A DNA stretch of 64,000 bases from Billgrantia endophytica (GTDB taxonomy: Bacteria > Pseudomonadota > Gammaproteobacteria > Pseudomonadales > Halomonadaceae): assembly GCF_002879615.1 (NCBI RefSeq), contig NZ_PNRF01000032.1:124001-188000 (forward strand), given 5' to 3'. Shown here in pieces: positions 1 to 64,000 of this stretch; the first letter of the stretch is position 1, and the number at the start of each line of letters is the position of its first letter. The notes under the pieces were generated by a model. It searched no databases. It was not told the origin of the DNA and saw nothing but the letters and a program-made list of their open reading frames with translations. A program made the translations under genes and the position numbers.

Positions 1-837
1 ATCGGGCCAGGCGGCACACGCGAGAAGGACGTGGTCATGGAAATCAGTCGCCGGCTGCAACGTCTGGTGGACGGTGCCGAAGGGTTCCGTGCCGTGATGA
101 TCCGGGACGGGGACTACTACATCGGCTTGCGTCAGCGTACCCGTATTGCCCGCGAGCAGAAGGCCGACTTCTTCGTCTCGATCCATGCCGATGCCTTCAA
201 CAGTCCGCGCCCCAACGGCAGTTCGGTCTATGCCCTGTCCCAGCGTGGTGCCACCTCGGAGACCGCCCAGTGGCTGGCGGCCAGCGAGAACCAGGCCGAC
301 CTGATTGGCGGCGTGGACGGTAACCTGTCGCTGAACGACAAGGATGAGGTGCTGCGAGGCGTACTGCTCGATCTCACCATGACCGCCACGCTCAACGACT
401 CGCTGGCCATCGGCGGCCAGGTGCTCGACCAGCTTGGCCGGGTCAATCGGCTGCACCGTTCGCGTGTGGAGCAGGCAGGCTTCATGGTGCTGAAATCGCC
501 GGATATCCCGTCGCTGCTGATCGAGACGGGGTTCATTTCCAACCCCGAAGAGGAGCGGCGTCTGCGGGAGGGCGGACATCAGCAGAAACTGGCCGAGTCG
601 ATCTTCGCGGGCCTGAGCGAACATTTCCGCCGCAACCCGCCTCCAGCCAGCCTGCTGGCCTGGCAGCGGGACAATCAGCGCAGCCCTGCCGGGGACGAGT
701 ACCGTATCCAGCCCGGCGACACGCTGTCGGGCATCGCGTCGCATCATGGCGTACCCGTGGGTCGGCTCAAGCAGGCCAACGAGCTCAATGGCGACGTGAT
801 ACGTGTCGGGCAGGTACTACGGATTCCGCGTTCATGA
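1..837 (+). CDS. amiB: N-acetylmuramoyl-L-alanine amidase AmiB, 3' part
   Basis: The reading frame is open from the first base, so the 5' end (signal peptide and AMIN domain) lies outside the window. What remains is the C-terminal half of an Amidase_3 zinc amidase, which cleaves the amide bond between N-acetylmuramic acid and the stem peptide during daughter-cell separation in the periplasm. Visible family motifs are GPGGTREKD at the left edge, FVSIHADAF with a zinc-ligand histidine, and [12 protein letters not shown] with the catalytic glutamate. A single LysM peptidoglycan-binding domain fills the last 45 residues ([13 protein letters not shown] to LRIPRS). The stop overlaps the mutL start by four bases (ATGA), which implies translational coupling. 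Confidence 0.95.
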
Positions 838-2825
838 CGATATCTCGCACGGACCATCAGGGCGCTACGGTCGAAGCTCGGCGTATTCGGGTTCTCGACC
901 CCCGCCTGGCCAACCAGATTGCCGCCGGAGAGGTGGTGGAGCGCCCCGCCTCGGTGGTCAAGGAACTGGTCGAGAATGCCATCGATGCCGGTAGCCGCCG
1001 CATCGAGGTGGACATCGAGGCGGGCGGCGCACGGCTGATTCGGGTGCGCGACGACGGCAGTGGCATCGGCGAAGCCGATCTGCCGCTGGCCCTGTCGCGG
1101 CACGCCACCAGCAAGATCGTGTCGCTGGAGGAGCTGGAAGGCGTGGCCAGTCTGGGCTTTCGTGGAGAGGCGCTGGCGTCGATCTGCTCGGTATCGCGCC
1201 TGGAGCTGGTCGCCAATGCCGCAGAGGACCCCCAGGGGGGCTGGCGGGTCGTCGTCGAGGGACGCCAGATGGAACCGCGTGTCACGCCGGCTCCGCACCC
1301 TCGCGGTACATCGGTTACCGTGCGGGATCTCTTCTTCAATACGCCTGCCCGGCGCAAGTTCCTGCGTACCGAGAAAACGGAATATGGTCACGTGGAGGAG
1401 GCGTTCCGCCGCCTGGCCCTGTCACGCTTCGACATCACCTGGGTGCTTCGGCACAATCAGAAGATCGTTCACCAACTGCCCGCCAGTATCGACACGATGG
1501 CCCGTGAGCGCCGCATCGGCGCGCTGCTCGGCAAGGGGTTCCTGGAGCATGCCCTGCACCTGGACCTGGGAGCCGGCAGCCTGCGACTGTGGGGCTGGGT
1601 CGGGCTGCCTACCCACTCCCGTGCCCAGGCCGACCAACAATATTTCTTCGTCAATGGGCGGGTGGTGCGGGATCGCCTGGTGGCTCATGCCATTCGTCAG
1701 GCCTACCGGGATGTGTTGTTCCATGGCCGCCATCCGGTCTTCGTGCTCTATCTGGAAGTCGATCCGCTGATCGTGGATGTCAATGTGCATCCTACCAAGC
1801 ATGAGGTGCGTTTCCGCGATGGCCGGATGGTGCACGACTTCCTGTTCTCGAGCTTGCACCGGGCATTGGCGGAGGCGCGTCCTGGCGAGCAGGGCGATCA
1901 TGCTGTCGCAGTGGCCGAGGGTTCGCCAACGAACGACCAGGCTGGCCGATTCGAGCATGAGGTTCGTGAAGGCGGGGGGCGCTGGCAGCAGCAGCCGATG
2001 GCGCTGCATGACCGCGCCGCTGGCGAGGGCGAGCGGGTCACGCCAGACCACGTACGGGCCTTCATGAACGGCTATCGGGCTCTCCATCCCGACCATGAAA
2101 CGCAGCTGCTGACACCCCGGCCGGCTGCGCCCGGGGCGGGCGGCACTGCCGCCGAGGTGGCCCTGGCCGAACGGCAGCATCCTGGAGGAGCCGAATCCTT
2201 GGTGGCTCGTCCAGGCCTCCCCGAGGAAGACGCCACCCGTGCCCCGCCCCTGGGCTATGCCGTTGCCCAGCTGCATGGTGTCTATATTCTCTCCCAGACC
2301 GAGCGGGGTCTGGTGATAGTGGACATGCATGCCGCCCACGAGCGTATCGTCTATGAGCGCATGAAGACCGAAGTGCACGGTGGCGCACTGGAGGCTCAGC
2401 CATTACTGATGCCGGTGTCGCTGGCCGCCAGCGCTGCGGAAGTCGCCACCGCCGAGGCCGAACGGGAAGCCTTTGCGCGTTTCGGCGTGGAGCTCGATGT
2501 GGCCGGCCCGGAGACTCTGTTGGTGCGCCAGGTACCGGCATTACTGGTGGATGCCGATGTGGAACCGTTGGTTCGCGACATGCTGGGTGATCTGGAGCGC
2601 TATGGTCGCTCCGACCGCCTGGAAGCCCATGTCAACGAGTTGCTGGCCACCATGGCCTGCCACGGCAGCATACGGGCCAATCGCCGCCTGACGACGGCAG
2701 AAATGAACGCCCTGCTGCGCGACATGGAGCGCACCGAGCGTAGCGGCCAGTGCAATCATGGCCGCCCCACCTGGACCGAGATGTCGCTCAAGGAACTGGA
2801 CCGCCTTTTCCTGCGCGGCCAGTGA
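834..2825 (+). CDS. mutL: DNA mismatch repair protein MutL
   Basis: A 663-residue MutL that couples mismatch recognition by MutS to strand incision. The N-terminal GHKL ATPase motifs are present: the NQIAAGEVV and [11 protein letters not shown] region, DDGSGI, and LGFRGEAL. The C-terminal dimerisation domain carries [12 protein letters not shown] at residues 497-508. This fits the D(Q/M)HA-x2-E-x4-E metal-binding motif of MutL proteins that are themselves nicking endonucleases, so the organism probably repairs without MutH. A low-complexity linker (about residues 350-470) joins the two halves. It overlaps amiB by 4 bp, and miaA starts 26 bp downstream. Confidence 0.97.
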
Positions 2826-2851
2826 GAGAGCGCCGTAACCGGATATGTGGA

Positions 2852-3790
2852 ATGTCTGACGATCGCCCCCTGGCCATCCTGCTGATGGGCCCCACTGCCG
2901 CCGGCAAGACCGATCTGGCCATTGAACTGCATGAGCGGCTCGACTGTGAGCTGATCAGCATGGATTCGGCCATGGTCTATCGCGGCATGGATATCGGCAG
3001 TGCCAAGCCTTCCCCCCGGGAGCTGGCCCGGGCGCCGCATCGACTGATCGATATTCGTGATCCGGCGGAATCCTATTCGGCGGCCTCCTTTCGTGAAGAT
3101 GCCCTGCGTGAGATGCGACAAATCACCGCAGCGGGCCGGGTGCCGCTCCTGGTGGGCGGCACCATGATGTACGCCAAGCGCCTGATCGAGGGAGTCGCCA
3201 ACCTGCCTTCGGCCGATCCGGCGATACGGGCCGAGTTGGCAAGGGAAGTGGAGCGGGGCGGGCTCGTCGCCCTGCACGACGAGCTCAGCCGCATCGATCC
3301 GGAAGCGGCTCGACGCATTCACCCCAATGATCCCCAGCGGCTGATGCGCGCCCTGGAAGTCTTTCGGGCCAGTGGTCTGACCTTGACCGAGCTATGGCAT
3401 CGGCAACGTCCTGAAACCTTTCCGTGGAAATTGCTGTCGATAGGTATCGCGCCATCCGATCGCGGCCTCCTGCATGCTCGTATTGCCGACCGTTTCGATG
3501 CCATGTTGACGGCCGGCCTGATCGAGGAGGTAGCGGCGCTCAGGGCCCGTGGCGACCTGCATCCTGGCCTGCCGTCCATGAAAAGCGTGGGGTATCGCCA
3601 GGTATGGGAGTATCTGGATGCCAGCGGAGACAGGGCTCACTTGCGCCATCGAACTGTCGTGGCGACGCGGCAGTTGGCCAAGCGCCAATTGACATGGCTT
3701 CGCAACTGGCCGGAGCTGCGCTGGGTCGATACCCAGTGTGGCGATGCGTTGGGCGACGTCCTGAAGTTCGTGCGCGAATTCGGCTCTTAG
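2852..3790 (+). CDS. miaA: tRNA dimethylallyltransferase MiaA
   Basis: MiaA transfers a dimethylallyl group to A37 of tRNAs that read UNN codons. This is the first step toward ms2i6A, and the second-step enzyme MiaB is also in this window at 55972-57315. The P-loop GPTAAGKT lies at residues 13-20, followed by the substrate-binding [19 protein letters not shown] region and the family segment [15 protein letters not shown]. The ATG at 2852 ([11 protein letters not shown]) is chosen over an upstream in-frame ATG inside mutL because it gives the normal N-terminus and 312 residues. Confidence 0.97.
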
Positions 3791-3914
3791 CGTAAGATGT
3801 TGTCTTCAAGTGGCCGGGTGACCGCCCCGAGCCGGTATGGTGACATGCCGCGCTGGCAAACAACCCAAGAACACAACTTCCACCCCTCATGAGAACGTTT
3901 TAGGGAGAGGTAAC

Positions 3915-4166
3915 ATGTCCAAAGGGCAGTCCCTTCAAGACCCGTACCTGAATATTCTGCGCAAGGAGCGCATTCCGGTATCGATTTTCCTGGTCAACGG
4001 CATCAAGCTGCAGGGACAGATCGAGTCCTTCGATCAGTTCGTCATTCTGCTGCGCAATACCGTTAGCCAGATGGTCTACAAGCATGCCATTTCCACCGTG
4101 GTTCCGTCGCGCAACGTGCGTCTGCCACCTCAGGATCCTGCTGCCCAGCCGGAATCAAACGTGTGA
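3915..4166 (+). CDS. hfq: RNA chaperone Hfq
   Basis: An 83-residue Hfq, the hexameric Sm-like protein that pairs small RNAs with mRNAs. The N-terminus [30 protein letters not shown] (split here only for naming: [20 protein letters not shown], then [10 protein letters not shown]) and the Sm2 signature [12 protein letters not shown] are almost identical to the E. coli protein, and the C-terminal tail is short, as in Pseudomonas. The start at 3915 follows a GGGAGAGG ribosome site. hflX begins 9 bp after the stop, the usual hfq-hflX pair. The 124-bp gap to miaA probably holds its own promoter, but I see no clear match. Confidence 0.98.
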
Positions 4167-4175
4167 GGATACTGA

Positions 4176-5492
4176 TTGTTTTTTGAACGTCCCGATGCCG
4201 GTGAAACGGCAGTACTGGTTCATGTGGATTTTCAGGATGAACGCGAACGCGAGGACCCAGGCGAGTTCCTGGAGCTGGTGCGTTCCGCAGGTGCCGAGTC
4301 GGCAACGCTGTTGAGTGGCAGTCGGCATCGGCCCGATTCACGCACCTTCATCGGGAGCGGCAAGGTCGAAGAGCTGCGTGAAGCGCTGAGCATTCACGGT
4401 GCCGAACTGGTGATCTTCAACCATGCCCTCAGTCCCTCCCAGGAGCGCAATCTGGAGCGTGTGCTCAAGTGTCGTGTGCTGGATCGAACGGGCCTCATCC
4501 TCGATATCTTTGCCCAGCGGGCGCGTACCCATGAAGGCAAGCTTCAAGTCGAGCTGGCCCAACTGGAGTACATGTCCACTCGCCTGATTCGGGGTTGGAC
4601 TCACCTGGAGCGTCAGAAGGGGGGGATCGGCCTGCGTGGACCCGGCGAAACCCAGCTGGAGACCGACCGCCGGCTGTTGCGGGCGCGTATCAAGGCCATC
4701 CACAAGCGCCTCGACAAGGTGCGCAGTCAGCGTTCCCAGAATCGTCGCGCCAGAGCCCGGGCGGAGATTCCCAGCGTTTCCCTTGTCGGCTATACCAACG
4801 CCGGCAAGTCAACGCTATTCAACGCCTTGACCGAGTCGAAGGTCTATACGGCAGATCAGCTGTTCGCTACCCTCGACCCGACGCTGCGGCGCCTGGAAAT
4901 CGGCGATGTGGGGCCTGTTGTGCTGGCTGACACCGTGGGTTTCATCCGACACTTGCCGCACAAGCTGGTGGAGGCCTTCCGGGCTACCCTGCAGGAGGCC
5001 GCCGAAGCCACGCTTCTGGTGCATGTGATCGATGCGGCCGACCCGGATCGCGATCTCAACGTGACGCAGGTCGAGGGTGTACTTGACGAGATCGGCGCGC
5101 TCGATGTGCCGATGCTCAAGGTCATGAACAAGATCGATCTGCTCGACAGTGCCCCTCGTATCGAACGCGATGGTCACGGTCGTCCCGAGGCGGTCTGGCT
5201 GTCGGCCCAGAAGGGGCGTGGTCTCGACCTGTTGGCCCAGGCGCTGTCGGAGTGCCTGGCCAATGACGTGATCGACTTCCCTCTGGTCCTGTCGCCGGAA
5301 CAGGGGCGCCTGCGGGCGGGACTGCACGAGCTGGATGCCGTGCGGGAAGAGGGCTTCGATGAAGAGGGCATGATTCGACTCGGCATCCGGTTGCCTCGCC
5401 GCGATTTCCTGCAGTTGATGGCGCGGTTGGGTGAGCGGGCAGAAGACTATCTTCCGCCTGAGCTGTGTGAGCGTCCTGTCTGGGAGGAGTGA
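4176..5492 (+). CDS. hflX: Ribosome-associated GTPase HflX
   Basis: HflX is a TRAFAC-class GTPase that splits stalled or heat-damaged ribosomes. At 438 residues it has the N-terminal glycine-rich domain (SGSRHRPDSRTFIGSGK), the signature GPGETQLETDRR, the P-loop GYTNAGKST near residue 205, and the later G motifs DTVGFI and NKID. The start is an unusual TTG at 4176: GAGGA lies 6 bp upstream, the codons FFERP match the family N-terminus, and no ATG or GTG is available there. It is cotranscribed with hfq. Confidence 0.95.
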   Translation: MFFERPDAGETAVLVHVDFQDEREREDPGEFLELVRSAGAESATLLSGSRHRPDSRTFIGSGKVEELREALSIHGAELVIFNHALSPSQERNLERVLKCRVLDRTGLILDIFAQRARTHEGKLQVELAQLEYMSTRLIRGWTHLERQKGGIGLRGPGETQLETDRRLLRARIKAIHKRLDKVRSQRSQNRRARARAEIPSVSLVGYTNAGKSTLFNALTESKVYTADQLFATLDPTLRRLEIGDVGPVVLADTVGFIRHLPHKLVEAFRATLQEAAEATLLVHVIDAADPDRDLNVTQVEGVLDEIGALDVPMLKVMNKIDLLDSAPRIERDGHGRPEAVWLSAQKGRGLDLLAQALSECLANDVIDFPLVLSPEQGRLRAGLHELDAVREEGFDEEGMIRLGIRLPRRDFLQLMARLGERAEDYLPPELCERPVWEE

Positions 5493-5560
5493 CGACCAGA
5501 CGGCTGGTCACTGGGGGCGCTGCAAGACGCAGCCTCGCGATGGCAGGTCGCGCAGGTATC

Positions 5561-5591
5561 GAACCGATTTCGCAATGAACCGATTCGCAAT
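5561..5591. repeat. Short imperfect direct repeat upstream of hflK
   Basis: GAACCGATTTCGCAAT at 5561-5576 is followed at once by GAACCGATTCGCAAT at 5577-5591. The pair lies in the 200-bp gap between hflX and hflK, the only long gap in this part of the gene string. It could be a tandem operator or a slippage duplication. No regulator can be named. Confidence 0.45.
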
Positions 5592-5692
5592 AACAGAACG
5601 GGCCACGACGCCAATGGCGTCGACAGGATGGCAACCGACTCCTTCGCTGGCCTGGCTGGTGGCGGGGGGGCAACGCAGAGTGGAGAAGACGT

Positions 5693-6919
5693 ATGGCTTG
5701 GAATGAGCCTGGTGGCGGCAACCAGCACGACCCTTGGAGCGGTGGGGGGCGACGCGGCGGCGGAAACGGAAACGGCGGCGGAAACCGTGGTGGCAAACAG
5801 GGGCCTCCCGACCTTGACGAGGCCCTGAAGAAGTTTCAGGACAAGCTCAACAGCATGTTGGGCGGTCGTGGCGGCAAGGGAGGCGGTCGTGGGGGCCAGG
5901 GAGGCAGTGGCAAGCCACGCAATACCCTTGCCTTGCCTGGGCTGCTGCTCGTCATTGCCCTGGCGATCTGGGGAGCCATGGGCTTCTATCTGGTCGACCA
6001 GGCTGAACGGGGCGTGGTGCTTCGCTTCGGCAAGTTTCAGGAAATAGTCACCCCTGGCCTGCATTGGAACCCGCCGCTGATCGATGACGTGCGGATGGTC
6101 AACGTGACCCGCGTTCGCTCGCTGACTCAGACCCAGTCGATGCTGACCCGTGACGAGAACATCGTCGAAGTCGAGATATCGGCCCAGTATCAGGTGAACA
6201 ACCCACGCGACTTCGTGCTCAATGTGCGCAATCCGCAGCTTTCCATAGAGAACGCGCTGGATTCGGCGCTGCGTCACGTGGTTGGCGGGACGGACATGAT
6301 CGAGATCCTGACCTCGGGTCGTGAGATTCTCGGCAGCTCCGTGGCAAGCCGCCTGCAGACCTACCTCGACAGCTATGGTACGGGGATTCGCCTGCAGACC
6401 ATCAACATCGAGTCCACCTCGGCGCCGGCGCCGGTCATCGATGCCTTCGATGACGTCATCCGGGCTCGTGAGGATCGCCAGCGGACGATCAACGAAGGGA
6501 TGGCCTATGCCAATGCCATCATCCCGGCTGCCCAGGGTCAGGCTCAGCGCCTGGTCGAACAGGGCCAGGGGTATCGTGAGTCCGTCGTCGCCGAGGCTCA
6601 GGGTCAGGTCAACCGCTTCAATGCGCTGCTGACCCAGTATCAGACCGCTCCGGAAATCATGCGTGAGCGTCTCTATCTCGATACCATCACCGAGGTCTTC
6701 GGCAAGACGCCGATGGTCCTGATCGATGTCAGCGAAGACAGCCCGTTGATGTATTTGCCGCTCGACCAGCGCCCTGGTGGCGGAGCGAGTGGCGAAGGTG
6801 ACGGCGACGGAGCCCGCGGCGAGAGTGGTGAACTGGATCCGCGCGTGCTCGAGAGACTTCGCACGACATCGTCGACGCAGGGCAGTAACGCCAGTGGTAT
6901 CCGCAGGGAGGGCCGCTAA
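5693..6919 (+). CDS. hflK: FtsH modulator HflK (SPFH/band 7 protein)
   Basis: A 408-residue SPFH protein that, with HflC, forms a large periplasmic cage around the FtsH membrane protease and modulates its activity. The N-terminal cytoplasmic stretch is very rich in glycine and asparagine (residues 6-75). It is followed by one membrane segment (LALPGLLLVIALAIWGAMGF) and the band-7 domain beginning DQAERGVVLRFGKF. The acidic, glycine-rich tail after residue 350 is usual. hflC begins at the very next base after the stop. FtsH itself is not in the window. Confidence 0.96.
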   Translation: MAWNEPGGGNQHDPWSGGGRRGGGNGNGGGNRGGKQGPPDLDEALKKFQDKLNSMLGGRGGKGGGRGGQGGSGKPRNTLALPGLLLVIALAIWGAMGFYLVDQAERGVVLRFGKFQEIVTPGLHWNPPLIDDVRMVNVTRVRSLTQTQSMLTRDENIVEVEISAQYQVNNPRDFVLNVRNPQLSIENALDSALRHVVGGTDMIEILTSGREILGSSVASRLQTYLDSYGTGIRLQTINIESTSAPAPVIDAFDDVIRAREDRQRTINEGMAYANAIIPAAQGQAQRLVEQGQGYRESVVAEAQGQVNRFNALLTQYQTAPEIMRERLYLDTITEVFGKTPMVLIDVSEDSPLMYLPLDQRPGGGASGEGDGDGARGESGELDPRVLERLRTTSSTQGSNASGIRREGR

Positions 6920-7804
6920 ATGATTAACAACCGTTCCCTGATCATCGTGGGCAGCCTGGCCGCCGTTGCCTGGTTGGCCAGCAACAGCCTCTATGTGGTC
7001 GACGAGACCGAACGTGCCGTCAAGTTGCGCTTCGGTGAGGTCATCGAGGAGAACATCCAGCCGGGCCTGCATTTCAAGGTGCCGATCACCCAGACCGTGC
7101 GAAAGTTCGACACTCGGGTGCTGACGCTGGATACCGATACCAGCCGCTACCTGACCCTCGAGCAGAAAGCGGTCATCGTGGACTCCTTCGTCAAGTGGCA
7201 GGTGATCAACCCCACCCGCTACTACGAGGCGACTGCCGGCGATGAGATGATGGCGATCCGGCTGATCCAGCCCCGGGTCGACGAGAGCCTGCGTAACGAG
7301 TTCGGCCGCCTGGACCTGCAGCAGATCATTGCCGAGCGTCGGGACGACCTCATGATCCGTCCGACAGCCGATCTCGACGAGCTGATGCGCGAGGAGCTGG
7401 GGGTGTCGATCCTGGATATTCGCGTCAAGCGGATCGACCTGCCCGAGGATGTATCGGCAGCCGTCTATGACCGTATGCGCTCCGAGCGCGAGCGCGAGGC
7501 TCGCGAGTGGCGTGCCCAGGGCCAGGAAGAGGCCGAGCGCATTCGCGCCAACGCCGACCGTCGCCGTCAGGTACTGCTGGCCCAGGCGACCGAGCGGGCC
7601 GAGACGCTGCGTGGTGAAGGTGATGCCGAAGCGGCCGCCATCTTCTCCGAATCCTACGGTCAGGATCAGGAGTTCTTCAGCTTCTGGCGCAGTCTGAACG
7701 CCTATCGGAGCAGCTTCGATGGCGAACAGGACATGCTGGTGCTCGATCCCTCCAGCGACTTCTTCCGCTATCTCAAGAGCCCGGCTCTCCAGCCGCGGGA
7801 CTGA
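6920..7804 (+). CDS. hflC: FtsH modulator HflC (SPFH/band 7 protein)
   Basis: A 294-residue partner of HflK. A single N-terminal membrane anchor (about residues 5-24) precedes the band-7 domain with the family start VVDETERAVKLRFGE. A charged helical region with many Arg and Glu residues (SEREREAREWRAQGQEEAER) leads to the C-terminal motif FFSFWRSLNAYR. It directly abuts hflK. In E. coli a DUF2065 gene (yjeT) follows hflC; here a terminator follows and no such ORF is seen before hisZ. Confidence 0.96.
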   Translation: MINNRSLIIVGSLAAVAWLASNSLYVVDETERAVKLRFGEVIEENIQPGLHFKVPITQTVRKFDTRVLTLDTDTSRYLTLEQKAVIVDSFVKWQVINPTRYYEATAGDEMMAIRLIQPRVDESLRNEFGRLDLQQIIAERRDDLMIRPTADLDELMREELGVSILDIRVKRIDLPEDVSAAVYDRMRSEREREAREWRAQGQEEAERIRANADRRRQVLLAQATERAETLRGEGDAEAAAIFSESYGQDQEFFSFWRSLNAYRSSFDGEQDMLVLDPSSDFFRYLKSPALQPRD

Positions 7805-7917
7805 CGCGGGCAAAAGGGCGGTGGGGTAGGCAGGCTGCCCCCCATCGTCCTTTCATTAGGTCGCATCTGGCTTGCGGTGGGGTTCAACCCGTCGTCAAAC
7901 GTGATAGAATCCTTGAA

Positions 7918-7939
7918 CCGGGCGTGGCCCGGTTTTTTT
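7918..7939 (+). terminator. Intrinsic terminator after hflC
   Basis: A perfect stem CCGGGC (7918-7923) and GCCCGG (7927-7932) with a GTG loop, followed by seven T residues at 7933-7939. It ends the amiB-to-hflC string and isolates hisZ-purA, which need their own promoter in the remaining 70 bp. Confidence 0.85.
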
Positions 7940-8009
7940 GTGGGCATTTTCCGGCGGCATCGAACGAACGTTATTCGCCCGACCCTTATCGCCTTGCAGG
8001 ATTGACAAC

Positions 8010-9185
8010 ATGACCATTGCTGACCGCTGGCTGCTGCCCGACGGCATGGACGAGGTGCTGCCGCCCCAGGCGAGCCGCATGGAAGAGCTGCGCCGGGCAC
8101 TGCTCGATCTTTATCACTGCTGGGGCTATGACCAGGTGATGCCGCCGCCGGTGGAGTTCCTCGACTCGCTGTTGACGGGGACCGGCACGGACCTGGATCT
8201 GCAGACCTTCAAGTTGACCGATCAGTCGACAGGGCGGCTGATGGGCGTGAGTGCCGACGTCACGCCGCAGGTGGCGCGCATGGATGCCCACTCGATGCGC
8301 CACCGGGGCCCGGCCAGACTCTGTTACTGCACCAACGTGCTGCGTGCCAAGGCCGATCAGCCTCAGGGCGGCCGCAGCCCGGTCCAGGTCGGTGTGGAGC
8401 TGTTCGGCCATGCCGGCCTCGAGGCCGATCTGGAGATCCTGCGCCTGGCACTGACCAGCCTCAAGGTGGCGGGAGCTGATGAACTGCACCTGGCACTCGG
8501 TCATATCGGCATCTATCGCAGCCTGGTCCAGGCGGCAGCCCTCGATAGTGACCAGGAGCGGGCGTTATTCGCTGCGTTGGAGCTCAAGTCGCCAGGCGCA
8601 TTGGCAGAGCAGATCGAAGCCAGCGTCAGTGACGCGGCACTGGCAGAGATGTTCATGGCGCTGGGCGACTTGCATGGTGGCCCCGAGGTTCTGGACGCGG
8701 CTCGCGACGCCTTCGCCGGTGCACCGGCTGCGGTAGCCGAGGCCCTGGCCCAGTTGCGGGCCCTGTACCGCGGGGTGCTGGAGGCGCATCCCGAGGTCGA
8801 GCCCTATGTCGACCTGGCGGAACTGCGGGGCTACCAGTACCACACGGGCATGATGTTTGCCGCTTTCGTACCCGGCTATGGTCAGGCATTGGCCAAGGGC
8901 GGACGCTATGACGACACCGGCCGGGCCTTTGGTCGCGCCCGCCCGGCGACCGGCTTTTCCATGGATCTCAAGCTGTTGGCCACCCTGGTCCAAAGCGAGC
9001 CGGCTTGTGACGGGATCTGGGCTCCCGCGGATGGGGCTGGGGTCGGTGAGGCCATTGCCGCCTTGCGAGAGCAAGGCATGCGGGTCGTGCAGGCGCTGCC
9101 TGGACAGGCCACGGCTCCCGAGGCGCATCGCTGCAGTCGCCGACTGGTATTGACGGACGGCCACTGGCAGGCCGTGACGCTCTAG
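8010..9185 (+). CDS. hisZ: ATP phosphoribosyltransferase regulatory subunit HisZ
   Basis: HisZ is a catalytically inactive paralogue of histidyl-tRNA synthetase. It forms the regulatory subunit of short-form HisG, the first enzyme of histidine synthesis. The 391 residues begin MTIADRWLLPDGMDEVLPP and show class II synthetase-like segments (QTFKLTDQSTGRLMGVSADVTPQVAR, given here in two parts: QTFKLTDQSTGRLMG and VSADVTPQVAR; then KGGRYDDTGRAFG) but no C-terminal anticodon-binding domain. The ATG at 8010 gives the normal N-terminus. The usual neighbour purA starts 101 bp downstream. hisG is not in the window. Confidence 0.94.
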   Translation: MTIADRWLLPDGMDEVLPPQASRMEELRRALLDLYHCWGYDQVMPPPVEFLDSLLTGTGTDLDLQTFKLTDQSTGRLMGVSADVTPQVARMDAHSMRHRGPARLCYCTNVLRAKADQPQGGRSPVQVGVELFGHAGLEADLEILRLALTSLKVAGADELHLALGHIGIYRSLVQAAALDSDQERALFAALELKSPGALAEQIEASVSDAALAEMFMALGDLHGGPEVLDAARDAFAGAPAAVAEALAQLRALYRGVLEAHPEVEPYVDLAELRGYQYHTGMMFAAFVPGYGQALAKGGRYDDTGRAFGRARPATGFSMDLKLLATLVQSEPACDGIWAPADGAGVGEAIAALREQGMRVVQALPGQATAPEAHRCSRRLVLTDGHWQAVTL

Positions 9186-9196
9186 AGATGACATAG

Positions 9197-10582
<1,386 letters not shown>

Positions 10583-10640
10583 GCAACGCACCAGTTCGCC
10601 TGGATGACGACAACCCCAGGTTTCATGAACTCCCGTTATA

Positions 10641-10672
10641 CGAAAGGCCGGCACTGGGTTGCCGGCCTTTCG
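10641..10672. terminator. Hairpin terminator between purA and the polysaccharide operon
   Basis: A perfect 12-bp stem, CGAAAGGCCGGC (10641-10652) and GCCGGCCTTTCG (10661-10672), with an 8-base loop. It lies between two convergent genes and could stop transcription from both sides. There is no long T run. Confidence 0.65.
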
Positions 10673-10696
10673 CGATCTGCGCGGTGAACGGCCTGA

Positions 10697-13309
10697 TCAC
10701 TCGGATTCCGCGATCGCTTCCGACAGCAGGTCATGGAGTGTTTCAAGGGCCAGGTCGCTGTCGCCTTCCATCACGTCATCCAGCCACAGCAGGGCCTGGT
10801 CACGATTGGCCGTCTCGAGACCATGTGCCGAGAGGTAGGCCTCGGCCAGGGCAAGCCGAGCGGAGCCGTGCCCCTGTTCGGCCGACTGAAGGAGATAATC
10901 CGCCCCGCGCCGGGGATCCTGTTCGAGCAACTCGCCGCGGAGATATTCGCGCCCCAGGGTGGCTTGGGCACCGGGGTGATTCTGGTCGGCAGCCTCCTGT
11001 AACAGCGCTTGTCCCCGTTCGATATCCTGGGGCATGCCGTTCTCGCCGCGCAGCAGGATGCGGCCGAGATTGGCTCGGGCCGAGAGACTGCCGCTCTCCA
11101 CGGCGCGGTTCAGCCACTCCGCGGCCTGGTCCGGGTCGGATTCGACGCCGTTGCCGGTCAGGTAGGCCTGGCCGAGCCACTGTGCCGCATGTGGATTGCC
11201 GGTGTCGGCCGCCTGGCGCAGATAGGCGACGCCTTGTTCAGGGTCGGCCTCCACGTGGTCACCGTTGAGGTAGGCTCGACCCAGCCTCAGCCGTGCGGCC
11301 TCATGACCGCCGTCGGCGGCGGTCTGAAGCATCTGGATGCCGCGCTCGGGGTCGGTTTCGAGCAGCAGTTCCCCGAAATCTGCCCGTGCTCCGGCATGGC
11401 CCGCATCGGCGGCACGTTCCAGCCAGGCCCTTGCATGCTGATGGTCCTGCTGGACACCACGCCCATCCATGAAGGCCCGGCCCAGATCGGCCATGGCGCC
11501 GGGATGACCGTCCTCGGCTGCGGAAATCAAGGCATTGATATCGCCCTGGGCGCCACGGTCACGTTGAACGTAGGTGAGGGCATCGTCGGCGGCTTCATGA
11601 CCGGTCTCCTGGGCACGGTTCAGCCATCGGGTCGCTTGATCCAGGTCCTGTTCGACCCCGTTGCCATGGCGATAGGCCCTGCCGAGGACCACCATGGCGT
11701 AGCCATCGCCCTGGTTGGCCGCTTCCACCAGCAGATCATGACCCCGGGAAGGGTCCCGACTGTCCAGCGGGCCTTCCAGATAGGCTTCACCAAGCTGGGT
11801 CATTGCCGTCGTGTCGCCGGCCTGGGCGGCCGCCTGGAGCAGCTCTTCGCCTCGAGTCAGATCCCGCGGGAGGGTCTCGCCTTCGAGATGGGCTTGTCCC
11901 AACAGCCGCAGCGCTCCCTCCTGTCCCCTGTCGGCGGCTTCCTGCAGCAGTGCCTCCCCCCGGGAGCCGTCAGGGGAAACACCGCGGCCTTCCAGATAGG
12001 CCTGGCCGAGCTGCTGAGTGGCCCAGGGGTGGCCCTGCTCATGCCCCCGCTCCAGGTAATCGACGGCTATATAAGGTTGACCGGCGATGCGTTCGTCGTC
12101 GAGATAGAGTGCCCCCAACTGTGCCAGGGCCAAGGGATGGTCCTGCTCGGCGGCCTGTTCGAGCAGGCCGATGCCCCGCGGCAGATCATTGAGACCGCCC
12201 TGGCCTTCCACCAGGGCACGCCCCAGCATGACGGCGGCATCGAGCGACCCGGCTTCCACAGCTTCACGTAGCCAGCGTTCGGCACGCACCGGCTGTGGGC
12301 TACCCGTCTCGGGCTCCAGCAGGGCATGACCCAGATGGGCCATGGCGTCGACGTTGCCCTGGTTGGCGGCCTGCTCCAGGAGTTCGACACCCTGCTGGTA
12401 TTCGCCGGTATCGAGCATGGCGTTACCCGCCCGGGCCAGCGCGTCCAGGTCCCCTGCGTCGGCGGCCTGCTGCAGCCAATGTACCCGCTGATCGGGCTGG
12501 TCGCCGAGCAGGCCGCCTGGTTCGTAAAGCCTGGCGAGCTGGAGCATGGCGTTCGTCTCGCCCTGGCTGGCCTGCTTTTCCAGCACGTCCGCGTAGCGCT
12601 GGGAATAATCCATGGAGCGGGCCGGATCCTCTTCCAGCCATCCCCCGGGTGCGTAGGCCTCTGCCAGCCCCTTGAGCGCATGTTCCTGCTCACGCCCGGC
12701 GGCCCGGGCATAGAGCTGGTAGGCCAGGTCCGGGTCGGCTTCCACCCCGTCTCCTCCTTCGGCAAGCAGCGCGGCCAACCGGACTTCCGCGTCGCGGTCG
12801 AGGTCGGCCTCCATCGCCTGCCACAGCAGGTAATAGGCGAGAACGTCGTTGCGCTCGACTCCGGCTCCAGTGCGGTAGAGGCCGGCAAGGTTCAATGACG
12901 CATGGCCATGGATTGGGGAAGGGCGTTCAATGGCTTTGCCATACAGGCGGGCAGCCTCGGCCTGGTCCCGTTCGACACCCAGGCCACGCTCGTACAGCTT
13001 CGCCATTTCGTAATAGGCGGACGGAAAGCCGCGCTCCATGAGGGACTGGAACTCTTCGATGGCTTCCTCGTGGCGCCCGGCGGCAAGGGAGTCCTGGGCG
13101 GCATTGACCCGGTCCCAGTCGTAACCGTCCATCGGTACTTCGAGGCCGCCGTCGAACCAGGCCTCGTATTCCGCCGGAATGGCGCGGGCATGGCCACCGC
13201 CGGGGGGCTCGTCGGTAATGGCACAGCCTGCCAACCATGCCACGAGGATGGCCGCTGCGGCCAGCCGCAGCGGCGGTGCGATTCGGTTTCGGTAGGTGAT
13301 CGTTTTCAT
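10697..13309 (-). CDS. Very large Sel1-repeat lipoprotein (AlgK-like)
   Basis: An 870-residue outer-membrane or periplasmic lipoprotein. The start at 13309 gives a signal peptide ending in the lipobox LAGC. After residue 60 the chain is almost wholly Sel1-like repeats of about 36 residues (pattern A-x2-G-x3-A-x3-L-G-x2-Y), roughly 20 copies. In the alginate system AlgK is a 475-residue Sel1 lipoprotein that scaffolds the secretion complex and helps place the porin AlgE. By position and type this protein probably plays that part, but it is nearly twice as long. It is the last gene of the six-gene minus-strand operon. Its specific function is inferred. Confidence 0.85.
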   Translation of the reverse strand: MKTITYRNRIAPPLRLAAAAILVAWLAGCAITDEPPGGGHARAIPAEYEAWFDGGLEVPMDGYDWDRVNAAQDSLAAGRHEEAIEEFQSLMERGFPSAYYEMAKLYERGLGVERDQAEAARLYGKAIERPSPIHGHASLNLAGLYRTGAGVERNDVLAYYLLWQAMEADLDRDAEVRLAALLAEGGDGVEADPDLAYQLYARAAGREQEHALKGLAEAYAPGGWLEEDPARSMDYSQRYADVLEKQASQGETNAMLQLARLYEPGGLLGDQPDQRVHWLQQAADAGDLDALARAGNAMLDTGEYQQGVELLEQAANQGNVDAMAHLGHALLEPETGSPQPVRAERWLREAVEAGSLDAAVMLGRALVEGQGGLNDLPRGIGLLEQAAEQDHPLALAQLGALYLDDERIAGQPYIAVDYLERGHEQGHPWATQQLGQAYLEGRGVSPDGSRGEALLQEAADRGQEGALRLLGQAHLEGETLPRDLTRGEELLQAAAQAGDTTAMTQLGEAYLEGPLDSRDPSRGHDLLVEAANQGDGYAMVVLGRAYRHGNGVEQDLDQATRWLNRAQETGHEAADDALTYVQRDRGAQGDINALISAAEDGHPGAMADLGRAFMDGRGVQQDHQHARAWLERAADAGHAGARADFGELLLETDPERGIQMLQTAADGGHEAARLRLGRAYLNGDHVEADPEQGVAYLRQAADTGNPHAAQWLGQAYLTGNGVESDPDQAAEWLNRAVESGSLSARANLGRILLRGENGMPQDIERGQALLQEAADQNHPGAQATLGREYLRGELLEQDPRRGADYLLQSAEQGHGSARLALAEAYLSAHGLETANRDQALLWLDDVMEGDSDLALETLHDLLSEAIAESE

Positions 13310-13349
13310 GGTTATCCGCCTTGATATCGGGTCGCAATGACCGTGTTCC

Positions 13350-14600
13350 CTAGTCGCCAAGGCCGTAGAAGGCCTCGGTCCGGCTCCGATCATCGTCCAG
13401 CACGACGTGCTGTTGGGCATCGGGCTGCATGAGATAGAACGTCACGTAGCCCCCCGCGCTGCGGTTGTAGAGCGGACGTAGCCGGGACACCAGGCTGGCC
13501 ATGCGCGGATGGTCGAAACGGCGCTGGTAGATGTCCATCCAGGTAAAGTATTGCGGGTCCTTGAGAAAGCCCATGTACTGCTCGAGAGGGGCGTGGTCCC
13601 CCAGCGCCGCCGGGTCGTCGAGAATCGTGAAGAGATAGTCGACGGCATCATGAATGGTGCTCCCCTCGTACTCCAGATCGAAGATGTCGTAGCCCTGGCG
13701 GGAAATGACCTCCATGTTGGTCACCAGGTAGAGCAGGGCGTAATTCTGGTAGTGGATGGCACGGCGACCCCGCCGCACTTCCAGCGGCAGCGCCCCCTCT
13801 TCGGTCATGTCGTGCAGGGCGGAGTAGATGGCACTGACCCCGAAGCGAAACAGGTCTTCGTCTTCGGTGAGTATGCCGATCATGCTGGCGTAGAGCGCGC
13901 GACGGTAGAAGTGGTTGTTGCAGCAGCTCTCTTCGGGTTCGCCGGGTATCGCCGAGTGCTGCAGGGCGAGCCCGCGAAGCCAGAGTTCGACCTGTTCACG
14001 CTCCTCTTCCATGCCTTCGATATAAGGGCGGACGGTGGAGTAGGCCATGGCGGCGGCAAACAGCATCGACTCGCTGGCAAACCAGGCCTGCGGTTCCATG
14101 GATTCGTAACGGAAAGTGGTGAGTGCGCCGGCCTCTGCCCAATGGTCCAGATAGTTCACCAGGCATTCGGCATAGTAGGGGTCGCTGGTGGAAACGAAGG
14201 AGCCCGCCAGCATCGAGACAGTGTCCTCGAAGAGAAAGAGCGGCTCGGTGGCGACTTCCCACTCCTCGGGAGAGGGGTAGTAACCGGGGATGCGCCCCCG
14301 GGTCGTGATGGGTTCGTAATTCAGCAGCTGCCTGCAGCTCGGTCCTTGGGCCAGCTCATCCTTCTGTTGCAGCAGGATGGAGTTGTCGGTATTGCCGAGA
14401 AGTTCCTTGCGCTCTTCGACGTCGAAATAGCCGGCATCGGGGTTCGTGACCGTATAGCCCGAAAGATCTATGCCTTGCCGCTGTTCACGAGAGAGGGTAT
14501 CGGGATCGGCACTGGCGCCTGCCCACGCTCCGGCCAGGGCCAGGGGTAGAGCCAGGTGCAGCAGTTGGCGCGGCGGACGGCTTCGCAGGCGCTGTGTCAT
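13350..14600 (-). CDS. Secreted polysaccharide lyase, PL5 (AlgL-like)
   Basis: A 416-residue periplasmic lyase. The start at 14600 gives a signal peptide ending near ASADP. The match to P. aeruginosa AlgL runs through GYFDVEERKELLG, the tryptophan-rich helix HWAEAGAL, NNHFYRRALYASM and LEVRRGRRAIHYQNYALL. The catalytic set of the family can be placed: N229, H230, R277 and Y284, with the Arg-to-Tyr spacing of seven seen in AlgL. AlgL clears polymer that strays into the periplasm. PL5 enzymes are not limited to alginate: Smlt1473 of Stenotrophomonas also cleaves poly-glucuronate and hyaluronan. The operon context therefore leaves the substrate open. Confidence 0.9.
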   Translation of the reverse strand: MTQRLRSRPPRQLLHLALPLALAGAWAGASADPDTLSREQRQGIDLSGYTVTNPDAGYFDVEERKELLGNTDNSILLQQKDELAQGPSCRQLLNYEPITTRGRIPGYYPSPEEWEVATEPLFLFEDTVSMLAGSFVSTSDPYYAECLVNYLDHWAEAGALTTFRYESMEPQAWFASESMLFAAAMAYSTVRPYIEGMEEEREQVELWLRGLALQHSAIPGEPEESCCNNHFYRRALYASMIGILTEDEDLFRFGVSAIYSALHDMTEEGALPLEVRRGRRAIHYQNYALLYLVTNMEVISRQGYDIFDLEYEGSTIHDAVDYLFTILDDPAALGDHAPLEQYMGFLKDPQYFTWMDIYQRRFDHPRMASLVSRLRPLYNRSAGGYVTFYLMQPDAQQHVVLDDDRSRTEAFYGLGD

Positions 14601-14638
14601 GGTCGGTATCACTCCTTTGATACTCAAATGATGTGGCT

Positions 14639-15514
14639 TCACGGGGTGTAGAAGCGAAAGGCCGCGAAGTCGACAAACTGGTCTCGTGGGGTTTGCCACT
14701 CCTTGCCGGTTCCACCGAAGAAGGTCGAGAACATCAGGCCGTCGATGGTCGATTCCGGCGTGGTGCGATAGGTGATGTCGCGGTGTTCGAGCACCGGACG
14801 ACCGTCGATCCACAGGCGGGCGATGCCATTGTCCCGTCCCGGGTCGTTGAGTATGACCTCCTGTTCGACGCTCACCCATCGCCCCACCGGGAAATGCCAG
14901 GACCCGCGACCCACCGATACGCCTTCGTGACCCACCACATAGGGGTAGAGCTCCCCCTCGCCCATTTCGCGCCACATCAGGCGCAGCGAGAAGCCGTTCT
15001 CGCCGTCCACGGCTTCACCGCCGCTTGGGGCATCACCGCCATAAAGGCCGGGCAGCTTGCCGCCCTTGACGAAGTCGAAATCGGGGGCGAAGCGCACCTG
15101 GTAGCTGAGACAGGCTCGTTCCGCCCCAGCCAGGGCTTTCGGATCGGCATAGAAGCCGGCTCCGCCGAGCGGTTCATCGCTCGGGGACGAGGTACCAGCC
15201 GGGTAATGGACCCGCAGGCCGGGTTCGTCAAGGTCGGTATGCTCGGCACCGAGGCGCTGTACATTCTCCTCGGTGCCCCAGTGGCGGTGGGTGTCGAAGC
15301 CTTCACGGATCGACTCGTGGCCGTTGCCTGCCTGGGCGGGCCTTGGCGTATCGACCTGTACATAACGCTGGGAACAGGCCTCGACCTGTGGCACTCCCAC
15401 GGAGGCTTCGTCGACATCCTCGGCGAGGGCCGGTCCGACGGTCAGCAGGGCCAGGGCCGTCAACAGGCCGCCGGCCTTGCGATGTCTTGCGTAGAGAACG
15501 TTGTCCAGAGGCAT
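14639..15514 (-). CDS. Secreted polysaccharide lyase, PL14/PL20 jelly-roll type
   Basis: A 291-residue secreted protein with a signal peptide at residues 1-31 (cleavage after GPALA). An AAGGAG ribosome site 7 bp upstream supports the start at 15514. The jelly-roll lyase signature is KGGKLPGLYGG at residues 150-160, followed by GFSLRLMWREMGEGELYPYV, NDPGRDNGIARLWIDGRPV and FSTFFGG. I recognise these from the PL14/PL20 group, which contains beta-1,4-glucuronan lyases as well as alginate lyases. No alginate operon I know carries this enzyme. It sits between the Alg44-like gene and the PL5 lyase. The family call is from memory of motifs and not from a search. Confidence 0.8.
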   Translation of the reverse strand: MPLDNVLYARHRKAGGLLTALALLTVGPALAEDVDEASVGVPQVEACSQRYVQVDTPRPAQAGNGHESIREGFDTHRHWGTEENVQRLGAEHTDLDEPGLRVHYPAGTSSPSDEPLGGAGFYADPKALAGAERACLSYQVRFAPDFDFVKGGKLPGLYGGDAPSGGEAVDGENGFSLRLMWREMGEGELYPYVVGHEGVSVGRGSWHFPVGRWVSVEQEVILNDPGRDNGIARLWIDGRPVLEHRDITYRTTPESTIDGLMFSTFFGGTGKEWQTPRDQFVDFAAFRFYTP

Positions 15515-15578
15515 GCTGGCTCCTTGCGGTTGGGCCGCGCTGTCATGGCACTGCGGATCGCCTGCGGTACAGGGCCCC

Positions 15579-17135
15579 TTACCCTTCATCGGTGTCGTCA
15601 TCGTTTTCCTCCAGGGCGGCGCGATAGATGTTGTCACCGAACTGAATCACCGTGCGTACTCCCTGCCAGATGCGCTCGGAAGCGGCACCCAGCAGCGGTG
15701 CTTCGGTGAATCGGACATCCACCGGCTGGCCGACGCTTTCGGCCGGCAGCGTTTCCTCGGGAACCAGCAGGACGCTGGCGACGTTCTGCTGTTGTCGCAC
15801 CCAATTGGGGAAGCCGGCACGGGGCTGGCGTTCCACGTCAAGCGCTACATTGCGAACCCGGGCGCGAATCGGCTCGGAGCTGTTGGCCAGGGTGATGTAG
15901 GCTTGCTGGTTGGGTTCGATACGATTGATATCGTTCATGTGAACCAGCGCTTCCACCATGACGTCGTCATCGCCGGTACGGATCAGGGTCATGATCCGCT
16001 CGCTCTCGTTGATATAGGTGCCATCGGCACTGCTCAGGGCCCAGGCCACGAGACAGTCACAGGGGCTATAGATATTGTTGCTTGCCTTTCTTGCCTCCAG
16101 GGCGGTAATGCGCGAGTTCTCGTAGTCCCGCACCGTTTCGAACTGCTCGATCCGGGCCTGGGCGATCTCCGGCGACACCGATTCGAAGGTCATGGTATCG
16201 CCGCTGGCCGGCTGGGCGGAGTTGGCCAGGCTGACCTCCTGGTTACCGGCTTCCATGTGTTCCTGAAGGTTCTCGATCAGCCGGTTGTTGTAGTTCAGTG
16301 CGGCATCGGCAAGGATCAGGTCGGACTCCAGATCGCTGTTCTCGACATTGGTGAGCAGTTGGTCCCGTTCGACCCGATCACCGGCCTGGAGCTCGTGTTC
16401 GGCCAGGATGCCGGGCCCGGGGGCACGGATGTCGATACGGGGTGCGGTAACGGCGGCAAAGCTCGGTTCGATAAGCATGAAGTTGCGATAGGCGGTCGCG
16501 GCACCCACCAGCACCAGCAGCCCGATGGCCAGGAACAGGATGATGTAGCGTCCCATCGGCTTGGGTGGCCGGGCGGGGGCGCGCGGCTTGCCCGGCTCGA
16601 TCTGGCGCTTGTGCGGTGTCTGGGGGTCTTCACCCGCCATCAGGCCTTCGATATCGGGTGAACGACCGCTAAGTGCGCTGCGTATGACCTGACGCAGCAG
16701 CTCGCGATGAGGCGGCTCGATATCGATGATTTCGAAGCTGGCCCGCTGACCACCCCCGTTGGGGGCGGCGGAGCCGACCCGGAGGCATTCGGCCTTCAGC
16801 GGAACGATCAGCTCGGTCGGGCCAGCCATCAGCAGGAGCGAAGCCGATACCTTCTCGCCGGGCTGAAAGCCGCGTTCGCTCTGGGCCGAGAAGCCACCAA
16901 GCGAAACATCGGAGCCGGGCAAGGTGCTGCCGTCATCCAGCCGGACACGGAATGGGAGTGCGACACGGATATAGCCTCGCTCGTCGCGACGCTCGTGCTG
17001 CACTCGGTCGCCTTTGGTCAGGCGCGCATGCTCCTGGCCGCCGCTCTCGGATTCCGGGACACCGCCTCGTGGGGGAGTATGCCCCAGGGTGGGTTCATGA
17101 CGTTCTTGATCGTCGCTTGAGTAGTGGTCAGCCAT
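15579..17135 (-). CDS. PilZ and membrane-fusion protein, Alg44-like c-di-GMP receptor
   Basis: A 518-residue co-polymerase. The N-terminal cytoplasmic PilZ domain has both c-di-GMP motifs: RGYIR (R53, R57) and DVSLGG (residues 76-81). One membrane span follows at about 196-216 (GRYIILFLAIGLLVLVGAA), then a periplasmic HlyD-like region with a coiled-coil hairpin and barrel. In Pseudomonas, Alg44 binds c-di-GMP and switches on the synthase Alg8. The same layout beside an Alg8-like gene supports the same control here. The start at 17135 follows AAGGAG; an earlier in-frame ATG would lie inside the synthase gene. Confidence 0.9.
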   Translation of the reverse strand: MADHYSSDDQERHEPTLGHTPPRGGVPESESGGQEHARLTKGDRVQHERRDERGYIRVALPFRVRLDDGSTLPGSDVSLGGFSAQSERGFQPGEKVSASLLLMAGPTELIVPLKAECLRVGSAAPNGGGQRASFEIIDIEPPHRELLRQVIRSALSGRSPDIEGLMAGEDPQTPHKRQIEPGKPRAPARPPKPMGRYIILFLAIGLLVLVGAATAYRNFMLIEPSFAAVTAPRIDIRAPGPGILAEHELQAGDRVERDQLLTNVENSDLESDLILADAALNYNNRLIENLQEHMEAGNQEVSLANSAQPASGDTMTFESVSPEIAQARIEQFETVRDYENSRITALEARKASNNIYSPCDCLVAWALSSADGTYINESERIMTLIRTGDDDVMVEALVHMNDINRIEPNQQAYITLANSSEPIRARVRNVALDVERQPRAGFPNWVRQQQNVASVLLVPEETLPAESVGQPVDVRFTEAPLLGAASERIWQGVRTVIQFGDNIYRAALEENDDDTDEG

Positions 17136-17154
17136 CCGTTGGTCGCTCCTTGCG

Positions 17155-19089
17155 TTAGGGTCCAACCGTTGCCACGTCAGTTGCGGCAAGGGGTTCGAGC
17201 CTCAGACGTATGTTGACGAGAGTCAGATCATGTTCATGCAGCGCCAGGCTGCAGCTTGCATCGGTGGTGCAATGCACCCTGCCTTCGACGGGTTCTCCGT
17301 CCGGCCCCCGCAGCCGTGCTGCAAGATCGGGTACCAGCGCCAGAGTCGTGGTGGCGTTGCCGACGGCGCCGCTGACCAGGTCCGCTCTTGCCCGCGGGCC
17401 CTTATCCCAGGCATCGAGCAAGGTGCCATCCAGGCGGAAGGTGCCGGCGGGGAGCTGCACCGTGCCACCGTCAGGGGTGTCGACAAGGGCCAGGTAGAGC
17501 CAGCGGTCGACGTATTCCTGCTGCGAGTTGCCCCAGCCGTTGTCCCGCGCAATGGAGAGCGAGATTCGGTCCGGTGGTTGCAGTACGCCAGTGGTAAGCG
17601 TCAGGGCGAAAAGCAGTACGCCGTAGGCGAAGCCGTGAAGCACGTGGCCCATGCGCCGCTGGCGTCGGGCTGCCACCGGGTTGCCGGGCTCCCCGGCGGA
17701 GATGCCCTGGCGCGACCATTTCTGGCGGTTGAAGCGGAAGCTGACATAGGTCTTGAGCATCGCGCCCCATACCTGGTTGTAATAGATCAGCGGGATCCAC
17801 AGCAGGCTGTAGCGACCTCTCTGCCACGCCAGAATCAGCGTGGCGATGCCACGGGTGAAGATGATCCAGAGGACGTAGGCGAAGAGGAAGGATGGCCTGA
17901 CGAATAGCGATACCAGCGTTACCACCGTTGGCCCGACCAGCGTGGTCCACATGGAAAGGCGCTGGTCCACCAGGCTCCACCAGGTGAACATCCCCATGGG
18001 GCGTGGCCCCAGGGCGATGGCCCGATTGCTGGTACGCAGCATGTTGCCGTACCAGCGGCGCATCAGGTCGGTGGTCGAGGCGAAGAAGCGTCGCCTGTCC
18101 GGCAGCTCCTCGAACCCCGTGACATGGACATCGGGCAGGTAGAGCATTCGCCAGCCATTCTTCAGCAGCCAGAACCAGGATGACTTGTCATCACCCGAAA
18201 GGAACGTGAAATGGCCGAATCGCCAATGATCGACATGGTCGCTTTCGATGAGTTCGATGAAATCCGGCTGAGTTGCCAGGTCGGCACGAAAGACGCTGTA
18301 GCGTCCCGTGAGTACCAGTAGTCTCCTGGACACCGACATGGAGCTCATCATCAGGTGCCGCTGGGCGTAGCGCAGGTCATACCACTCGCATGTGGCATCG
18401 TCACCGGTGACCTCGGCGCGATTGTTGGTGGTCAAGGCCCCAAGGTCTGCCTGGGCCTGGAAGAAGGAGAGCGAGCGTGGCAGCGTGCCGGGCTCGAGGC
18501 GGATATCGCCATCCATCGAGATCAGCAATGCCCCCGGGGCCGGCAGGCGGCGTGAGATTGCTCGCAGCACCTCGGCCATGGCGGAGCGCTTGCCATCCCC
18601 CTTCTGGAACATGTAGCGGATCTCGATGTTCTCCGGCCAGTCATGCTCATCCATGACATGGGTGATGACATCCACGTCGGTGCGATCCGATATCGAGGCG
18701 AAGATGGTGGTGGGCACTCCGTAGTCGGCGACCTCCCGAACCATGGCGTCGTAGACCTGAAAGTTGATTTCGGCCTCGATGCGATAGGACGTGCAGAGCA
18801 CGAAGAGCTCGGGTGGACGCACGATTTCGTCCACCGTATCCGCCTCGGCTCGCAGCCGAGGGAAAACGTGGCGGTTGTACCAGACCGAGCGAACGGCTTG
18901 TATCAGCCACCACGAGTAGCGCCAGACGGCGATACCCCCGATGACGAAGAAGAAGCTCTGTGACTCCGGGGTGAAGACATCCGATGGCAGCTGACTGAAC
19001 ACCACGATCAACAGGGCCAGGCCCAGCGCCAGGGTGGTACATTCCGATACCCAACTGGCAACGGTAGGATCTCGAGGAGCACGGGACAT
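17155..19089 (-). CDS. Processive family 2 glycosyltransferase, Alg8-like, with extra C-terminal domain
   Basis: A 644-residue membrane synthase. Two N-terminal membrane segments precede the GT-A domain with DGD at 193-195, GDDKS at 299-303 and RRWYGNMLR at 344-352, the arrangement of Alg8. More membrane segments follow to about residue 502. Alg8 of P. aeruginosa ends there at 494 residues; this protein continues for about 140 residues on the periplasmic side. That extension contains GGTVQLPAGTFRLDGTL, which resembles the first turn of a right-handed beta-helix. With ugd 9 bp upstream, the likely donor is UDP-glucuronate. The start is supported by GAGGAG. Confidence 0.88.
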   Translation of the reverse strand: MSRAPRDPTVASWVSECTTLALGLALLIVVFSQLPSDVFTPESQSFFFVIGGIAVWRYSWWLIQAVRSVWYNRHVFPRLRAEADTVDEIVRPPELFVLCTSYRIEAEINFQVYDAMVREVADYGVPTTIFASISDRTDVDVITHVMDEHDWPENIEIRYMFQKGDGKRSAMAEVLRAISRRLPAPGALLISMDGDIRLEPGTLPRSLSFFQAQADLGALTTNNRAEVTGDDATCEWYDLRYAQRHLMMSSMSVSRRLLVLTGRYSVFRADLATQPDFIELIESDHVDHWRFGHFTFLSGDDKSSWFWLLKNGWRMLYLPDVHVTGFEELPDRRRFFASTTDLMRRWYGNMLRTSNRAIALGPRPMGMFTWWSLVDQRLSMWTTLVGPTVVTLVSLFVRPSFLFAYVLWIIFTRGIATLILAWQRGRYSLLWIPLIYYNQVWGAMLKTYVSFRFNRQKWSRQGISAGEPGNPVAARRQRRMGHVLHGFAYGVLLFALTLTTGVLQPPDRISLSIARDNGWGNSQQEYVDRWLYLALVDTPDGGTVQLPAGTFRLDGTLLDAWDKGPRARADLVSGAVGNATTTLALVPDLAARLRGPDGEPVEGRVHCTTDASCSLALHEHDLTLVNIRLRLEPLAATDVATVGP

Positions 19090-19098
19090 GTCGACTCC

Positions 19099-20445
19099 TC
19101 AGGCCAGTACTGGCCGTACCGAGTCACCACGGCCAATGGCGTAATAGCTGAGCCCGGCAGCCTTGACGGTTTCCGGGGAAAAGAGGTTGCGGCCGTCGAT
19201 CACCACCGGTTCGAGCAGTGTCTTGTACAGTTGGTCGAAATCGATGGTACGGAAGGCCTTCCACTCGGTGCAGATGACCAGCGCGTGAGCGCCTTCCAGT
19301 GCCTCGTCGCGGTTGTCGGCGAGGACGAGGTCATCGCGTTCGCCATAGATCCGGTGGCACTCGCTGGCCGCCTCGGGATCGAAGGCCTGGACGCGGGCGC
19401 CAGCCTTCCAGAGGGCTTCCATCAACGTCCGGCTGGGGGCCTCACGCATGTCGTCGGTGTTGGGCTTGAAGGCCAGACCCCATAAGGCGATGGTCTTGTC
19501 GGCGAGCTGGCCATCGAAGGCCTGGCATAGCTTCTCGAACAGCTTGCCCTTCTGCCGGCTGTTGACACGCTCCACGGCCTTGATCATTTCGGCGGGATGT
19601 CCCGCCTCTTCGGCGGTATGGGCCAACGCCTTGACGTCCTTGGGAAAGCAGGAGCCACCATAGCCGCAGCCGGGATAGATGAAACTGTAGCCGATCCGGG
19701 GATCGGAGCCGATACCGTGGCGAACCTCTTCAACGTCGGCGCCCAGGCGCTCGGCCAGGTTGGCCACTTCATTGATGAAGCTGATCTTGGTGGCCAGCAT
19801 GGCATTGGCCGCGTACTTGGTCAGCTCGGCACTGCGGATGCCCATGAACAGCATCTTGTCGCGCTGACGGTTGTAGGGGCCATAGCACTCCATCATGGCC
19901 TTCTTGACGCGCTCAGAATCCGTCCCGACCACGATTCGCGAGCCTCGGGAAAAGTCTTCGAGCGCGGCTCCTTCCTTGAGGAATTCGGGATTGGAGCAGA
20001 CATCGAACGCCATCGACCGACCGCGCTTTTCCAATGATGCCGCGACGGCACGCCCCACCTTGCTGGCGGTTCCTACCGGCACGGTCGACTTGTCGACGAT
20101 GATCCTGTAGTCGTTCATGTTATTGCCGATGGTTTCAGCCACCTTGAGCACATGGGTCAGGTCGGCGCTGCCATCCTCGTCTGAAGGGGTGCCTACCGCG
20201 ATGAACTGAAGCAGGCCGAAATCGACACCCTCGGCGGAGTCCGTCGTGAAGCGCAGCCGCCCCGCGGCCTGGTTCTTGCCGATCAGGCTCTCGAGGCCGG
20301 GTTCGTAGATAGGGACTTCACCGGCATTCAGACGGGCGACCTTGTCGACGTCCACGTCGACACAGATCACGTCATGACCGACATCGGCCAGACAGGCGCC
20401 GGTCACGAGTCCCACATAGCCAGAACCGAAGATGGTAATCCTCAT
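19099..20445 (-). CDS. ugd: UDP-glucose 6-dehydrogenase
   Basis: A 448-residue enzyme that oxidises UDP-glucose twice with NAD+ to UDP-glucuronate. It has the Rossmann start [20 protein letters not shown], the catalytic cysteine in [13 protein letters not shown], and [16 protein letters not shown]. This combination is typical of Ugd rather than of GDP-mannose dehydrogenase AlgD. It is the first gene of the minus-strand polysaccharide operon, so it points to a glucuronate-containing polymer. AAGGAG lies just upstream of the ATG. A sigma-54-type promoter match lies about 115 bp upstream of the start. Confidence 0.95.
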
Positions 20446-20558
20446 GTCGTTGCTCCTTGCTGGTTGGCCCCTGCTTTCCCAATGACGTCACCTGTCGGCG
20501 TGCCGACGAACCATGACGAAGCAGAGCCGGGAACATGTCCTTACGCCCTAGCCAAGAA

Positions 20559-20573
20559 GCAACTTTTGCGCCA
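20559..20573 (-). promoter_or_regulatory. Candidate sigma-54 promoter of the polysaccharide operon
   Basis: Read on the minus strand the site is TGGCGCAAAAGTTGC. Against the RpoN consensus TGGCACG-N4-TTGC it has 9 of 11 fixed bases, with the GG and GC pairs at the exact required spacing of ten bases. Transcription would start near 20547, about 100 bases before the ugd ATG. Sigma-54 promoters need an enhancer-binding activator. Confidence 0.55.
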
Positions 20574-20647
20574 ACTTGGCCAAGAAGTTATAAAACGGCG
20601 TTCTGAATGGGGGGGAACATGAGGGAAGGTCATTCTGCCGCCTCGAC

Positions 20648-20667
20648 GCGTCGCCATTAAGCGACGC
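20648..20667. promoter_or_regulatory. Inverted repeat, possible activator site
   Basis: GCGTCGC (20648-20654), a 6-base spacer, then GCGACGC (20661-20667). It lies about 100-120 bp upstream of the predicted ugd transcription start, the usual distance for a sigma-54 enhancer site. It could also be a weak transcription-stopping hairpin for the ORF at 20815. Confidence 0.35.
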
Positions 20668-20814
20668 CTGCGGCCAAGTGTGAGGAGAGACTTGTAGATC
20701 AAGTGCTTGAAGTGTCGTCAAATGGAGACGTTGCCGGTTAGTTGTTATTTACATGATTGTTTTTAAAGGGTTGATTCTTGTTGGTGCAGCGCAGGATATC
20801 CCTGGACGTGTCAC

Positions 20815-21091
20815 TCACGACCAGCCCGCGTGCTCGGCCAGACGTGCCATGCGGTAGGTGTGGTGATCCAGTGCCGTGGTTTCACGAATGAACGGGGCGT
20901 CGAACTCGGCGAGTCTCCCTGGCGAAGATATCCTGTTCTTCCGGAGGCAAGTCACGCAGGCGAAGGCGTTTGACCCGCTCCACAGGGCGGCTGCCGACAT
21001 CAACAGCATGCCCTTGCGCCATGTCATCGACAAGCGAGGCGGCGGGTGAAATGATTTCACGCTTCCGGCCGCTGACAGCGATTTCGGCCAT
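20815..21091 (-). pseudogene. Small unknown ORF, apparently frameshifted
   Basis: From an ATG at 21091 one minus-strand frame reads MAEIAVSGRKREIISPAASL and continues to RLRDLPPEEQDIFARETRR before stopping at 20882. The next frame, from about 20918, continues with coding-like sequence (RLAEFDAPFIRETTALDHHT) and stops at 20815. Joined by a one-base shift near 20905-20920 they would form a protein of about 92 residues. It lies head-to-head with the GNAT gene, 30 bp apart. I do not recognise the family. A sequencing error would give the same picture. Confidence 0.4.
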
Positions 21092-21121
21092 GATGACAAG
21101 CCCGACTCTTCGAGGCACGCA

Positions 21122-21634
21122 ATGACCGTGACCCTGCGCCAGGCCAGTACCCGTGACCTGGCTTCCCTTTTTCGCCTGGAGCAACTGGCCTTTACCAGCG
21201 ACCACTTCAGCCGCCGCCAGCTCTGGCACCTGCTCAACCGCGCGCACGCCTTGACCCTGGTGGTCGAGTGCGCGGCGTCCGACGGCGGTGAGGCACGGTT
21301 GCTGGGCTATGGCACGCTGCTGTTGCGTCGTGGCAGCCGGCGCGTTCGGCTCTACTCCTTCTGCGTACATCCCGACGCCAGGGGAAGCGGCCTGGGGCGC
21401 CGATTGCTCGAAGCGCTGGAAGCCGAGGCACGTAGCCGAGGGGCCGAGGTTCTGGGCCTGGAGGTGCGTGCCGACAACCGGATCGCACTGGGGCTCTATC
21501 GTCGAATGGGGTTTCGCCTCGAACGCTGGCTGGACGATTACTACGAGGATGGCTGTGCCGGCTGGCAAATGACGAAGCCGCTGGCGCCTGCTGCCGAGGC
21601 CATGGCTGGGCAGGCAGGCGGACCAGTGGACTGA
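21122..21634 (+). CDS. GNAT family N-acetyltransferase (RimI-like)
   Basis: A 170-residue acetyltransferase of the GNAT fold. The acetyl-CoA site is VHPDARGSGLGRRLLEALE (the Q/RxxGxG/A signature), preceded by the beta-4 strand SFCVH, and the C-terminal motif is ADNRIALGLYRRMGF. The general form is that of ribosomal-protein or peptide acetyltransferases, but the substrate cannot be read from the sequence. yajQ follows after 40 bp on the same strand. Confidence 0.85.
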   Translation: MTVTLRQASTRDLASLFRLEQLAFTSDHFSRRQLWHLLNRAHALTLVVECAASDGGEARLLGYGTLLLRRGSRRVRLYSFCVHPDARGSGLGRRLLEALEAEARSRGAEVLGLEVRADNRIALGLYRRMGFRLERWLDDYYEDGCAGWQMTKPLAPAAEAMAGQAGGPVD

Positions 21635-21674
21635 TAGAATCAGTTCACCATCAATGGACAGACAGGATAGCGTC

Positions 21675-22160
21675 ATGCCCTCCTTCGACATCGTCTCCGA
21701 ATTCGACAAACATGAAGCCAGCAACGCCGTGGATCAGGCCAATCGTGAAATCCAGAGCCGCTTCGACTTCAAGGGCGTCACGGCGAGTCTCGAGCTCAAT
21801 GGCGACACCGTCCAGCTCGAAGCCGAGGTCGATTTCCAGCTCACGCAGATGCTCGACGTGCTGCGCAATCGACTCATTGCCCGGGGCATCGACGCTCGCT
21901 GCATGGATCCGCAGGCTCCCGAGCTTTCCGGTGTCCGGGCTCGCCAGCAGATCATTCTGAAGCAGGGGCTGGAGCAGAAGGAAGCCAAGGACATCGTCAA
22001 GCGCATCAAGGACAGCAAGCTCAAGGTCCAGGCGCAAATCCAGGGCGACAAGGTTCGCGTCACCGGCAAGAAGCGTGACGACTTGCAGCAGGTCATGGCA
22101 CTGCTGAGAGGAGAAGGCGGCCCGGACCTCGCTTTGCAGTTCGATAATTTCCGCGATTGA
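21675..22160 (+). CDS. yajQ: YajQ family nucleotide-binding protein
   Basis: A 161-residue YajQ protein (start MPSFDIVSEFDKHE). YajQ folds into two ferredoxin-like domains. Xanthomonas and Pseudomonas members bind c-di-GMP and act with a LysR regulator. The family segments FDFKGV, QIILKQGLEQKEAKDIVK and KVQAQIQGDKVRVTGKKRDD are clear. It lies close to the c-di-GMP-controlled polysaccharide operon, though nothing in the sequence links the two directly. Confidence 0.95.
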   Translation: MPSFDIVSEFDKHEASNAVDQANREIQSRFDFKGVTASLELNGDTVQLEAEVDFQLTQMLDVLRNRLIARGIDARCMDPQAPELSGVRARQQIILKQGLEQKEAKDIVKRIKDSKLKVQAQIQGDKVRVTGKKRDDLQQVMALLRGEGGPDLALQFDNFRD

Positions 22161-22252
22161 TCTTATCTGCCGCCAAGGACTGAGCGATCGCCACTGGCAT
22201 GCGGCCGTATTTCGTCATTGACTGACTCAGGTCAAAGTGGTGTTCGATCGCA

Positions 22253-22280
22253 CTTGAACAATTTCCCCGCGCCACCAGAT
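22253..22280 (+). promoter_or_regulatory. Candidate sigma-32 promoter of the small heat-shock gene
   Basis: CTTGAA at 22253-22258, a 14-base spacer, then CACCAGAT at 22273-22280, which keeps 5 of 7 fixed bases of CCCCATnT. The predicted start lies about 80 bases before the hsp20 ATG, leaving a leader that could also fold. Confidence 0.5.
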
Positions 22281-22367
22281 TGATACATGCCTAGGGGCCC
22301 ATACCTGATGGCAATGGGTTATTTCGATGTGCGTCACGAATCGAGACGATCGAACAGGAGGTGGCGT

Positions 22368-22901
22368 ATGAATCTGCAAAAGTTTACTCCCTGGAACTGG
22401 TTCAAGAGCGAGCGTGCCGATGCGCCGGCACCCTCATCCTTGACCGAGCCCCGTAGAGGCGAAATCACGCCGCTGCTGGGCATGCATCAGGAACTGGATC
22501 GCTGGATGGACAATGTCATGCGCCAATTCGGCATGCCGTCACTGGAAAGCCGTTTTGGTGACATGCCAGGCCTGTTGAGGCCACAGCTCGATATTGCCGA
22601 GCGCGAGTCCGAGTACCTGATCAGTATCGAGGTGCCCGGTGTCGAGGAGAAGGACATCAAGCTGGCCCTGGACGACCATCGTCTGGTGATCGAGGGGGAA
22701 AAGCGTCAGGAAAGTCGCACCGAGGAGGACCACTTCAGTCGGGTCGAGCGTTCCTATGGCAGCTTCCGCCGCGTGCTGGACTTGCCGGCGGATGCCCGCG
22801 CGGAGGAAATATCGGCCTCCTTCGCCAACGGTGTCCTGACGGTGCAGGTGCCGCGCAGCGCGGAGGCAAAGCCGCCGCGTCGTGACATTCCTATTCAGTA
22901 G
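22368..22901 (+). CDS. Small heat-shock protein, Hsp20 family
   Basis: A 177-residue alpha-crystallin-type chaperone that holds unfolding proteins. The crystallin domain occupies about residues 68-165, beginning LDIAERESEYLISIEVPGV, with the strand EKRQESRTEEDHFSRVERSY and the conserved ASFANGVLTVQVP. The ATG at 22368 follows a strong AGGAGGTG. An upstream sigma-32-like promoter suggests heat control. It is of the class with a long N-terminal arm (MLGMHQELDRWMD-like helix). Confidence 0.93.
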   Translation: MNLQKFTPWNWFKSERADAPAPSSLTEPRRGEITPLLGMHQELDRWMDNVMRQFGMPSLESRFGDMPGLLRPQLDIAERESEYLISIEVPGVEEKDIKLALDDHRLVIEGEKRQESRTEEDHFSRVERSYGSFRRVLDLPADARAEEISASFANGVLTVQVPRSAEAKPPRRDIPIQ

Positions 22902-22923
22902 GAACTCGACATCTCATGTCGTT

Positions 22924-22950
22924 GCGAGCTCGTCCCGGTGGCGAGCTCGC
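22924..22950 (+). terminator. Hairpin after hsp20
   Basis: GCGAGCTCG at 22924-22932 pairs with CGAGCTCGC at 22942-22950 across a 9-base loop. The following bases (TCTCGTTCC) are only mildly T-rich, so stopping efficiency is uncertain. Confidence 0.4.
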
Positions 22951-23062
22951 TCTCGTTCCGTGGCGCCGAATGGCGTCATAGGCAGAGGCGATTGGCCATT
23001 AGCCCTTCAATGGGCTTCAATGGGAAGCAACCGAACATTCACGATCACCCCGGAGGGAGCGT

Positions 23063-23467
23063 ATGCATTCGCTTCGCCGCGTTGCTTACATTGCCTTGGC
23101 CTGGGTCAGTTTCATTCTTGGCGTCATTGGCGTCTTCGTGCCGTTGATGCCGACCACCTGCTTCATGCTGCTGGCGGTCTGGGCGGCTTCCCGAGGCTCA
23201 CCCCGCTTTGCATCGTGGATTCGCGAACACCCGCGCTTTGGGCCGCCTGTCGTGGCCTGGGAGGGGGAAAGGGCCATCCCCCGGCATGCCAAATGGCTGG
23301 CCCTGACCATGCTGGGCTTCTCGGTCCTGATCCTGCTGTTCACTCTCAGCCTGTTCTGGCTGAAAGCCATCCTGGTGACCGGCTTGTCCCTGTTGGGACT
23401 ATGGATCGCCAGCCGCCCCGAGCCCCGTGGGCTGCCTGCTCCCTCCACGCACCTCATTCGCCGATGA
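23063..23467 (+). CDS. DUF454 (YbaN-like) inner-membrane protein
   Basis: A 134-residue protein with an N-terminal hydrophobic hairpin (YIALAWVSFILGVIGVFVPLMP) and two further spans at about 83-115. The family signature GVFVPLMPTTCFMLLA-x-WA-ASRGSPRF is present. Function is unknown in the family. It stands alone between hsp20 and pepN. Confidence 0.85.
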   Translation: MHSLRRVAYIALAWVSFILGVIGVFVPLMPTTCFMLLAVWAASRGSPRFASWIREHPRFGPPVVAWEGERAIPRHAKWLALTMLGFSVLILLFTLSLFWLKAILVTGLSLLGLWIASRPEPRGLPAPSTHLIRR

Positions 23468-23543
23468 CGCGCCAGGTAGCTTTGAGGTTGGGGAGCCGGC
23501 CCCCGTACAATGGTCACCGATTCCCGCCAGGAGCCTTTTTCTG

Positions 23544-26177
23544 ATGTCTGAACCCAAGCCGACCTTCTTGCATGACTATCGGCCGCCTGCCTATCGTGTT
23601 ACCCATACCGAACTGAGCTTCGACCTCGAACCCGGCGCGACCCGCGTCAAGGCCAGCCTGCATCTGGAGCGGCACCCGCAGCGGGAAGCGGGATCACCCC
23701 TGATGCTCGATGGCGAGCAGCTCGAGCTCAAGTCGATCGCCATTGACGGTCAGCCCCTGGACGACGATGAATACTCGCTCTCCGAGACAGGCCTGACCGT
23801 ACACCGGGTCCCCGAGCGCTTCCGGCTGGATACCGAGGTGGAGATCGCTCCGGAGGAGAACACCGCCCTGGAGGGGCTGTACCTCTCCAACGGCATGTAC
23901 TGCACCCAGTGCGAGGCCGAGGGTTTCCGTCGCATCACCTTCTACCCGGATCGCCCCGATGTCATGGCGACTTTCTCCACCACGGTGATCGGCGACCAGG
24001 CTCGCCTGCCGGTACTGCTCTCCAACGGCAACCCCGTGGAACGTGGGGAACTCCCCAACGGCAAGCATTTCGTCACCTGGGAGGATCCGCATCCCAAGCC
24101 TTGCTACCTGTTTGCCCTGGTGGGCGGCGACCTGAAGAAGGTCGAGGATCGCTTCACCACCATGAGCGGTCGCGAGGTAGCGCTTCAGATCTGGGTAGAG
24201 GAAGAGAACCTGGGCAAGACCGGCCATGCGATGGCGTCGTTGAAGCGTGCCATGAAGTGGGACGAAGAAACCTATGGTCGCGAATACGATCTCGACCTGT
24301 TCATGATCGTGGCGGTGAACGACTTCAACATGGGAGCCATGGAGAACAAGGGGCTCAACATCTTCAACTCGGCGGCGGTGCTGACCCATCCAAAGACCGC
24401 TACCGACGTTGCCTTCCAGCGGGTCGAGAGCATCGTTGCCCACGAGTACTTCCATAACTGGTCGGGTAATCGGGTGACCTGCCGTGACTGGTTTCAGCTT
24501 TCGCTGAAGGAGGGGTTTACGGTATTCCGCGACCAGTGCTTTTCGGCGGACGCCAATTCGGCACCGGTCAAGCGTATCGAGGATGCCTCCTTCTTCCGTA
24601 CCGCCCAGTTCGCCGAGGATGCCGGTCCTACCGCCCATCCGGTACGGCCCGATCATTACATCGAGATCGGCAATTTCTATACCCTGACCATTTATGAGAA
24701 GGGTGCCGAAGTCGTGCGCATGCTGTGCAACCTGGTGGGCTGGGAGACCTTCCGTCGCGGTAGCGATCTCTACTTCGAGCGTTTCGATGGCCAGGCCGTC
24801 ACCATCGAGGACTTCGTATCGTGCATGGCAGAGGTATCGGGGTTGGACCTGTCCCAGTTCATGCGGTGGTACTCCCAGGCCGGAACGCCGGAGATCGATG
24901 CGTATGGCGAGTACGACTACGCCAATGCCGAATACCATCTGACCCTGCGTCAGCGAACCCCCGTCACCCCGGGGCAAGCCGACAAGCAGCCGTTGCACAT
25001 CCCGGTGCGCATGGGGCTGGTGGGCACCAAGTCCGGACGGGATCTGAGCCTGAACCTGGAAGGCGAGGATCTCGGTACCGCTGCCGTCATCCACCTGCGC
25101 GAGGCGGAGCAGTCCTTCGTGTTCACCGATGTCAGCGAGGCACCGGTGCCCTCGTTGCTGCGCGGCTTCTCGGCTCCGGTTCAGCTGCGCTTCCCCTACA
25201 GCCGCGAGGACCTCGCTTTCCTGCTGGCCAATGATTCCGATGGCTTCAACCGTTGGGATGCCGGCCAGCGCCTGGCCATGCTGGCGCTGGATGATCTGAT
25301 CGCCGCGCATCGCAATGGCGTGGAAAAGGTGATGGACCCAAGGATCGTCGAGGCTTTCCGCGCTCTGCTTGAGCGGGGGAGCGATGACAAGGCGGTGCTG
25401 GCCGAGATGCTGACGCTGCCCTCCGAAGCCTATATTGCCGAGCAGCAGCCGCTGGTGGATGTGGATGCCATCCATGCCGCCCGGACTTTCGTCAAGCAGT
25501 CCCTGGCGGTGACCCTGCGTGACGAATTCATGGCGCTCTTCGAAGCCAACCGTTCTGATGAACCATATGCGCCCGAACCCGAGCAGATCGGTGCACGCAG
25601 CCTGAAGAACGTGGCGCTCTCCTACTTGATGGCGATCGAGGACGAGCAGGGCATCGAGCTGACCCAGGCCCAGTTCGATGCCGATCACAACATGACCGAT
25701 GTCCGTCATGCACTGACGCTGCTGACGCACAGCAGTCGTGATGAACTGGCCGATCCGGCGCTGCGGGCATTCGGCGAGAAGTGGGCCCACGACCCGCTGG
25801 TGATGGACCAGTGGTTCAGCCTCCAGGTCACCCGTCCGCAGGCGGACGCCCTCGATCGGGTCAAGTTCCTGATGGCCCACCCGGCCTTCTCTATGAAAAA
25901 CCCCAACAATATTCGTGCCCTGATTGGCGCCTTCGCCAACCAGAATCGGGTGAATTTCCACCGTGCCGACGGGGAGAGCTACCGGCTGCTGGCCGATGTG
26001 GTCATCGAACTCAACCGCCTAAATCCCGAGGTGGCGGCACGCCTGATCACGCCGTTGACGCGTTGGCAGCGCTTCGACGAAGCCCGTCAGGGGCTGATGA
26101 AGGGCGAACTCGAGCGCATTCGTGCCGAGAGACTCTCGCCCAATGTCTATGAGGTGGTGGAAAAGGCCCTCGCCTGA
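23544..26177 (+). CDS. pepN: Aminopeptidase N (M1 family)
   Basis: An 877-residue cytosolic zinc aminopeptidase. The substrate N-terminus motif GAMEN is at 264-268, and the zinc site HEYFH at 300-304 with the third ligand glutamate in LKEGFTVFRD. A C-terminal helical bowl completes the E. coli-type PepN. The ATG at 23544 (MSEPKPTFLHDY) follows CAGGAG and gives the usual N-terminus. Confidence 0.97.
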   Translation: MSEPKPTFLHDYRPPAYRVTHTELSFDLEPGATRVKASLHLERHPQREAGSPLMLDGEQLELKSIAIDGQPLDDDEYSLSETGLTVHRVPERFRLDTEVEIAPEENTALEGLYLSNGMYCTQCEAEGFRRITFYPDRPDVMATFSTTVIGDQARLPVLLSNGNPVERGELPNGKHFVTWEDPHPKPCYLFALVGGDLKKVEDRFTTMSGREVALQIWVEEENLGKTGHAMASLKRAMKWDEETYGREYDLDLFMIVAVNDFNMGAMENKGLNIFNSAAVLTHPKTATDVAFQRVESIVAHEYFHNWSGNRVTCRDWFQLSLKEGFTVFRDQCFSADANSAPVKRIEDASFFRTAQFAEDAGPTAHPVRPDHYIEIGNFYTLTIYEKGAEVVRMLCNLVGWETFRRGSDLYFERFDGQAVTIEDFVSCMAEVSGLDLSQFMRWYSQAGTPEIDAYGEYDYANAEYHLTLRQRTPVTPGQADKQPLHIPVRMGLVGTKSGRDLSLNLEGEDLGTAAVIHLREAEQSFVFTDVSEAPVPSLLRGFSAPVQLRFPYSREDLAFLLANDSDGFNRWDAGQRLAMLALDDLIAAHRNGVEKVMDPRIVEAFRALLERGSDDKAVLAEMLTLPSEAYIAEQQPLVDVDAIHAARTFVKQSLAVTLRDEFMALFEANRSDEPYAPEPEQIGARSLKNVALSYLMAIEDEQGIELTQAQFDADHNMTDVRHALTLLTHSSRDELADPALRAFGEKWAHDPLVMDQWFSLQVTRPQADALDRVKFLMAHPAFSMKNPNNIRALIGAFANQNRVNFHRADGESYRLLADVVIELNRLNPEVAARLITPLTRWQRFDEARQGLMKGELERIRAERLSPNVYEVVEKALA

Positions 26178-26193
26178 CCTTGGGTCAGGCGAG
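26169..26193 (+). terminator. Hairpin at the end of pepN
   Basis: CTCGCCTGACC (26169-26179) pairs perfectly with GGTCAGGCGAG (26183-26193) across a TTG loop. The pepN stop codon lies inside the left arm. The gene is convergent with the ORF ending at 26214, so the hairpin may serve both. Confidence 0.6.
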
Positions 26194-26213
26194 CCCTCTC
26201 CTCATGAGCCCAA

Positions 26214-26501
26214 TCAGTTGATCAGCCAGCTCAGCACCGTGACACCCAGCACCGCCCAGATGACAGTGGCGATCAGGCTGCGACGGAGCAGGGCGCGAAG
26301 GCCAAGATAGAGCAGCCAGAGGCCAAGTATCAGAACCACCAGGCTTATCAACGAGGGGGAAATCCCCAGCGAAGCCGATAGCCCGTGGAGGAAACCCTGG
26401 GCGGCATCGCCGAGGTTGCGGAAGAAATGGATCAGTAGATCCACCACGAAGCGGATGATGTCGCCGAGAGTGCTGCCCAGCCAGGTAAAGAAATCTTGCA
26501 T
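26214..26501 (-). CDS. Small membrane protein of unknown function
   Basis: A 95-residue protein (MQDFFTWLGSTLGDIIRFVV) with an amphipathic N-terminal half and two hydrophobic spans near residues 49-68 (SLISLVVLILGLWLLYLGL) and 74-93. Codon choice resembles its neighbours. I do not recognise the family. It is convergent with pepN and divergent from lemA. Confidence 0.6.
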   Translation of the reverse strand: MQDFFTWLGSTLGDIIRFVVDLLIHFFRNLGDAAQGFLHGLSASLGISPSLISLVVLILGLWLLYLGLRALLRRSLIATVIWAVLGVTVLSWLIN

Positions 26502-26758
26502 GCGTCGTTCCGGTAGCCTTGTTCGATCATATCGAGCACGGCACCTACGATATCATCCATGATGGCCCGGCCCACCAACTTGTTGTCGTCTTGAGAACAT
26601 TCGTGGGGGAATCGACCCGACATGGACAGGCTCGCCTGTTAGCCTTGTCACCGGCCATGCCATACCGGCCATGGCGGCGCTGGGCAGACCCGGGCAACTG
26701 ATCAGACAGTAACGGACATCAAGATCGCGCCAATGGCGCTGGACGGAGAGGGAAGAAC

Positions 26759-27355
26759 ATGAACGTTTCATTGATCGTCATACTTGTTGTGCTGGGCCTA
26801 TTGGTATTTTACGGCTTCAGTATCTATAACCGTCTGGTGGCGTTGAAGAATCGCTACCAGAATGCCTTTGCTCAGATTGAGGTGCAGCTCAAGCGACGAT
26901 ACGATCTGATTCCGAACCTGGTCGAGACCGCCAAGGCCTACATGGCCCATGAGCGGGAGACCTTGCAGGCTGTCACCGAGGCGCGCAACACCGCCCTGGC
27001 TGGCCTGAAGACCGCCGCGGCCCATCCCGGCGAGCCTGGCGCCATGGCTGAACTGGCCGGGGCTGAAGGGGCGCTGGGTTCTGCTCTGGGTCGGCTGAAT
27101 ATGGTCATGGAAGCTTACCCGGACCTCAAGGCTTCCGAGAACATGCGACAACTTTCCGAGACCCTGACCAGTACCGAGAACCGGGTGGCCTTCGCTCGCC
27201 AGGCCTTCAACGATGCCGTCATGCAGTACAATACCTATAGGCAGAGTTTCCCCCCGGTCGTGCTGGCAGGCCCCATGGGGCACCGAGAGGATGCGGCTCT
27301 GCTGGAATTCGAGGACAGTGCCGAAATTCAGGCGGCGCCAAAGGTCAGTTTCTGA
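26759..27355 (+). CDS. LemA family protein
   Basis: A 198-residue LemA protein: one N-terminal membrane anchor ([17 protein letters not shown]) and a helical cytoplasmic domain with the family signature [20 protein letters not shown] and [17 protein letters not shown]. The gene is 12 bp before an M48 peptidase, the common lemA-htpX-like pairing, which suggests a role in membrane protein quality control. Its biochemical role is not established. Confidence 0.93.
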
Positions 27356-27367
27356 CGGGGGTGTCGC

Positions 27368-29290
27368 ATGGATTTTTTCGAAGCCCAGGATCAGGCCAGG
27401 CGGCTGACCGCGCGGTTGATTCTCCTGTTGATCGTGGCAGTAGTGGGATTGGTCGCCGTTGCAGTGCTGGTGGTGGCGGTTGCCATGGCTCTGCTGGACG
27501 GAGGGCAAGCCGGCGCCGATCCGCTGGACAGGGCGCTGGATCCGGTCCTGCTGGGCAGCGTGGCGATTGGCGTGCTGGCAGTGGTTGGCCTTGGCAGCCT
27601 GACGCGTCATATACAGCTGAAGGCGGGAGGGGCCACCGTGGCGGAAGCGCTGGGAGGCCGGCTGATCAACGCCGGCACCCGCGATGGCGATGAGCAGCGG
27701 CTGCTCAATGTCGTGGAGGAAATGGCCATCGCTTCGGGCATGCCAGTGCCATTGGTCTACGTACTGGAAGAGCCGGCAATCAATGCCTTTGCCGCGGGCC
27801 ACTCGCCCCGGGATGCTGTCATCGGCGTGACTCGCGGGGCTATCCAGGTGCTGGATCGAGACGAGCTGCAGGGCGTCGTGGCCCACGAATTCAGTCATAT
27901 CCTGCACGGCGACATGCGACTCAACATGCGCCTGGTCGCGCTGCTGTCTGGCATACTGCTCATTGGTCTGGTCGGTCGGATGCTGCTGCGTGGCACGGCG
28001 GGCAGGGGTGCCGTACGCAGCTCCCGCCGCGGTAATGGCCAGATCGTCATGCTGGGGGCGGGGCTCGCCCTGATGATCGTGGGCTCGGTGGGTTCCCTGT
28101 GCGGCAATCTGATCAAGGCGGCGGTGAGTCGGCAGCGGGAATTCCTGGCGGATGCCAGCGCGGTACAGTATACCCGCCACCCTGATGGCCTGGCCCGTGC
28201 GCTGAAGCGATTGGCGGCACATACCCATGGCTCGGAACTCGGCGCGGTCCAGGCGGCCGAATTCAGCCACCTCTATTTTGGTCGTGGACTTCCGGGGTTG
28301 AGCGGCCTCACGGCTACCCATCCACCCCTGACGACACGTATCGAACGGCTGCAGCCAGGCTGGGATGGCAGTCTCCCCGAGCCGCGCCCGGTCAATGGCC
28401 AGCCCGCTACCGGGGCGCAGCAGCCCGGTGCAGCGCCTGGTGCCGCCGGGTTGGCGGGAGCCGCGTCCGCCCATACCGGGTCTGCACGCTCCGGCGGTCC
28501 CGCTGGCCTCGCCCAGCGGGTCGGCCAGTTGCGACCGGAAGATCTCGTTCGGGCACGACAGGCGCTGGCCGGGATCGATGCTCGCTTGCTGGACGCCGCG
28601 CATGATCCATATGCCGCCCGGGCGCTGGTCTATGGCATTCTCATGGGCGTTGACCCGACTAGCCGCCAGCGTCAACGGCAGGCCTTGGTGACACAGGCCT
28701 TGCCAGAAGTACTCGGGGAGCTCGACCGTCTGGCTGAACCCCTCGAGGAGATAACCCCGGGGCAACGGCTACCATTGATCGAGCTGACCTTGCCGATCCT
28801 GCAGTCGCTATCCACCGCCCAATATGCCCGCTTTCGGGCTTGCCTCGTTTGTCTGATGGAAGAGGAAGCGCAGCCAGGCGCACTACAGTGGTCGCTGCAT
28901 CGGTTGTTGACCGTGGGTATCGAAGGGGCGCGTCACCGCCGCTATCGCAAGCGCCACCTGTACCAGGTGGACGCCGCCGCCGGGCGGTTGTTGTCGAGCC
29001 TTGCCAAGGCGGGAGAGGTTGAAGAGCAGGAGGCGCGTGATGCCTTTCGGGCTGCCGTCGCGGAACTGCCGATCACACCCGATTTCGTGGCGGTACCAGC
29101 GAGTCCGGATGAGCTCGACCGGGCCGTGGAACACTTGCAGCAATTGACTGACGAGGAGCGGTTGCAACTGCTGACGGCCATGGGCCGATGTGTCTCACAT
29201 GATGGGCGTATCTCGGCTCGCGAAGCGGAGCTGCTGCGGGCCGTCGCCTGGTCCCTGGGCTGTCCGCTTCCGGCAACGGCCACCGATTGA
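27368..29290 (+). CDS. M48 membrane metallopeptidase with TerB-like C-terminal domain
   Basis: A 640-residue HtpX-like peptidase. Two N-terminal spans (about 17-42 and 61-78) precede the zinc site HEFSH at 173-177. Another pair of spans surrounds residues 188-250, and the third-ligand glutamate lies in REFLADASAV (E258). After a Pro/Gly-rich linker (about 340-380) there is a long helical C-terminal part whose last segment, DGRISAREAELLRAVAWSLG, resembles a TerB domain. HtpX of E. coli is only 293 residues, so this is the long, LemA-associated form. Confidence 0.9.
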   Translation: MDFFEAQDQARRLTARLILLLIVAVVGLVAVAVLVVAVAMALLDGGQAGADPLDRALDPVLLGSVAIGVLAVVGLGSLTRHIQLKAGGATVAEALGGRLINAGTRDGDEQRLLNVVEEMAIASGMPVPLVYVLEEPAINAFAAGHSPRDAVIGVTRGAIQVLDRDELQGVVAHEFSHILHGDMRLNMRLVALLSGILLIGLVGRMLLRGTAGRGAVRSSRRGNGQIVMLGAGLALMIVGSVGSLCGNLIKAAVSRQREFLADASAVQYTRHPDGLARALKRLAAHTHGSELGAVQAAEFSHLYFGRGLPGLSGLTATHPPLTTRIERLQPGWDGSLPEPRPVNGQPATGAQQPGAAPGAAGLAGAASAHTGSARSGGPAGLAQRVGQLRPEDLVRARQALAGIDARLLDAAHDPYAARALVYGILMGVDPTSRQRQRQALVTQALPEVLGELDRLAEPLEEITPGQRLPLIELTLPILQSLSTAQYARFRACLVCLMEEEAQPGALQWSLHRLLTVGIEGARHRRYRKRHLYQVDAAAGRLLSSLAKAGEVEEQEARDAFRAAVAELPITPDFVAVPASPDELDRAVEHLQQLTDEERLQLLTAMGRCVSHDGRISAREAELLRAVAWSLGCPLPATATD

Positions 29291-29451
29291 CCGACAGTGG
29301 GTATTCGCTTCACCTTGCCACGGGATCGTTTTCCCTCTCTGTTGTCCAACCCGTTACGCCAAGGCAAAAATGCTGTCGACTTGCAGGTACGTCAGGGCTT
29401 TGCTGCAATAAGCTTCCTTTTGACGGCCTTACATAGACTGGAGATACCCGA

Positions 29452-30138
29452 ATGGCGAAAAAACCCTGGATACCGGTGGCAGCCGTGCTGGCCCTTGCGC
29501 TGGGTCTGGTTGGCTGCGGCGATGCTGAGGAAGATGCCGGGGTAACCGAGACCGAGGAGGTCGGTACTCCCGCTGGCGAGGCCACCGATGATATGGCAAC
29601 CGAGGAAGATGAAACGCTGCAGGAGGAGGCGCCCGCTCCGCTACCGGCGGAGGACGACACTGCCGAAGCGTCCGAGGAGGACGGCGTGGGCCTTCCGCCG
29701 GATGACGATATAGACACGGACGTGGAGACACTGGGCGAGTCCCCGACTGCCACCCTGGAGGAAGGAGGAGCACTGCCAGGCGAGCCGACGCGCTCTGACA
29801 TCGATGCGATCCTGGAGGATACCGAGCGTCGCTTCGAGGAAGCCCAGAGGCAGATCGACGAACAGTATGAAGAGGCCGAGCAGGATCCGCCGGTGTTCGA
29901 GCCCATGGAGGATCCGACCAGCCTGGAGCCCATGGAAGACGATGAACGGGGTGCAACGTCAACCATCAATGACGGCGATGCGCTTCCCGGCGAGACGACC
30001 CAGTCCGACATCGATGCACTGCTGGAGGAAACCGAACGCCGCTTCGAGGAAGCCCGCCGCCAGTTGGACGAGCAGTTCGAAGAGGCCGAGCGCAGGGATC
30101 CGCAGAGCGAGGCACCTCGGTTCGACATCGAGGACTGA
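29452..30138 (+). CDS. Acidic repeat lipoprotein
   Basis: A 228-residue lipoprotein: signal peptide with lipobox LVGC (C22), then a very acidic chain rich in Glu, Asp, Pro and Thr. A block of about 40 residues occurs twice, at roughly 106-144 and 176-214, each with LPGE-x-T-x-SDIDA-(I/L)-LE-(D/E)-TERRFEEA and an ending of DEQ(Y/F)EEAE. These blocks are predicted to form short charged helices. I do not recognise the family. It may be a cell-envelope stress or surface protein; function unknown. Confidence 0.75.
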   Translation: MAKKPWIPVAAVLALALGLVGCGDAEEDAGVTETEEVGTPAGEATDDMATEEDETLQEEAPAPLPAEDDTAEASEEDGVGLPPDDDIDTDVETLGESPTATLEEGGALPGEPTRSDIDAILEDTERRFEEAQRQIDEQYEEAEQDPPVFEPMEDPTSLEPMEDDERGATSTINDGDALPGETTQSDIDALLEETERRFEEARRQLDEQFEEAERRDPQSEAPRFDIED

Positions 30139-30165
30139 TCCCGGATGCAGGCCCTGTCCCACGAA

Positions 30166-30194
30166 AAAGGCCCACCAGAAATCGGTGGGCCTTT
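30166..30194. terminator. Bidirectional terminator between the lipoprotein gene and cspA
   Basis: AAAGGCCCACC (30166-30176) and GGTGGGCCTTT (30184-30194) form an 11-bp stem with a 7-base loop. On the minus strand a run of T residues follows the stem, so it is a standard terminator for cspA; on the plus strand CTTTC follows. Confidence 0.8.
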
Positions 30195-30254
30195 CGTCTG
30201 AGGCGGTCTGCCTTCAATCAGAAGACAGGCCTGCACGCTTGCCGAGGCAGTGCC

Positions 30255-30461
30255 TCAGTTGGCGATCTTGATGTTGGAGGCCTGAAGGCCTTTCTTTCCC
30301 TGAGTGACCTCGAAGGTGACCTTCTGGCCGTCTTGCAGGGTCTTGAAGCCGTCAGCCTGAATCTCGGAGAAATGGGCAAACAGGTCATCACCACCATCAT
30401 CCGGTGAAATGAAGCCGTAACCCTTGGTGTCGTTGAACCACTTGACAGTGCCAGTTGCCAT
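30255..30461 (-). CDS. Cold-shock protein, CspA family
   Basis: A 68-residue OB-fold protein with both RNA-binding motifs, KGYGFISPD (RNP1) and DLFAHFSEI (RNP2), and a start at [11 protein letters not shown]. It binds single-stranded RNA or DNA and melts mRNA structure. The upstream region is long and free of genes, as is usual for cold-shock genes with long leaders. Which paralogue this is cannot be told. Confidence 0.95.
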
Positions 30462-30952
30462 TGTCGATTTCCTTACTTCCTGATTAATCGTGCTGGGCAC
30501 TCGGCTGTGCCGCCGGAGGCCCGAAGTGCGTGGGCAAGGCTAGAAAGGTGCGCTTCGGGTGTATCGACGAATCCAAATACAACTGACGACTTTCTACTTG
30601 CTGACCAACGCAGCGGATCATGCAGAAATGGCCCTGGAGGCCCCATGACGAGTACCTTGCCGCAGCCATACTGCCCGCTCAATCAACTGTAGATAGAATT
30701 TTTCTAAGCGTCCAGAGAATCTCGACCGAGAGATCGCCCTGGCATAACCGACAGGCAAGCAGGCTTCCTGCCCGTTTCTCGGTACGCGATTGGTGGGTCG
30801 CCTCTACTCCACGCAGGCTCGCTGTCGTGCCGCGGTGATCGATGGCATTGGCCATGGGCATCCGGCAAGCGGTAGTGGGACGGCGCACTTCTGGCGTAGA
30901 ATCGCTCTCTGCGAGTTCGAGGCCTTCCATGACTTGGGGAGAGACAATCGAC
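30462..30952. other. Gene-free region between cspA and the LysE-type gene
   Basis: A 491-bp divergent intergenic region. The left half is the likely leader and promoter region of cspA (minus strand). Short open frames on both strands lack good ribosome sites and coding character. A TAGAAT at 30897-30902 could be the -10 box of the rightward gene but has no matching -35 box. I see no repeat or RNA gene here. Confidence 0.4.
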
Positions 30953-31597
30953 ATGTTGCTGGATGCCCATTTCTGGCCATTTCTGGTTGCCATTACGCTG
31001 CTGACCATGAGCCCCGGCGTCGATACACTCCTGGTGATTCGCAACACGGCCCGTGGCGGGGTGCGTGATGGTGTCTTGACCAGTCTGGCCATCTGCTGTG
31101 GCCTGTTCGTGCACGCGGCGGTTTCCGCACTGGGCATATCGCTGATTCTGTTGCAGTCCGCCTGGGCCTTCTCCGTGCTCAAGCTGGCCGGGGCCGGTTA
31201 CCTGATCTGGCTGGGGGCTGCCAGCCTGCTTGCGGCCAGGCGGGGCCAGGGGTTACCGGTCGCGGCGATGCAGGGGGAGCGCCAGATAGTGCCGATAGGG
31301 CGTCCGCTGCGGGAAGGGCTGCTGTCCAACGTCCTGAATCCCAAGACGGTGATCTTCTACATGGCCTTCCTGCCTCAGTTCATCGCGCCGACCGACCCGG
31401 CCTTGCTCAAGTCGCTGTGGCTGGCCGGGGTGCATTTCGTCATCGCCAACCTGTGGCAGATCGGCATTGCCGTGACGGTGAGTGGAGCAGGGCGGTGGTT
31501 GGGCAGCCGAGCCTTTTCCCGAGGGCTCAATGGAGCCACCGGAGTGGTACTGATCGGGTTTGGCCTCAAGCTGGCCTTCGAACGGCAGCCGGCCTGA
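30953..31597 (+). CDS. LysE/RhtB family amino-acid exporter
   Basis: A 214-residue inner-membrane exporter with about six hydrophobic spans. The family signature is SPGVDTLLVIRNTARGGVRDG near the N-terminus, followed by GAGYLIWLGAASLLA and LSNVLNPKTVIFYMAFLPQF. The start at 30953 places the first span at the N-terminus; in-frame ATGs at 30842 and 30929 would add an unlikely hydrophilic leader. The exported amino acid or homoserine-like substrate is not predictable. Confidence 0.88.
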   Translation: MLLDAHFWPFLVAITLLTMSPGVDTLLVIRNTARGGVRDGVLTSLAICCGLFVHAAVSALGISLILLQSAWAFSVLKLAGAGYLIWLGAASLLAARRGQGLPVAAMQGERQIVPIGRPLREGLLSNVLNPKTVIFYMAFLPQFIAPTDPALLKSLWLAGVHFVIANLWQIGIAVTVSGAGRWLGSRAFSRGLNGATGVVLIGFGLKLAFERQPA

Positions 31598-31614
31598 TTG
31601 ACGAGCTACGCCAT

Positions 31615-31649
31615 GACATAGGCCCCGGTATTTGGCCGGGGCCTATGTC
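31615..31649. terminator. Terminator hairpin between the LysE-type gene and slt
   Basis: A perfect 14-bp stem, 31615-31628 with 31636-31649, and a 7-base loop between two convergent genes. No T run follows on either side. Confidence 0.7.
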
Positions 31650-31668
31650 GTTCGCGACCCGGGCGGAG

Positions 31669-33621
31669 TCAGTTGCGGGCCAGCAGTGACCCATCATAGC
31701 GGACGGTGGTTTCCGCTGAGCTAAGCATCGCGACGCCTTCGGAGCTGCCACCGTTGGCCAGGCTCTCGAAAATGACCCGGTAGGCGAGTACCGCCTGAAC
31801 ATAATCGCGAGTTTCGCGGAAGGGGATGCTCTCCACGAACAGATCGAACTCCTCCGGCGAGTCGCGCAGCCAGCGATCGACCCTGCCTGGTCCCGCGTTG
31901 TAGGCCGCGGCAGCGGCCAGACGATTTCCGCGATAACGGGCGGTCATGTCACGGATGTAAGTGCTGCCCAGACGTATGTTGAGCTCCGGGTCGAGGACAC
32001 CGTGGGGCCCCGGGTCACTGATGCCGAGCTGTCGGCTCAGCAGGGTGGCGGTGCCGGGCATGATTTGCATCAGGCCGCGGGCGCCGGCGGGAGAGAGCGC
32101 CACGGGATTGTAGGCGCTTTCGCGCCTGGCGATGCCCATCAGCAGATAAGGATCGACACCGGTATTGTTCCCCCAGCGCATGAAATGCTCGCGATAGGCT
32201 TCCGGGAAGCGCCAGTCAAGCGCATCCCACATCTGGCCTGTAATGGTGGTCTGGACCAGACGCGCATGCCAGCCACGGCGTTGGGCATAGTCGGCAAGCG
32301 CCCTTGCTTCCCGCTCCGTCCCGGTGGCCACGGCGTTCAGCCATTCGCTGTTGGCCAGGCCATCCTCGCCGATGCGCAGCAGTGCCTCGGTACGCTGCAC
32401 CGCCGGCCAGCGGGCGATCTCCTCACGGAAACTCTCGTCGAAACCGCTGCGCTCCAGGTTCAGGGCATAGGGCTGACCGATACGGTCGGCAGCCGCGAAG
32501 GCAAAGAAGTTGCGTCCTTGCGCCGCTCGGGCATACGCCTCCCGGGCCTGGTCGGAATCGCCCAGCTGCTCATGGGCCCGTGCCATCCAGTATTGCCAGC
32601 GACTGTCATCGCGGGTCTCGTCGGGCAGCATCGCGACCCAGCGCAGCGCGTCGGCCCAGTCGCGCTGGGTCAGGGCATGCCGAACACGCAGTTCGAGCAC
32701 TCTCGATGTGCCTATCCGTGGCAGGGCATCGTCCACCCAACCCCGGTTGTTGTCGATATTGCGCACCAGGGAATAGAACGCGAGATCCTCTTCGATGGCA
32801 TGACGATGATCGCCATCGAAGGGCAGGTGCGAGGCAATCTTGCGCCATGCTTCCATGGCGGCTTCGGTATCGGCTCGGGTGAAGCCGTACATGGCAGCGG
32901 CAAACAGCGCGCCGCTGCCGTGGCACTCGGGACCGATACAGGTGGGCACCTGGGTCACGGCTGCGTAATCGCGCTGCAGGCGGGACACGGCATCGCGTGC
33001 TTCCTGCCAGCGACTGCCGAGCTGGCGACCCAGGAAGCTGGCGAGACCGGTTTCTCCCTGCCGCCAGGCCAGCATCTTGCGCTCCCAGATGTCCAGTTCG
33101 GTGATCTCGCCTTTTTCGCGGAGACGATTGAACAGGGTATCGCATGCCGATGGCTGGGAACTGCCGACATGCCAGAGTTTCCGGCCCCCCTCAGCGGCGG
33201 CAAGGGGATCGGGGCCCAGCAACGCCGTATAGTAATGGCACTGTCGTTCGGTTCCGCTGGGCTCGCCATCGGCTACCGCCAGCAGGCTGCCGTAGCGTCC
33301 GGCACTACCGTAACGGCTGATGGCCTGCCCTCGCATCCACTCGGCCAGAGGGGCGTCTTTATGACGCTCGATGAAAGCCAGGACCTGGCCTGGCTCGGCC
33401 AATGGCAACTGGTTGCGCAGGCGATGATATTCCACGTAGCCGGAAAGGACATGGTCATCGATCGCGGCGCTGTTGACCCTGTCCCATTGCTGGTTGCGTG
33501 CCGCCTCCAGGGCATCACGCAGGGCGCTGTCACTGGGCTGGCCATAGGCCACGAGAGGCAGGCTGAGTGCTGCCGCGGCAAGCCAGGCGGCGGCGCGGCG
33601 AACCGGGTGGCGATGGCGCAT
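31669..33621 (-). CDS. slt: Soluble lytic murein transglycosylase Slt
   Basis: A 650-residue periplasmic enzyme that cleaves peptidoglycan glycan strands with formation of 1,6-anhydro-muramic acid. The signal peptide covers about residues 1-28. A long alpha-superhelical U-shaped domain follows, and the catalytic SLT domain lies in the last 180 residues with RRESAYNPVALSPAGARGLM (catalytic glutamate near residue 500), QIMPGTA and AAAYNAGPGRVDRWL. Length and order match E. coli Slt70. Confidence 0.95.
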   Translation of the reverse strand: MRHRHPVRRAAAWLAAAALSLPLVAYGQPSDSALRDALEAARNQQWDRVNSAAIDDHVLSGYVEYHRLRNQLPLAEPGQVLAFIERHKDAPLAEWMRGQAISRYGSAGRYGSLLAVADGEPSGTERQCHYYTALLGPDPLAAAEGGRKLWHVGSSQPSACDTLFNRLREKGEITELDIWERKMLAWRQGETGLASFLGRQLGSRWQEARDAVSRLQRDYAAVTQVPTCIGPECHGSGALFAAAMYGFTRADTEAAMEAWRKIASHLPFDGDHRHAIEEDLAFYSLVRNIDNNRGWVDDALPRIGTSRVLELRVRHALTQRDWADALRWVAMLPDETRDDSRWQYWMARAHEQLGDSDQAREAYARAAQGRNFFAFAAADRIGQPYALNLERSGFDESFREEIARWPAVQRTEALLRIGEDGLANSEWLNAVATGTEREARALADYAQRRGWHARLVQTTITGQMWDALDWRFPEAYREHFMRWGNNTGVDPYLLMGIARRESAYNPVALSPAGARGLMQIMPGTATLLSRQLGISDPGPHGVLDPELNIRLGSTYIRDMTARYRGNRLAAAAAYNAGPGRVDRWLRDSPEEFDLFVESIPFRETRDYVQAVLAYRVIFESLANGGSSEGVAMLSSAETTVRYDGSLLARN

Positions 33622-33831
33622 GGTGTCGGCCTCCGAAAGGCTGATGTCGAGGTCCCCGTATCGTCGCCTATTGGCAACCGTTTGAGTAGAGCCTCGGCCG
33701 ATTTCCTTTCAATCGAGGTATCGGGGTACGTTTCGTTGAAAGCCGCGCCGCTTGTGCTGCCCGTGGGCGAGGGCTAGGCTTGGCAGATATAGATCAAACG
33801 CTTGTTGGAATTTGCCGCGAGGAGTGCAGGT

Positions 33832-34365
33832 GTGATCCCTGATGACCTTGATGACGAAGCGGCGGGATTCCGTGCCACTGGCCCAGGTCCTGACGCCTGG
33901 CGAACCGCCCTGAACCGGTTCGTGGCGGTGATCCCTCATACCCGTGAGCTGGGCCTCGAGGTGGTTTCCGTGACGCCTCCCAATGTGACCATGCGCTTGC
34001 CTTGGCGGGATGAACTGCTGGGGGATACCACTCGAGGCCTGGTACATGGCGGCGTGTTGACCATGTTGCTGGATACTGTCTGCGGCTCTGCGGTGCTGTG
34101 CTCATTGCCGGCTCCCGAGGTGTGCCCGACCCTGGACCTTCGTGTCGATCACTATCGACCCGCGTTGGCACGGCTGCCTATCATGGCCCGGGCTCGAGTG
34201 CTGAGGGTGACCGAGTCGATAGTGTTCACCGAGGGGATCCTTTGGCAGGAGCCCGAGCGGCCTATCGCACGGGGGACCGGCAACTTCGTGCGTTTGGGGT
34301 CGCGCAATACCCCCCCGGGTTTTGGTGAGGCGCTCTTCAGCGGGGTGGATGACCATGCAGGATGA
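33832..34365 (+). CDS. PaaI-like hotdog thioesterase, first of a pair
   Basis: A 177-residue hotdog-fold protein with the PaaI motif GLVHGGVLTMLLDTVCGSAV and the strand TLDLRVDHYRPA. Members hydrolyse acyl- or aryl-CoA thioesters. The GTG at 33832 is chosen because GAGGAG lies 7 bp upstream; a TTG ten codons earlier has no such site. The stop overlaps the next hotdog gene. The substrate is unknown. Confidence 0.85.
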   Translation: MIPDDLDDEAAGFRATGPGPDAWRTALNRFVAVIPHTRELGLEVVSVTPPNVTMRLPWRDELLGDTTRGLVHGGVLTMLLDTVCGSAVLCSLPAPEVCPTLDLRVDHYRPALARLPIMARARVLRVTESIVFTEGILWQEPERPIARGTGNFVRLGSRNTPPGFGEALFSGVDDHAG

Positions 34366-34825
34366 TTTCCACGACGTGACCTGGCTGACGAAGACGCGAG
34401 CCGAGGGGGATGTGGCATCCTGGCTGGCTCGGCTGCCCTATGCCCGGTTCATCGGTATCTCGGCCTCGCCCGATGGCGAGGGGAACGGGTTGATCTATCG
34501 GCTCGAGCCCCACGAGTACAACGTCGGCAATGTTCTGTTGCCGGCGATTCATGGCGGGGTCGTGGCCGCGTTCATGGAGACGGCTGGCACCCTGGACCTG
34601 ATGCTGGCGGCCCGAGAGCCCCGCCTGCCGCGGATCATCGACTTCTCGATCGATTACCTGCGTACCGCCCGGGTGGTGCCGACCCATGCCCGTTGTACCC
34701 TGCTCCGCGAAGGGCGCCGTCTGGCCAATGTCAAGGTAACCGCCTGGCAGGCAAATGAAGAGAAACCGGTGGCCACGGCGCGCCTTCACTTCGTATTGTC
34801 CACTCCCGAAGACCCCAGCGGTTGA
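34355..34825 (+). CDS. PaaI-like hotdog thioesterase, second of a pair
   Basis: A 156-residue hotdog protein beginning MQDDFHDVTWLTK. It has the equivalent active-site strand and helix AIHGGVVAAFMETAG and the strand IIDFSIDYLRTA. The start at 34355 lies 7 bp after GGGGTGG and inside the end of the first hotdog gene; ATG 34349 is the alternative. The two proteins share the fold but little sequence, so they may form a mixed dimer or act on different thioesters. The stop codon lies inside the htpG -35 box. Confidence 0.85.
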   Translation: MQDDFHDVTWLTKTRAEGDVASWLARLPYARFIGISASPDGEGNGLIYRLEPHEYNVGNVLLPAIHGGVVAAFMETAGTLDLMLAAREPRLPRIIDFSIDYLRTARVVPTHARCTLLREGRRLANVKVTAWQANEEKPVATARLHFVLSTPEDPSG

Positions 34826-34848
34826 AATCGCCATCCTGGTCCCCATAT
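34821..34848 (+). promoter_or_regulatory. Sigma-32 promoter of htpG
   Basis: GTTGAA at 34821-34826, a 14-base spacer, and CCCCATAT at 34841-34848, a full match to the heat-shock -10 element CCCCATnT. The -35 box overlaps the stop codon of the preceding gene. The start point would be near 34855, 66 bases before the htpG ATG. Confidence 0.8.
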
Positions 34849-34920
34849 CGCTGAACAGTTCTGCATTGGGCGACGCCAATAGTGGCGTCGCCGCTGGTTC
34901 AAGCCATGAGGTACCGATCC

Positions 34921-36825
34921 ATGTCCACTACCGCTCACGAGGAAACCCTCGGCTTTCAGACCGAGGTCAAGCAGCTCCTGCATCTGATGATCCACTCCCT
35001 CTATTCCAACCGGGAGATATTCCTGCGCGAGCTGATTTCCAACGCCGCCGATGCCTGCGACAAGCTGCGCTATGCGGCGCTGGATAACGATGCCCTTTAT
35101 GAGGGCGACAGCGAACTGCGCATCGAGATCGAGCATGATCAGGCGGCCGGTACCGTGACCGTTCGCGACAACGGTATCGGCATGAGCCGAGCCGAAGTGA
35201 TCCAGAACCTGGGCACCATCGCGCGCAGCGGGACCGCCGAGTTCCTCAAGCAGCTTTCCGGCGAACAACAGAAGGACGCCAGGCTGATCGGCCAGTTCGG
35301 GGTGGGCTTCTACTCCAGCTTCATCGTGGCCGACGAGGTGACGGTGCGCACCCGCAAGGCCGGCACCGAGCACGGTGACGGTGTCGAGTGGCGCTCGAAG
35401 GGTGAGGGTGAGTTCACGGTTGCCGACATCGACCGCGAGCTTCATGGCACCGAGATCGTCCTCCACCTCAAGAAGGACGCCGGTGAGTTTGCCGACGACT
35501 ACCGTCTCAAGAGCCTGGTCCGCAAGTACTCGGATCACATCGAGGTTCCGGTGCGCATGCCGAGCGTCGATGTCGAGCGGAATGACGAGGGCGAGGAGAT
35601 TCCCGGCACCGAGAAGATCCGTTGGGAAAACGTCAACGAAGCGACGGCCCTGTGGGTGAGACCCAAGAGTGACGTCTCGGATGACGACTACAAGGCCTTC
35701 TACAAGCATGTGGCCCATGACTTCAGCGACCCGCTGAGCTGGAGTCACAACAAGGTCGAGGGCAAGCTCGAATACACCAACCTGCTCTACGTGCCCGGCC
35801 GTGCTCCCTTCGACCTGTATGAGCGGGATGGGTCCCGTGGGGTCAAGCTCTACGTGCAGCGCGTCTTCATCATGGACGATGCCGAGCAGTTCTTGCCGAT
35901 CTACCTGCGCTTCATCAAGGGCGTGCTCGATACCCGAGAGCTGTCGCTCAATGTCTCGCGCGAATTGCTGCAGCAGGACCCCAAGGTCGAGAAGATCAAG
36001 AGCGCCCTGACCAAGCGGGGGCTCGACATGCTCAAGAAACTGGCCAAGGACAAGGAAGCCTACCAGACCTTCTGGAATACCTTCGGCAGCGTGCTCAAGG
36101 AGGGGCCGGCGGAAGATTTCGCCAACCGCGAGAAGATCGCCGCCCTGCTGCGCTTCTCCAGCACACATACCGACAGCTCCACTCAGGACCAGTCACTGTC
36201 CGACTATGTCGAGCGTATGCAGGAAGGCCAGAAGAAGATCTACTATATCGTTGCCGACAGCTTCAATGCGGCCAAGAGCAGCCCCCACCTGGAGATATTC
36301 CGCAAGAAGGGCATCGAGGTACTGCTGTTGAGCGACCGTATCGACGAGTGGTTGATGAGCCACCTGACCGACTTCGATGGCAAGTCGTTCATCGATGTCG
36401 CCAAGGGTGAGCTCGATCTCGGCGATATCGAAGGGGAAGAAGAGAAGAAGGCCCAGGAGGAAACCGCCAAGGCCAAGGAGGAACTGGTCAAGCGTGTCCA
36501 GGATGCCTTGGGAGAGGAGGTCCAGGAGGTCAAGGTGACTCATCGATTGACCGACTCGCCGGCATGCGTTGTCCTGCCTGAGCATGAGATGGGGTACCAG
36601 ATGCGCCGTATCATGGAGGCCGCGGGGCAGCCGGTTCCGGACGTCAAGCCGATCCTGGAGCTCAACCCCGAGCATGCCCTGGTCGCCCGGCTCGAGTCTG
36701 CCGAAGGGGCGAGCTTCAGCGACCTGGCGCGAATCCTGCTCGACCAGGCGATCATCGCGGAGGGTGGCCGACTCGATGATCCAGCCGCTTACGTCAAGCG
36801 TCTCAACGCATTGCTGACCGCTTGA
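34921..36825 (+). CDS. htpG: Molecular chaperone HtpG (Hsp90)
   Basis: A 634-residue Hsp90 dimeric ATPase chaperone. The N-terminal ATP site shows [30 protein letters not shown] and [11 protein letters not shown]. The middle domain has [20 protein letters not shown] and RELLQQDPK, and the C-terminal dimerisation domain ends with residues 520-634. Start at [16 protein letters not shown]. Confidence 0.97.
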
Positions 36826-36866
36826 TGATGGAGGGTGCCCGAAGGGCGCCCCAGCAAGTACTTGCC

Positions 36867-36897
36867 AACCCCACCGGTCCGACGGGCCGGTGGGGTT
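36867..36897 (+). terminator. Intrinsic terminator after htpG
   Basis: AACCCCACCGG (36867-36877) pairs with CCGGTGGGGTT (36887-36897) across a 9-base loop, followed by CTTGTT. Confidence 0.75.
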
Positions 36898-37117
36898 CTT
36901 GTTGGTGGCGTGGAAAGGTTTGCGTCATTCGTCAGCCCGTGACACTCGCACCGGTCGTTACCCCGTCTTCATTGCCCGTATGGGTCGGCTAACGTGACGT
37001 GCTGCTTGCCCTGCTTCGTAGTAATGTTGGTTTGTTACACAGAAATCGCAGCGGCGGTGCCTTGCTACAGGGAGTGCCGTGTGGGCGGGAGCTGCGCTCT
37101 TGGTGGTCTTGGTTGCC

Positions 37118-37146
37118 TTGAGGGGTTTCTGTATCTCATGTATATG
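37118..37146 (+). promoter_or_regulatory. Possible sigma-70 promoter of pntAB
   Basis: TTGAGG at 37118-37123, a 17-base spacer, and TATATG at 37141-37146. Each box keeps 4 of 6 consensus bases. The predicted start would be about 44 bases before the pntA GTG. Confidence 0.35.
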
Positions 37147-37196
37147 TGTTGTGCAAAAGTCACGCAAGAACAAACCCACACCATGGGGGACCCAAC

Positions 37197-38768
37197 GTGA
37201 AGATCGGATCACCGAAGGAACGATACAGGGGCGAGGCGCGGGTCGCCTTGACGCCTGAGAGCGCGCAGCAGATCCAGAAGCTGGGGCATGAATGCCTCGT
37301 CGAATCGGGGGCGGGCGAAGCCGCCGGTTTTTCCGATGAGACATACCGTGAGGCGGGGGTCACCGTCGTGGCGGATGCGGCCTCCCTCTGGAGGGAAACC
37401 GACGTCGTCATCAAGGTACGCGAGCCTTCCGATGAAGAAGCCGATCTGCTGCGTGAAGGGCAGACGCTGATTGCCTTCTTCTGGCCCGCCCAGAACGAGG
37501 CATTGCTCGAGCGCTGCAAGGCGCGGGGAGCGACGGTCATCGCCATGGACATGGTGCCGCGCATCTCGCGTGCGCAGAAGATGGATGCGCTCTCGTCGAT
37601 GGCGAACATTGCCGGCTATCGGGCGGTGATCGAGGCGGGTAACAACTTCGGGCGGTTCTTTACCGGTCAGGTCACCGCGGCGGGCAAGGTGCCGCCGGCC
37701 AAGGTACTGGTGATCGGCGCCGGTGTGGCCGGACTGTCGGCAATCGGTACGGCTGCCAGCCTGGGGGCGGTCGTGCGTGCCTTCGACGTGCGCCCCGAAG
37801 TCGCCGAGCAGATCGAATCCATGGGTGCCGAATTCCTGTTCCTCGACTTCGAGGAGGCGCAGGACGGCTCGGGCAGCGGTGGTTATGCCGCCCCCTCCAG
37901 CCCGGAATTTCGCGAGAAACAGCTGGCGCTTTTCCGCGAACAGGCCCCGGATGTCGATATCGTCGTCACCACCGCACTGATTCCGGGCAGGCCGGCTCCC
38001 AAGCTGTGGCTCGAGGACATGGTCAAGGCCATGAAACCGGGGTCGGTCATCGTCGACCTGGCCGCCGAGAAGGGCGGCAACTGCGACCTGACCGAGCCGG
38101 ACAAGAAAGTCGTCAGCGACAATGGCGTGACCATTGTCGGCTATACCGACTTTCCCTCGCGCATGGCGACCCAGTCATCGCTGCTCTACGCCACCAACAT
38201 CCGCCATATGCTCACCGATCTGACGCCGGCGAAGGATGGCGCGATCGTGCAGAACATGGAGGACGACGTGATCCGTGGCGCGACGGTCGCTCACCGGGGT
38301 GAAATCACCTTCCCGCCGCCGCCGCCCAAGGTCAAGGCCATTGCCGCCGCCAAACCGAAGGAGAGGGTCAAGGAACCCACGCTGGAAGAGAAGAAGGCGG
38401 CAGAGCTTGCGACCTTCAAGGTGCAGACCAAGCGTCAGTTGACGCTTCTCGGTGTGGGTGGTGCGCTCATGCTGGTGCTGGGTCAGGTTGCGCCGGTGTC
38501 ATTCATGCAACATTTCATCGTTTTCGTCCTGGCCTGTTTCGTCGGGTTCCAGGTGATCTGGAATGTGAGTCACTCGCTGCATACCCCCCTCATGGCGGTG
38601 ACCAACGCGGTCTCCGGCATCATCATCCTTGGCGCGATATTGCAGATCGGTTCGGGGAACTGGATCGTGGTACTGCTAGCGGCGGTGTCGGTACTGATCG
38701 CCACCATCAATATCGTGGGTGGCTTCCTGGTGACACGCCGGATGCTGGCCATGTTCCAGAAATCCTGA
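37197..38768 (+). CDS. pntA: NAD(P) transhydrogenase subunit alpha
   Basis: A 523-residue PntA of the fused E. coli type. The NAD(H)-binding domain I (residues 1-380; [54 protein letters not shown]) is joined to four C-terminal membrane spans (about 405-520). The enzyme uses the ion gradient to drive hydride transfer from NADH to NADP+, giving NADPH for biosynthesis such as PHA. The start is GTG at 37197, following GGGGGA; the MKIGSPKE N-terminus is standard. pntB follows after 16 bp. Confidence 0.96.
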
Positions 38769-38784
38769 GCGGCGGAGAAAAGAC

Positions 38785-40230
38785 ATGTTGGGTCAAGGTT
38801 TTGTTTCTGCCGCAGCCATTGCGGCAAGCGTGCTCTTCATCCTCTCGCTGGGGGGGTTGAGCAACCAGGAAAAAGCCAAGCGCGCGGTGTGGTACGGCAT
38901 CGTGGGCATGGCCGTAGCGGTCTTCTTCACGGCCTTCGGGCCGGGGATCGGCGGCTACTGGTGGATGATCCCGATGATCATCATCGGCTCGGTGATCGGT
39001 TGGTACGTGGCCAGCCGGGTTGCCATGACCGAAATGCCACAATTGGTGGCGGCCCTGCATAGCTTTGTCGGCCTGGCGGCGGTATTCGTCGCCTGGAATG
39101 CCGACCTGGAGCGGCGGCGAGTCATGGCGGCCCAGCTGGCCGGCGCCACCACGGAACACTTCTCGGCTTTCGCCGCGTTGGTCGCGACCAAGGCGCCCGA
39201 TGAGCTGATGTTCCTGCAGATCGAGGTAGTCTTTGCGATCTTCATCGGTGCCGTCACCTTCACCGGTTCGGTGGTGGCCTTCGGCAAGCTGGCCGGCAAG
39301 GTGGATGGCAAACCCAACCCGTTGCCTGGCGGCCACATGCTCAACGCCGGTGCCGCTCTGCTGTGCCTGGTACTGGCGATCGCCTATATCGGCGGTGCGG
39401 GTTTCTGGACGCTGTTCATCCTGGCGGTATTGGCCTTCTTCATCGGCTGGCATCTGATCATGGGAATCGGCGGCGCCGACATGCCGGTGGTGGTGTCGAT
39501 GCTGAACAGCTACTCGGGCTGGGCAGCGGCGGCCATCGGCTTCACACTCTCCAATGATCTGCTGATCGTGACCGGTGCGCTGGTCGGCTCGTCCGGTGCG
39601 ATTCTTTCCTACATCATGTGCAAGGCGATGAACCGCAATTTCATCAGCGTCATCCTCGGTGGCTTCGGTGCCGCCCAGAGAGGCGCGGCAGCCGAGATCG
39701 AAGGTGAACAGGTGGCGATCGATGCAGGCGGTGTGGCCAGTTCCCTGAATAATGCCAACAGTGTGATCATCGTGCCGGGCTACGGTATGGCGGTGGCCCA
39801 GGCGCAGAACGCGGTCAGCGAACTGGTGCGCAAGCTGCGTTCGGCGGGAAAGGAGGTGCGTTTCGGTATCCACCCGGTGGCCGGCCGGCTGCCCGGGCAC
39901 ATGAACGTGCTGCTGGCCGAGGCCAAGGTGCCGTACGATATCGTGCTGGAAATGGATGAGATCAACGACGATTTTCCGAAGACGGACGTGGTGATCGTCA
40001 TCGGCTCGAACGATATCGTCAATCCCGCGGCGCAGGATGACCCCAACAGCCCCATCGCCGGCATGCCGGTGCTGGAGGTGTGGAAGTCCTCGGTGGTGTT
40101 CGTCTGCAAGCGCGGTCAGGGCACGGGCTACTCCGGTATCGAGAACCCCTTGTTCTACAAGGAAAATACGCGCATGTTCTATGGGGATGCCAGGGAGAGT
40201 ATCGATTCGCTGCTGTCGCTGATCGAGTGA
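38785..40230 (+). CDS. pntB: NAD(P) transhydrogenase subunit beta
   Basis: A 481-residue PntB: about nine membrane spans (residues 1-265) and the C-terminal NADP(H)-binding domain III with [40 protein letters not shown] and [15 protein letters not shown]. It forms the functional complex with PntA. Confidence 0.97.
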
Positions 40231-40280
40231 ACCGGGGAGCCCGGGGCGTCATGTCCCTCGGGCTGCTACTCTCGACGAAG

Positions 40281-40303
40281 ACGCCCTCCTCGAGGGCGTT
40301 TTT
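40281..40303 (+). terminator. Intrinsic terminator after pntB
   Basis: ACGCCCTC (40281-40288) and GAGGGCGT (40292-40299) form an 8-bp stem with a CTC loop, followed by a T run to 40303. Confidence 0.85.
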
Positions 40304-40344
40304 CGATACAATTCCCTCTACACCTTCATTCTATCGGGGCGACC

Positions 40345-41412
40345 ATGTCAGATGATCCCATGCGGGTGGCAGTGCTGGGCGGAGGCAGTTTCGGTACGGC
40401 GCTTGCCAGTATCGCCGCAGACAACGGAGGCGAGGTGTGTCAGTGGTTGCGCGACCCCGAGCTGGCGGCGCAGATCAACCGTGAACACCGTAACGGCCGT
40501 TACCTGCCCGATTACGCCATCAATCCGACCGTGAAGGCTTCCAGCAACATGCAGGACGTCCTGGAGCGCGCCGAACTGGTGCTGGTGGCCATTCCCTCCA
40601 ACGCCTTCCGGGATGTCGTGCGACAGGCTCGGCCCTGGCTGCATGCCGACCAGATCCTGGTGAGCACCACCAAGGGTATTCAGGAAGATGGCTTCAAGCT
40701 GATGAGCCGAATTCTCGAGGAAGAGACCGGTTTCATCCATATCGGCGTGATCTCCGGGCCCAATCTGGCGACCGAGATCGCCCAGAAGCAGCTTACCGCC
40801 ACGGTGGTGGCAAGCGACGACCCCTTGACTCGGACACGGGTGCAGAAGGCCCTGGGCTGTGATTATTTCCGGGTCTATGCCAGCAATGATCGTTACGGTG
40901 TCGAGCTGGGCGGTGCCCTCAAGAACATCTATGCCATCGCCGCGGGGATAGCCGCGGCCCTTGGCATGGGGGAGAACACTCGCAGCATGCTGATGACCCG
41001 AGCGCTGGCCGAGATGGGGCGCTTCGCGGTGGATCAGGGGGCCAATCCCATGACGTTCCTGGGGCTGGCCGGGGTCGGTGATTTGATCGTCACCTGTTCG
41101 TCGCCCCTCTCGCGAAACTATCGGGTCGGCCACGCCCTGGGACAGGGCAAGAGCCTCGACGAAGCCGTCGAGGCACTGGGCCAGGTGGCCGAAGGGGTCA
41201 ATACGGTACGGCTGGTGCGAGACAAGGCGCGTGAGGACAACGTCTACATGCCGTTGGCGGAAGGGCTCTATCAAGTGCTGTTCGAGGGTGTGCCGGCCAG
41301 GGAGATGGCACGCATGCTGATGCTCGGGGAGCAGAGCAGCGACGTCGAATTCCTGCTTTCCCGCGAGGATGTCCAGCAGGCCCACCGACGCGTCGAGACC
41401 CGCAATGAGTGA
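40345..41412 (+). CDS. gpsA: Glycerol-3-phosphate dehydrogenase [NAD(P)+]
   Basis: A 355-residue soluble enzyme that reduces dihydroxyacetone phosphate to sn-glycerol 3-phosphate for phospholipid synthesis. The N-terminal Rossmann motif is [20 protein letters not shown]; further markers are [32 protein letters not shown] and [23 protein letters not shown] 40345 gives a 5-residue lead before the fold. The stop overlaps sixA by 8 bp. Confidence 0.96.
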
Positions 41413-41890
41413 ACGCCTGCTCATCATGCGCCACGGTGAAGCCGGCCCCGGCTACCCGGATGCCGAGCGGGTACTGACGTCCAGGGGGCACGCCGAGGTG
41501 GCCCGGATGGCCGATTGGCTGCAGTACCGGGCGCTGGATGGCATTCGTATCCTTGCCAGCCCCTTCGCGCGCGCCCGACAGACCGCCGATCATGTGGCGG
41601 CGGCCCTGGGCAACGAGGTAGAGACCCTGGCGATCATCACCCCGGACGACAGGCCCCAGGCCGTGGGCGACTGGCTGCTGGAACAGGCGACTGCACGGCC
41701 TGTACTGCTGGTCAGTCATATGCCATTGGTCGGCGCCTTGACCGGGCTGCTGGTCGAGGGGCGTGCCGACCGTGGGCCAGGCTTCCCGACGGCTGCCGTT
41801 GCCGAGCTCGAGGCCGAGATATGGGCGGCGGGCTGCGCCAACATGATCCGCTTTACGACGCCGCGCGACGTTCCGGAATCACCGGTCTAG
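41405..41890 (+). CDS. sixA: Phosphohistidine phosphatase SixA
   Basis: A 161-residue histidine phosphatase with the catalytic RHG near the N-terminus ([11 protein letters not shown]), the second Arg region [13 protein letters not shown], and the later histidine in [14 protein letters not shown]. SixA dephosphorylates phosphohistidine proteins such as NPr of the nitrogen phosphotransferase system in E. coli. The overlap with gpsA is seen in many gammaproteobacteria. Confidence 0.92.
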
Positions 41891-41985
41891 CTCGAGTGTC
41901 TTGGGCGGCTTCGAATAGAGAAGAAGGACGCAATCGGTGAAGGCGGAGGCCTGGAGCAGTTCGAAGTGGTGGTTGGCTCCCGCGA

Positions 41986-42933
41986 TCAGATCAAGCCGGC
42001 GAGGCGGAGCCCAAACACCCCCAGTGTGATGGTGACGCTTGCCATCAAGGTGGTCAGGGCAATGATATTGGCGGTGAGCATGGCGTTGCCGCCCATCGCC
42101 TTGGCCATCACGAAAGCTGCCGCTGCCGTGGGGCTGGCGAAGAACAGGAACAGCACGCCCAGTTCGCGTCCCTCGAAGCCGGCCAGCCAGGCCGCAGCGG
42201 TGGCCAGGGCCGGTAGCGTGACCATTTTCAACGTACTGGCCCCCGTGGCGAGCCTGCCTGACTCCATGATCGACCCCAGGGACAGGGTGGCTCCGATGCA
42301 GATCAGCGCCAGGGGCAAGGTCAGCGAGGCGAAATATTCGCCAGATGTCATCAGCCAGCCGGGCAGGCGGAGCTCCAGCGCCGCCACTGGTACCGCCACC
42401 ACCACGGCCAGGATCAGCGGGTTGTGAGCGATATGAGTCACTATGCTGCGCCAGTCGGTATTCTGGTCTGGCTGATAGGTGGCCAGGGCGATCACCGAGA
42501 AGGCGTTATAGGTGAGAATGACCACGCCGAGCAGCAGGCCACCGGCGGAAAGTCCATATTCGCCGTACATGCCGGCGGCCAGGGCGAGGCCGACGATGCC
42601 GCAATTGCCACGAAAGGCACCCTGTACATACACGCCTCTGTCGGTGTACGGCACCCGCAGGATGGCCCACCCCCAGCAGAAGAGAAAGCTGCCCAGGGTG
42701 GCCAGGGCAAAGAAGCCCAGCAGCCCGGGATTGAGAGTGGCGTCCAGGTCGGCCTTGATGATGCTGAGGAAGATCAGCATCGGCATGGTGCCCTTGAACA
42801 CCAGCAGCGAGGCGGTGTTGATGAAGCCCTGGTCGATCCAGCCGGCACGCTTCAGCCCCAGGCCGATGAATACCATGGCGAAAACCGGGAGGGTGATCTC
42901 GAGGGTGCTGAAGAATACGTCGAGCAGGGCCAT
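41986..42933 (-). CDS. AEC family transporter
   Basis: A 315-residue membrane protein with about ten spans in two repeats, of the auxin-efflux/malonate-transporter family. Family markers are VFIGLGLKRAGWID near the N-terminus, FRGNCGIVGLALA in the first repeat, and the crossover regions LPLALICIGATLSLG and FFASPTAAAAFVMAKAMGG. Substrates in this family are organic acids or similar anions; the specific one is unknown. A 34-residue ORF ends one base before its ATG. Confidence 0.9.
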   Translation of the reverse strand: MALLDVFFSTLEITLPVFAMVFIGLGLKRAGWIDQGFINTASLLVFKGTMPMLIFLSIIKADLDATLNPGLLGFFALATLGSFLFCWGWAILRVPYTDRGVYVQGAFRGNCGIVGLALAAGMYGEYGLSAGGLLLGVVILTYNAFSVIALATYQPDQNTDWRSIVTHIAHNPLILAVVVAVPVAALELRLPGWLMTSGEYFASLTLPLALICIGATLSLGSIMESGRLATGASTLKMVTLPALATAAAWLAGFEGRELGVLFLFFASPTAAAAFVMAKAMGGNAMLTANIIALTTLMASVTITLGVFGLRLAGLI

Positions 42934-42934
42934 G

Positions 42935-43039
42935 TCAGCGGACCAGCCACAGGCCGACCGTCACGGCGGCGATCACGGTGATCCAGAAGATCCGGTTACG
43001 GATGCGTGTGTCGCGCGGTGGTCGCGGATCAGAGGGCAT
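42935..43039 (-). CDS. Possible 34-residue single-span membrane peptide
   Basis: The ORF begins MPSDPRPPRDTRIRNRIFWI and ends with ITVIAAVTVGLWLVR. It has a positively charged N-terminus and one hydrophobic helix, so it would insert with the N-terminus inside. TGGAG lies 8 bp upstream of the ATG. Its stop is one base from the AEC transporter start, which suggests translational coupling. It is short enough to be missed in standard annotation and could be chance. Confidence 0.5.
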   Translation of the reverse strand: MPSDPRPPRDTRIRNRIFWITVIAAVTVGLWLVR

Positions 43040-43157
43040 GGCTAGACTCCAGTGGGCAGGGGAGCGGCATCGGCCGGATTGACTTGGCGAAATAGGGTAA
43101 ACCCGTTAGCCTGCTATCGCCACTGACATTACGTTTCGTTCGACCTGGATTTCAGCC

Positions 43158-43973
43158 ATGACCGTTTCCACCGCCACCCGACGACCGCGACTGGTCTTTG
43201 CCCATGCCAATGGATTTCCCGGCATGAGCTACCGTAGCCTGCTTGCGCCGCTTCGCGAGCGATTCGATGTGCATCCGGTCGATCGGCTGGGGCACCACCC
43301 CGATTACCCCGTTGGTGCCAACTGGTTGGCACTGAGGGATGAGCTGATCGATCACGTGACCCATCGTGACGAGCCGGTCATCGGGGTCGGGCACTCGATG
43401 GGCGGAGTCTTGATGGCAATGGCGGCCGAGCATGCGCCCGGTAGCTTTCGTTGCGTTGTCATGCTGGACCCGCCGCTGATGCTGGGCCTGGATGCCTGGA
43501 GCATGAAGGTGGCCAAGCGCTTCGGCTTCATCGACCGCGTCACGCCTGCGGGGAAATCCAAGGGAAGGCGGTCGGAGTGGCCGAATCGCGATGCCATGGC
43601 CAACCATTTGCGCCGCCGGGGCCTGTTCCGGCGCTTTACCCCGGATGCCCTGCATGACTATGTCGAGGGTGGCACCCGGCTGCGCGATGACGGCGCCGCC
43701 GAACTGGTCTATGACCCGGTGATCGAGACCGAAATATTCCGCCATTTACCGGATCACCTGACACGCCTCCCGAGGAGCCTGCGCGTCCCGTTCGGGCTGC
43801 TGGCGGGCAGCGAGTCGGACCTGATCACGCCGGCGCGCCGCCGTCGCCTGGAGCGACACGGGATCAACCTCGCCCTGGTACCCGGCACTCACATGTTTCC
43901 CATGGAGCACCCTGAAGAGACCCGCCGGGCCTTGTTGACGATGCTCGACGAGCTTCTGGAGGTGTCCCGATGA
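43158..43973 (+). CDS. Alpha/beta hydrolase
   Basis: A 271-residue hydrolase of the alpha/beta fold. The oxyanion region is FAHANGFPGMSYRSLLAPL, the nucleophile elbow is GVGHSMGGVLMAMAAE (serine in GHSMG), and the C-terminal histidine lies in LVPGTHMFPMEHPEETRR. The substrate is unknown. The stop overlaps the next hydrolase gene by four bases (ATGA). Confidence 0.88.
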   Translation: MTVSTATRRPRLVFAHANGFPGMSYRSLLAPLRERFDVHPVDRLGHHPDYPVGANWLALRDELIDHVTHRDEPVIGVGHSMGGVLMAMAAEHAPGSFRCVVMLDPPLMLGLDAWSMKVAKRFGFIDRVTPAGKSKGRRSEWPNRDAMANHLRRRGLFRRFTPDALHDYVEGGTRLRDDGAAELVYDPVIETEIFRHLPDHLTRLPRSLRVPFGLLAGSESDLITPARRRRLERHGINLALVPGTHMFPMEHPEETRRALLTMLDELLEVSR

Positions 43974-44866
43974 GCGAGGCTCGGTCACTCACGCTGGCCG
44001 GTGGGCGGCTGGCAGGCTTGTGCTGGGGCGATGATGCCGCTCCGACCTGGCTCGCCTTGCATGGCTGGCTGGACAATGCGGCAAGCTTCACGCGCCTGGC
44101 CCCCCATCTGGTCGAACGTCTGGGGGTTCGGGTGGTCGCCATCGATTTCACCGGCCATGGGCTGTCGCAGCATGTCGAGGGCGATTACGCCCTTTGGGAT
44201 TATTGTCACGACCTGCTGGACGCCGCCGATGAGCTGGGCCTGGAGCGTGTCACGCTTCTGGCCCACTCCATGGGGGCCGGCGTGGCTTGCCTGACCGCCG
44301 CGGCCCTGCCGGAACGGGTCGAGCGGCTACTGCTGATCGATGGCCTGGGTGTCGTCACTACCGAAGTGGAGGACACGCCCGCCCAGCTTCGTAAGGGGCT
44401 ACGGGCAGCGCGCCGCCCGCTGTCGTCCGTACCGCGCTATCCTGACAGTAGTACCGCCGTGGCGGCTCGGGTTGCGGGAGGGGTGACGTCCATCGACGGG
44501 GAAACCGCGACGCCGCTGGTAATGCGCAATCTGATGTCCGAGGGCGATGGGCATGTGCGGCTGCGTACGGATGGCCGTCTACTATGGCCATCACCGGTTC
44601 GCCTGACGCCCGATCAGGTACTGGCGACACTGGGCAAGATTCGTGCTCCAGTACTGCTGATCGAAGGTGAAACGGGCATTCTCGGTAATCGGGATACCGT
44701 GGCTGCCGCACGGGCAGTGGTTCCGGTGCTCACCCGGCGCGTATTGCCGGGAGGGCATCACCTTCATCTCGAGCCCGGTTCCGTGGTGGCGGTGGCGGAT
44801 GCCATCACCGACTGGCTCGTCTCGCCCGAAGCGTTTGAAGAAAGGGGGGCACAAGGAGAAACCTGA
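43970..44866 (+). CDS. Alpha/beta hydrolase, second of a pair
   Basis: A 298-residue hydrolase: oxyanion region LALHGWLDNAASFTRLAPHL, nucleophile elbow LLAHSMGAGVACLTAAAL, and the histidine near LPGGHHLHLEP. HGWLDNAASF is typical of a Pseudomonas-type serine hydrolase family. It is coupled to both neighbours: a 4-bp overlap upstream and a shared base with the patatin gene downstream. The three genes form a lipid-ester or thioester hydrolase operon. Confidence 0.88.
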   Translation: MSEARSLTLAGGRLAGLCWGDDAAPTWLALHGWLDNAASFTRLAPHLVERLGVRVVAIDFTGHGLSQHVEGDYALWDYCHDLLDAADELGLERVTLLAHSMGAGVACLTAAALPERVERLLLIDGLGVVTTEVEDTPAQLRKGLRAARRPLSSVPRYPDSSTAVAARVAGGVTSIDGETATPLVMRNLMSEGDGHVRLRTDGRLLWPSPVRLTPDQVLATLGKIRAPVLLIEGETGILGNRDTVAAARAVVPVLTRRVLPGGHHLHLEPGSVVAVADAITDWLVSPEAFEERGAQGET

Positions 44867-45927
44867 TGAGCGATCGACGAGCAGCGGAGATGGGCAAGCG
44901 CGTCGCCCTGACGCTTGGCAGCGGCGGGGCTCGTGGCTATGCGCATATTGGCGTGATCCAGGTACTCGAGGCCCGTGGCTACGAGATCGTGGCGATCTCG
45001 GGTTGCTCCATGGGGGCGGTCATTGGCGGTGTCTATGCGGCGGGAGGTCTCGACGCGTACCGAGACTGGGTATGCCAGCTCGATTACTTCGATGTGCTCA
45101 AGCTGGTGGACGTGACCTGGAGTCCGATGGGAGCCATGCGGGCCAGCAAGGTGATGAGCAAGCTGGAAAGTCTGGTCGGGGACATTCAGATAGAGGACTT
45201 GCCGATTCCCTTCACCACCGTGGCCACCGACCTGGTGCGCCAGCGCGAGGTATGGTTCCAGACCGGCTCTCTGTTGAGGGCCATGCGTGCCTCTATCGCG
45301 GTACCCGGCGTCATTACCCCCGTACATGTGGGAGAACAGACCCTGGTCGACGGTGGTCTACTCAATCCGCTACCCATCATTCCTACCGTATCGGCTCACG
45401 CCGACTTCATGCTGGCCGTGAACGTTACCGCTCACAGCCCGCATCCAGTGACACTGAAAGACCTGATGCCGCCTGAAGACGAGACTGCGGAGGCTGAGGC
45501 CGGTTCGTTGAGCGGCTGGATGGACGTGCGTGGCGTGACGCGTCGGTTGCTGGATGGGCTGGGCAATGGCGGCAACGAGACGGGTGGTGATATCGAGGAG
45601 AGCAAGGCCGGCAAGGTGGCCACGGGTCGTCGAGCCTGGGGGCGGCTGGACATGGTCCTGGCCTCCTTCGATACCACCCAGGCGGCATTGGCCAAGTACA
45701 AGATCGCCGGCTACCCCCCTGATGTGCTGATTGAAGTGCCCAAGACGGTCTGCGGCGCGTTCGAGTTCCACCGTGCCGAGGCGTTGGTTCGGCTGGGACA
45801 GCACCTGGCCATGGAAGCGCTGGACCGTTACGAAGGTCGCACCCGAAGTGGTCCGGGAGGTAACGCGGGAATGGTGGTGGAACCGGCACAGATAGCGGCG
45901 GAACGGGAGTCGGGGGGTGGGGCCTAG
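44866..45927 (+). CDS. Patatin-like phospholipase (RssA-like)
   Basis: A 353-residue patatin-family acyl hydrolase with a Ser-Asp dyad. The glycine-rich oxyanion loop is GSGGARGYAHIGV, the nucleophile elbow is SGCSMGAVIGG, and the aspartate lies in LVDGGLLNPLP. Residues after about 200 form a family-specific tail with an acidic insert. No signal peptide, so it is cytosolic or membrane-peripheral. It completes the three-gene hydrolase operon. Confidence 0.9.
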   Translation: MSDRRAAEMGKRVALTLGSGGARGYAHIGVIQVLEARGYEIVAISGCSMGAVIGGVYAAGGLDAYRDWVCQLDYFDVLKLVDVTWSPMGAMRASKVMSKLESLVGDIQIEDLPIPFTTVATDLVRQREVWFQTGSLLRAMRASIAVPGVITPVHVGEQTLVDGGLLNPLPIIPTVSAHADFMLAVNVTAHSPHPVTLKDLMPPEDETAEAEAGSLSGWMDVRGVTRRLLDGLGNGGNETGGDIEESKAGKVATGRRAWGRLDMVLASFDTTQAALAKYKIAGYPPDVLIEVPKTVCGAFEFHRAEALVRLGQHLAMEALDRYEGRTRSGPGGNAGMVVEPAQIAAERESGGGA

Positions 45928-45939
45928 GCCTGGGATCGG

Positions 45940-46518
45940 CTAGGCATTCTGCCCATGGCGCCGGAGCAGGACATAGACGGCGCCCGTGCCGCCGTCGACA
46001 TCCCGGGCCGACGTGAATGCCAGCACCGCGGGCCACTCTCGTAGCCAGGCATTGACATGGCTCTTGATGACGGGGTAGTTCGCCGTACTGCCCCACGCCT
46101 TGCCATGAACCACCAGTACGCACCGCATCCGGCCTGAGGTCGCCTCGCGCAAGAAGCTCTCCAGCTCGCGTCGGGCTTCATCCAGGGTGTGGCCATGCAG
46201 GTCCAGGCCCGCCTCCCAGGCTATCCGCCCCCGTTTCAGCTGGCTCCGGGTACGGTAGGGCAGGTCCGGCAGGGCAAACTCCAGGGCTTCCGATGGGCGA
46301 ACCGGCTCGACACGGCCGTCGCTGGTCCGGCTGCCCGCCGCCTCGGTGTTGTCTGCGGCTACCGCGGCGGCACGGCGCTCGGCCGCAGCGGTGTCCTGGC
46401 GGCGGGGGCGTCCCGGGTCGGCACGATCAGTCGTGATAGGCCGCACGCCGGCTTCCCGCAACGCCTGGCGAAAGGCATTGACGTCGTCATCTTCCGGGGG
46501 CGGGTGGCGTCGGCTCAT
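45940..46518 (-). CDS. Smr domain endonuclease-like protein
   Basis: A 192-residue protein. The first 85 residues are charged and probably disordered. The C-terminal Smr domain shows the signature LDLHGHTLDEARRELESFL and VLVVHGKAWGS. Stand-alone Smr proteins (SmrA/SmrB) are RNA endonucleases; SmrB cuts mRNA between collided ribosomes in E. coli. The N-terminal extension and size suit the SmrA/YfcN-SmrB group. The gene order smr next to prmB and aroC is also that of E. coli smrB-prmB-aroC. Confidence 0.9.
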   Translation of the reverse strand: MSRRHPPPEDDDVNAFRQALREAGVRPITTDRADPGRPRRQDTAAAERRAAAVAADNTEAAGSRTSDGRVEPVRPSEALEFALPDLPYRTRSQLKRGRIAWEAGLDLHGHTLDEARRELESFLREATSGRMRCVLVVHGKAWGSTANYPVIKSHVNAWLREWPAVLAFTSARDVDGGTGAVYVLLRRHGQNA

Positions 46519-46635
46519 GCGGGACTCTTGCTGGCGAATCGAGCCGCCAGTATAGCGAGCTGAGAGCCGCTGTGAACCGCCCGCCGCCACGGGTACAATC
46601 AAGAACCTGTTCGCAACCGATCCGCAGGACCTCCC

Positions 46636-47589
46636 GTGGCCGAATCCCCCCCCGTTTCCCGTTCGACGTTGACTCTTGACGACGAGGCGCTCTGCGCCGG
46701 TCTCGTCACCCTGCGTGACTACCTGCGCTGGGCCGCCAGCGAATTCCACCTGGCCGGCCTGTTTCATGGTCACGGCACCGATTCCGCCTGGGACGAAGCC
46801 GTCACGCTGGCATTGGGGTCGCTGCATCTGCCCTGGAACGTGGATCCGGCCGTACTCGATGCGCGCCTGCTTCCCATGGAGCGCCTGCGCATCGTGACCC
46901 TGGTGCGGGAGCGTATCACCACCCGGCGACCGCTGCCCTACCTGTTGGGCGAGGCCTTCTTTGCCGGTTTCCCGTTCAGCGTCGATGAGCGCGTGCTGAT
47001 CCCGCGATCGCCCATTGCCGAGCTCATCGAGTCGGGCTTCGCCGCCTGGTTTCCCGAGGAGCCTCCGTCGCGGGTGCTCGATCTGTGTACCGGATCGGGA
47101 TGCATCGGCATCGCCACGGCACTGCACCTGCCCACCAGCGATGTGGACCTGACCGACATCAGCCCGGATGCCCTGGCCGTAGCCAAGCAGAACATCCAGC
47201 GCCACGACGTGGGCGCGCGTGTCCGGGCCGTCCTCTCGGATGTGTTCGACGGGCTTGCCGGCCAGCGCTATGACCTGATCGTCTCCAACCCGCCCTATGT
47301 GGATGCCCGCGACCTCGCCACCATGCCTGCCGAGTTCCGTCACGAACCGGCACTGGCGCTGGGGGCTGGCAGTGATGGATTGGATATCGTGAGGCGTATC
47401 CTGCGCGGTGCCCGTGCTCATCTTGCCGATGATGGGGTGCTGATCGTGGAAGTGGGCAACTCCGACCGCCACCTGGAAGCCGCCTTTCCCGAGGTGCCTT
47501 TCCTGTGGCTCGATTTCGAGCGTGGCGGTCAGGGGGTCTTCGCCCTTGCCGCTGCGGAACTCGACGCCCATGCGGCGTCCTTCGCCTGA
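46636..47589 (+). CDS. prmB: Ribosomal protein uL3 N5-glutamine methyltransferase PrmB
   Basis: A 317-residue SAM-dependent enzyme that methylates a glutamine of ribosomal protein L3. The N-terminal helical domain precedes the SAM motif [20 protein letters not shown] and the catalytic NPPY in [14 protein letters not shown]. The start is GTG at 46636, after an AGGAC site. aroC follows after 38 bp, the usual order. Confidence 0.95.
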
Positions 47590-47627
47590 TCGTCCGGGGC
47601 GATCACCCGATACCAGGAGGCACGTCC

Positions 47628-48713
47628 ATGTCCGGCAATACGTTCGGCAAGTTGTTTACCGTCACCACCTTCGGCGAGAGCCACGGCCCGGCCCTGGGAG
47701 CCATCGTCGATGGTTGCCCCCCGGGCCTTCCGCTTGCCGAAGCGGATCTGCAGCATGACCTGGACCGCCGTCGTCCGGGCACCTCGCGCCACACCACCCA
47801 GCGCCGTGAACCCGACCGGGTCAGGATCCTGTCCGGCGTCTTCGAAGGGGTGACCACCGGCACGTCGATAGGACTGTTGATCGAGAACACCGACCAGCGC
47901 TCCAAGGACTATTCGAACATCAAGGACCAGTTCCGCCCCGCTCACGCCGACTATACCTATCATCACAAGTACGGGGTACGCGATTACCGGGGCGGTGGGC
48001 GCTCAAGCGCCCGGGAAACCGCCATGCGGGTGGCTGCCGGTGCCATTGCCAAGCGCTACCTTGCCACCCGGGGAATCCGGGTGCGCGGTTACATGAGCCA
48101 GCTCGGTCCCATCGAGATCGCCTTCAAGAGCTGGGAGGGGGTGAACGACAACCCCTTCTTCTGCCCCGACCCTGGCAGGGTGGCCGAACTCGAGACCTAC
48201 ATGGATGAACTGCGCCGTGATCAGGATTCGGTGGGCGCGAAAATCACCGTCGTGGCGGACGGGCTACCGCCGGGCCTCGGTGAGCCGGTCTTCGACCGAC
48301 TCGATGCCGAACTGGCCCATGGGCTGATGAGCATCAATGCGGTCAAGGGAGTGGAGATCGGTGACGGCTTTGCCGCGGTGTCACAGCGTGGCAGCGAGCA
48401 TCGCGACGAGATGGCGCCGGAAGGATTCCTGTCCAACCATGCCGGCGGTGTCCTGGGCGGTATCTCCTCGGGCCAGCCGCTGATCGCTCATCTGGCGCTC
48501 AAGCCCACTTCGAGCATCACGACGCCGGGACGTTCCATCGATCGACATGGTAACCCGGTCGACGTCGTCACCAAGGGACGCCACGACCCTTGTGTCGGTA
48601 TTCGTGCCACGCCGATCGCCGAGGCGATGATGGCGCTGACGCTGATGGATCACCTGCTGCGCCATCGGGCCCAGAACATCGATGTGCGGGTGACGACACC
48701 CATACTGCGTTGA
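47628..48713 (+). CDS. aroC: Chorismate synthase
   Basis: A 361-residue FMN-dependent enzyme that converts EPSP to chorismate, the branch point of aromatic synthesis. Signatures: [37 protein letters not shown] and the C-terminal [19 protein letters not shown]. The ATG at 47628 ([10 protein letters not shown]) follows AGGAGG; an upstream in-frame ATG lies inside prmB. Confidence 0.97.
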
Positions 48714-48789
48714 GTGAGGTGCCTGGACCGGCCCGTCGAGACCGACACGGGCTGCTACACTCAAAGGACAACTAGAGCCGAGTATCGCC

Positions 48790-49206
48790 ATGAAGATCAA
48801 TGTCGAGTTCGACCTGACGCCCGACGAGTTCCGTCGTTCCCTGGGCCTGCCCGATGTCGAGGCCTTCCAGCAGGACCTGCTGAACCGGATTTACAAGCAG
48901 ATGGAGTCCGGCGTGGAAGGCTACGACCCCATGAGCCTGATGCAGCCTTTCCTGCAGCAACAGGGGCTGCCGCAAGGGCTCACGCAGGGCCTTTCCCAAG
49001 GGCTTGCCAGTTTCGGCACCTATCAGCAGATGATGCTGGATATGCTGCGACAGGCGGGTAGCGGTGCAGGCAAGAGTCGTGCAGGAACGGCGGAAACGGA
49101 GAGCGGCGGCGATGGCAAGCAGAAGGGGGAAAAGGTGAAAGAGCCCCCCGGACGAGCAGCCAAGAAGACGGCGAGCGCTCGCTCTCGTTCACGGCGCAGC
49201 GAGTGA
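48790..49206 (+). CDS. DUF6489-type protein upstream of phasin
   Basis: A 138-residue protein, MKINVEFDLTPDEFRRSLGL at the start, with a helical first half and a Gln/Gly-rich stretch (QQQGLPQGLTQGLSQGLASF). The last third is basic (KKTASARSRSRRS). I place it in DUF6489 from memory of its N-terminus. It is next to the phasin and PHA synthase genes; a role at the granule surface is possible but only suggested by position. Confidence 0.7.
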   Translation: MKINVEFDLTPDEFRRSLGLPDVEAFQQDLLNRIYKQMESGVEGYDPMSLMQPFLQQQGLPQGLTQGLSQGLASFGTYQQMMLDMLRQAGSGAGKSRAGTAETESGGDGKQKGEKVKEPPGRAAKKTASARSRSRRSE

Positions 49207-49367
49207 GCCCTGCGCCCGGTGCTGATGTTGGTCCTTGTGGTCGACATTGTGTTGCAACAGGGCTCATGGCAGACTACGCTTTGTGCAGTGCAGCATGATG
49301 CCATGCGGCTTGCTTGAGGTGCGAAACTGCGCCCCGCATGTTTCCCGGCCCACAGGAGGTTACCACC

Positions 49368-49814
49368 ATGCAGGACAAGATGATCGACAACTTCAATCAG
49401 CAGACACGCCGCTTCTTCGAGCCCATGCGCAAGCTGAACTCACTGATGCTCGGCAACATGGAAAAGATGACCGAATATCAGCTCGAGGCCATGAAACGCT
49501 ACAGCCAGATGGGTACCGAGCGCATGCGCAGTGCGTCTGAAATCAGCGATGCCGAGGGCCTCCAGCAGTTTGGCGCCGAGCAAGCCGAAATGATGAACGA
49601 GCTCTCCAAGCAGATGATGGAAGATGCCAAGGTGCTCGGCGAGATGAGCCAGGAATTCAAGACCGAGCTGGAAACGCTCTTCAGCGAGGCTAGCCAGCAA
49701 CTGGCCGAGCAGGCCCGCGAGGCCGGTGCAAGTGCCAAGCAGGCCAAGGCGGACGCCCCGGCCAAGGCGGACGCCCCGGCCAAGGCCGCGAGCCAGTCCT
49801 CTCGCAAGAGCTGA
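49368..49814 (+). CDS. phaP: Phasin, PHA granule-associated protein
   Basis: A 148-residue phasin of the Phasin_2 type: amphipathic helices with FFEPMRKLNSLMLGNMEKM and TEYQLEAMKRYSQMG. Phasins coat polyhydroxyalkanoate granules and control their number and size. The C-terminal tail is an Ala/Lys/Pro repeat, PAKADAPAKA, made by a tandem 18-bp repeat. The ATG at 49368 follows AGGAGGT. phaC lies 153 bp downstream on the same strand. Confidence 0.92.
   Translation: MQDKMIDNFNQQTRRFFEPMRKLNSLMLGNMEKMTEYQLEAMKRYSQMGTERMRSASEISDAEGLQQFGAEQAEMMNELSKQMMEDAKVLGEMSQEFKTELETLFSEASQQLAEQAREAGASAKQAKADAPAKADAPAKAASQSSRKS
49743..49778 (+). repeat. Two tandem 18-bp units in the phasin tail
   Basis: GCCAAGGCGGACGCCCCG occurs at 49743-49760 and again at 49761-49778 without a mismatch. 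It encodes AKADAP twice. Being in frame, changes in copy number would lengthen or shorten the tail without a frameshift. Confidence 0.9.
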
Positions 49815-49882
49815 GGGTCGAAAGCGAAAGGTGCCGGAACGGAAAGTGTCATTGCGCTGTTCGGGGTAGCCCGGGCAGTGCT

Positions 49883-49926
49883 ACCTGCCTCCACAGGGCC
49901 CGGCAACGGGCCCTGTGGAGGCAGGT
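49883..49926 (+). terminator. Perfect 20-bp hairpin between phaP and phaC
   Basis: Bases 49883-49902 pair without mismatch with 49907-49926, closing a GCAA loop of the GNRA type. There is no T run after it. It may stop part of the transcripts from phaP, stabilise the phasin mRNA 3' end, or be a processing site, giving more phasin than synthase. Confidence 0.65.
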
Positions 49927-49967
49927 TCGTTGCAGTCACGCAGAGAGTCGATGATCAGGAGAGGGCT

Positions 49968-51806
49968 ATGCAGCCAGGGTTGGAAGGTCCGTCTCAGGCC
50001 GAGTGGGAAGAGTGGAACGCACAGTTGCAGGAAGTGGGGCAGCAATACCAGGCCTTGTTGCAGGACCTGCTGGAAAAGATGGCGCCCGATGCGGCGGCCG
50101 ATACCATCCATACCGATATGCGGGAAGCTTTTCAGGCCGGTGCCGAGTCGCTGATGCGCAACCCGCAGCTCCTGTGGCAGACCAAGGCTTGCCTGTTGCA
50201 GGATCAATGGCGGCTTTGGCAGAACGGCTGGCGAGCCGTTTCGGGTGAAGCGGTAGAGCCGCTGGTAGTGCCGATGCCTGGCGACCGGCGTTTCCAGGAC
50301 GAGGCCTGGACCCAGGATCCCTGTTACCAGGCCATCCTGCAACAATACCTGCTGTTTTCCCGTACGGTCGAGGGGCTGATCGAGCAACTGGAGGGGTTGC
50401 CGGAACAGCAGAAGCGCAACCTTGCCTTCTATGCCCGTCAATTGGTCAACGCCATGGCGCCGACCAACTTCATTACCACCAACCCGGAGGTGATGCGCCG
50501 TATCCAGGAAACCCGCGGACAGAACCTCGTGGATGGCCTGACGCAACTGCGCAAGGACCTGGCCAATTCCTCCGATGGCCTGAATGTGACCATGACCGAT
50601 CGCAGTGCCTTCGAGATCGGTCGCAACGTTGCCGTGACGCCGGGCCATGTGGTCTTCGAAAACGAGTTGATTCAGCTGATTCAGTACACGCCCACGACGG
50701 ATACGGTATTCAAGACCCCGCTGCTCGTGGTGCCGCCCTGGATCAACAAGTACTACATTCTCGACCTGCGGCAGGACAACTCACTGGTCAAGTGGCTGGT
50801 CGACCAGGGTCATACCGTCTTCCTCATTTCCTGGCGCAACCCTGGTCCCGAACAACGCGACCTGACCTGGGCCGATTACATGCAGATGGGGCCGATCACG
50901 GCGATGGAAGCCATTGGGCAGGCCTGTGGCGAGAAATCGGTCAACCTGTTCAGCTATTGTGTCGGCGGTACTCTGGCAGCATCCACCGTGGCCTATCTCA
51001 CCAGTACTCGTCGTGGCCGCAAGGTCAAGTCGGTCACCTACATGGCCACGCTGCAGGATTTCCGTGACCCGGGAGAACTCGGCGTGCTGCTCAGCGAGCC
51101 GATACTGGCCGGCATCGAGGCGCGGCTCGAACAGAATGGTTACCTGGATGGGCGCTCCATGGCCTATACCTTCAACCTGTTGCGCGAGAATGACCTTTTC
51201 TGGTCCTTCTATGTCAGCAACTACCTGAAGGGCGACAATCCGGCACCTTTCGATCTGCTCTACTGGAACACCGACGGCACCAATCTGCCGGCGGGCACCC
51301 ACGGCTGGTATCTACGGCACATGTATCTGGAGAACCGGTTGGCGCAGCCTGGCGGCATCGAGCTGGACGGGGTCAAGATCGATCTGCGCAAGATTTCCAC
51401 GCCCAGCTATTTCGTGTCCACCCGTGATGATCATATCGCCAAGTGGAACAGCACCTACTACGGAGCCCTGTTACCCAAAGGGCCTGTGACATTCGTGCTG
51501 GGAGGCTCGGGCCATATTGCCGGTATCGTCAACCCGCCTCACAGGAACAAATACGGCTATTGGACCAACAGTGAGCTGCCGGACACCCATGAGGAGTGGT
51601 TCGAGGGTGCCGAGTTTCACGAAGGCTCCTGGTGGCCACACTGGCAGCAGTGGATGACGGAAGGGGGCTACGCCGATCCGGACAAGCGGGTTCCGGCCCG
51701 ACAGCCCGGCGAGGGGGAGCTGCCCCTGCTCGAGGAGGCTCCGGGCCGCTATGTGCGCGCGACCATCCCCGAGGTACTGGGCGAGGTGCCGTCCAGTCAG
51801 GCATGA
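49968..51806 (+). CDS. phaC: Poly(3-hydroxyalkanoate) synthase, class I
   Basis: A 612-residue synthase that polymerises hydroxyacyl-CoA at the granule surface. The nucleophile cysteine is C331 in SYCVGG. Most PhaC enzymes have G at the first position of this box; the S variant is known from Halomonas. The catalytic Asp lies in STRDDHIAKW and the His in GGSGHIAGIV. The PWINKYYILDLRQDNS and WRNPGPEQRDLTWADY regions are typical of class I. No phaE or phaR is present. The ATG at 49968 follows CAGGAGAGG. phaA and phaB are not in the window. Confidence 0.96.
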   Translation: MQPGLEGPSQAEWEEWNAQLQEVGQQYQALLQDLLEKMAPDAAADTIHTDMREAFQAGAESLMRNPQLLWQTKACLLQDQWRLWQNGWRAVSGEAVEPLVVPMPGDRRFQDEAWTQDPCYQAILQQYLLFSRTVEGLIEQLEGLPEQQKRNLAFYARQLVNAMAPTNFITTNPEVMRRIQETRGQNLVDGLTQLRKDLANSSDGLNVTMTDRSAFEIGRNVAVTPGHVVFENELIQLIQYTPTTDTVFKTPLLVVPPWINKYYILDLRQDNSLVKWLVDQGHTVFLISWRNPGPEQRDLTWADYMQMGPITAMEAIGQACGEKSVNLFSYCVGGTLAASTVAYLTSTRRGRKVKSVTYMATLQDFRDPGELGVLLSEPILAGIEARLEQNGYLDGRSMAYTFNLLRENDLFWSFYVSNYLKGDNPAPFDLLYWNTDGTNLPAGTHGWYLRHMYLENRLAQPGGIELDGVKIDLRKISTPSYFVSTRDDHIAKWNSTYYGALLPKGPVTFVLGGSGHIAGIVNPPHRNKYGYWTNSELPDTHEEWFEGAEFHEGSWWPHWQQWMTEGGYADPDKRVPARQPGEGELPLLEEAPGRYVRATIPEVLGEVPSSQA

Positions 51807-51831
51807 GCCAGCCATCGCAGGTTGGTAAAAG

Positions 51832-51860
51832 AACGGGGCCCGCCGAGTGCGGGCCCCGTT
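51832..51860. terminator. Terminator between phaC and lnt
   Basis: AACGGGGCCCGC (51832-51843) and GCGGGCCCCGTT (51849-51860), a 12-bp stem with a 5-base loop between convergent genes. Confidence 0.75.
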
Positions 51861-51882
51861 TCGTCAGGTCCTGCAAGAAGGT

Positions 51883-53367
51883 TCAGGTCCGGGTAGTCGC
51901 ATGGCCACGGCGTGGTAAGCGAAGGCCAGGTACCACGAGCAGGGCAGCCAACAGCCATGCCGGCCAGCTTCCGGTGCGGGTGAAGGGGGTCAGTCCCTGC
52001 ATGGGAACGGCTTCGCCGGTCAACGCGATCGTCTCGAACTGTGGTGCGCGAGCGATAACCCTTCCCTGGTCATCAATGATGGCGGTAACGCCGTTGCTGG
52101 TAGCCCGGACCACGTAACGGCCATTCTCCAACGCGCGCAGCCTGGCCATCTGCAGGTGCTGCAGGGGGCCGATCGATTCGCCAAACCAGGTGTCGTTGGA
52201 AACCGTCAGGATCAGCTCGGCGTCTCTGGCGCGGTTGGCCACCAGGTCGGCGTAGATGATTTCGTAGCAGATGGCGTTCCCGATGGTGGTGCCTACGGCC
52301 TGGATTGGCGGCTGATCGGAAGGCCCGCGAGTCATCGCCGGCATGGGCAAGTCGAAGAAGGCAATGGTGCCGCGCAGCCAGCGTTCCAAGGGCAGGTATT
52401 CGCCGAAGGGCACCAGGTGCGCCTTGCGGTATTCGCCTTCCGTATCGCCGATCCCGATCACGCTGTTGTAGTAAAGACCCCGCCCCTCTCGCTGCAGAAT
52501 ACCGGTAAGCAGGGCGCTGCCGGGGGCAAGATTGGACTGGGCGCGCTCCAGAATCGGTAGCGCCTCGTCCTCGAACATGGGCAGCGCGGCCTCTGGCCAT
52601 ACGATCAGGTCGATGTCGTCCGGTTGGTCGCGTGTCATCTCCAGGTAGGTATTGGCGGCGATACGCCGTCCTTCAGGTGTCCACTTGATCAACTGCGGCA
52701 GATTGCCTTGCAGCAGTGCCACTCGAAGGGGGCTGCCCGCAGGCTCGGTCCACTGGTCTGGCAGGGCCAGGGGGGCCAGCCATAGAGCCGCGATCGGTGC
52801 CGCGGCCCACCAGCGGCGGCGCAGGAACTCGATCGCCAGAGTGCCGCTCAGTACGGTGATCAGCGACAGGGCGTAGACGCCGCCAATCGGTGCCCAGGGC
52901 GCCAGCGGTGAGTCGACATGGGCACTGCCCAGCAGGAGCCAGGGAAAGCCGGTGAACAGCCAGGTGCGCAGCCACTCGCCCAGCACCCAGGCGCCGGCGA
53001 ACGTCAGGACGGCGAGTCGTGGTCCGGTCAGCAACCGGTATAGCCAGAGCGTCGCGGCGAAGAAGAGCGCCATGGCGCACACGAACAGGGTGGTCAGGAA
53101 TAACGCCAGCGGGACCCCGGTGTAGCCATAGTCGTGTATGGAGACGTAGACCCAGGAAGCCCCGGAGCCGAACAGCCCGACACCATAGATCCAGCCCTTG
53201 AGGGCGGCCTGGCCGGGCGTCAGGGCGTGGATGCCGAGATAGATCAGGCCGGCGGCTATCGGCCCCAGCCACCAGAGTTCGAAGGGGGAGGCGGTCAGCG
53301 TGGTCAGCACCCCGGCGACAAGCGCCAGGAGGTGGCCGATCGCCGGGGATGGGCGTAGCTCGGTCAT
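51883..53367 (-). CDS. lnt: Apolipoprotein N-acyltransferase Lnt
   Basis: A 494-residue inner-membrane enzyme that adds the third acyl chain to lipoproteins. About six N-terminal spans (residues 12-205) and one C-terminal span flank the periplasmic nitrilase-like domain with the catalytic triad: Glu in VWPEAALP, Lys in YRKAHLVPFGEYLP, and Cys in GNAICYEIIYADLV. It is the last gene of the miaB-phoH-ybeY-corC-lnt string. Confidence 0.95.
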   Translation of the reverse strand: MTELRPSPAIGHLLALVAGVLTTLTASPFELWWLGPIAAGLIYLGIHALTPGQAALKGWIYGVGLFGSGASWVYVSIHDYGYTGVPLALFLTTLFVCAMALFFAATLWLYRLLTGPRLAVLTFAGAWVLGEWLRTWLFTGFPWLLLGSAHVDSPLAPWAPIGGVYALSLITVLSGTLAIEFLRRRWWAAAPIAALWLAPLALPDQWTEPAGSPLRVALLQGNLPQLIKWTPEGRRIAANTYLEMTRDQPDDIDLIVWPEAALPMFEDEALPILERAQSNLAPGSALLTGILQREGRGLYYNSVIGIGDTEGEYRKAHLVPFGEYLPLERWLRGTIAFFDLPMPAMTRGPSDQPPIQAVGTTIGNAICYEIIYADLVANRARDAELILTVSNDTWFGESIGPLQHLQMARLRALENGRYVVRATSNGVTAIIDDQGRVIARAPQFETIALTGEAVPMQGLTPFTRTGSWPAWLLAALLVVPGLRLPRRGHATTRT

Positions 53368-53392
53368 GGGTCGTCCCTATCCGGGGTATCGT

Positions 53393-54268
53393 TCATTCGT
53401 TCTGGGAAAGCGACTCATCGCACGCGGCGGCTTCCAGCAGTCGGATGCGCCGGTTGTCGGCATTGAGTACGGTGAAACGCCAGCCGCCGAGTTCGGCATG
53501 CTCGCCGCGTCCGGGAAGGTGACCGAAGCGCTGCATGATCAGGCCACCCACGGTATCGAACTCATCGTCGGAAAAACGCGTGCCGAAGCGCTCGTTGAAA
53601 TCCTCGATGGGTGTCAGGGCGCGAATGGCATAGCGACCTTCGCCCAGCTCGCGGATGTCATCGTCCTCGTCGGTATCGTGTTCATCCTCGATGTCGCCGA
53701 CGATCTGCTCGAGGATATCCTCGATGGTCACGATGCCTGCCGTGCCGCCATACTCGTCGACCACCACCGCCATGTGGTTGTGAGTGTCGCGAAACTCCTT
53801 GAGCAGGCTGTTGAGTCGCTTGGACTCCGGGACGAACATGACGGGACGCAGGACATCCTCTATCCGAAAACGCTCACGCTCCTCGTCGGGACAGTTGAGC
53901 AACTGTAACAAGTCCTTGACCAGTAACAACCCCTTGACCTCATCGAGGTTCTCGCCGATCACCGGGTAGCGGGAATGACCGGTCTCGTGGATCAGCGTCA
54001 GGTACTCTTCCGGAGGCTGGTCAGCGGCAATGGCTGCGACCTGGGAGCGGGGGATCAGGACTTCGCGTACCTGCTGATCGCTGATCTGCAGAGCCCCCTC
54101 GATGATCATCATGGCGTCCTGTTCCAGCTTCAGCCGGGTGGCGGCCTGGCGCAGGAACTCCATCAGTTCATCCCGCGAACTGGGGCCGTCATTGTCACCT
54201 GAAAGGGCGCCGAGTAGTCTTTCTAGCCAGGACTTTCCGCCCTGGCCGGTCGATCGGTCTTCGCTCAT
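53393..54268 (-). CDS. corC: CorC/HlyC family CBS protein (YbeX)
   Basis: A 291-residue cytosolic protein with two CBS domains (about 65-190; [34 protein letters not shown]) and the C-terminal CorC_HlyC domain (residues 205-280). It has no membrane spans. E. coli CorC (YbeX) is linked to Co/Mg efflux and to ribosome or rRNA metabolism. The start at 54268 overlaps ybeY by four bases. Confidence 0.93.
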
Positions 54269-54789
54269 GGATCGAGTCTCTCGTCCTTGCTGTCGAAGTG
54301 TCGCTCGTTGTCGTGAATGTATCGGGGAGGCGCATAGGGATCCTCGATGCATAGACCGGCCAGTATGTCGCGCTCCAGCTGTTCCATCGTTTCCGCTTCG
54401 TCCTCTTCGAGATGATCGTGGCCCAGCAGGTGCAGGGTGCCATGAACAACCAGGTGTGCGTAGTGTTCTTCCAGGTTCTTGCGCTGCTCAAGGGCTTCCC
54501 GTGCGACCACCGGATGGCAGATTACCAGGTCGCCGAGTAGAGGGAGCTGGATACCGGGAGGGTTTTCGAATGGAAACGACAGCACGTTGGTGGGCCGATC
54601 CTTGCCACGGTAGTCGCGGTTCAGGGCTTGGCTCTCTTCACTGTCGACGAAGCGGATGGTGATCTCGAGCCGCGTTTCTTCGGGGTGGCGGGCCAGTACG
54701 GCTGCGACCCAGGCTTCGAGCTGGCCCTGTTCCGGTAGCGTCTTGCTCGACGAGGCTACCTGTCGGTCCACTTCCGGTGAAGGGGTCAT
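54265..54789 (-). CDS. ybeY: Endoribonuclease YbeY
   Basis: A 174-residue zinc-dependent RNase that takes part in 16S rRNA 3'-end maturation and ribosome quality control. The metal site is [11 protein letters not shown], and the family strand [10 protein letters not shown] is present. It overlaps phoH upstream and corC downstream by four bases each, so the three are coupled. Confidence 0.96.
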
Positions 54790-55877
54790 GTCGCGCTGTC
54801 GCCCCTGTGGCGTTCGCGTTCCTGGCGCAATATTTCGCGCTCGCGGGTGCGTGCCTCCTGGCGGGCGCGCTCCTGAACCTCCTGGTCGGCCTCGAAGCTT
54901 TCATAGGCTTCGATGATCCGCTGCACGAGGGGGTGGCGAACCACATCCTTGGCGGCAAAGTGCGTCACACCGATGCCGGCGGCCCCCCGCAGGACTTCCA
55001 GTACCTGTATCAGGCCCGAGCTCTGGCCGCGGGGCAGGTCGACCTGGGTCACGTCGCCGGTGATCACCGCCGTGGAGCCGAAGCCGATCCGGGTCAGGAA
55101 CATCTTCATCTGCTCGCGAGTCGTGTTCTGGCTTTCGTCGAGGATGATGAAGGCATTGTTCAGCGTGCGTCCGCGCATATAGGCCAGCGGGGCGATCTCG
55201 ATCACTTGGCGCTCGATCAGCTTGCCCACCTGCTCGAAGCCGAGCATTTCATAGAGTGCGTCGTAGAGCGGGCGCAGGTAGGGATCGATCTTCTGAGCCA
55301 GGTCGCCGGGCAGGAAACCCAACTTCTCGCCGGCTTCCACGGCGGGGCGTACCAGCAGAATACGGCGCACCTCCTGCTGGTTGAGGGCCTCCACCGCCGC
55401 GGCCACGGCCAGGTAGGTCTTGCCGGTACCGGCTGGCCCGATGCCGAAATTGATGTCGTGGGTACGGATGCTCGAGACGTAACCCTGCTGGTTCTGTCCG
55501 CGCGGCTTGATCAGTACCTTCGGCGTGCGCAGCAGCACCTCTCCGTCGCTGTGCCCTTCGTCCTCTTCCAGCGCCTCGAGACCGGACTCCTGCAGGAAAA
55601 GATGCACGGTATCCGGCGATAGCTGGCTGGCTTCCGCTTCCCGATAAAGGTGCTCGAGGACATTCGCCGCGGCCTTCACCCGCGGCCCTGGCCCGGCCAA
55701 CTGGAACACGTTGCCGCGATTGCGCAGGGTGACACCGAGTCGTTCCTCGACCAGTTGCAGGTGCTCGTCTCGCTGGCCGCAGAGATTGGCCAGTCGTTGG
55801 GGGTCATTGGGCTCGAGGCTCAATGTGATGATGCGGTTCGCCTGAGAGGTTTGCTGGCTCAAGACAGGGGGATCCAT
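54786..55877 (-). CDS. ybeZ: PhoH-like ATPase (YbeZ)
   Basis: A 363-residue PhoH-family ATPase with the P-loop [11 protein letters not shown] and the Walker B region FIILDESQN, preceded by an N-terminal KH-like RNA-binding segment ([17 protein letters not shown]). The last 35 residues are highly charged and repeat Arg and Glu. YbeZ works with YbeY in rRNA processing. The gene order is conserved in gammaproteobacteria. Confidence 0.95.
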
Positions 55878-55906
55878 GCGTTGCGTGTAGGTAGTGCCCA
55901 GCTTAC

Positions 55907-55928
55907 TGCCCCGGCGAAGGCCGGGGCA
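55907..55928 (-). terminator. Hairpin between miaB and phoH
   Basis: TGCCCCGGC (55907-55915) pairs with GCCGGGGCA (55920-55928) across GAAG. It lies in the 94-bp gap between miaB and phoH and has no T run, so it may only attenuate. Confidence 0.45.
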
Positions 55929-55971
55929 ATGGCAGAATGCGCCGAGGCAGAGCGTTCCGTGGCAGCGTCAA

Positions 55972-57315
55972 TCAGTGTAGCGCTGGTGAAGCCAACTCGC
56001 CGCGTAGCGAGTTGGGTAGCGCTTCCGTGATGGTCACGTCGACGAAGTGGCCGATCAGGGCCGTGGGGTTGGGCGCGCGGAAATTGACTACCCGGTTGTT
56101 CTCGGTTCTCCCGGAGAGCTGGCCCGGGTCCCTGGGCGAGAACCCGGAGATCAGGATGCGCTGGGTCGAGCCCACCATCCGGCGACTGATCTGCATCGCC
56201 TGCTGAATGATGCGATCCTGCAGGATCGCCAGGCGCTGTTTCTTGACGCTCTCCGGCGTATCGTCGTCGAGACTCGCCGCCGGTGTGCCTGGGCGAGCCG
56301 AATAGACGAAGCTGAAGGAGTGGTCGAATCCGATACGGTGAATCAAGGCCATCGTGTCCTCGAAGTCGGCCTCGGTCTCGCCGGGGAAGCCGATGATGAA
56401 GTCCGAAGAAAAGCTGATGTCCGGACGCAGCGCGCGGATGCGCTCCATCTTCTCGACGTATTCCTCCACGGTATGGCCGCGCTTCATCGCCGCGAGAATG
56501 CGGTCGGAGCCCGACTGCACCGGAAGGTGGAGGTGGCTGACCAGCTCCGGCACTTCACCGTAGGCTTCGATCAGGGTGTCGGAGAACTCAACGGGATGAG
56601 ACGTGGTGAAGCGCACCCGGTCGATACCATCCACCGCCGCCACGCAGCTGATCAGCTCGGCCAGGTCGATCTCGTCGCCCAGCAGGTTCTCGCCCCGGTA
56701 GGCATTCACGTTCTGGCCCAGCAGATTGATTTCACGTACGCCCTGGTCGGCGAGATGGATCACTTCCTCCATTACCCCCTCGAAGGGTCGCGACACCTCT
56801 TCGCCCCTGGTGTAAGGCACCACGCAGAACGTGCAGTATTTGGAGCAGCCTTCCATGACCGAAACGAAGGCAGTGGCTCCATCGGAGCTTGGGCTCGGCA
56901 GGTGATCGAACTTCTCGATCTCCGGAAACGTCACGTCGACGACCGAGATCTGGTCGTTGCGGCGGGCATCCAGCATCGAGGGTACGCGGTGCAGGGTCTG
57001 TGGGCCGAACACCATGTCCACGTGGGGGGCTCGCTTGCGCAGGGCCTCGCCTTCCTGACTGGCCACGCAGCCGCCCACGCCGATCACGAGGTCGGGCTTG
57101 GCTTCCTTGAGCTTCTTCCAGCGGCCAAGCTGGTGGAAGACTTTCTCCTGTGCCTTCTCGCGAATCGAGCAGGTGTTGAGGAGGATGACGTCGGCATCGC
57201 CTTCGTCGTCGGTCAATTCAAGCTGGTGGGATTCCCCGAGCAGGTCCGCCATGCGCGCGGAGTCGTACTCGTTCATCTGGCAGCCATGAGTCTTGATGAA
57301 GAGTTTCTTCGCCAT
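55972..57315 (-). CDS. miaB: tRNA-2-methylthio-N6-dimethylallyladenosine synthase MiaB
   Basis: A 447-residue radical SAM methylthiotransferase that adds the methylthio group to i6A37, completing ms2i6A. The N-terminal UPF0004 domain starts [17 protein letters not shown], the radical SAM cluster motif is CSKYCTFC followed by VVPYTRGEE, and a TRAM domain ends the chain (about 375-440). The start at 57315 gives the usual [14 protein letters not shown] 57330 is an alternative. Confidence 0.96.
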
Positions 57316-57410
57316 AAGAATAGAGGCCATGGTCGGTTGCCCGACGTGTGCGTCACCGGTGAGTGGAGCGTCGCGGATACGGTCGCAGGGGCCGTTCTCG
57401 AAGGTCAATC

Positions 57411-57416
57411 ATTATA
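57411..57416 (-). promoter_or_regulatory. -10 box of a possible miaB promoter
   Basis: Read on the minus strand the bases are TATAAT, a full consensus -10 box, about 95 bases before the miaB ATG. The -35 region at the right distance is poor, so an activator or an alternative arrangement may be needed. Confidence 0.45.
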
Positions 57417-57564
57417 CGGAAGCACTCGCGGCGGGGCCAGCATGGTCGCCTTGCCCCCCATTGACCCGTTGCGCGACAAGCCTCGGCGTTCAGACCGAGG
57501 AAGGATAGCGTGAACAGCGTAGCTGTTCTATAGTGCTGTATATCAATACAGCCAAGGTGCGGTA

Positions 57565-58700
57565 ATGCAACGCCTCCAGGCCTTCAAATACGAACTGATA
57601 CCGACAGGCGAGCAGGTGCGCAACATGCGCCGCTTCGCTGGCTCGTGCCGGTTCGTGTTCAACAAGGCGCTGGCGTTGCAGAAGGAGCGTCACGAGCGGG
57701 GCGAGAAGATGCTGGGCCATGCGGCACTGTGCAAGCGGCTCACCGGCTGGCGTCGTAGCGATGATACCCCGTGACCCACCCGCTCCAACAGTCGCTGAAA
57801 GACCTGGAGCGCGCCTACGCGCACTTCTTCGCCAAGCGGGCCGACGTCCCGCGCTTCAAGAAGAAAGGCCGGCGCGACAGCTTCCGCTATCCCGGCCCCA
57901 AGCAGATCAAGCTTGACCAGGGCAATAGCCGCGTCTTCCTCCCCAAGCTTGGCTGGCTGCGCTATCGCAACAGCCGAGACGTGTTGGGTCGGGTGAAGAA
58001 CGTCACCGTGAGCCAATCATGCGGCAAATGGTTCGTGGCAATTCAGACCGAACGCGAGGTTGAACAGCCGGTGCCGAAAGCCACCCGCGCGGTCGGTATC
58101 GACATGGGGATTGCCCGCTTTGCCACGTTGTCGGATGGGTCACTCGTCGAACCCCTCAACAGCGTCAAGCGACACGCAACGGCCTTGCGCAAGGCGCAGC
58201 AGGCCATGAGCCGCAAGACCCGATTCAGCAACAACTGGAAGAAGGCCAAAGCCCGCGTCCAGCGACTCCACGCCCGCATCGGCAATGCCCGCCGCGACTA
58301 CCTGCACAAGACCTCGACCACCATCAGTCAAACCCACGCGATGGTATGCATCGAAGACTTGCAGGTACGTAACATGAGCCAGTCGGCGGCAGGCACTACC
58401 GAACAGCCGGGCCGAAACGTTCGGGCCAAGTCCGGCCTGAACAAGGCCATCCTCGATCAGGGCTGGTTCGAGTTCCGTCGTCAACTGGACTACAAGCTGG
58501 CGTGGAACGGCGGTTGGCTCATTGCCGTGCCGCCGCGGAACACCATCCGCACTTGTCCCGAGTGTGGCCATGTGTCGGCGGACAATCGCCGGACCCAGGC
58601 GCGCTTCGAGTGCGTGGATTGCGGTTTCGCGGAACACGCCGATGTGGTCGGCGCGATCAATGTGTTAAGGGCAGGACATGCCGGTTCGCCTGTGAAGTGA
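57565..58700 (+). pseudogene. tnpB: tnpB (RNA-guided nuclease type), broken by a small deletion
   Basis: Two frames encode one TnpB. The first (57565-57774) begins MQRLQAFKYELIPTGEQVRN and ends WRRSDDTP-stop. The second (57771-58700) resumes with THPLQQSLKDLERAYAHFF. Family members have about six more residues (W-L-x-x-A-P) at the joint. The sequence is consistent with loss of about 16 bp at 57773. The RuvC-like residues are intact in GIDMGIARF, CIEDLQ and HADVVGAINV, as is the zinc finger CPECGHVS / CVDCG. TnpB proteins cut DNA guided by a short RNA from the element end. Confidence 0.8.
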
Positions 58701-58838
58701 GCGATGCGGTAATGTCGCCAGCAGCAGGAACCCACCGAGGTGAGTCAGCCCTGGTGGGCTGAACACGGTAGGAATCCCCTTCCTTTCCGCCCTTTCTTTG
58801 GGTGGTGAGCGTCAGCGAGAGGAAGGGGAGGATGTCAA
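58640..58838 (+). ncRNA. Candidate omega (guide) RNA at the right end of the element
   Basis: In IS605-type elements the guide RNA of TnpB overlaps the tnpB 3' end and runs to the right edge, and its guide is read from the flanking DNA. Here the region after the stop has nested stems (CCCACC pairing with GGTGGG, CAGCCC/GGGCTG) followed by the terminal stem. The exact ends are not determinable by eye. With tnpB broken, the RNA may be relict. Confidence 0.35.
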
Positions 58839-58923
58839 TGTGATACCCTTGCGAATCGGCATGGGTGCGCCCCGATCCGGTGGCGCAGAACGGCAAATTC
58901 GTACGGGAAGGAAACACGGTTTT

Positions 58924-59250
58924 ATGGCGGCCAAGCCGATCTATCGGGTGGTTTTTCACCAGCAGGGTGAAGTCTGGGAACTGTATGCCCGCGAGATTTT
59001 CCAGAGCGATCTCTGGGGGTTCATCGAAGTCGAGGAATTCGTTTTCCAGGATGGTTCGAAGCTGGTGGTGGACCCGTCTGCCGACAGGCTGCGTCATACC
59101 TTCGATGGTGTGACGCGAAGCTATTTGCCCATCAACTCCATCGTCCGTATCGATGAGGTGGAGCGTGAGGGGACGCCGCGGGCAGTCAAGAGCGAAGGTC
59201 GGGTGGCGGAGTTCCCGCGCGGCCCGATGCCGCCGACTCGGGAGCGCTGA
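58924..59250 (+). CDS. DUF1820 family protein
   Basis: A 108-residue protein starting MAAKPIYRVVFHQQGEVWEL, with the family core REIFQSDLWGFIEVEEFVF and the proline-rich tail EFPRGPMPPTRER. Function is unknown. The start at 58924 leaves no overlap with the mobile element, though an upstream in-frame start would read into the element's right end. The family is often found near miaB in gammaproteobacteria, which suggests that the IS split an older neighbourhood. Confidence 0.85.
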   Translation: MAAKPIYRVVFHQQGEVWELYAREIFQSDLWGFIEVEEFVFQDGSKLVVDPSADRLRHTFDGVTRSYLPINSIVRIDEVEREGTPRAVKSEGRVAEFPRGPMPPTRER

Positions 59251-59334
59251 GGGCTGGTCAGGAATTGACCAGTTGGGCGCCGAACCATGCCGGGCTGCAT
59301 GTGTCGGTTACTTTCCAGCGGTTTTCCCGGGACT

Positions 59335-59355
59335 TATCCACAGAAGCTGTGGATA
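59335..59355. promoter_or_regulatory. Inverted pair of DnaA boxes
   Basis: TTATCCACA at 59334-59342 is a perfect DnaA box. TGTGGATAG at 59348-59356 is the reverse complement of CTATCCACA, one base from consensus. Together they form a 9-bp palindrome (59335-59343 with 59347-59355) with an AAG centre, upstream of the SH3 gene. Confidence 0.6.
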
Positions 59356-59469
59356 GACTCAAGAAGACAGCAGTCTCATCGGCCGTCGTTAGAACGGGAG
59401 GTTCGGCAACGGCATACAGGTCGCGGCAAAGCAGCTGCCGCAGGAGCCTTCGATAGCCAGGACAACGGC

Positions 59470-60099
59470 ATGACGATGCAACGATTCAAGACACTGTTGG
59501 CGGGTGTGGCCCTGGGGCTCGTGACCCTGCCATTGCAAGCCCAGCAGGACAATGACGGTACCCGGTGGGTGTCCGACGAGCTGACGACCTACGTGCGCAG
59601 CGGACCGACGGACGGGTATCGGATCGTCGGCACCCTGACGTCTGGTGAGCCGGTGACGGTTCTCGAGACCAGCGGTAACTACAGCCGGGTCGAGAACAGT
59701 GAAGGCAATACGGTCTGGATATTGAGCAATGAGTTGCAGCAGGAACCCAGTGCCCGGGAACAGTTGCCCGACCTGGAGAGCCAGGTCGTGGCGCTCCAGG
59801 CCGAGCTGGACGGTATCAACGAGACCTGGGAAGGGCGGGTCTCGGCGATGACCGAGACGCTGGAAGTGCGTGAGCAGCGCATCGCCGAACTGGAAGCACG
59901 CAGCCAGCAGTTCGATAGTGAAGCCGACCAGGCGCGCCAGACCATCCGCCAGCTCCAGGCCAGGCTGGACACCCAGGAAGAGGACCTGCTGATGCGCTAC
60001 TTCATGTATGGCGGCGGTGTGGCCGGTGCGGGCTTGCTGGTCGGGCTGATCGTTCCCCACTTGCCCCGCAAGCGGCGCAAGCGTGACCGTTGGTTCTGA
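59470..60099 (+). CDS. SH3-domain membrane protein (TIGR04211, YgiM-like)
   Basis: A 209-residue envelope protein. A signal peptide (residues 1-26, ending LPLQAQ) is followed by a bacterial SH3 domain (WVSDELTTYVRSGPTDGYRI to WILSNELQ), a coiled coil of about 80 residues (SQVVALQAELDGINETWEGR), and a C-terminal membrane span with a basic tail (LPRKRRKRDRW). This matches the YgiM family. The function is not known. tpm follows after 9 bp. Confidence 0.9.
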   Translation: MTMQRFKTLLAGVALGLVTLPLQAQQDNDGTRWVSDELTTYVRSGPTDGYRIVGTLTSGEPVTVLETSGNYSRVENSEGNTVWILSNELQQEPSAREQLPDLESQVVALQAELDGINETWEGRVSAMTETLEVREQRIAELEARSQQFDSEADQARQTIRQLQARLDTQEEDLLMRYFMYGGGVAGAGLLVGLIVPHLPRKRRKRDRWF

Positions 60100-60108
60100 G
60101 GAGACCCC

Positions 60109-60753
60109 ATGGCTCGGGAATGGCTGGACCGGTGGCGTGAGGGTCGAATCGGTTTTCATCGCTCGGATACGCATCCCGCCCTGATCCGGTACTGGCCTCT
60201 GCTTGGTGCCAAGCCCGGCACCAAGGTGCTGGTGCCGCTATGCGGCAAGAGCCTCGACATGCGCTGGCTGGCGCGGCACGATCATCCGGTATTGGGTATC
60301 GAGCTGGCCGAAGAGGCTATCGAGCAGTTCATTGCCGAGGGCCGGGGGGAGGTGTCGCGTTATCAACAGGGCCCTTTCTCCGTCTGTCGTCAGGGAAGCG
60401 TGGAGCTCTGGTGTGGGGATTTCTTTCATTTCCATATCGAGCAGGCCGCAGAGATCGGCGCCTTCTACGACCGAGCGGCACTGATTGCGCTTCCCCCGGC
60501 GACCCGTCAACGTTATGCCTTCCATCTCGCCCAACTGATACCGCCGGGGGCCCGCGGGCTGCTGGTCAGCCTCACGCGTGCGCCCGGTGACGACGGTGGT
60601 CCTCCCTTCACTGTCACCGCAGAGGAAGTCCGTGAGCTCTTTGAGCCCAACTTCCAGGTCACGCACCTGGAAGATGGTGATCCGGAAGAGGGCAGCGGGT
60701 TTCGCGAGAGTATCTGGGCGATGGTTCGCCGCGGGCCTCTGCTTTGCCCATGA
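60109..60753 (+). CDS. tpm: Thiopurine S-methyltransferase family protein
   Basis: A 214-residue SAM-dependent methyltransferase: WLDRWREGRIGFHRSDTHPA at the N-terminus and the SAM motif VLVPLCGKSLDMRWL. Bacterial members methylate selenium, tellurium or thiopurine compounds and contribute to detoxification. The start follows GGAGACC. Confidence 0.93.
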   Translation: MAREWLDRWREGRIGFHRSDTHPALIRYWPLLGAKPGTKVLVPLCGKSLDMRWLARHDHPVLGIELAEEAIEQFIAEGRGEVSRYQQGPFSVCRQGSVELWCGDFFHFHIEQAAEIGAFYDRAALIALPPATRQRYAFHLAQLIPPGARGLLVSLTRAPGDDGGPPFTVTAEEVRELFEPNFQVTHLEDGDPEEGSGFRESIWAMVRRGPLLCP

Positions 60754-60784
60754 CCCGACGTGTCGTCATGGTGTGGCGCTGTGC

Positions 60785-61375
60785 TCAGCGGGCCAGCAGT
60801 TGACCGAGTTCGGGGTCGCGGAAGGCACGGTCGAGAGCGTCGCTGAGCAGGTCATTGAGCATGCGGGTATTGGTGTCCCGGTCCGGGCGCACGGCGAAGC
60901 TTTGAGTGCGCCGTGAGGTATAAGTACCGGTATAGGTGTTGCCCCGGTTGACCACCCTGGCCTCGAGTACGGCTTCCAGGCGGGCCTCGTCGATGACCGG
61001 CCGGCTTTCGCCCCGCTCGTAGCCCAGGTGCAGCAATGTCAGGGTGAGGCTGGGCTGCCCATCGGCAGCTTGAGTGGTGGGCGAGAAGCCCATGTCGCTG
61101 ACGGCGCGCTCGGCCTCGCGCTGCAGGTGCGGTATCAGTTCGTGAGCGCTGACGGTAATGGTGGCGGTCGACATGGCACTGCCGGTACGGGTGCCGATCA
61201 CTTCACCGTCACGATCATCGACTGCCATGACGGTGATGGACTGGCCGCTGCCGGTACTTGGCACGTCGGCGCTGCGCTGGGGGTTCAACTGCAGGTAGTG
61301 GGGGCTGGCGCAGCCAGCCAGCATGGCCCCGGCCAGCATGGCGGCACCGGCACGCAAGAAGTGACGTCGAAGCAT
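60785..61375 (-). CDS. YajG-like lipoprotein
   Basis: A 196-residue lipoprotein with a lipobox LAGC (C22) after an RRHFLRAGAAMLAG signal. The mature chain has the YajG/LptE-like features: ITVSAHELIPHLQREAERAV and SDALDRAFRDPELGQLL. It is predicted to sit in the outer membrane. Function unknown. The start at 61375 excludes a hydrophilic upstream extension. Confidence 0.85.
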   Translation of the reverse strand: MLRRHFLRAGAAMLAGAMLAGCASPHYLQLNPQRSADVPSTGSGQSITVMAVDDRDGEVIGTRTGSAMSTATITVSAHELIPHLQREAERAVSDMGFSPTTQAADGQPSLTLTLLHLGYERGESRPVIDEARLEAVLEARVVNRGNTYTGTYTSRRTQSFAVRPDRDTNTRMLNDLLSDALDRAFRDPELGQLLAR

Positions 61376-61555
61376 CCGACTCTCCCGAGTGTCATGATGG
61401 GGCTCGATCCCTGGGCCTGATGCACAGGATACGAGCCTGGTTTGAGAAAGAATCCGTCTCGTCGAGACGCGGTAGTGACGCAAAGGGCGAGTATAACGTT
61501 CTTCATCGACCCTGACGTAAAACGCTTCGCCATGGCATCATTCCCCATCGCCAGG

Positions 61556-61578
61556 GGCCCTCCTGATCGAGGAGGGCC
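61556..61578 (-). terminator. Hairpin after cysA
   Basis: GGCCCTCCT (61556-61564) pairs with AGGAGGGCC (61570-61578) across a 5-base loop. An outer pairing TTCCCC/GGGGAA (61541-61546 with 61581-61586) extends it. No T run. Confidence 0.5.
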
Positions 61579-61628
61579 GCGGGGAATCCATCGGGCGGAG
61601 AGGACGAGGCCGTGATGGCCTTGCCGGG

Positions 61629-62726
61629 TCAGGACACGGTTTCGAGGAGGCTCATTGCCGCGGCAGTCCGCTCCTCGGGAAATCGGTGCCAGCGACGGGG
61701 CACCGCGAAGAGCCGCACACCGCGGGCCAGGTTCAGCCGCTCGAAGTCGGCATGGCGTATCGTGGCCAGCCAGGGTTCGCCCAGCCAGTCGGCTTCCAGT
61801 TCCACGCGCACTTCGGCACCAACCGGTGAAATGGCGGTGACGGTAACAGGCAGGTGAGCGTCGGCGGTGGGAGCTTCCACCAGCTCCACCTCATGGGGGC
61901 GCAGCAACAGCTCATCCTCGCCGTCGGGTAATGCCACCTTCAGGCTGGCATCGCCGCAAGTGAGCACACCACTGCGCACGGAGCCTTCCAGGTGGTTCAC
62001 GTCCCCCAGGAACTCGAACACGAATCGGTTGACTGGTGCGCGATACAACGCATCCGGCGTATCGATCTGCTCGATGCGTCCATTGCTCATCACGACCACA
62101 CGATCGGATAGCTCCAGGGCCTCTTCCTGATCATGGGTGACAAAGACGCTGGTGAAATTCAGTTCGTCATGCAGGTGACGCAGCCAGCGACGCAGCTCCT
62201 GGCGTACCTTGGCATCCAGCGCGCCGAAGGGTTCGTCGAGCAACAGGACATCCGGGCGCAGGGCCAGCGCCCGGGCCAGGGAGACACGCTGCTGCTGGCC
62301 GCCGGAGAGCTGGGCGGGGTAGCGATTCGCCAGTTGCTCGAGCTGCACCATTTCCAGCAGGCGGTGCACGCGGGCACGGATCTCACCGCTGGTAGGCCGG
62401 CTCTTGCGTGGCATCACGGTCAGTCCGAATGCCACGTTATCGAAGACGGACATGTGGCGAAACAGGGCATAGTGCTGGAAGACGAAGCCGACACGGCGAT
62501 CCCGCACATGGAGGTTGGTCACGTCGCGATCACCGAACTGGATGCGGCCGGCGGGTTCCCGATCGGCCGATTCCAGGCCCGCCATGATGCGAAGCAGGGT
62601 CGTCTTGCCGGAACCCGATGGTCCGAGCAGACCCACCAGCTCGCCGTCCCGGATATCCAGGTTCAGCGGCTCCAGGGCGCGGCTGTTGCCGAAATGCTTG
62701 GCCACATTCTGTAGGCGGATGCTCAT
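61629..62726 (-). CDS. cysA: Sulfate/thiosulfate ABC transporter ATP-binding protein CysA
   Basis: A 365-residue ATPase of the sulfate importer. Walker A is [12 protein letters not shown], the signature [17 protein letters not shown], Walker [13 protein letters not shown], and the switch histidine is in [14 protein letters not shown]-terminal TOBE/CysA domain (about 235-360) follows. The ATG at 62726 overlaps cysW by four bases. Confidence 0.95.
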
Positions 62727-63550
62727 GCATGAACCTCCCGGCGCGCAGCGCGCCATTCCATGCTGGCCTTGGCGGCCAGCGTGAGCAGGGCGATCAAGGC
62801 CAGCAGCGATGCGCTGGCGAAGGCGCCCACGGTATTGTAGTCCTGGTAGAGCTGCTCCAGGTGCAGTGGCAGCGTATTGGTCTGGCCACGTATCGCCCCG
62901 GACACTACCGAGACGGCGCCGAATTCGCCCACGGCCCGCGCATTGGTCAGGATCACGCCATAGAGCAGTGCCCAGCGGATGTTGGGCAGCGTGACCCGGC
63001 GAAAGATGGTCCAGCCCGGTGCGCCCAACGTTACCGCGGCTTCCTCCTCGCGAGAGCCCTGGGCCTGCATCAGTGGAATCAGCTCACGCGCCACGAAGGG
63101 GCAGGTCACGAAGATGGTGACCATCAGAATGCCCGGCCAGGCGAACATCAGCTGAATGTCGTGTGTGTCGAGCCAGCCCCCGAGCCAGCCGTTGCGTCCG
63201 TAGAGCAACAGATAGATCAAACCGGCGACGACGGGCGAGACCGCGAAGGGGATGTCGATCAGCGTCTGCAGGATACGCCTGCCGGGAAAGCTGAAGCGGG
63301 TCACCAGCCAGGCCAGGGCCACACCGAATACCAGGCACATGGGTATCGTGAGCACGGTGACGAAGAGGGTGAGGCTGATGGCCGCCAGCGTGTAGTGGTT
63401 GTTGACGTTGGCCCAGAACACTCCGATGCCCTGAGCGAAGGCCTGGGCGAAGATCGCGACCAGCGGCAGCAACAGGAACAGGGCCGACAGAGCCACGGCC
63501 AGGAAGACGAGCAGGCGCCGGACCGCCGGGGCATCACCAATTCGCTGCAT
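62723..63550 (-). CDS. cysW: Sulfate ABC transporter permease CysW
   Basis: A 275-residue permease with six spans and the EAA loop motif ([20 protein letters not shown]) that contacts CysA. The conserved [15 protein letters not shown] segment is typical of CysW. It overlaps cysA and shares one base with cysT. Substrate is sulfate or thiosulfate for assimilation. Confidence 0.95.
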
Positions 63551-64000
63551 CAGCCGCGCCCTCCATGCAATCGCTTGATGAAGCGACCTTGCCAGATGTT
63601 GATGGCCAGCAGTAGTGCCAGTGACACGAACAGTATCACCGAGGCGATGGCCGAGGCGCCGGCATAGTCATATTCCTGCAGCCGGACGAAGATCATCAGC
63701 GAGGTGATCTCGGTCTCGTAGGGCATGTTTCCGGCGATGAAGATGATCGCGCCGAACTCCCCAAGCGAGCGCACGAAGGCAAGCCCGGTGCCGGTGACCA
63801 GCGCCGGCCAAAGATGCGGCAGGATCACCCGTCGAAAGGCGGTTCCATCCGACGCGCCGAGGGTCAGGGCCGCCTCGTCCACCTCGACGGGCATATCTTC
63901 CAGCACCGGCTGCACCGTGCGCACCACGAAGGGAATGCTGGTGAATGCCATGGCCAGGGCGATGCCCACCCAGGTATAGGCGACCTGCAGGCCCAGCGGC
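63550..64000 (-). CDS. cysT: Sulfate ABC transporter permease CysT, 3' part
   Basis: The C-terminal half of the second permease; the frame is open to the window edge, so the 5' part is missing. It has the EAA loop (VDEAALTLGASDGTAFRRVI) and the CysT-type segment SLGEFGAIIFIAGNMPYETE. The binding-protein gene is expected upstream, outside the window. Confidence 0.93.
   Translation of the reverse strand, partial: PLGLQVAYTWVGIALAMAFTSIPFVVRTVQPVLEDMPVEVDEAALTLGASDGTAFRRVILPHLWPALVTGTGLAFVRSLGEFGAIIFIAGNMPYETEITSLMIFVRLQEYDYAGASAIASVILFVSLALLLAINIWQGRFIKRLHGGRG

Follow-up and report, generated by a model that had tools for sequence, protein, structure and literature searches.

The described system closest to the locus reported here is that of alginate, whose operon has the gene order algD-8-44-KEGXLIJFA. 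Glucuronan, a 1,4-linked poly-glucuronate, is produced by Sinorhizobium meliloti M5N1CS and Peteryoungia rosettiformans and is the product that we propose below. Passages of a 2023 paper report a glucuronan lyase for S. meliloti and describe the genes and loci of glucuronan biosynthesis as still unknown (PMC10180729). The consulted portions of the open-access literature yielded neither a glucuronan synthase nor an operon of the present kind, and the main text of a large operon survey mentions neither Halomonas nor UDP-glucose dehydrogenase (PMC7112194). The preliminary description of this DNA had known of no described operon with this gene set. One qualification applies: excerpts of the 2015 genome paper on a carrier, Halomonas smyrnensis AAD6, already list genes under the names ‘Alg8’ and ‘alginate lyase’, without describing the operon (PMC4523562).

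The six-gene operon and its distribution

The window, a stretch of 64,000 nucleotides from Billgrantia endophytica, contains a minus-strand run of six genes at positions 10697-20445. In order, these encode a UDP-glucose dehydrogenase (UGD), a GT2 synthase, a PilZ-HlyD protein, a PL14 lyase, a PL5 lyase and a Sel1 lipoprotein (Table 1). Four of the mechanically derived open reading frames (ORFs) are overextended at the 5' end. Their likely starts, at 13309 (Sel1), 14600 (PL5), 15514 (PL14) and 17135 (PilZ-HlyD), were picked by eye from a signal peptide, lipobox or ribosome-binding site. With the revised starts no genes overlap, and the intergenic gaps measure 9, 19, 64, 38 and 40 nt. Promoter and terminator scans gave nothing above chance, and the inverted repeat in Table 1, which was read directly, is not among their output.

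Table 1. Features of the operon, in positions of the window
Feature	Position	Strand	Length and evidence
ugd, UDP-glucose 6-dehydrogenase	19099..20445	-	448 aa; Pfam PF03721/PF00984/PF03720, PDB match, UGD side of tree
Processive GT2 membrane synthase, Alg8-related	17155..19089	-	644 aa; PF13641, tree, fold
Synthase C-terminal extension	17158..17577	-	~140 aa; follows the final long helix of the prediction; has a pair of invariant cysteines
Alg44-like PilZ + HlyD protein	15579..17135	-	518 aa; PF07238, PF13437
PL14 lyase	14639..15514	-	291 aa; PF21294 7.5e-61; signal peptide by eye
PL5 lyase	13350..14600	-	416 aa; PF05426 4.2e-34; signal peptide by eye
Long Sel1-repeat lipoprotein, AlgK-like	10697..13309	-	870 aa; PF08238 2.6e-85; lipobox LAGC
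Candidate terminator, perfect 13-bp inverted repeat	10641..10672	.	Past Sel1 stop, in operon/purA interval; read directly; without T tail

All six genes occur in the same order in 73 of 80 database loci and in 16 of 17 stretches from the same genus, so the arrangement is not due to chance. The preliminary description had advised such a collection of genomes, and the Pfam and NCBIfam domains, the coordinates and the shared order bear out the short-gapped minus-strand operon that it had seen. The operon is common among salt-loving Halomonas-family bacteria, and its carriers include species studied for their exopolysaccharides (EPS): H. smyrnensis (AAD6, locus L135), H. maura (L137), H. ventosae and L. 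anticariensis. Among the recurrent neighbours, those that could be recognized on inspection have housekeeping roles, purA being one.

In three distant relatives (L134, L136 and L180) the synthase has no adjoining dehydrogenase. In L180, from a genome (G773) that groups with a Rhodobacteraceae MAG, a GalU-like nucleotidyltransferase (PF00483) precedes GT2-PilZ-PL5 and is a candidate UDP-glucose maker. These three loci could be taken to mean that the polymer is a neutral one or is built from another UDP-sugar, with ugd and the lyases serving some other end, such as protection from foreign polyuronates. However, PL5 adjoins the synthase even in these three, and UGD and the two lyase families stand together in 73 of the 80 loci, which makes such a polymer quite improbable.

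Relatives on rhizobial plasmids were considered as glucuronan loci and rejected on the six records opened. Fourteen records matched, nine of them Rhizobium, and a dehydrogenase of the GDP-mannose dehydrogenase (GMD) type adjoins the synthase in all five records scored. The three annotated records among the nine from Rhizobium are all GMD-linked, and in the sixth opened record, L202, the feature table shows the synthase next to a nucleotide sugar dehydrogenase.

Dehydrogenase and synthase

The operon dehydrogenase matches the UGD 2y0e best in the PDB (546 bits, versus 207 bits for the GMD 1mfz) and sits on the UGD side of the dehydrogenase tree. The reverse is seen for a control AlgD from the alginate operon L048 (GMD 557 bits, UGDs 185-240). 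The initial claim that the dedicated sugar-nucleotide enzyme is UGD rather than AlgD is therefore upheld. No GMD was found among the nucleotide-sugar dehydrogenases of the source genome, on which ground alginate is rejected as the product in this strain. The same genome carries one synthase copy, and a complete alg operon elsewhere, which had been named as a finding that would speak against the proposal, was not seen in it. Two UGDs are present besides that of the operon, so the operon ugd indicates demand for UDP-glucuronate (UDP-GlcA) but not that glucuronate (GlcA) is the sole sugar.

In Caenispirillum salinarum (L107), a UGD (488 bits to UGD versus 173 to GMD) is placed between the PilZ and PL14 genes. 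Trees nest its synthase among those of Halomonadaceae and assign its UGD to another lineage, on a long branch whose placement the tree program called unsure. Judged from these sequences, this UGD is likely an independent recruitment of the same activity. The operon UGDs of Salinicola likewise form a separate group, joined by a different UGD of the source genome (96/85).

The synthase tree comprises 49 rows (47 different), made up of the window sequence, 18 of the 80 loci and 30 rows from other genomes; it is unrooted and has long branches. UGD-linked synthases form one clade (97/98) outside AlgD-linked Alg8. Near relatives of the window synthase adjoin UGD, not AlgD; beyond the clade, Alg8-type synthases come closest in sequence. 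For sets picked after inspection of the tree, uniting the UGD-linked synthases with seven alginate-operon Alg8 rows was rejected (p 3.5e-58), as was a single clade of GMD-linked rows (p 1.8e-6). Since the GMD-linked rows are not monophyletic, association with UGD could be the derived condition. The preliminary description had proposed a synthase tree and would have counted a position inside the Alg8 clade against its reading; the outcome is a separate UGD-linked clade.

The two groups of synthases differ at 24 positions at thresholds of 95% and 85%, as compared between 76 of the 80 UGD-side loci (without L091, L132, L134 and L136) and 16 GMD-linked rows (with L175, L187, L190, L191 and L192 left out). 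One residue on the UGD side is D135, which is E in 14 of the 16 GMD-linked rows. Conserved segments of the synthase are SDR, DGD, GDDKS and RRW. Two clades may differ in residues through descent alone.

Because the synthase gave no meaningful match to the PDB by sequence, a fold search was used. Hyaluronan synthases were on top (Z 27.7-31.0, aligned at 12-14% identity), with the mannosyltransferase 6yv7 (Z 27.6) close behind and bacterial cellulose synthase at Z up to 21.6; the model is consistent with a predicted processive membrane GT2 synthase. With 6yv7 so close and no Alg8 model as a control, the fold is not decisive as to donor. Hyaluronan synthases, the nearest in fold, use UDP-GlcA.

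The high rank of a mannosyltransferase could favour a different view of the locus, namely an alginate operon minus its modification genes, in which the synthase still acts on GDP-mannuronate and ugd is a passenger. The core parts do resemble Alg8, Alg44, AlgK and AlgL, and the gene labels in the excerpted H. smyrnensis paper (PMC4523562) agree with such a view. Nevertheless, it is strongly disfavoured and in our judgement very improbable, given the GMD not found in the source genome, the position of the synthase outside the Alg8 clade, the residue differences between synthase groups and the Caenispirillum operon with its UGD of another lineage.

The C-terminal extension of the synthase is absent from some relatives and is probably periplasmic. 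Its model is fairly confident (pLDDT 83), with no convincing Pfam family and no fold match above noise (best Z 2.8). Rows for alginate epimerase and PL6 lyase (Z 2.1-2.5; epimerase E 1.3) give only a hint that the modelled extension might be a beta-helix cap.

Lyases, PilZ-HlyD protein and lipoprotein

Domain tests place the two lyases in PL14 and PL5. The former had been introduced as PL14/PL20-type, of which the PL14 half is correct and PL20 is ruled out by the PL14 domain PF21294. It matches the solved structures 5gmt (2.2e-28) and vAL-1 3a0n (4.1e-6), and contains GGKxPG in 75 and GELYxY in 74 of 76 loci, which we take to be PL14 active-site segments; the unrefined pattern SLR.MW is found in 3 of 76 loci only. 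The PL5 lyase matches A1-III 1hv6 (148 bits), 7fhu (99 bits; presumably Smlt1473) and 4ozv (63 bits; presumably AlgL). Its segments CCNNH (77 of 77 loci) and HYQNY (76 of 77) are presumably the Asn-His and Tyr active-site segments of the family. The closest solved enzymes of both families bear alginate lyase names, and PL5 is present in several GMD-linked operons too.

That both families have members cutting poly-glucuronate, as stated at the outset, is confirmed by excerpts of two papers: the PL14 enzyme vAL-1 cuts 1,4-linked glucuronic acids (PMC8145301, citing earlier work), and the PL5 enzyme Smlt1473 cuts poly-GlcA at pH 7 (PMC8511899). The excerpts also describe Smlt1473 as broad in substrate, with activity on alginates and hyaluronan (PMC8511899). 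Cleavage of hyaluronan by a PL5 enzyme would fit a mixed glucuronate-containing polymer, either GlcA-Glc as in the type 3 pneumococcal capsule or GlcA-GlcNAc as in hyaluronan, with Ugd supplying one of two sugars. In the cps3D/cps3S and hasA/hasB loci, lone processive GT2 synthases beside ugd make such polymers, and the fold of the present synthase is nearest to hyaluronan synthase. On the other hand, its closest outside kin are Alg8-type synthases, which make a homopolymer before epimerisation; the second lyase is of PL14, a family with activity on polyuronates that is not known to act on hyaluronan; and a gene for a second donor is not in the operon. We regard a mixed polymer as unlikely.

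The PilZ-HlyD protein consists of an N-terminal PilZ domain, one membrane helix (by eye) and a periplasmic HlyD/membrane-fusion part. This is the Alg44-type architecture, though in sequence the protein has little in common with Alg44 (32 bits against that of L048). The PilZ motif RxxxR + [DN]xSxxG is found in 75 of 77 loci, and this c-di-GMP receptor domain is predicted to bind its ligand. The Sel1 lipoprotein reaches 116 bits (1.2e-33) against the AlgK model, far under the cut-off of 700, and an unrefined lipobox pattern matched in 65 of 74 loci.

No export porin is encoded in the operon, and inspection of the 22 flanking families that recur most often revealed none. The AlgE-family model (PF13372) has no match in the source genome; it is insensitive, giving even the AlgE of the L048 control a sub-threshold 21.7 bits. 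It is over cut-off in 4 of 76 genus genomes and in none of the 41 synthase-carrying genus members, the source genome included (G031, 20.2 bits, below cut-off). The source genome likewise has no AlgX-family match, in a search equally silent in all 14 control genomes, and no MBOAT match, where the control matched in 3 of 14 genomes. The reported absence of AlgE, AlgX, AlgG, AlgF, AlgI, AlgJ and AlgA holds at the locus, with flanking ORFs judged by eye; genome-wide it extends to the AlgE, AlgX and MBOAT searches at these sensitivities.

Proposed product and comparison with known systems

We propose that the six genes specify a synthase-dependent exopolysaccharide system under c-di-GMP control, in which UDP-glucuronate is polymerised, most likely to 1,4-linked poly-glucuronic acid (glucuronan), and we assign this reading a probability of about 65%. 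Glucuronan is inferred from the presence of UGD rather than GMD in the operon, the failure to find GMD in the genome, the conserved gene order, the Caenispirillum and Salinicola UGDs, the GalU-like gene of L180, the clade separation and residue differences of the synthases, the fold and the lyases. Ugd would convert UDP-glucose to UDP-GlcA, which the Alg8-related GT2 synthase would polymerise across the inner membrane. Once it has bound c-di-GMP, the PilZ-HlyD protein may activate this synthase in the way that Alg44 activates Alg8, and the Sel1 lipoprotein may act as an AlgK-like scaffold toward a porin encoded elsewhere. PL14 and PL5 could cut stray periplasmic polymer, trim the polymer or release it. 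Against this reading, excerpts of published work give mixed sugars for Halomonas EPS and report mauran of the carrier H. maura as Wzy-type.

We lean slightly towards regarding this as the first identified operon for glucuronan biosynthesis and secretion, in which an Alg8-family synthase exchanged GDP-mannuronate for UDP-glucuronate as its donor and acquired a UGD partner on more than one occasion. The result would be a polyuronate matrix, controlled by c-di-GMP and widespread in Halomonadaceae, with genes that have carried alginate labels. The operon is a concrete candidate for glucuronan biosynthesis in many halophiles, including EPS-studied species. The paired synthase clades, linked to GDP-ManA and UDP-GlcA and with their residue differences mapped, raise the question of donor choice in processive synthases. 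The results also suggest that a halomonad gene labelled ‘Alg8’ or ‘alginate lyase’ does not necessarily point to alginate.

The hasA/hasB and cps3S/cps3D loci share with this operon the pairing of a UGD with one processive GT2 synthase, which uses UDP-GlcA in those loci and is predicted to do so here; they are not known to have PilZ control, lyases or a scaffold lipoprotein. The lyases vAL-1 (PL14) and Smlt1473 (PL5) belong to the same families as those of the operon, and neither is known from a biosynthetic operon with UGD. Common to the alginate system are a dehydrogenase, a GT2 synthase of the same family, a PilZ-HlyD regulator, a PL5 lyase and a Sel1/TPR lipoprotein. In contrast to that system, the locus is without AlgE, G, X, I, J, F and A, has UGD in place of GMD, a synthase of a separate clade and an extra PL14 lyase, and encodes a Sel1 lipoprotein of 870 aa, about twice the length of the control AlgK (L048, an ORF of 448).

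Operon layout and conservation

The preliminary description proposed a six-gene operon, and this is confirmed: all six genes are on the minus strand, separated by gaps of 9-64 nt. The operon is flanked by purA on one side and an ATP-grasp gene remnant on the other, both named by eye. This remnant has 39 codons (RimK-like by eye, 77% identity); in relatives such as L031, L032, L037 and L045 the gene upstream of ugd is longer and open. Inspection by eye places signal peptides at the N-termini of both lyases and a lipobox at that of the Sel1 protein. A 13-bp perfect inverted repeat lies downstream of the last stop codon, and a scan for a sigma-70-like promoter gave none above chance. The synthase is present as a single copy in the 4.98-Mb genome at E 1e-10.

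Features of the operon and its surroundings, by window position
Feature	Position	Strand	Remark
ugd	20445-19099	minus	first in transcription order
GT2 synthase	19089-17155	minus	second
Synthase C-terminal domain	17158-17577	minus	no Pfam match
PilZ-HlyD protein	17135-15579	minus	third
PL14 lyase	15514-14639	minus	fourth
PL5 lyase	14600-13350	minus	fifth
Sel1 lipoprotein	13309-10697	minus	last
ATP-grasp gene remnant	20803-20919	minus	

A profile search of named genomes, from which the best 80 of 82 loci were kept, found all six genes in the window order in 73. Among the exceptions, the contig stops after PL5 in L075, L091 and L111 are on short contigs, and in L132 (H. saccharevitans) the synthase is close to a contig end, without ugd. 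Two metagenome-assembled genomes (MAGs), of Geminicoccaceae and Rhodobacteraceae (L134 and L136), have only synthase-PilZ-PL5, and in Caenispirillum salinarum (L107) ugd is placed behind PilZ. Adjacent same-family ORFs, which may be frameshifts or duplications, occur in 11 of the 73 six-gene loci, and a second PL14-PL5 pair follows Sel1 in five. Such pairs are seen in L063, L064, L072, L073 and L140, and also in L032 and L033; in L031 a PL14 gene is visible downstream of Sel1 before the stretch ends. In five loci, including L124, the gene directly after Sel1 encodes another protein, which probably has a signal peptide and, judged by eye only, is perhaps lyase-like.

In a separate sample of 117 genomes, 44 had a synthase match (own included), 41 of them in the same genus, and 16 of the 17 same-genus stretches opened contained all six genes. 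Several operon genes are split into frames in L033, and L046 is cut by a contig end. At the thresholds used, synthase relatives were found in 10/369 genomes at class level and 24/398 at phylum level, own included in each.

Sugar donor and synthase

The operon dehydrogenase scores 546 bits against the UDP-glucose dehydrogenase (UGD) 2y0e and 207 against the GDP-mannose dehydrogenase (GMD) 1mfz. The control, AlgD from the alginate operon L048, shows the reverse pattern, with 557 bits to GMD and no UGD score above 240. Four PF03721 dehydrogenases exceed the cut-off in the genome: the operon enzyme, two further UGD-type enzymes and one closest to UDP-ManNAc-type enzymes, with no GMD among them. 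The L107 UGD belongs to a different lineage (488 bits to UGD 4a7p, 173 to GMD) and forms a long branch whose exact place is unsure; unlike it, the L107 synthase is nested among Halomonadaceae. The UGD encoded in the Salinicola operon clusters with a non-operon UGD of B. endophytica (support 96/85). Because of these groupings, UGD seems to have entered the operon two or three times. In the more distant relative L180 (G773), a nucleotidyltransferase, GalU-like by eye and only NTP_transferase by Pfam, lies upstream of synthase-PilZ-PL5.

In a 49-row tree, 19 UGD-linked synthases form one clade (97/98), which adjoins rows without a dehydrogenase in view. Twelve GMD-linked synthases form another (99/94), and four more are placed on the opposite side of the drawn root. 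Uniting the UGD-linked synthases with seven Alg8 sequences from alginate operons was rejected (p 3.5e-58), as was a single GMD-linked clade (p 1.8e-6). Between 76 UGD-side and 16 GMD-linked sequences, 24 alignment positions differ, including D135/E, F161/R, Q162/I, D165/T, S169/D and N223/E (UGD-side/GMD-linked). By analogy with other GT2 enzymes, these would sit in or near the donor site; descent alone can produce such differences.

The AlphaFold model of the synthase (mean pLDDT 77) best matches hyaluronan synthases, which use UDP-GlcA (13 rows, Z 27.7-31.0, rmsd 2.6-4.0 over 369-413 residues), followed by the mannosyltransferase PcManGT (Z 27.6 over 338 residues), yeast Chs1 (Z 22.2) and the cellulose synthase of bacteria (up to Z 21.6). 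The modeled fold thus supports a processive synthase; it does not decide the donor, because a mannosyltransferase ranks close and the comparison included no Alg8 model. The C-terminal domain has two cysteines invariant in 24 aligned rows and is missing from some relatives (e.g. L045, L050). Within the same class, L174:8120-12462 (minus strand) carries a three-gene set of PL14, HlyD-type protein and GT2, whose synthase is a distant branch without a dehydrogenase in view.

Lyases and the predicted polymer

The PilZ motifs RxxxR and [DN]xSxxG are kept in 75 of 77 loci, and the PL5 motif CCNNH in all 77. The PL5 protein reaches 148 bits against A1-III, 99 against 7fhu (which we take to be Smlt1473) and 63 against 4ozv (presumably AlgL). 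Since several GMD-linked operons also carry PL5, this family alone tells little about the polymer. On large Rhizobium plasmids, L198 and L199 are alginate-type operons in which an AlgD-like dehydrogenase and PL5 occur together with two Sel1 proteins, both very long.

In L107, genes for a 1075-aa CBM2 and RTX protein and an ABC exporter (4436-9456, minus strand) diverge from the operon. The protein may be secreted and bind or modify the polymer. Domains of the CBM2 family bind cellulose, of which glucuronan is the C6-oxidised form, a putative but intriguing link.

The PL14 protein is nearest to 5gmt (2.2e-28), from Aplysia (PMC8145301), with chlorovirus vAL-1 weaker. According to the same source, citing earlier work, vAL-1 cleaves 1,4-linked glucuronic acids. 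Smlt1473 is described as cutting poly-glucuronate at pH 7, alginates at pH 9 and hyaluronan at pH 5 (PMC8511899). The substrates common to both families are 1,4-linked polyuronates which, with UDP-GlcA as the supplied donor, point to poly-glucuronate. For the reading of the preliminary description, glucuronan or a similar glucuronic-acid polymer made under c-di-GMP control, the support comes from sequence rather than chemistry. The Halomonas exopolysaccharides considered here, from strains that may or may not carry the operon, are composed of several sugars, and their glucuronate share varies between 3% or traces and the 27.9% cited for strain TG39 (PMC11132480, PMC6962145).

No porin was found, the AlgE and AlgX family searches being weak as proof of absence. 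Searches of open-access literature yielded no glucuronan synthase, and the main text of a survey of such operons (PMC7112194) makes no mention of Halomonas. For H. smyrnensis AAD6 (L135 here), Alg8 and alginate lyase genes are listed (PMC4523562). The genes for glucuronan biosynthesis are stated to be unknown (PMC10180729), and the operon is a strong candidate for them. A role proposed for the PL5 enzyme AlgL in alginate producers is to remove polymer that has strayed into the periplasm (PMC5099689), and by analogy the operon lyases may do likewise. Among synthase-dependent systems of exopolysaccharide secretion, the operon would be a new variant.
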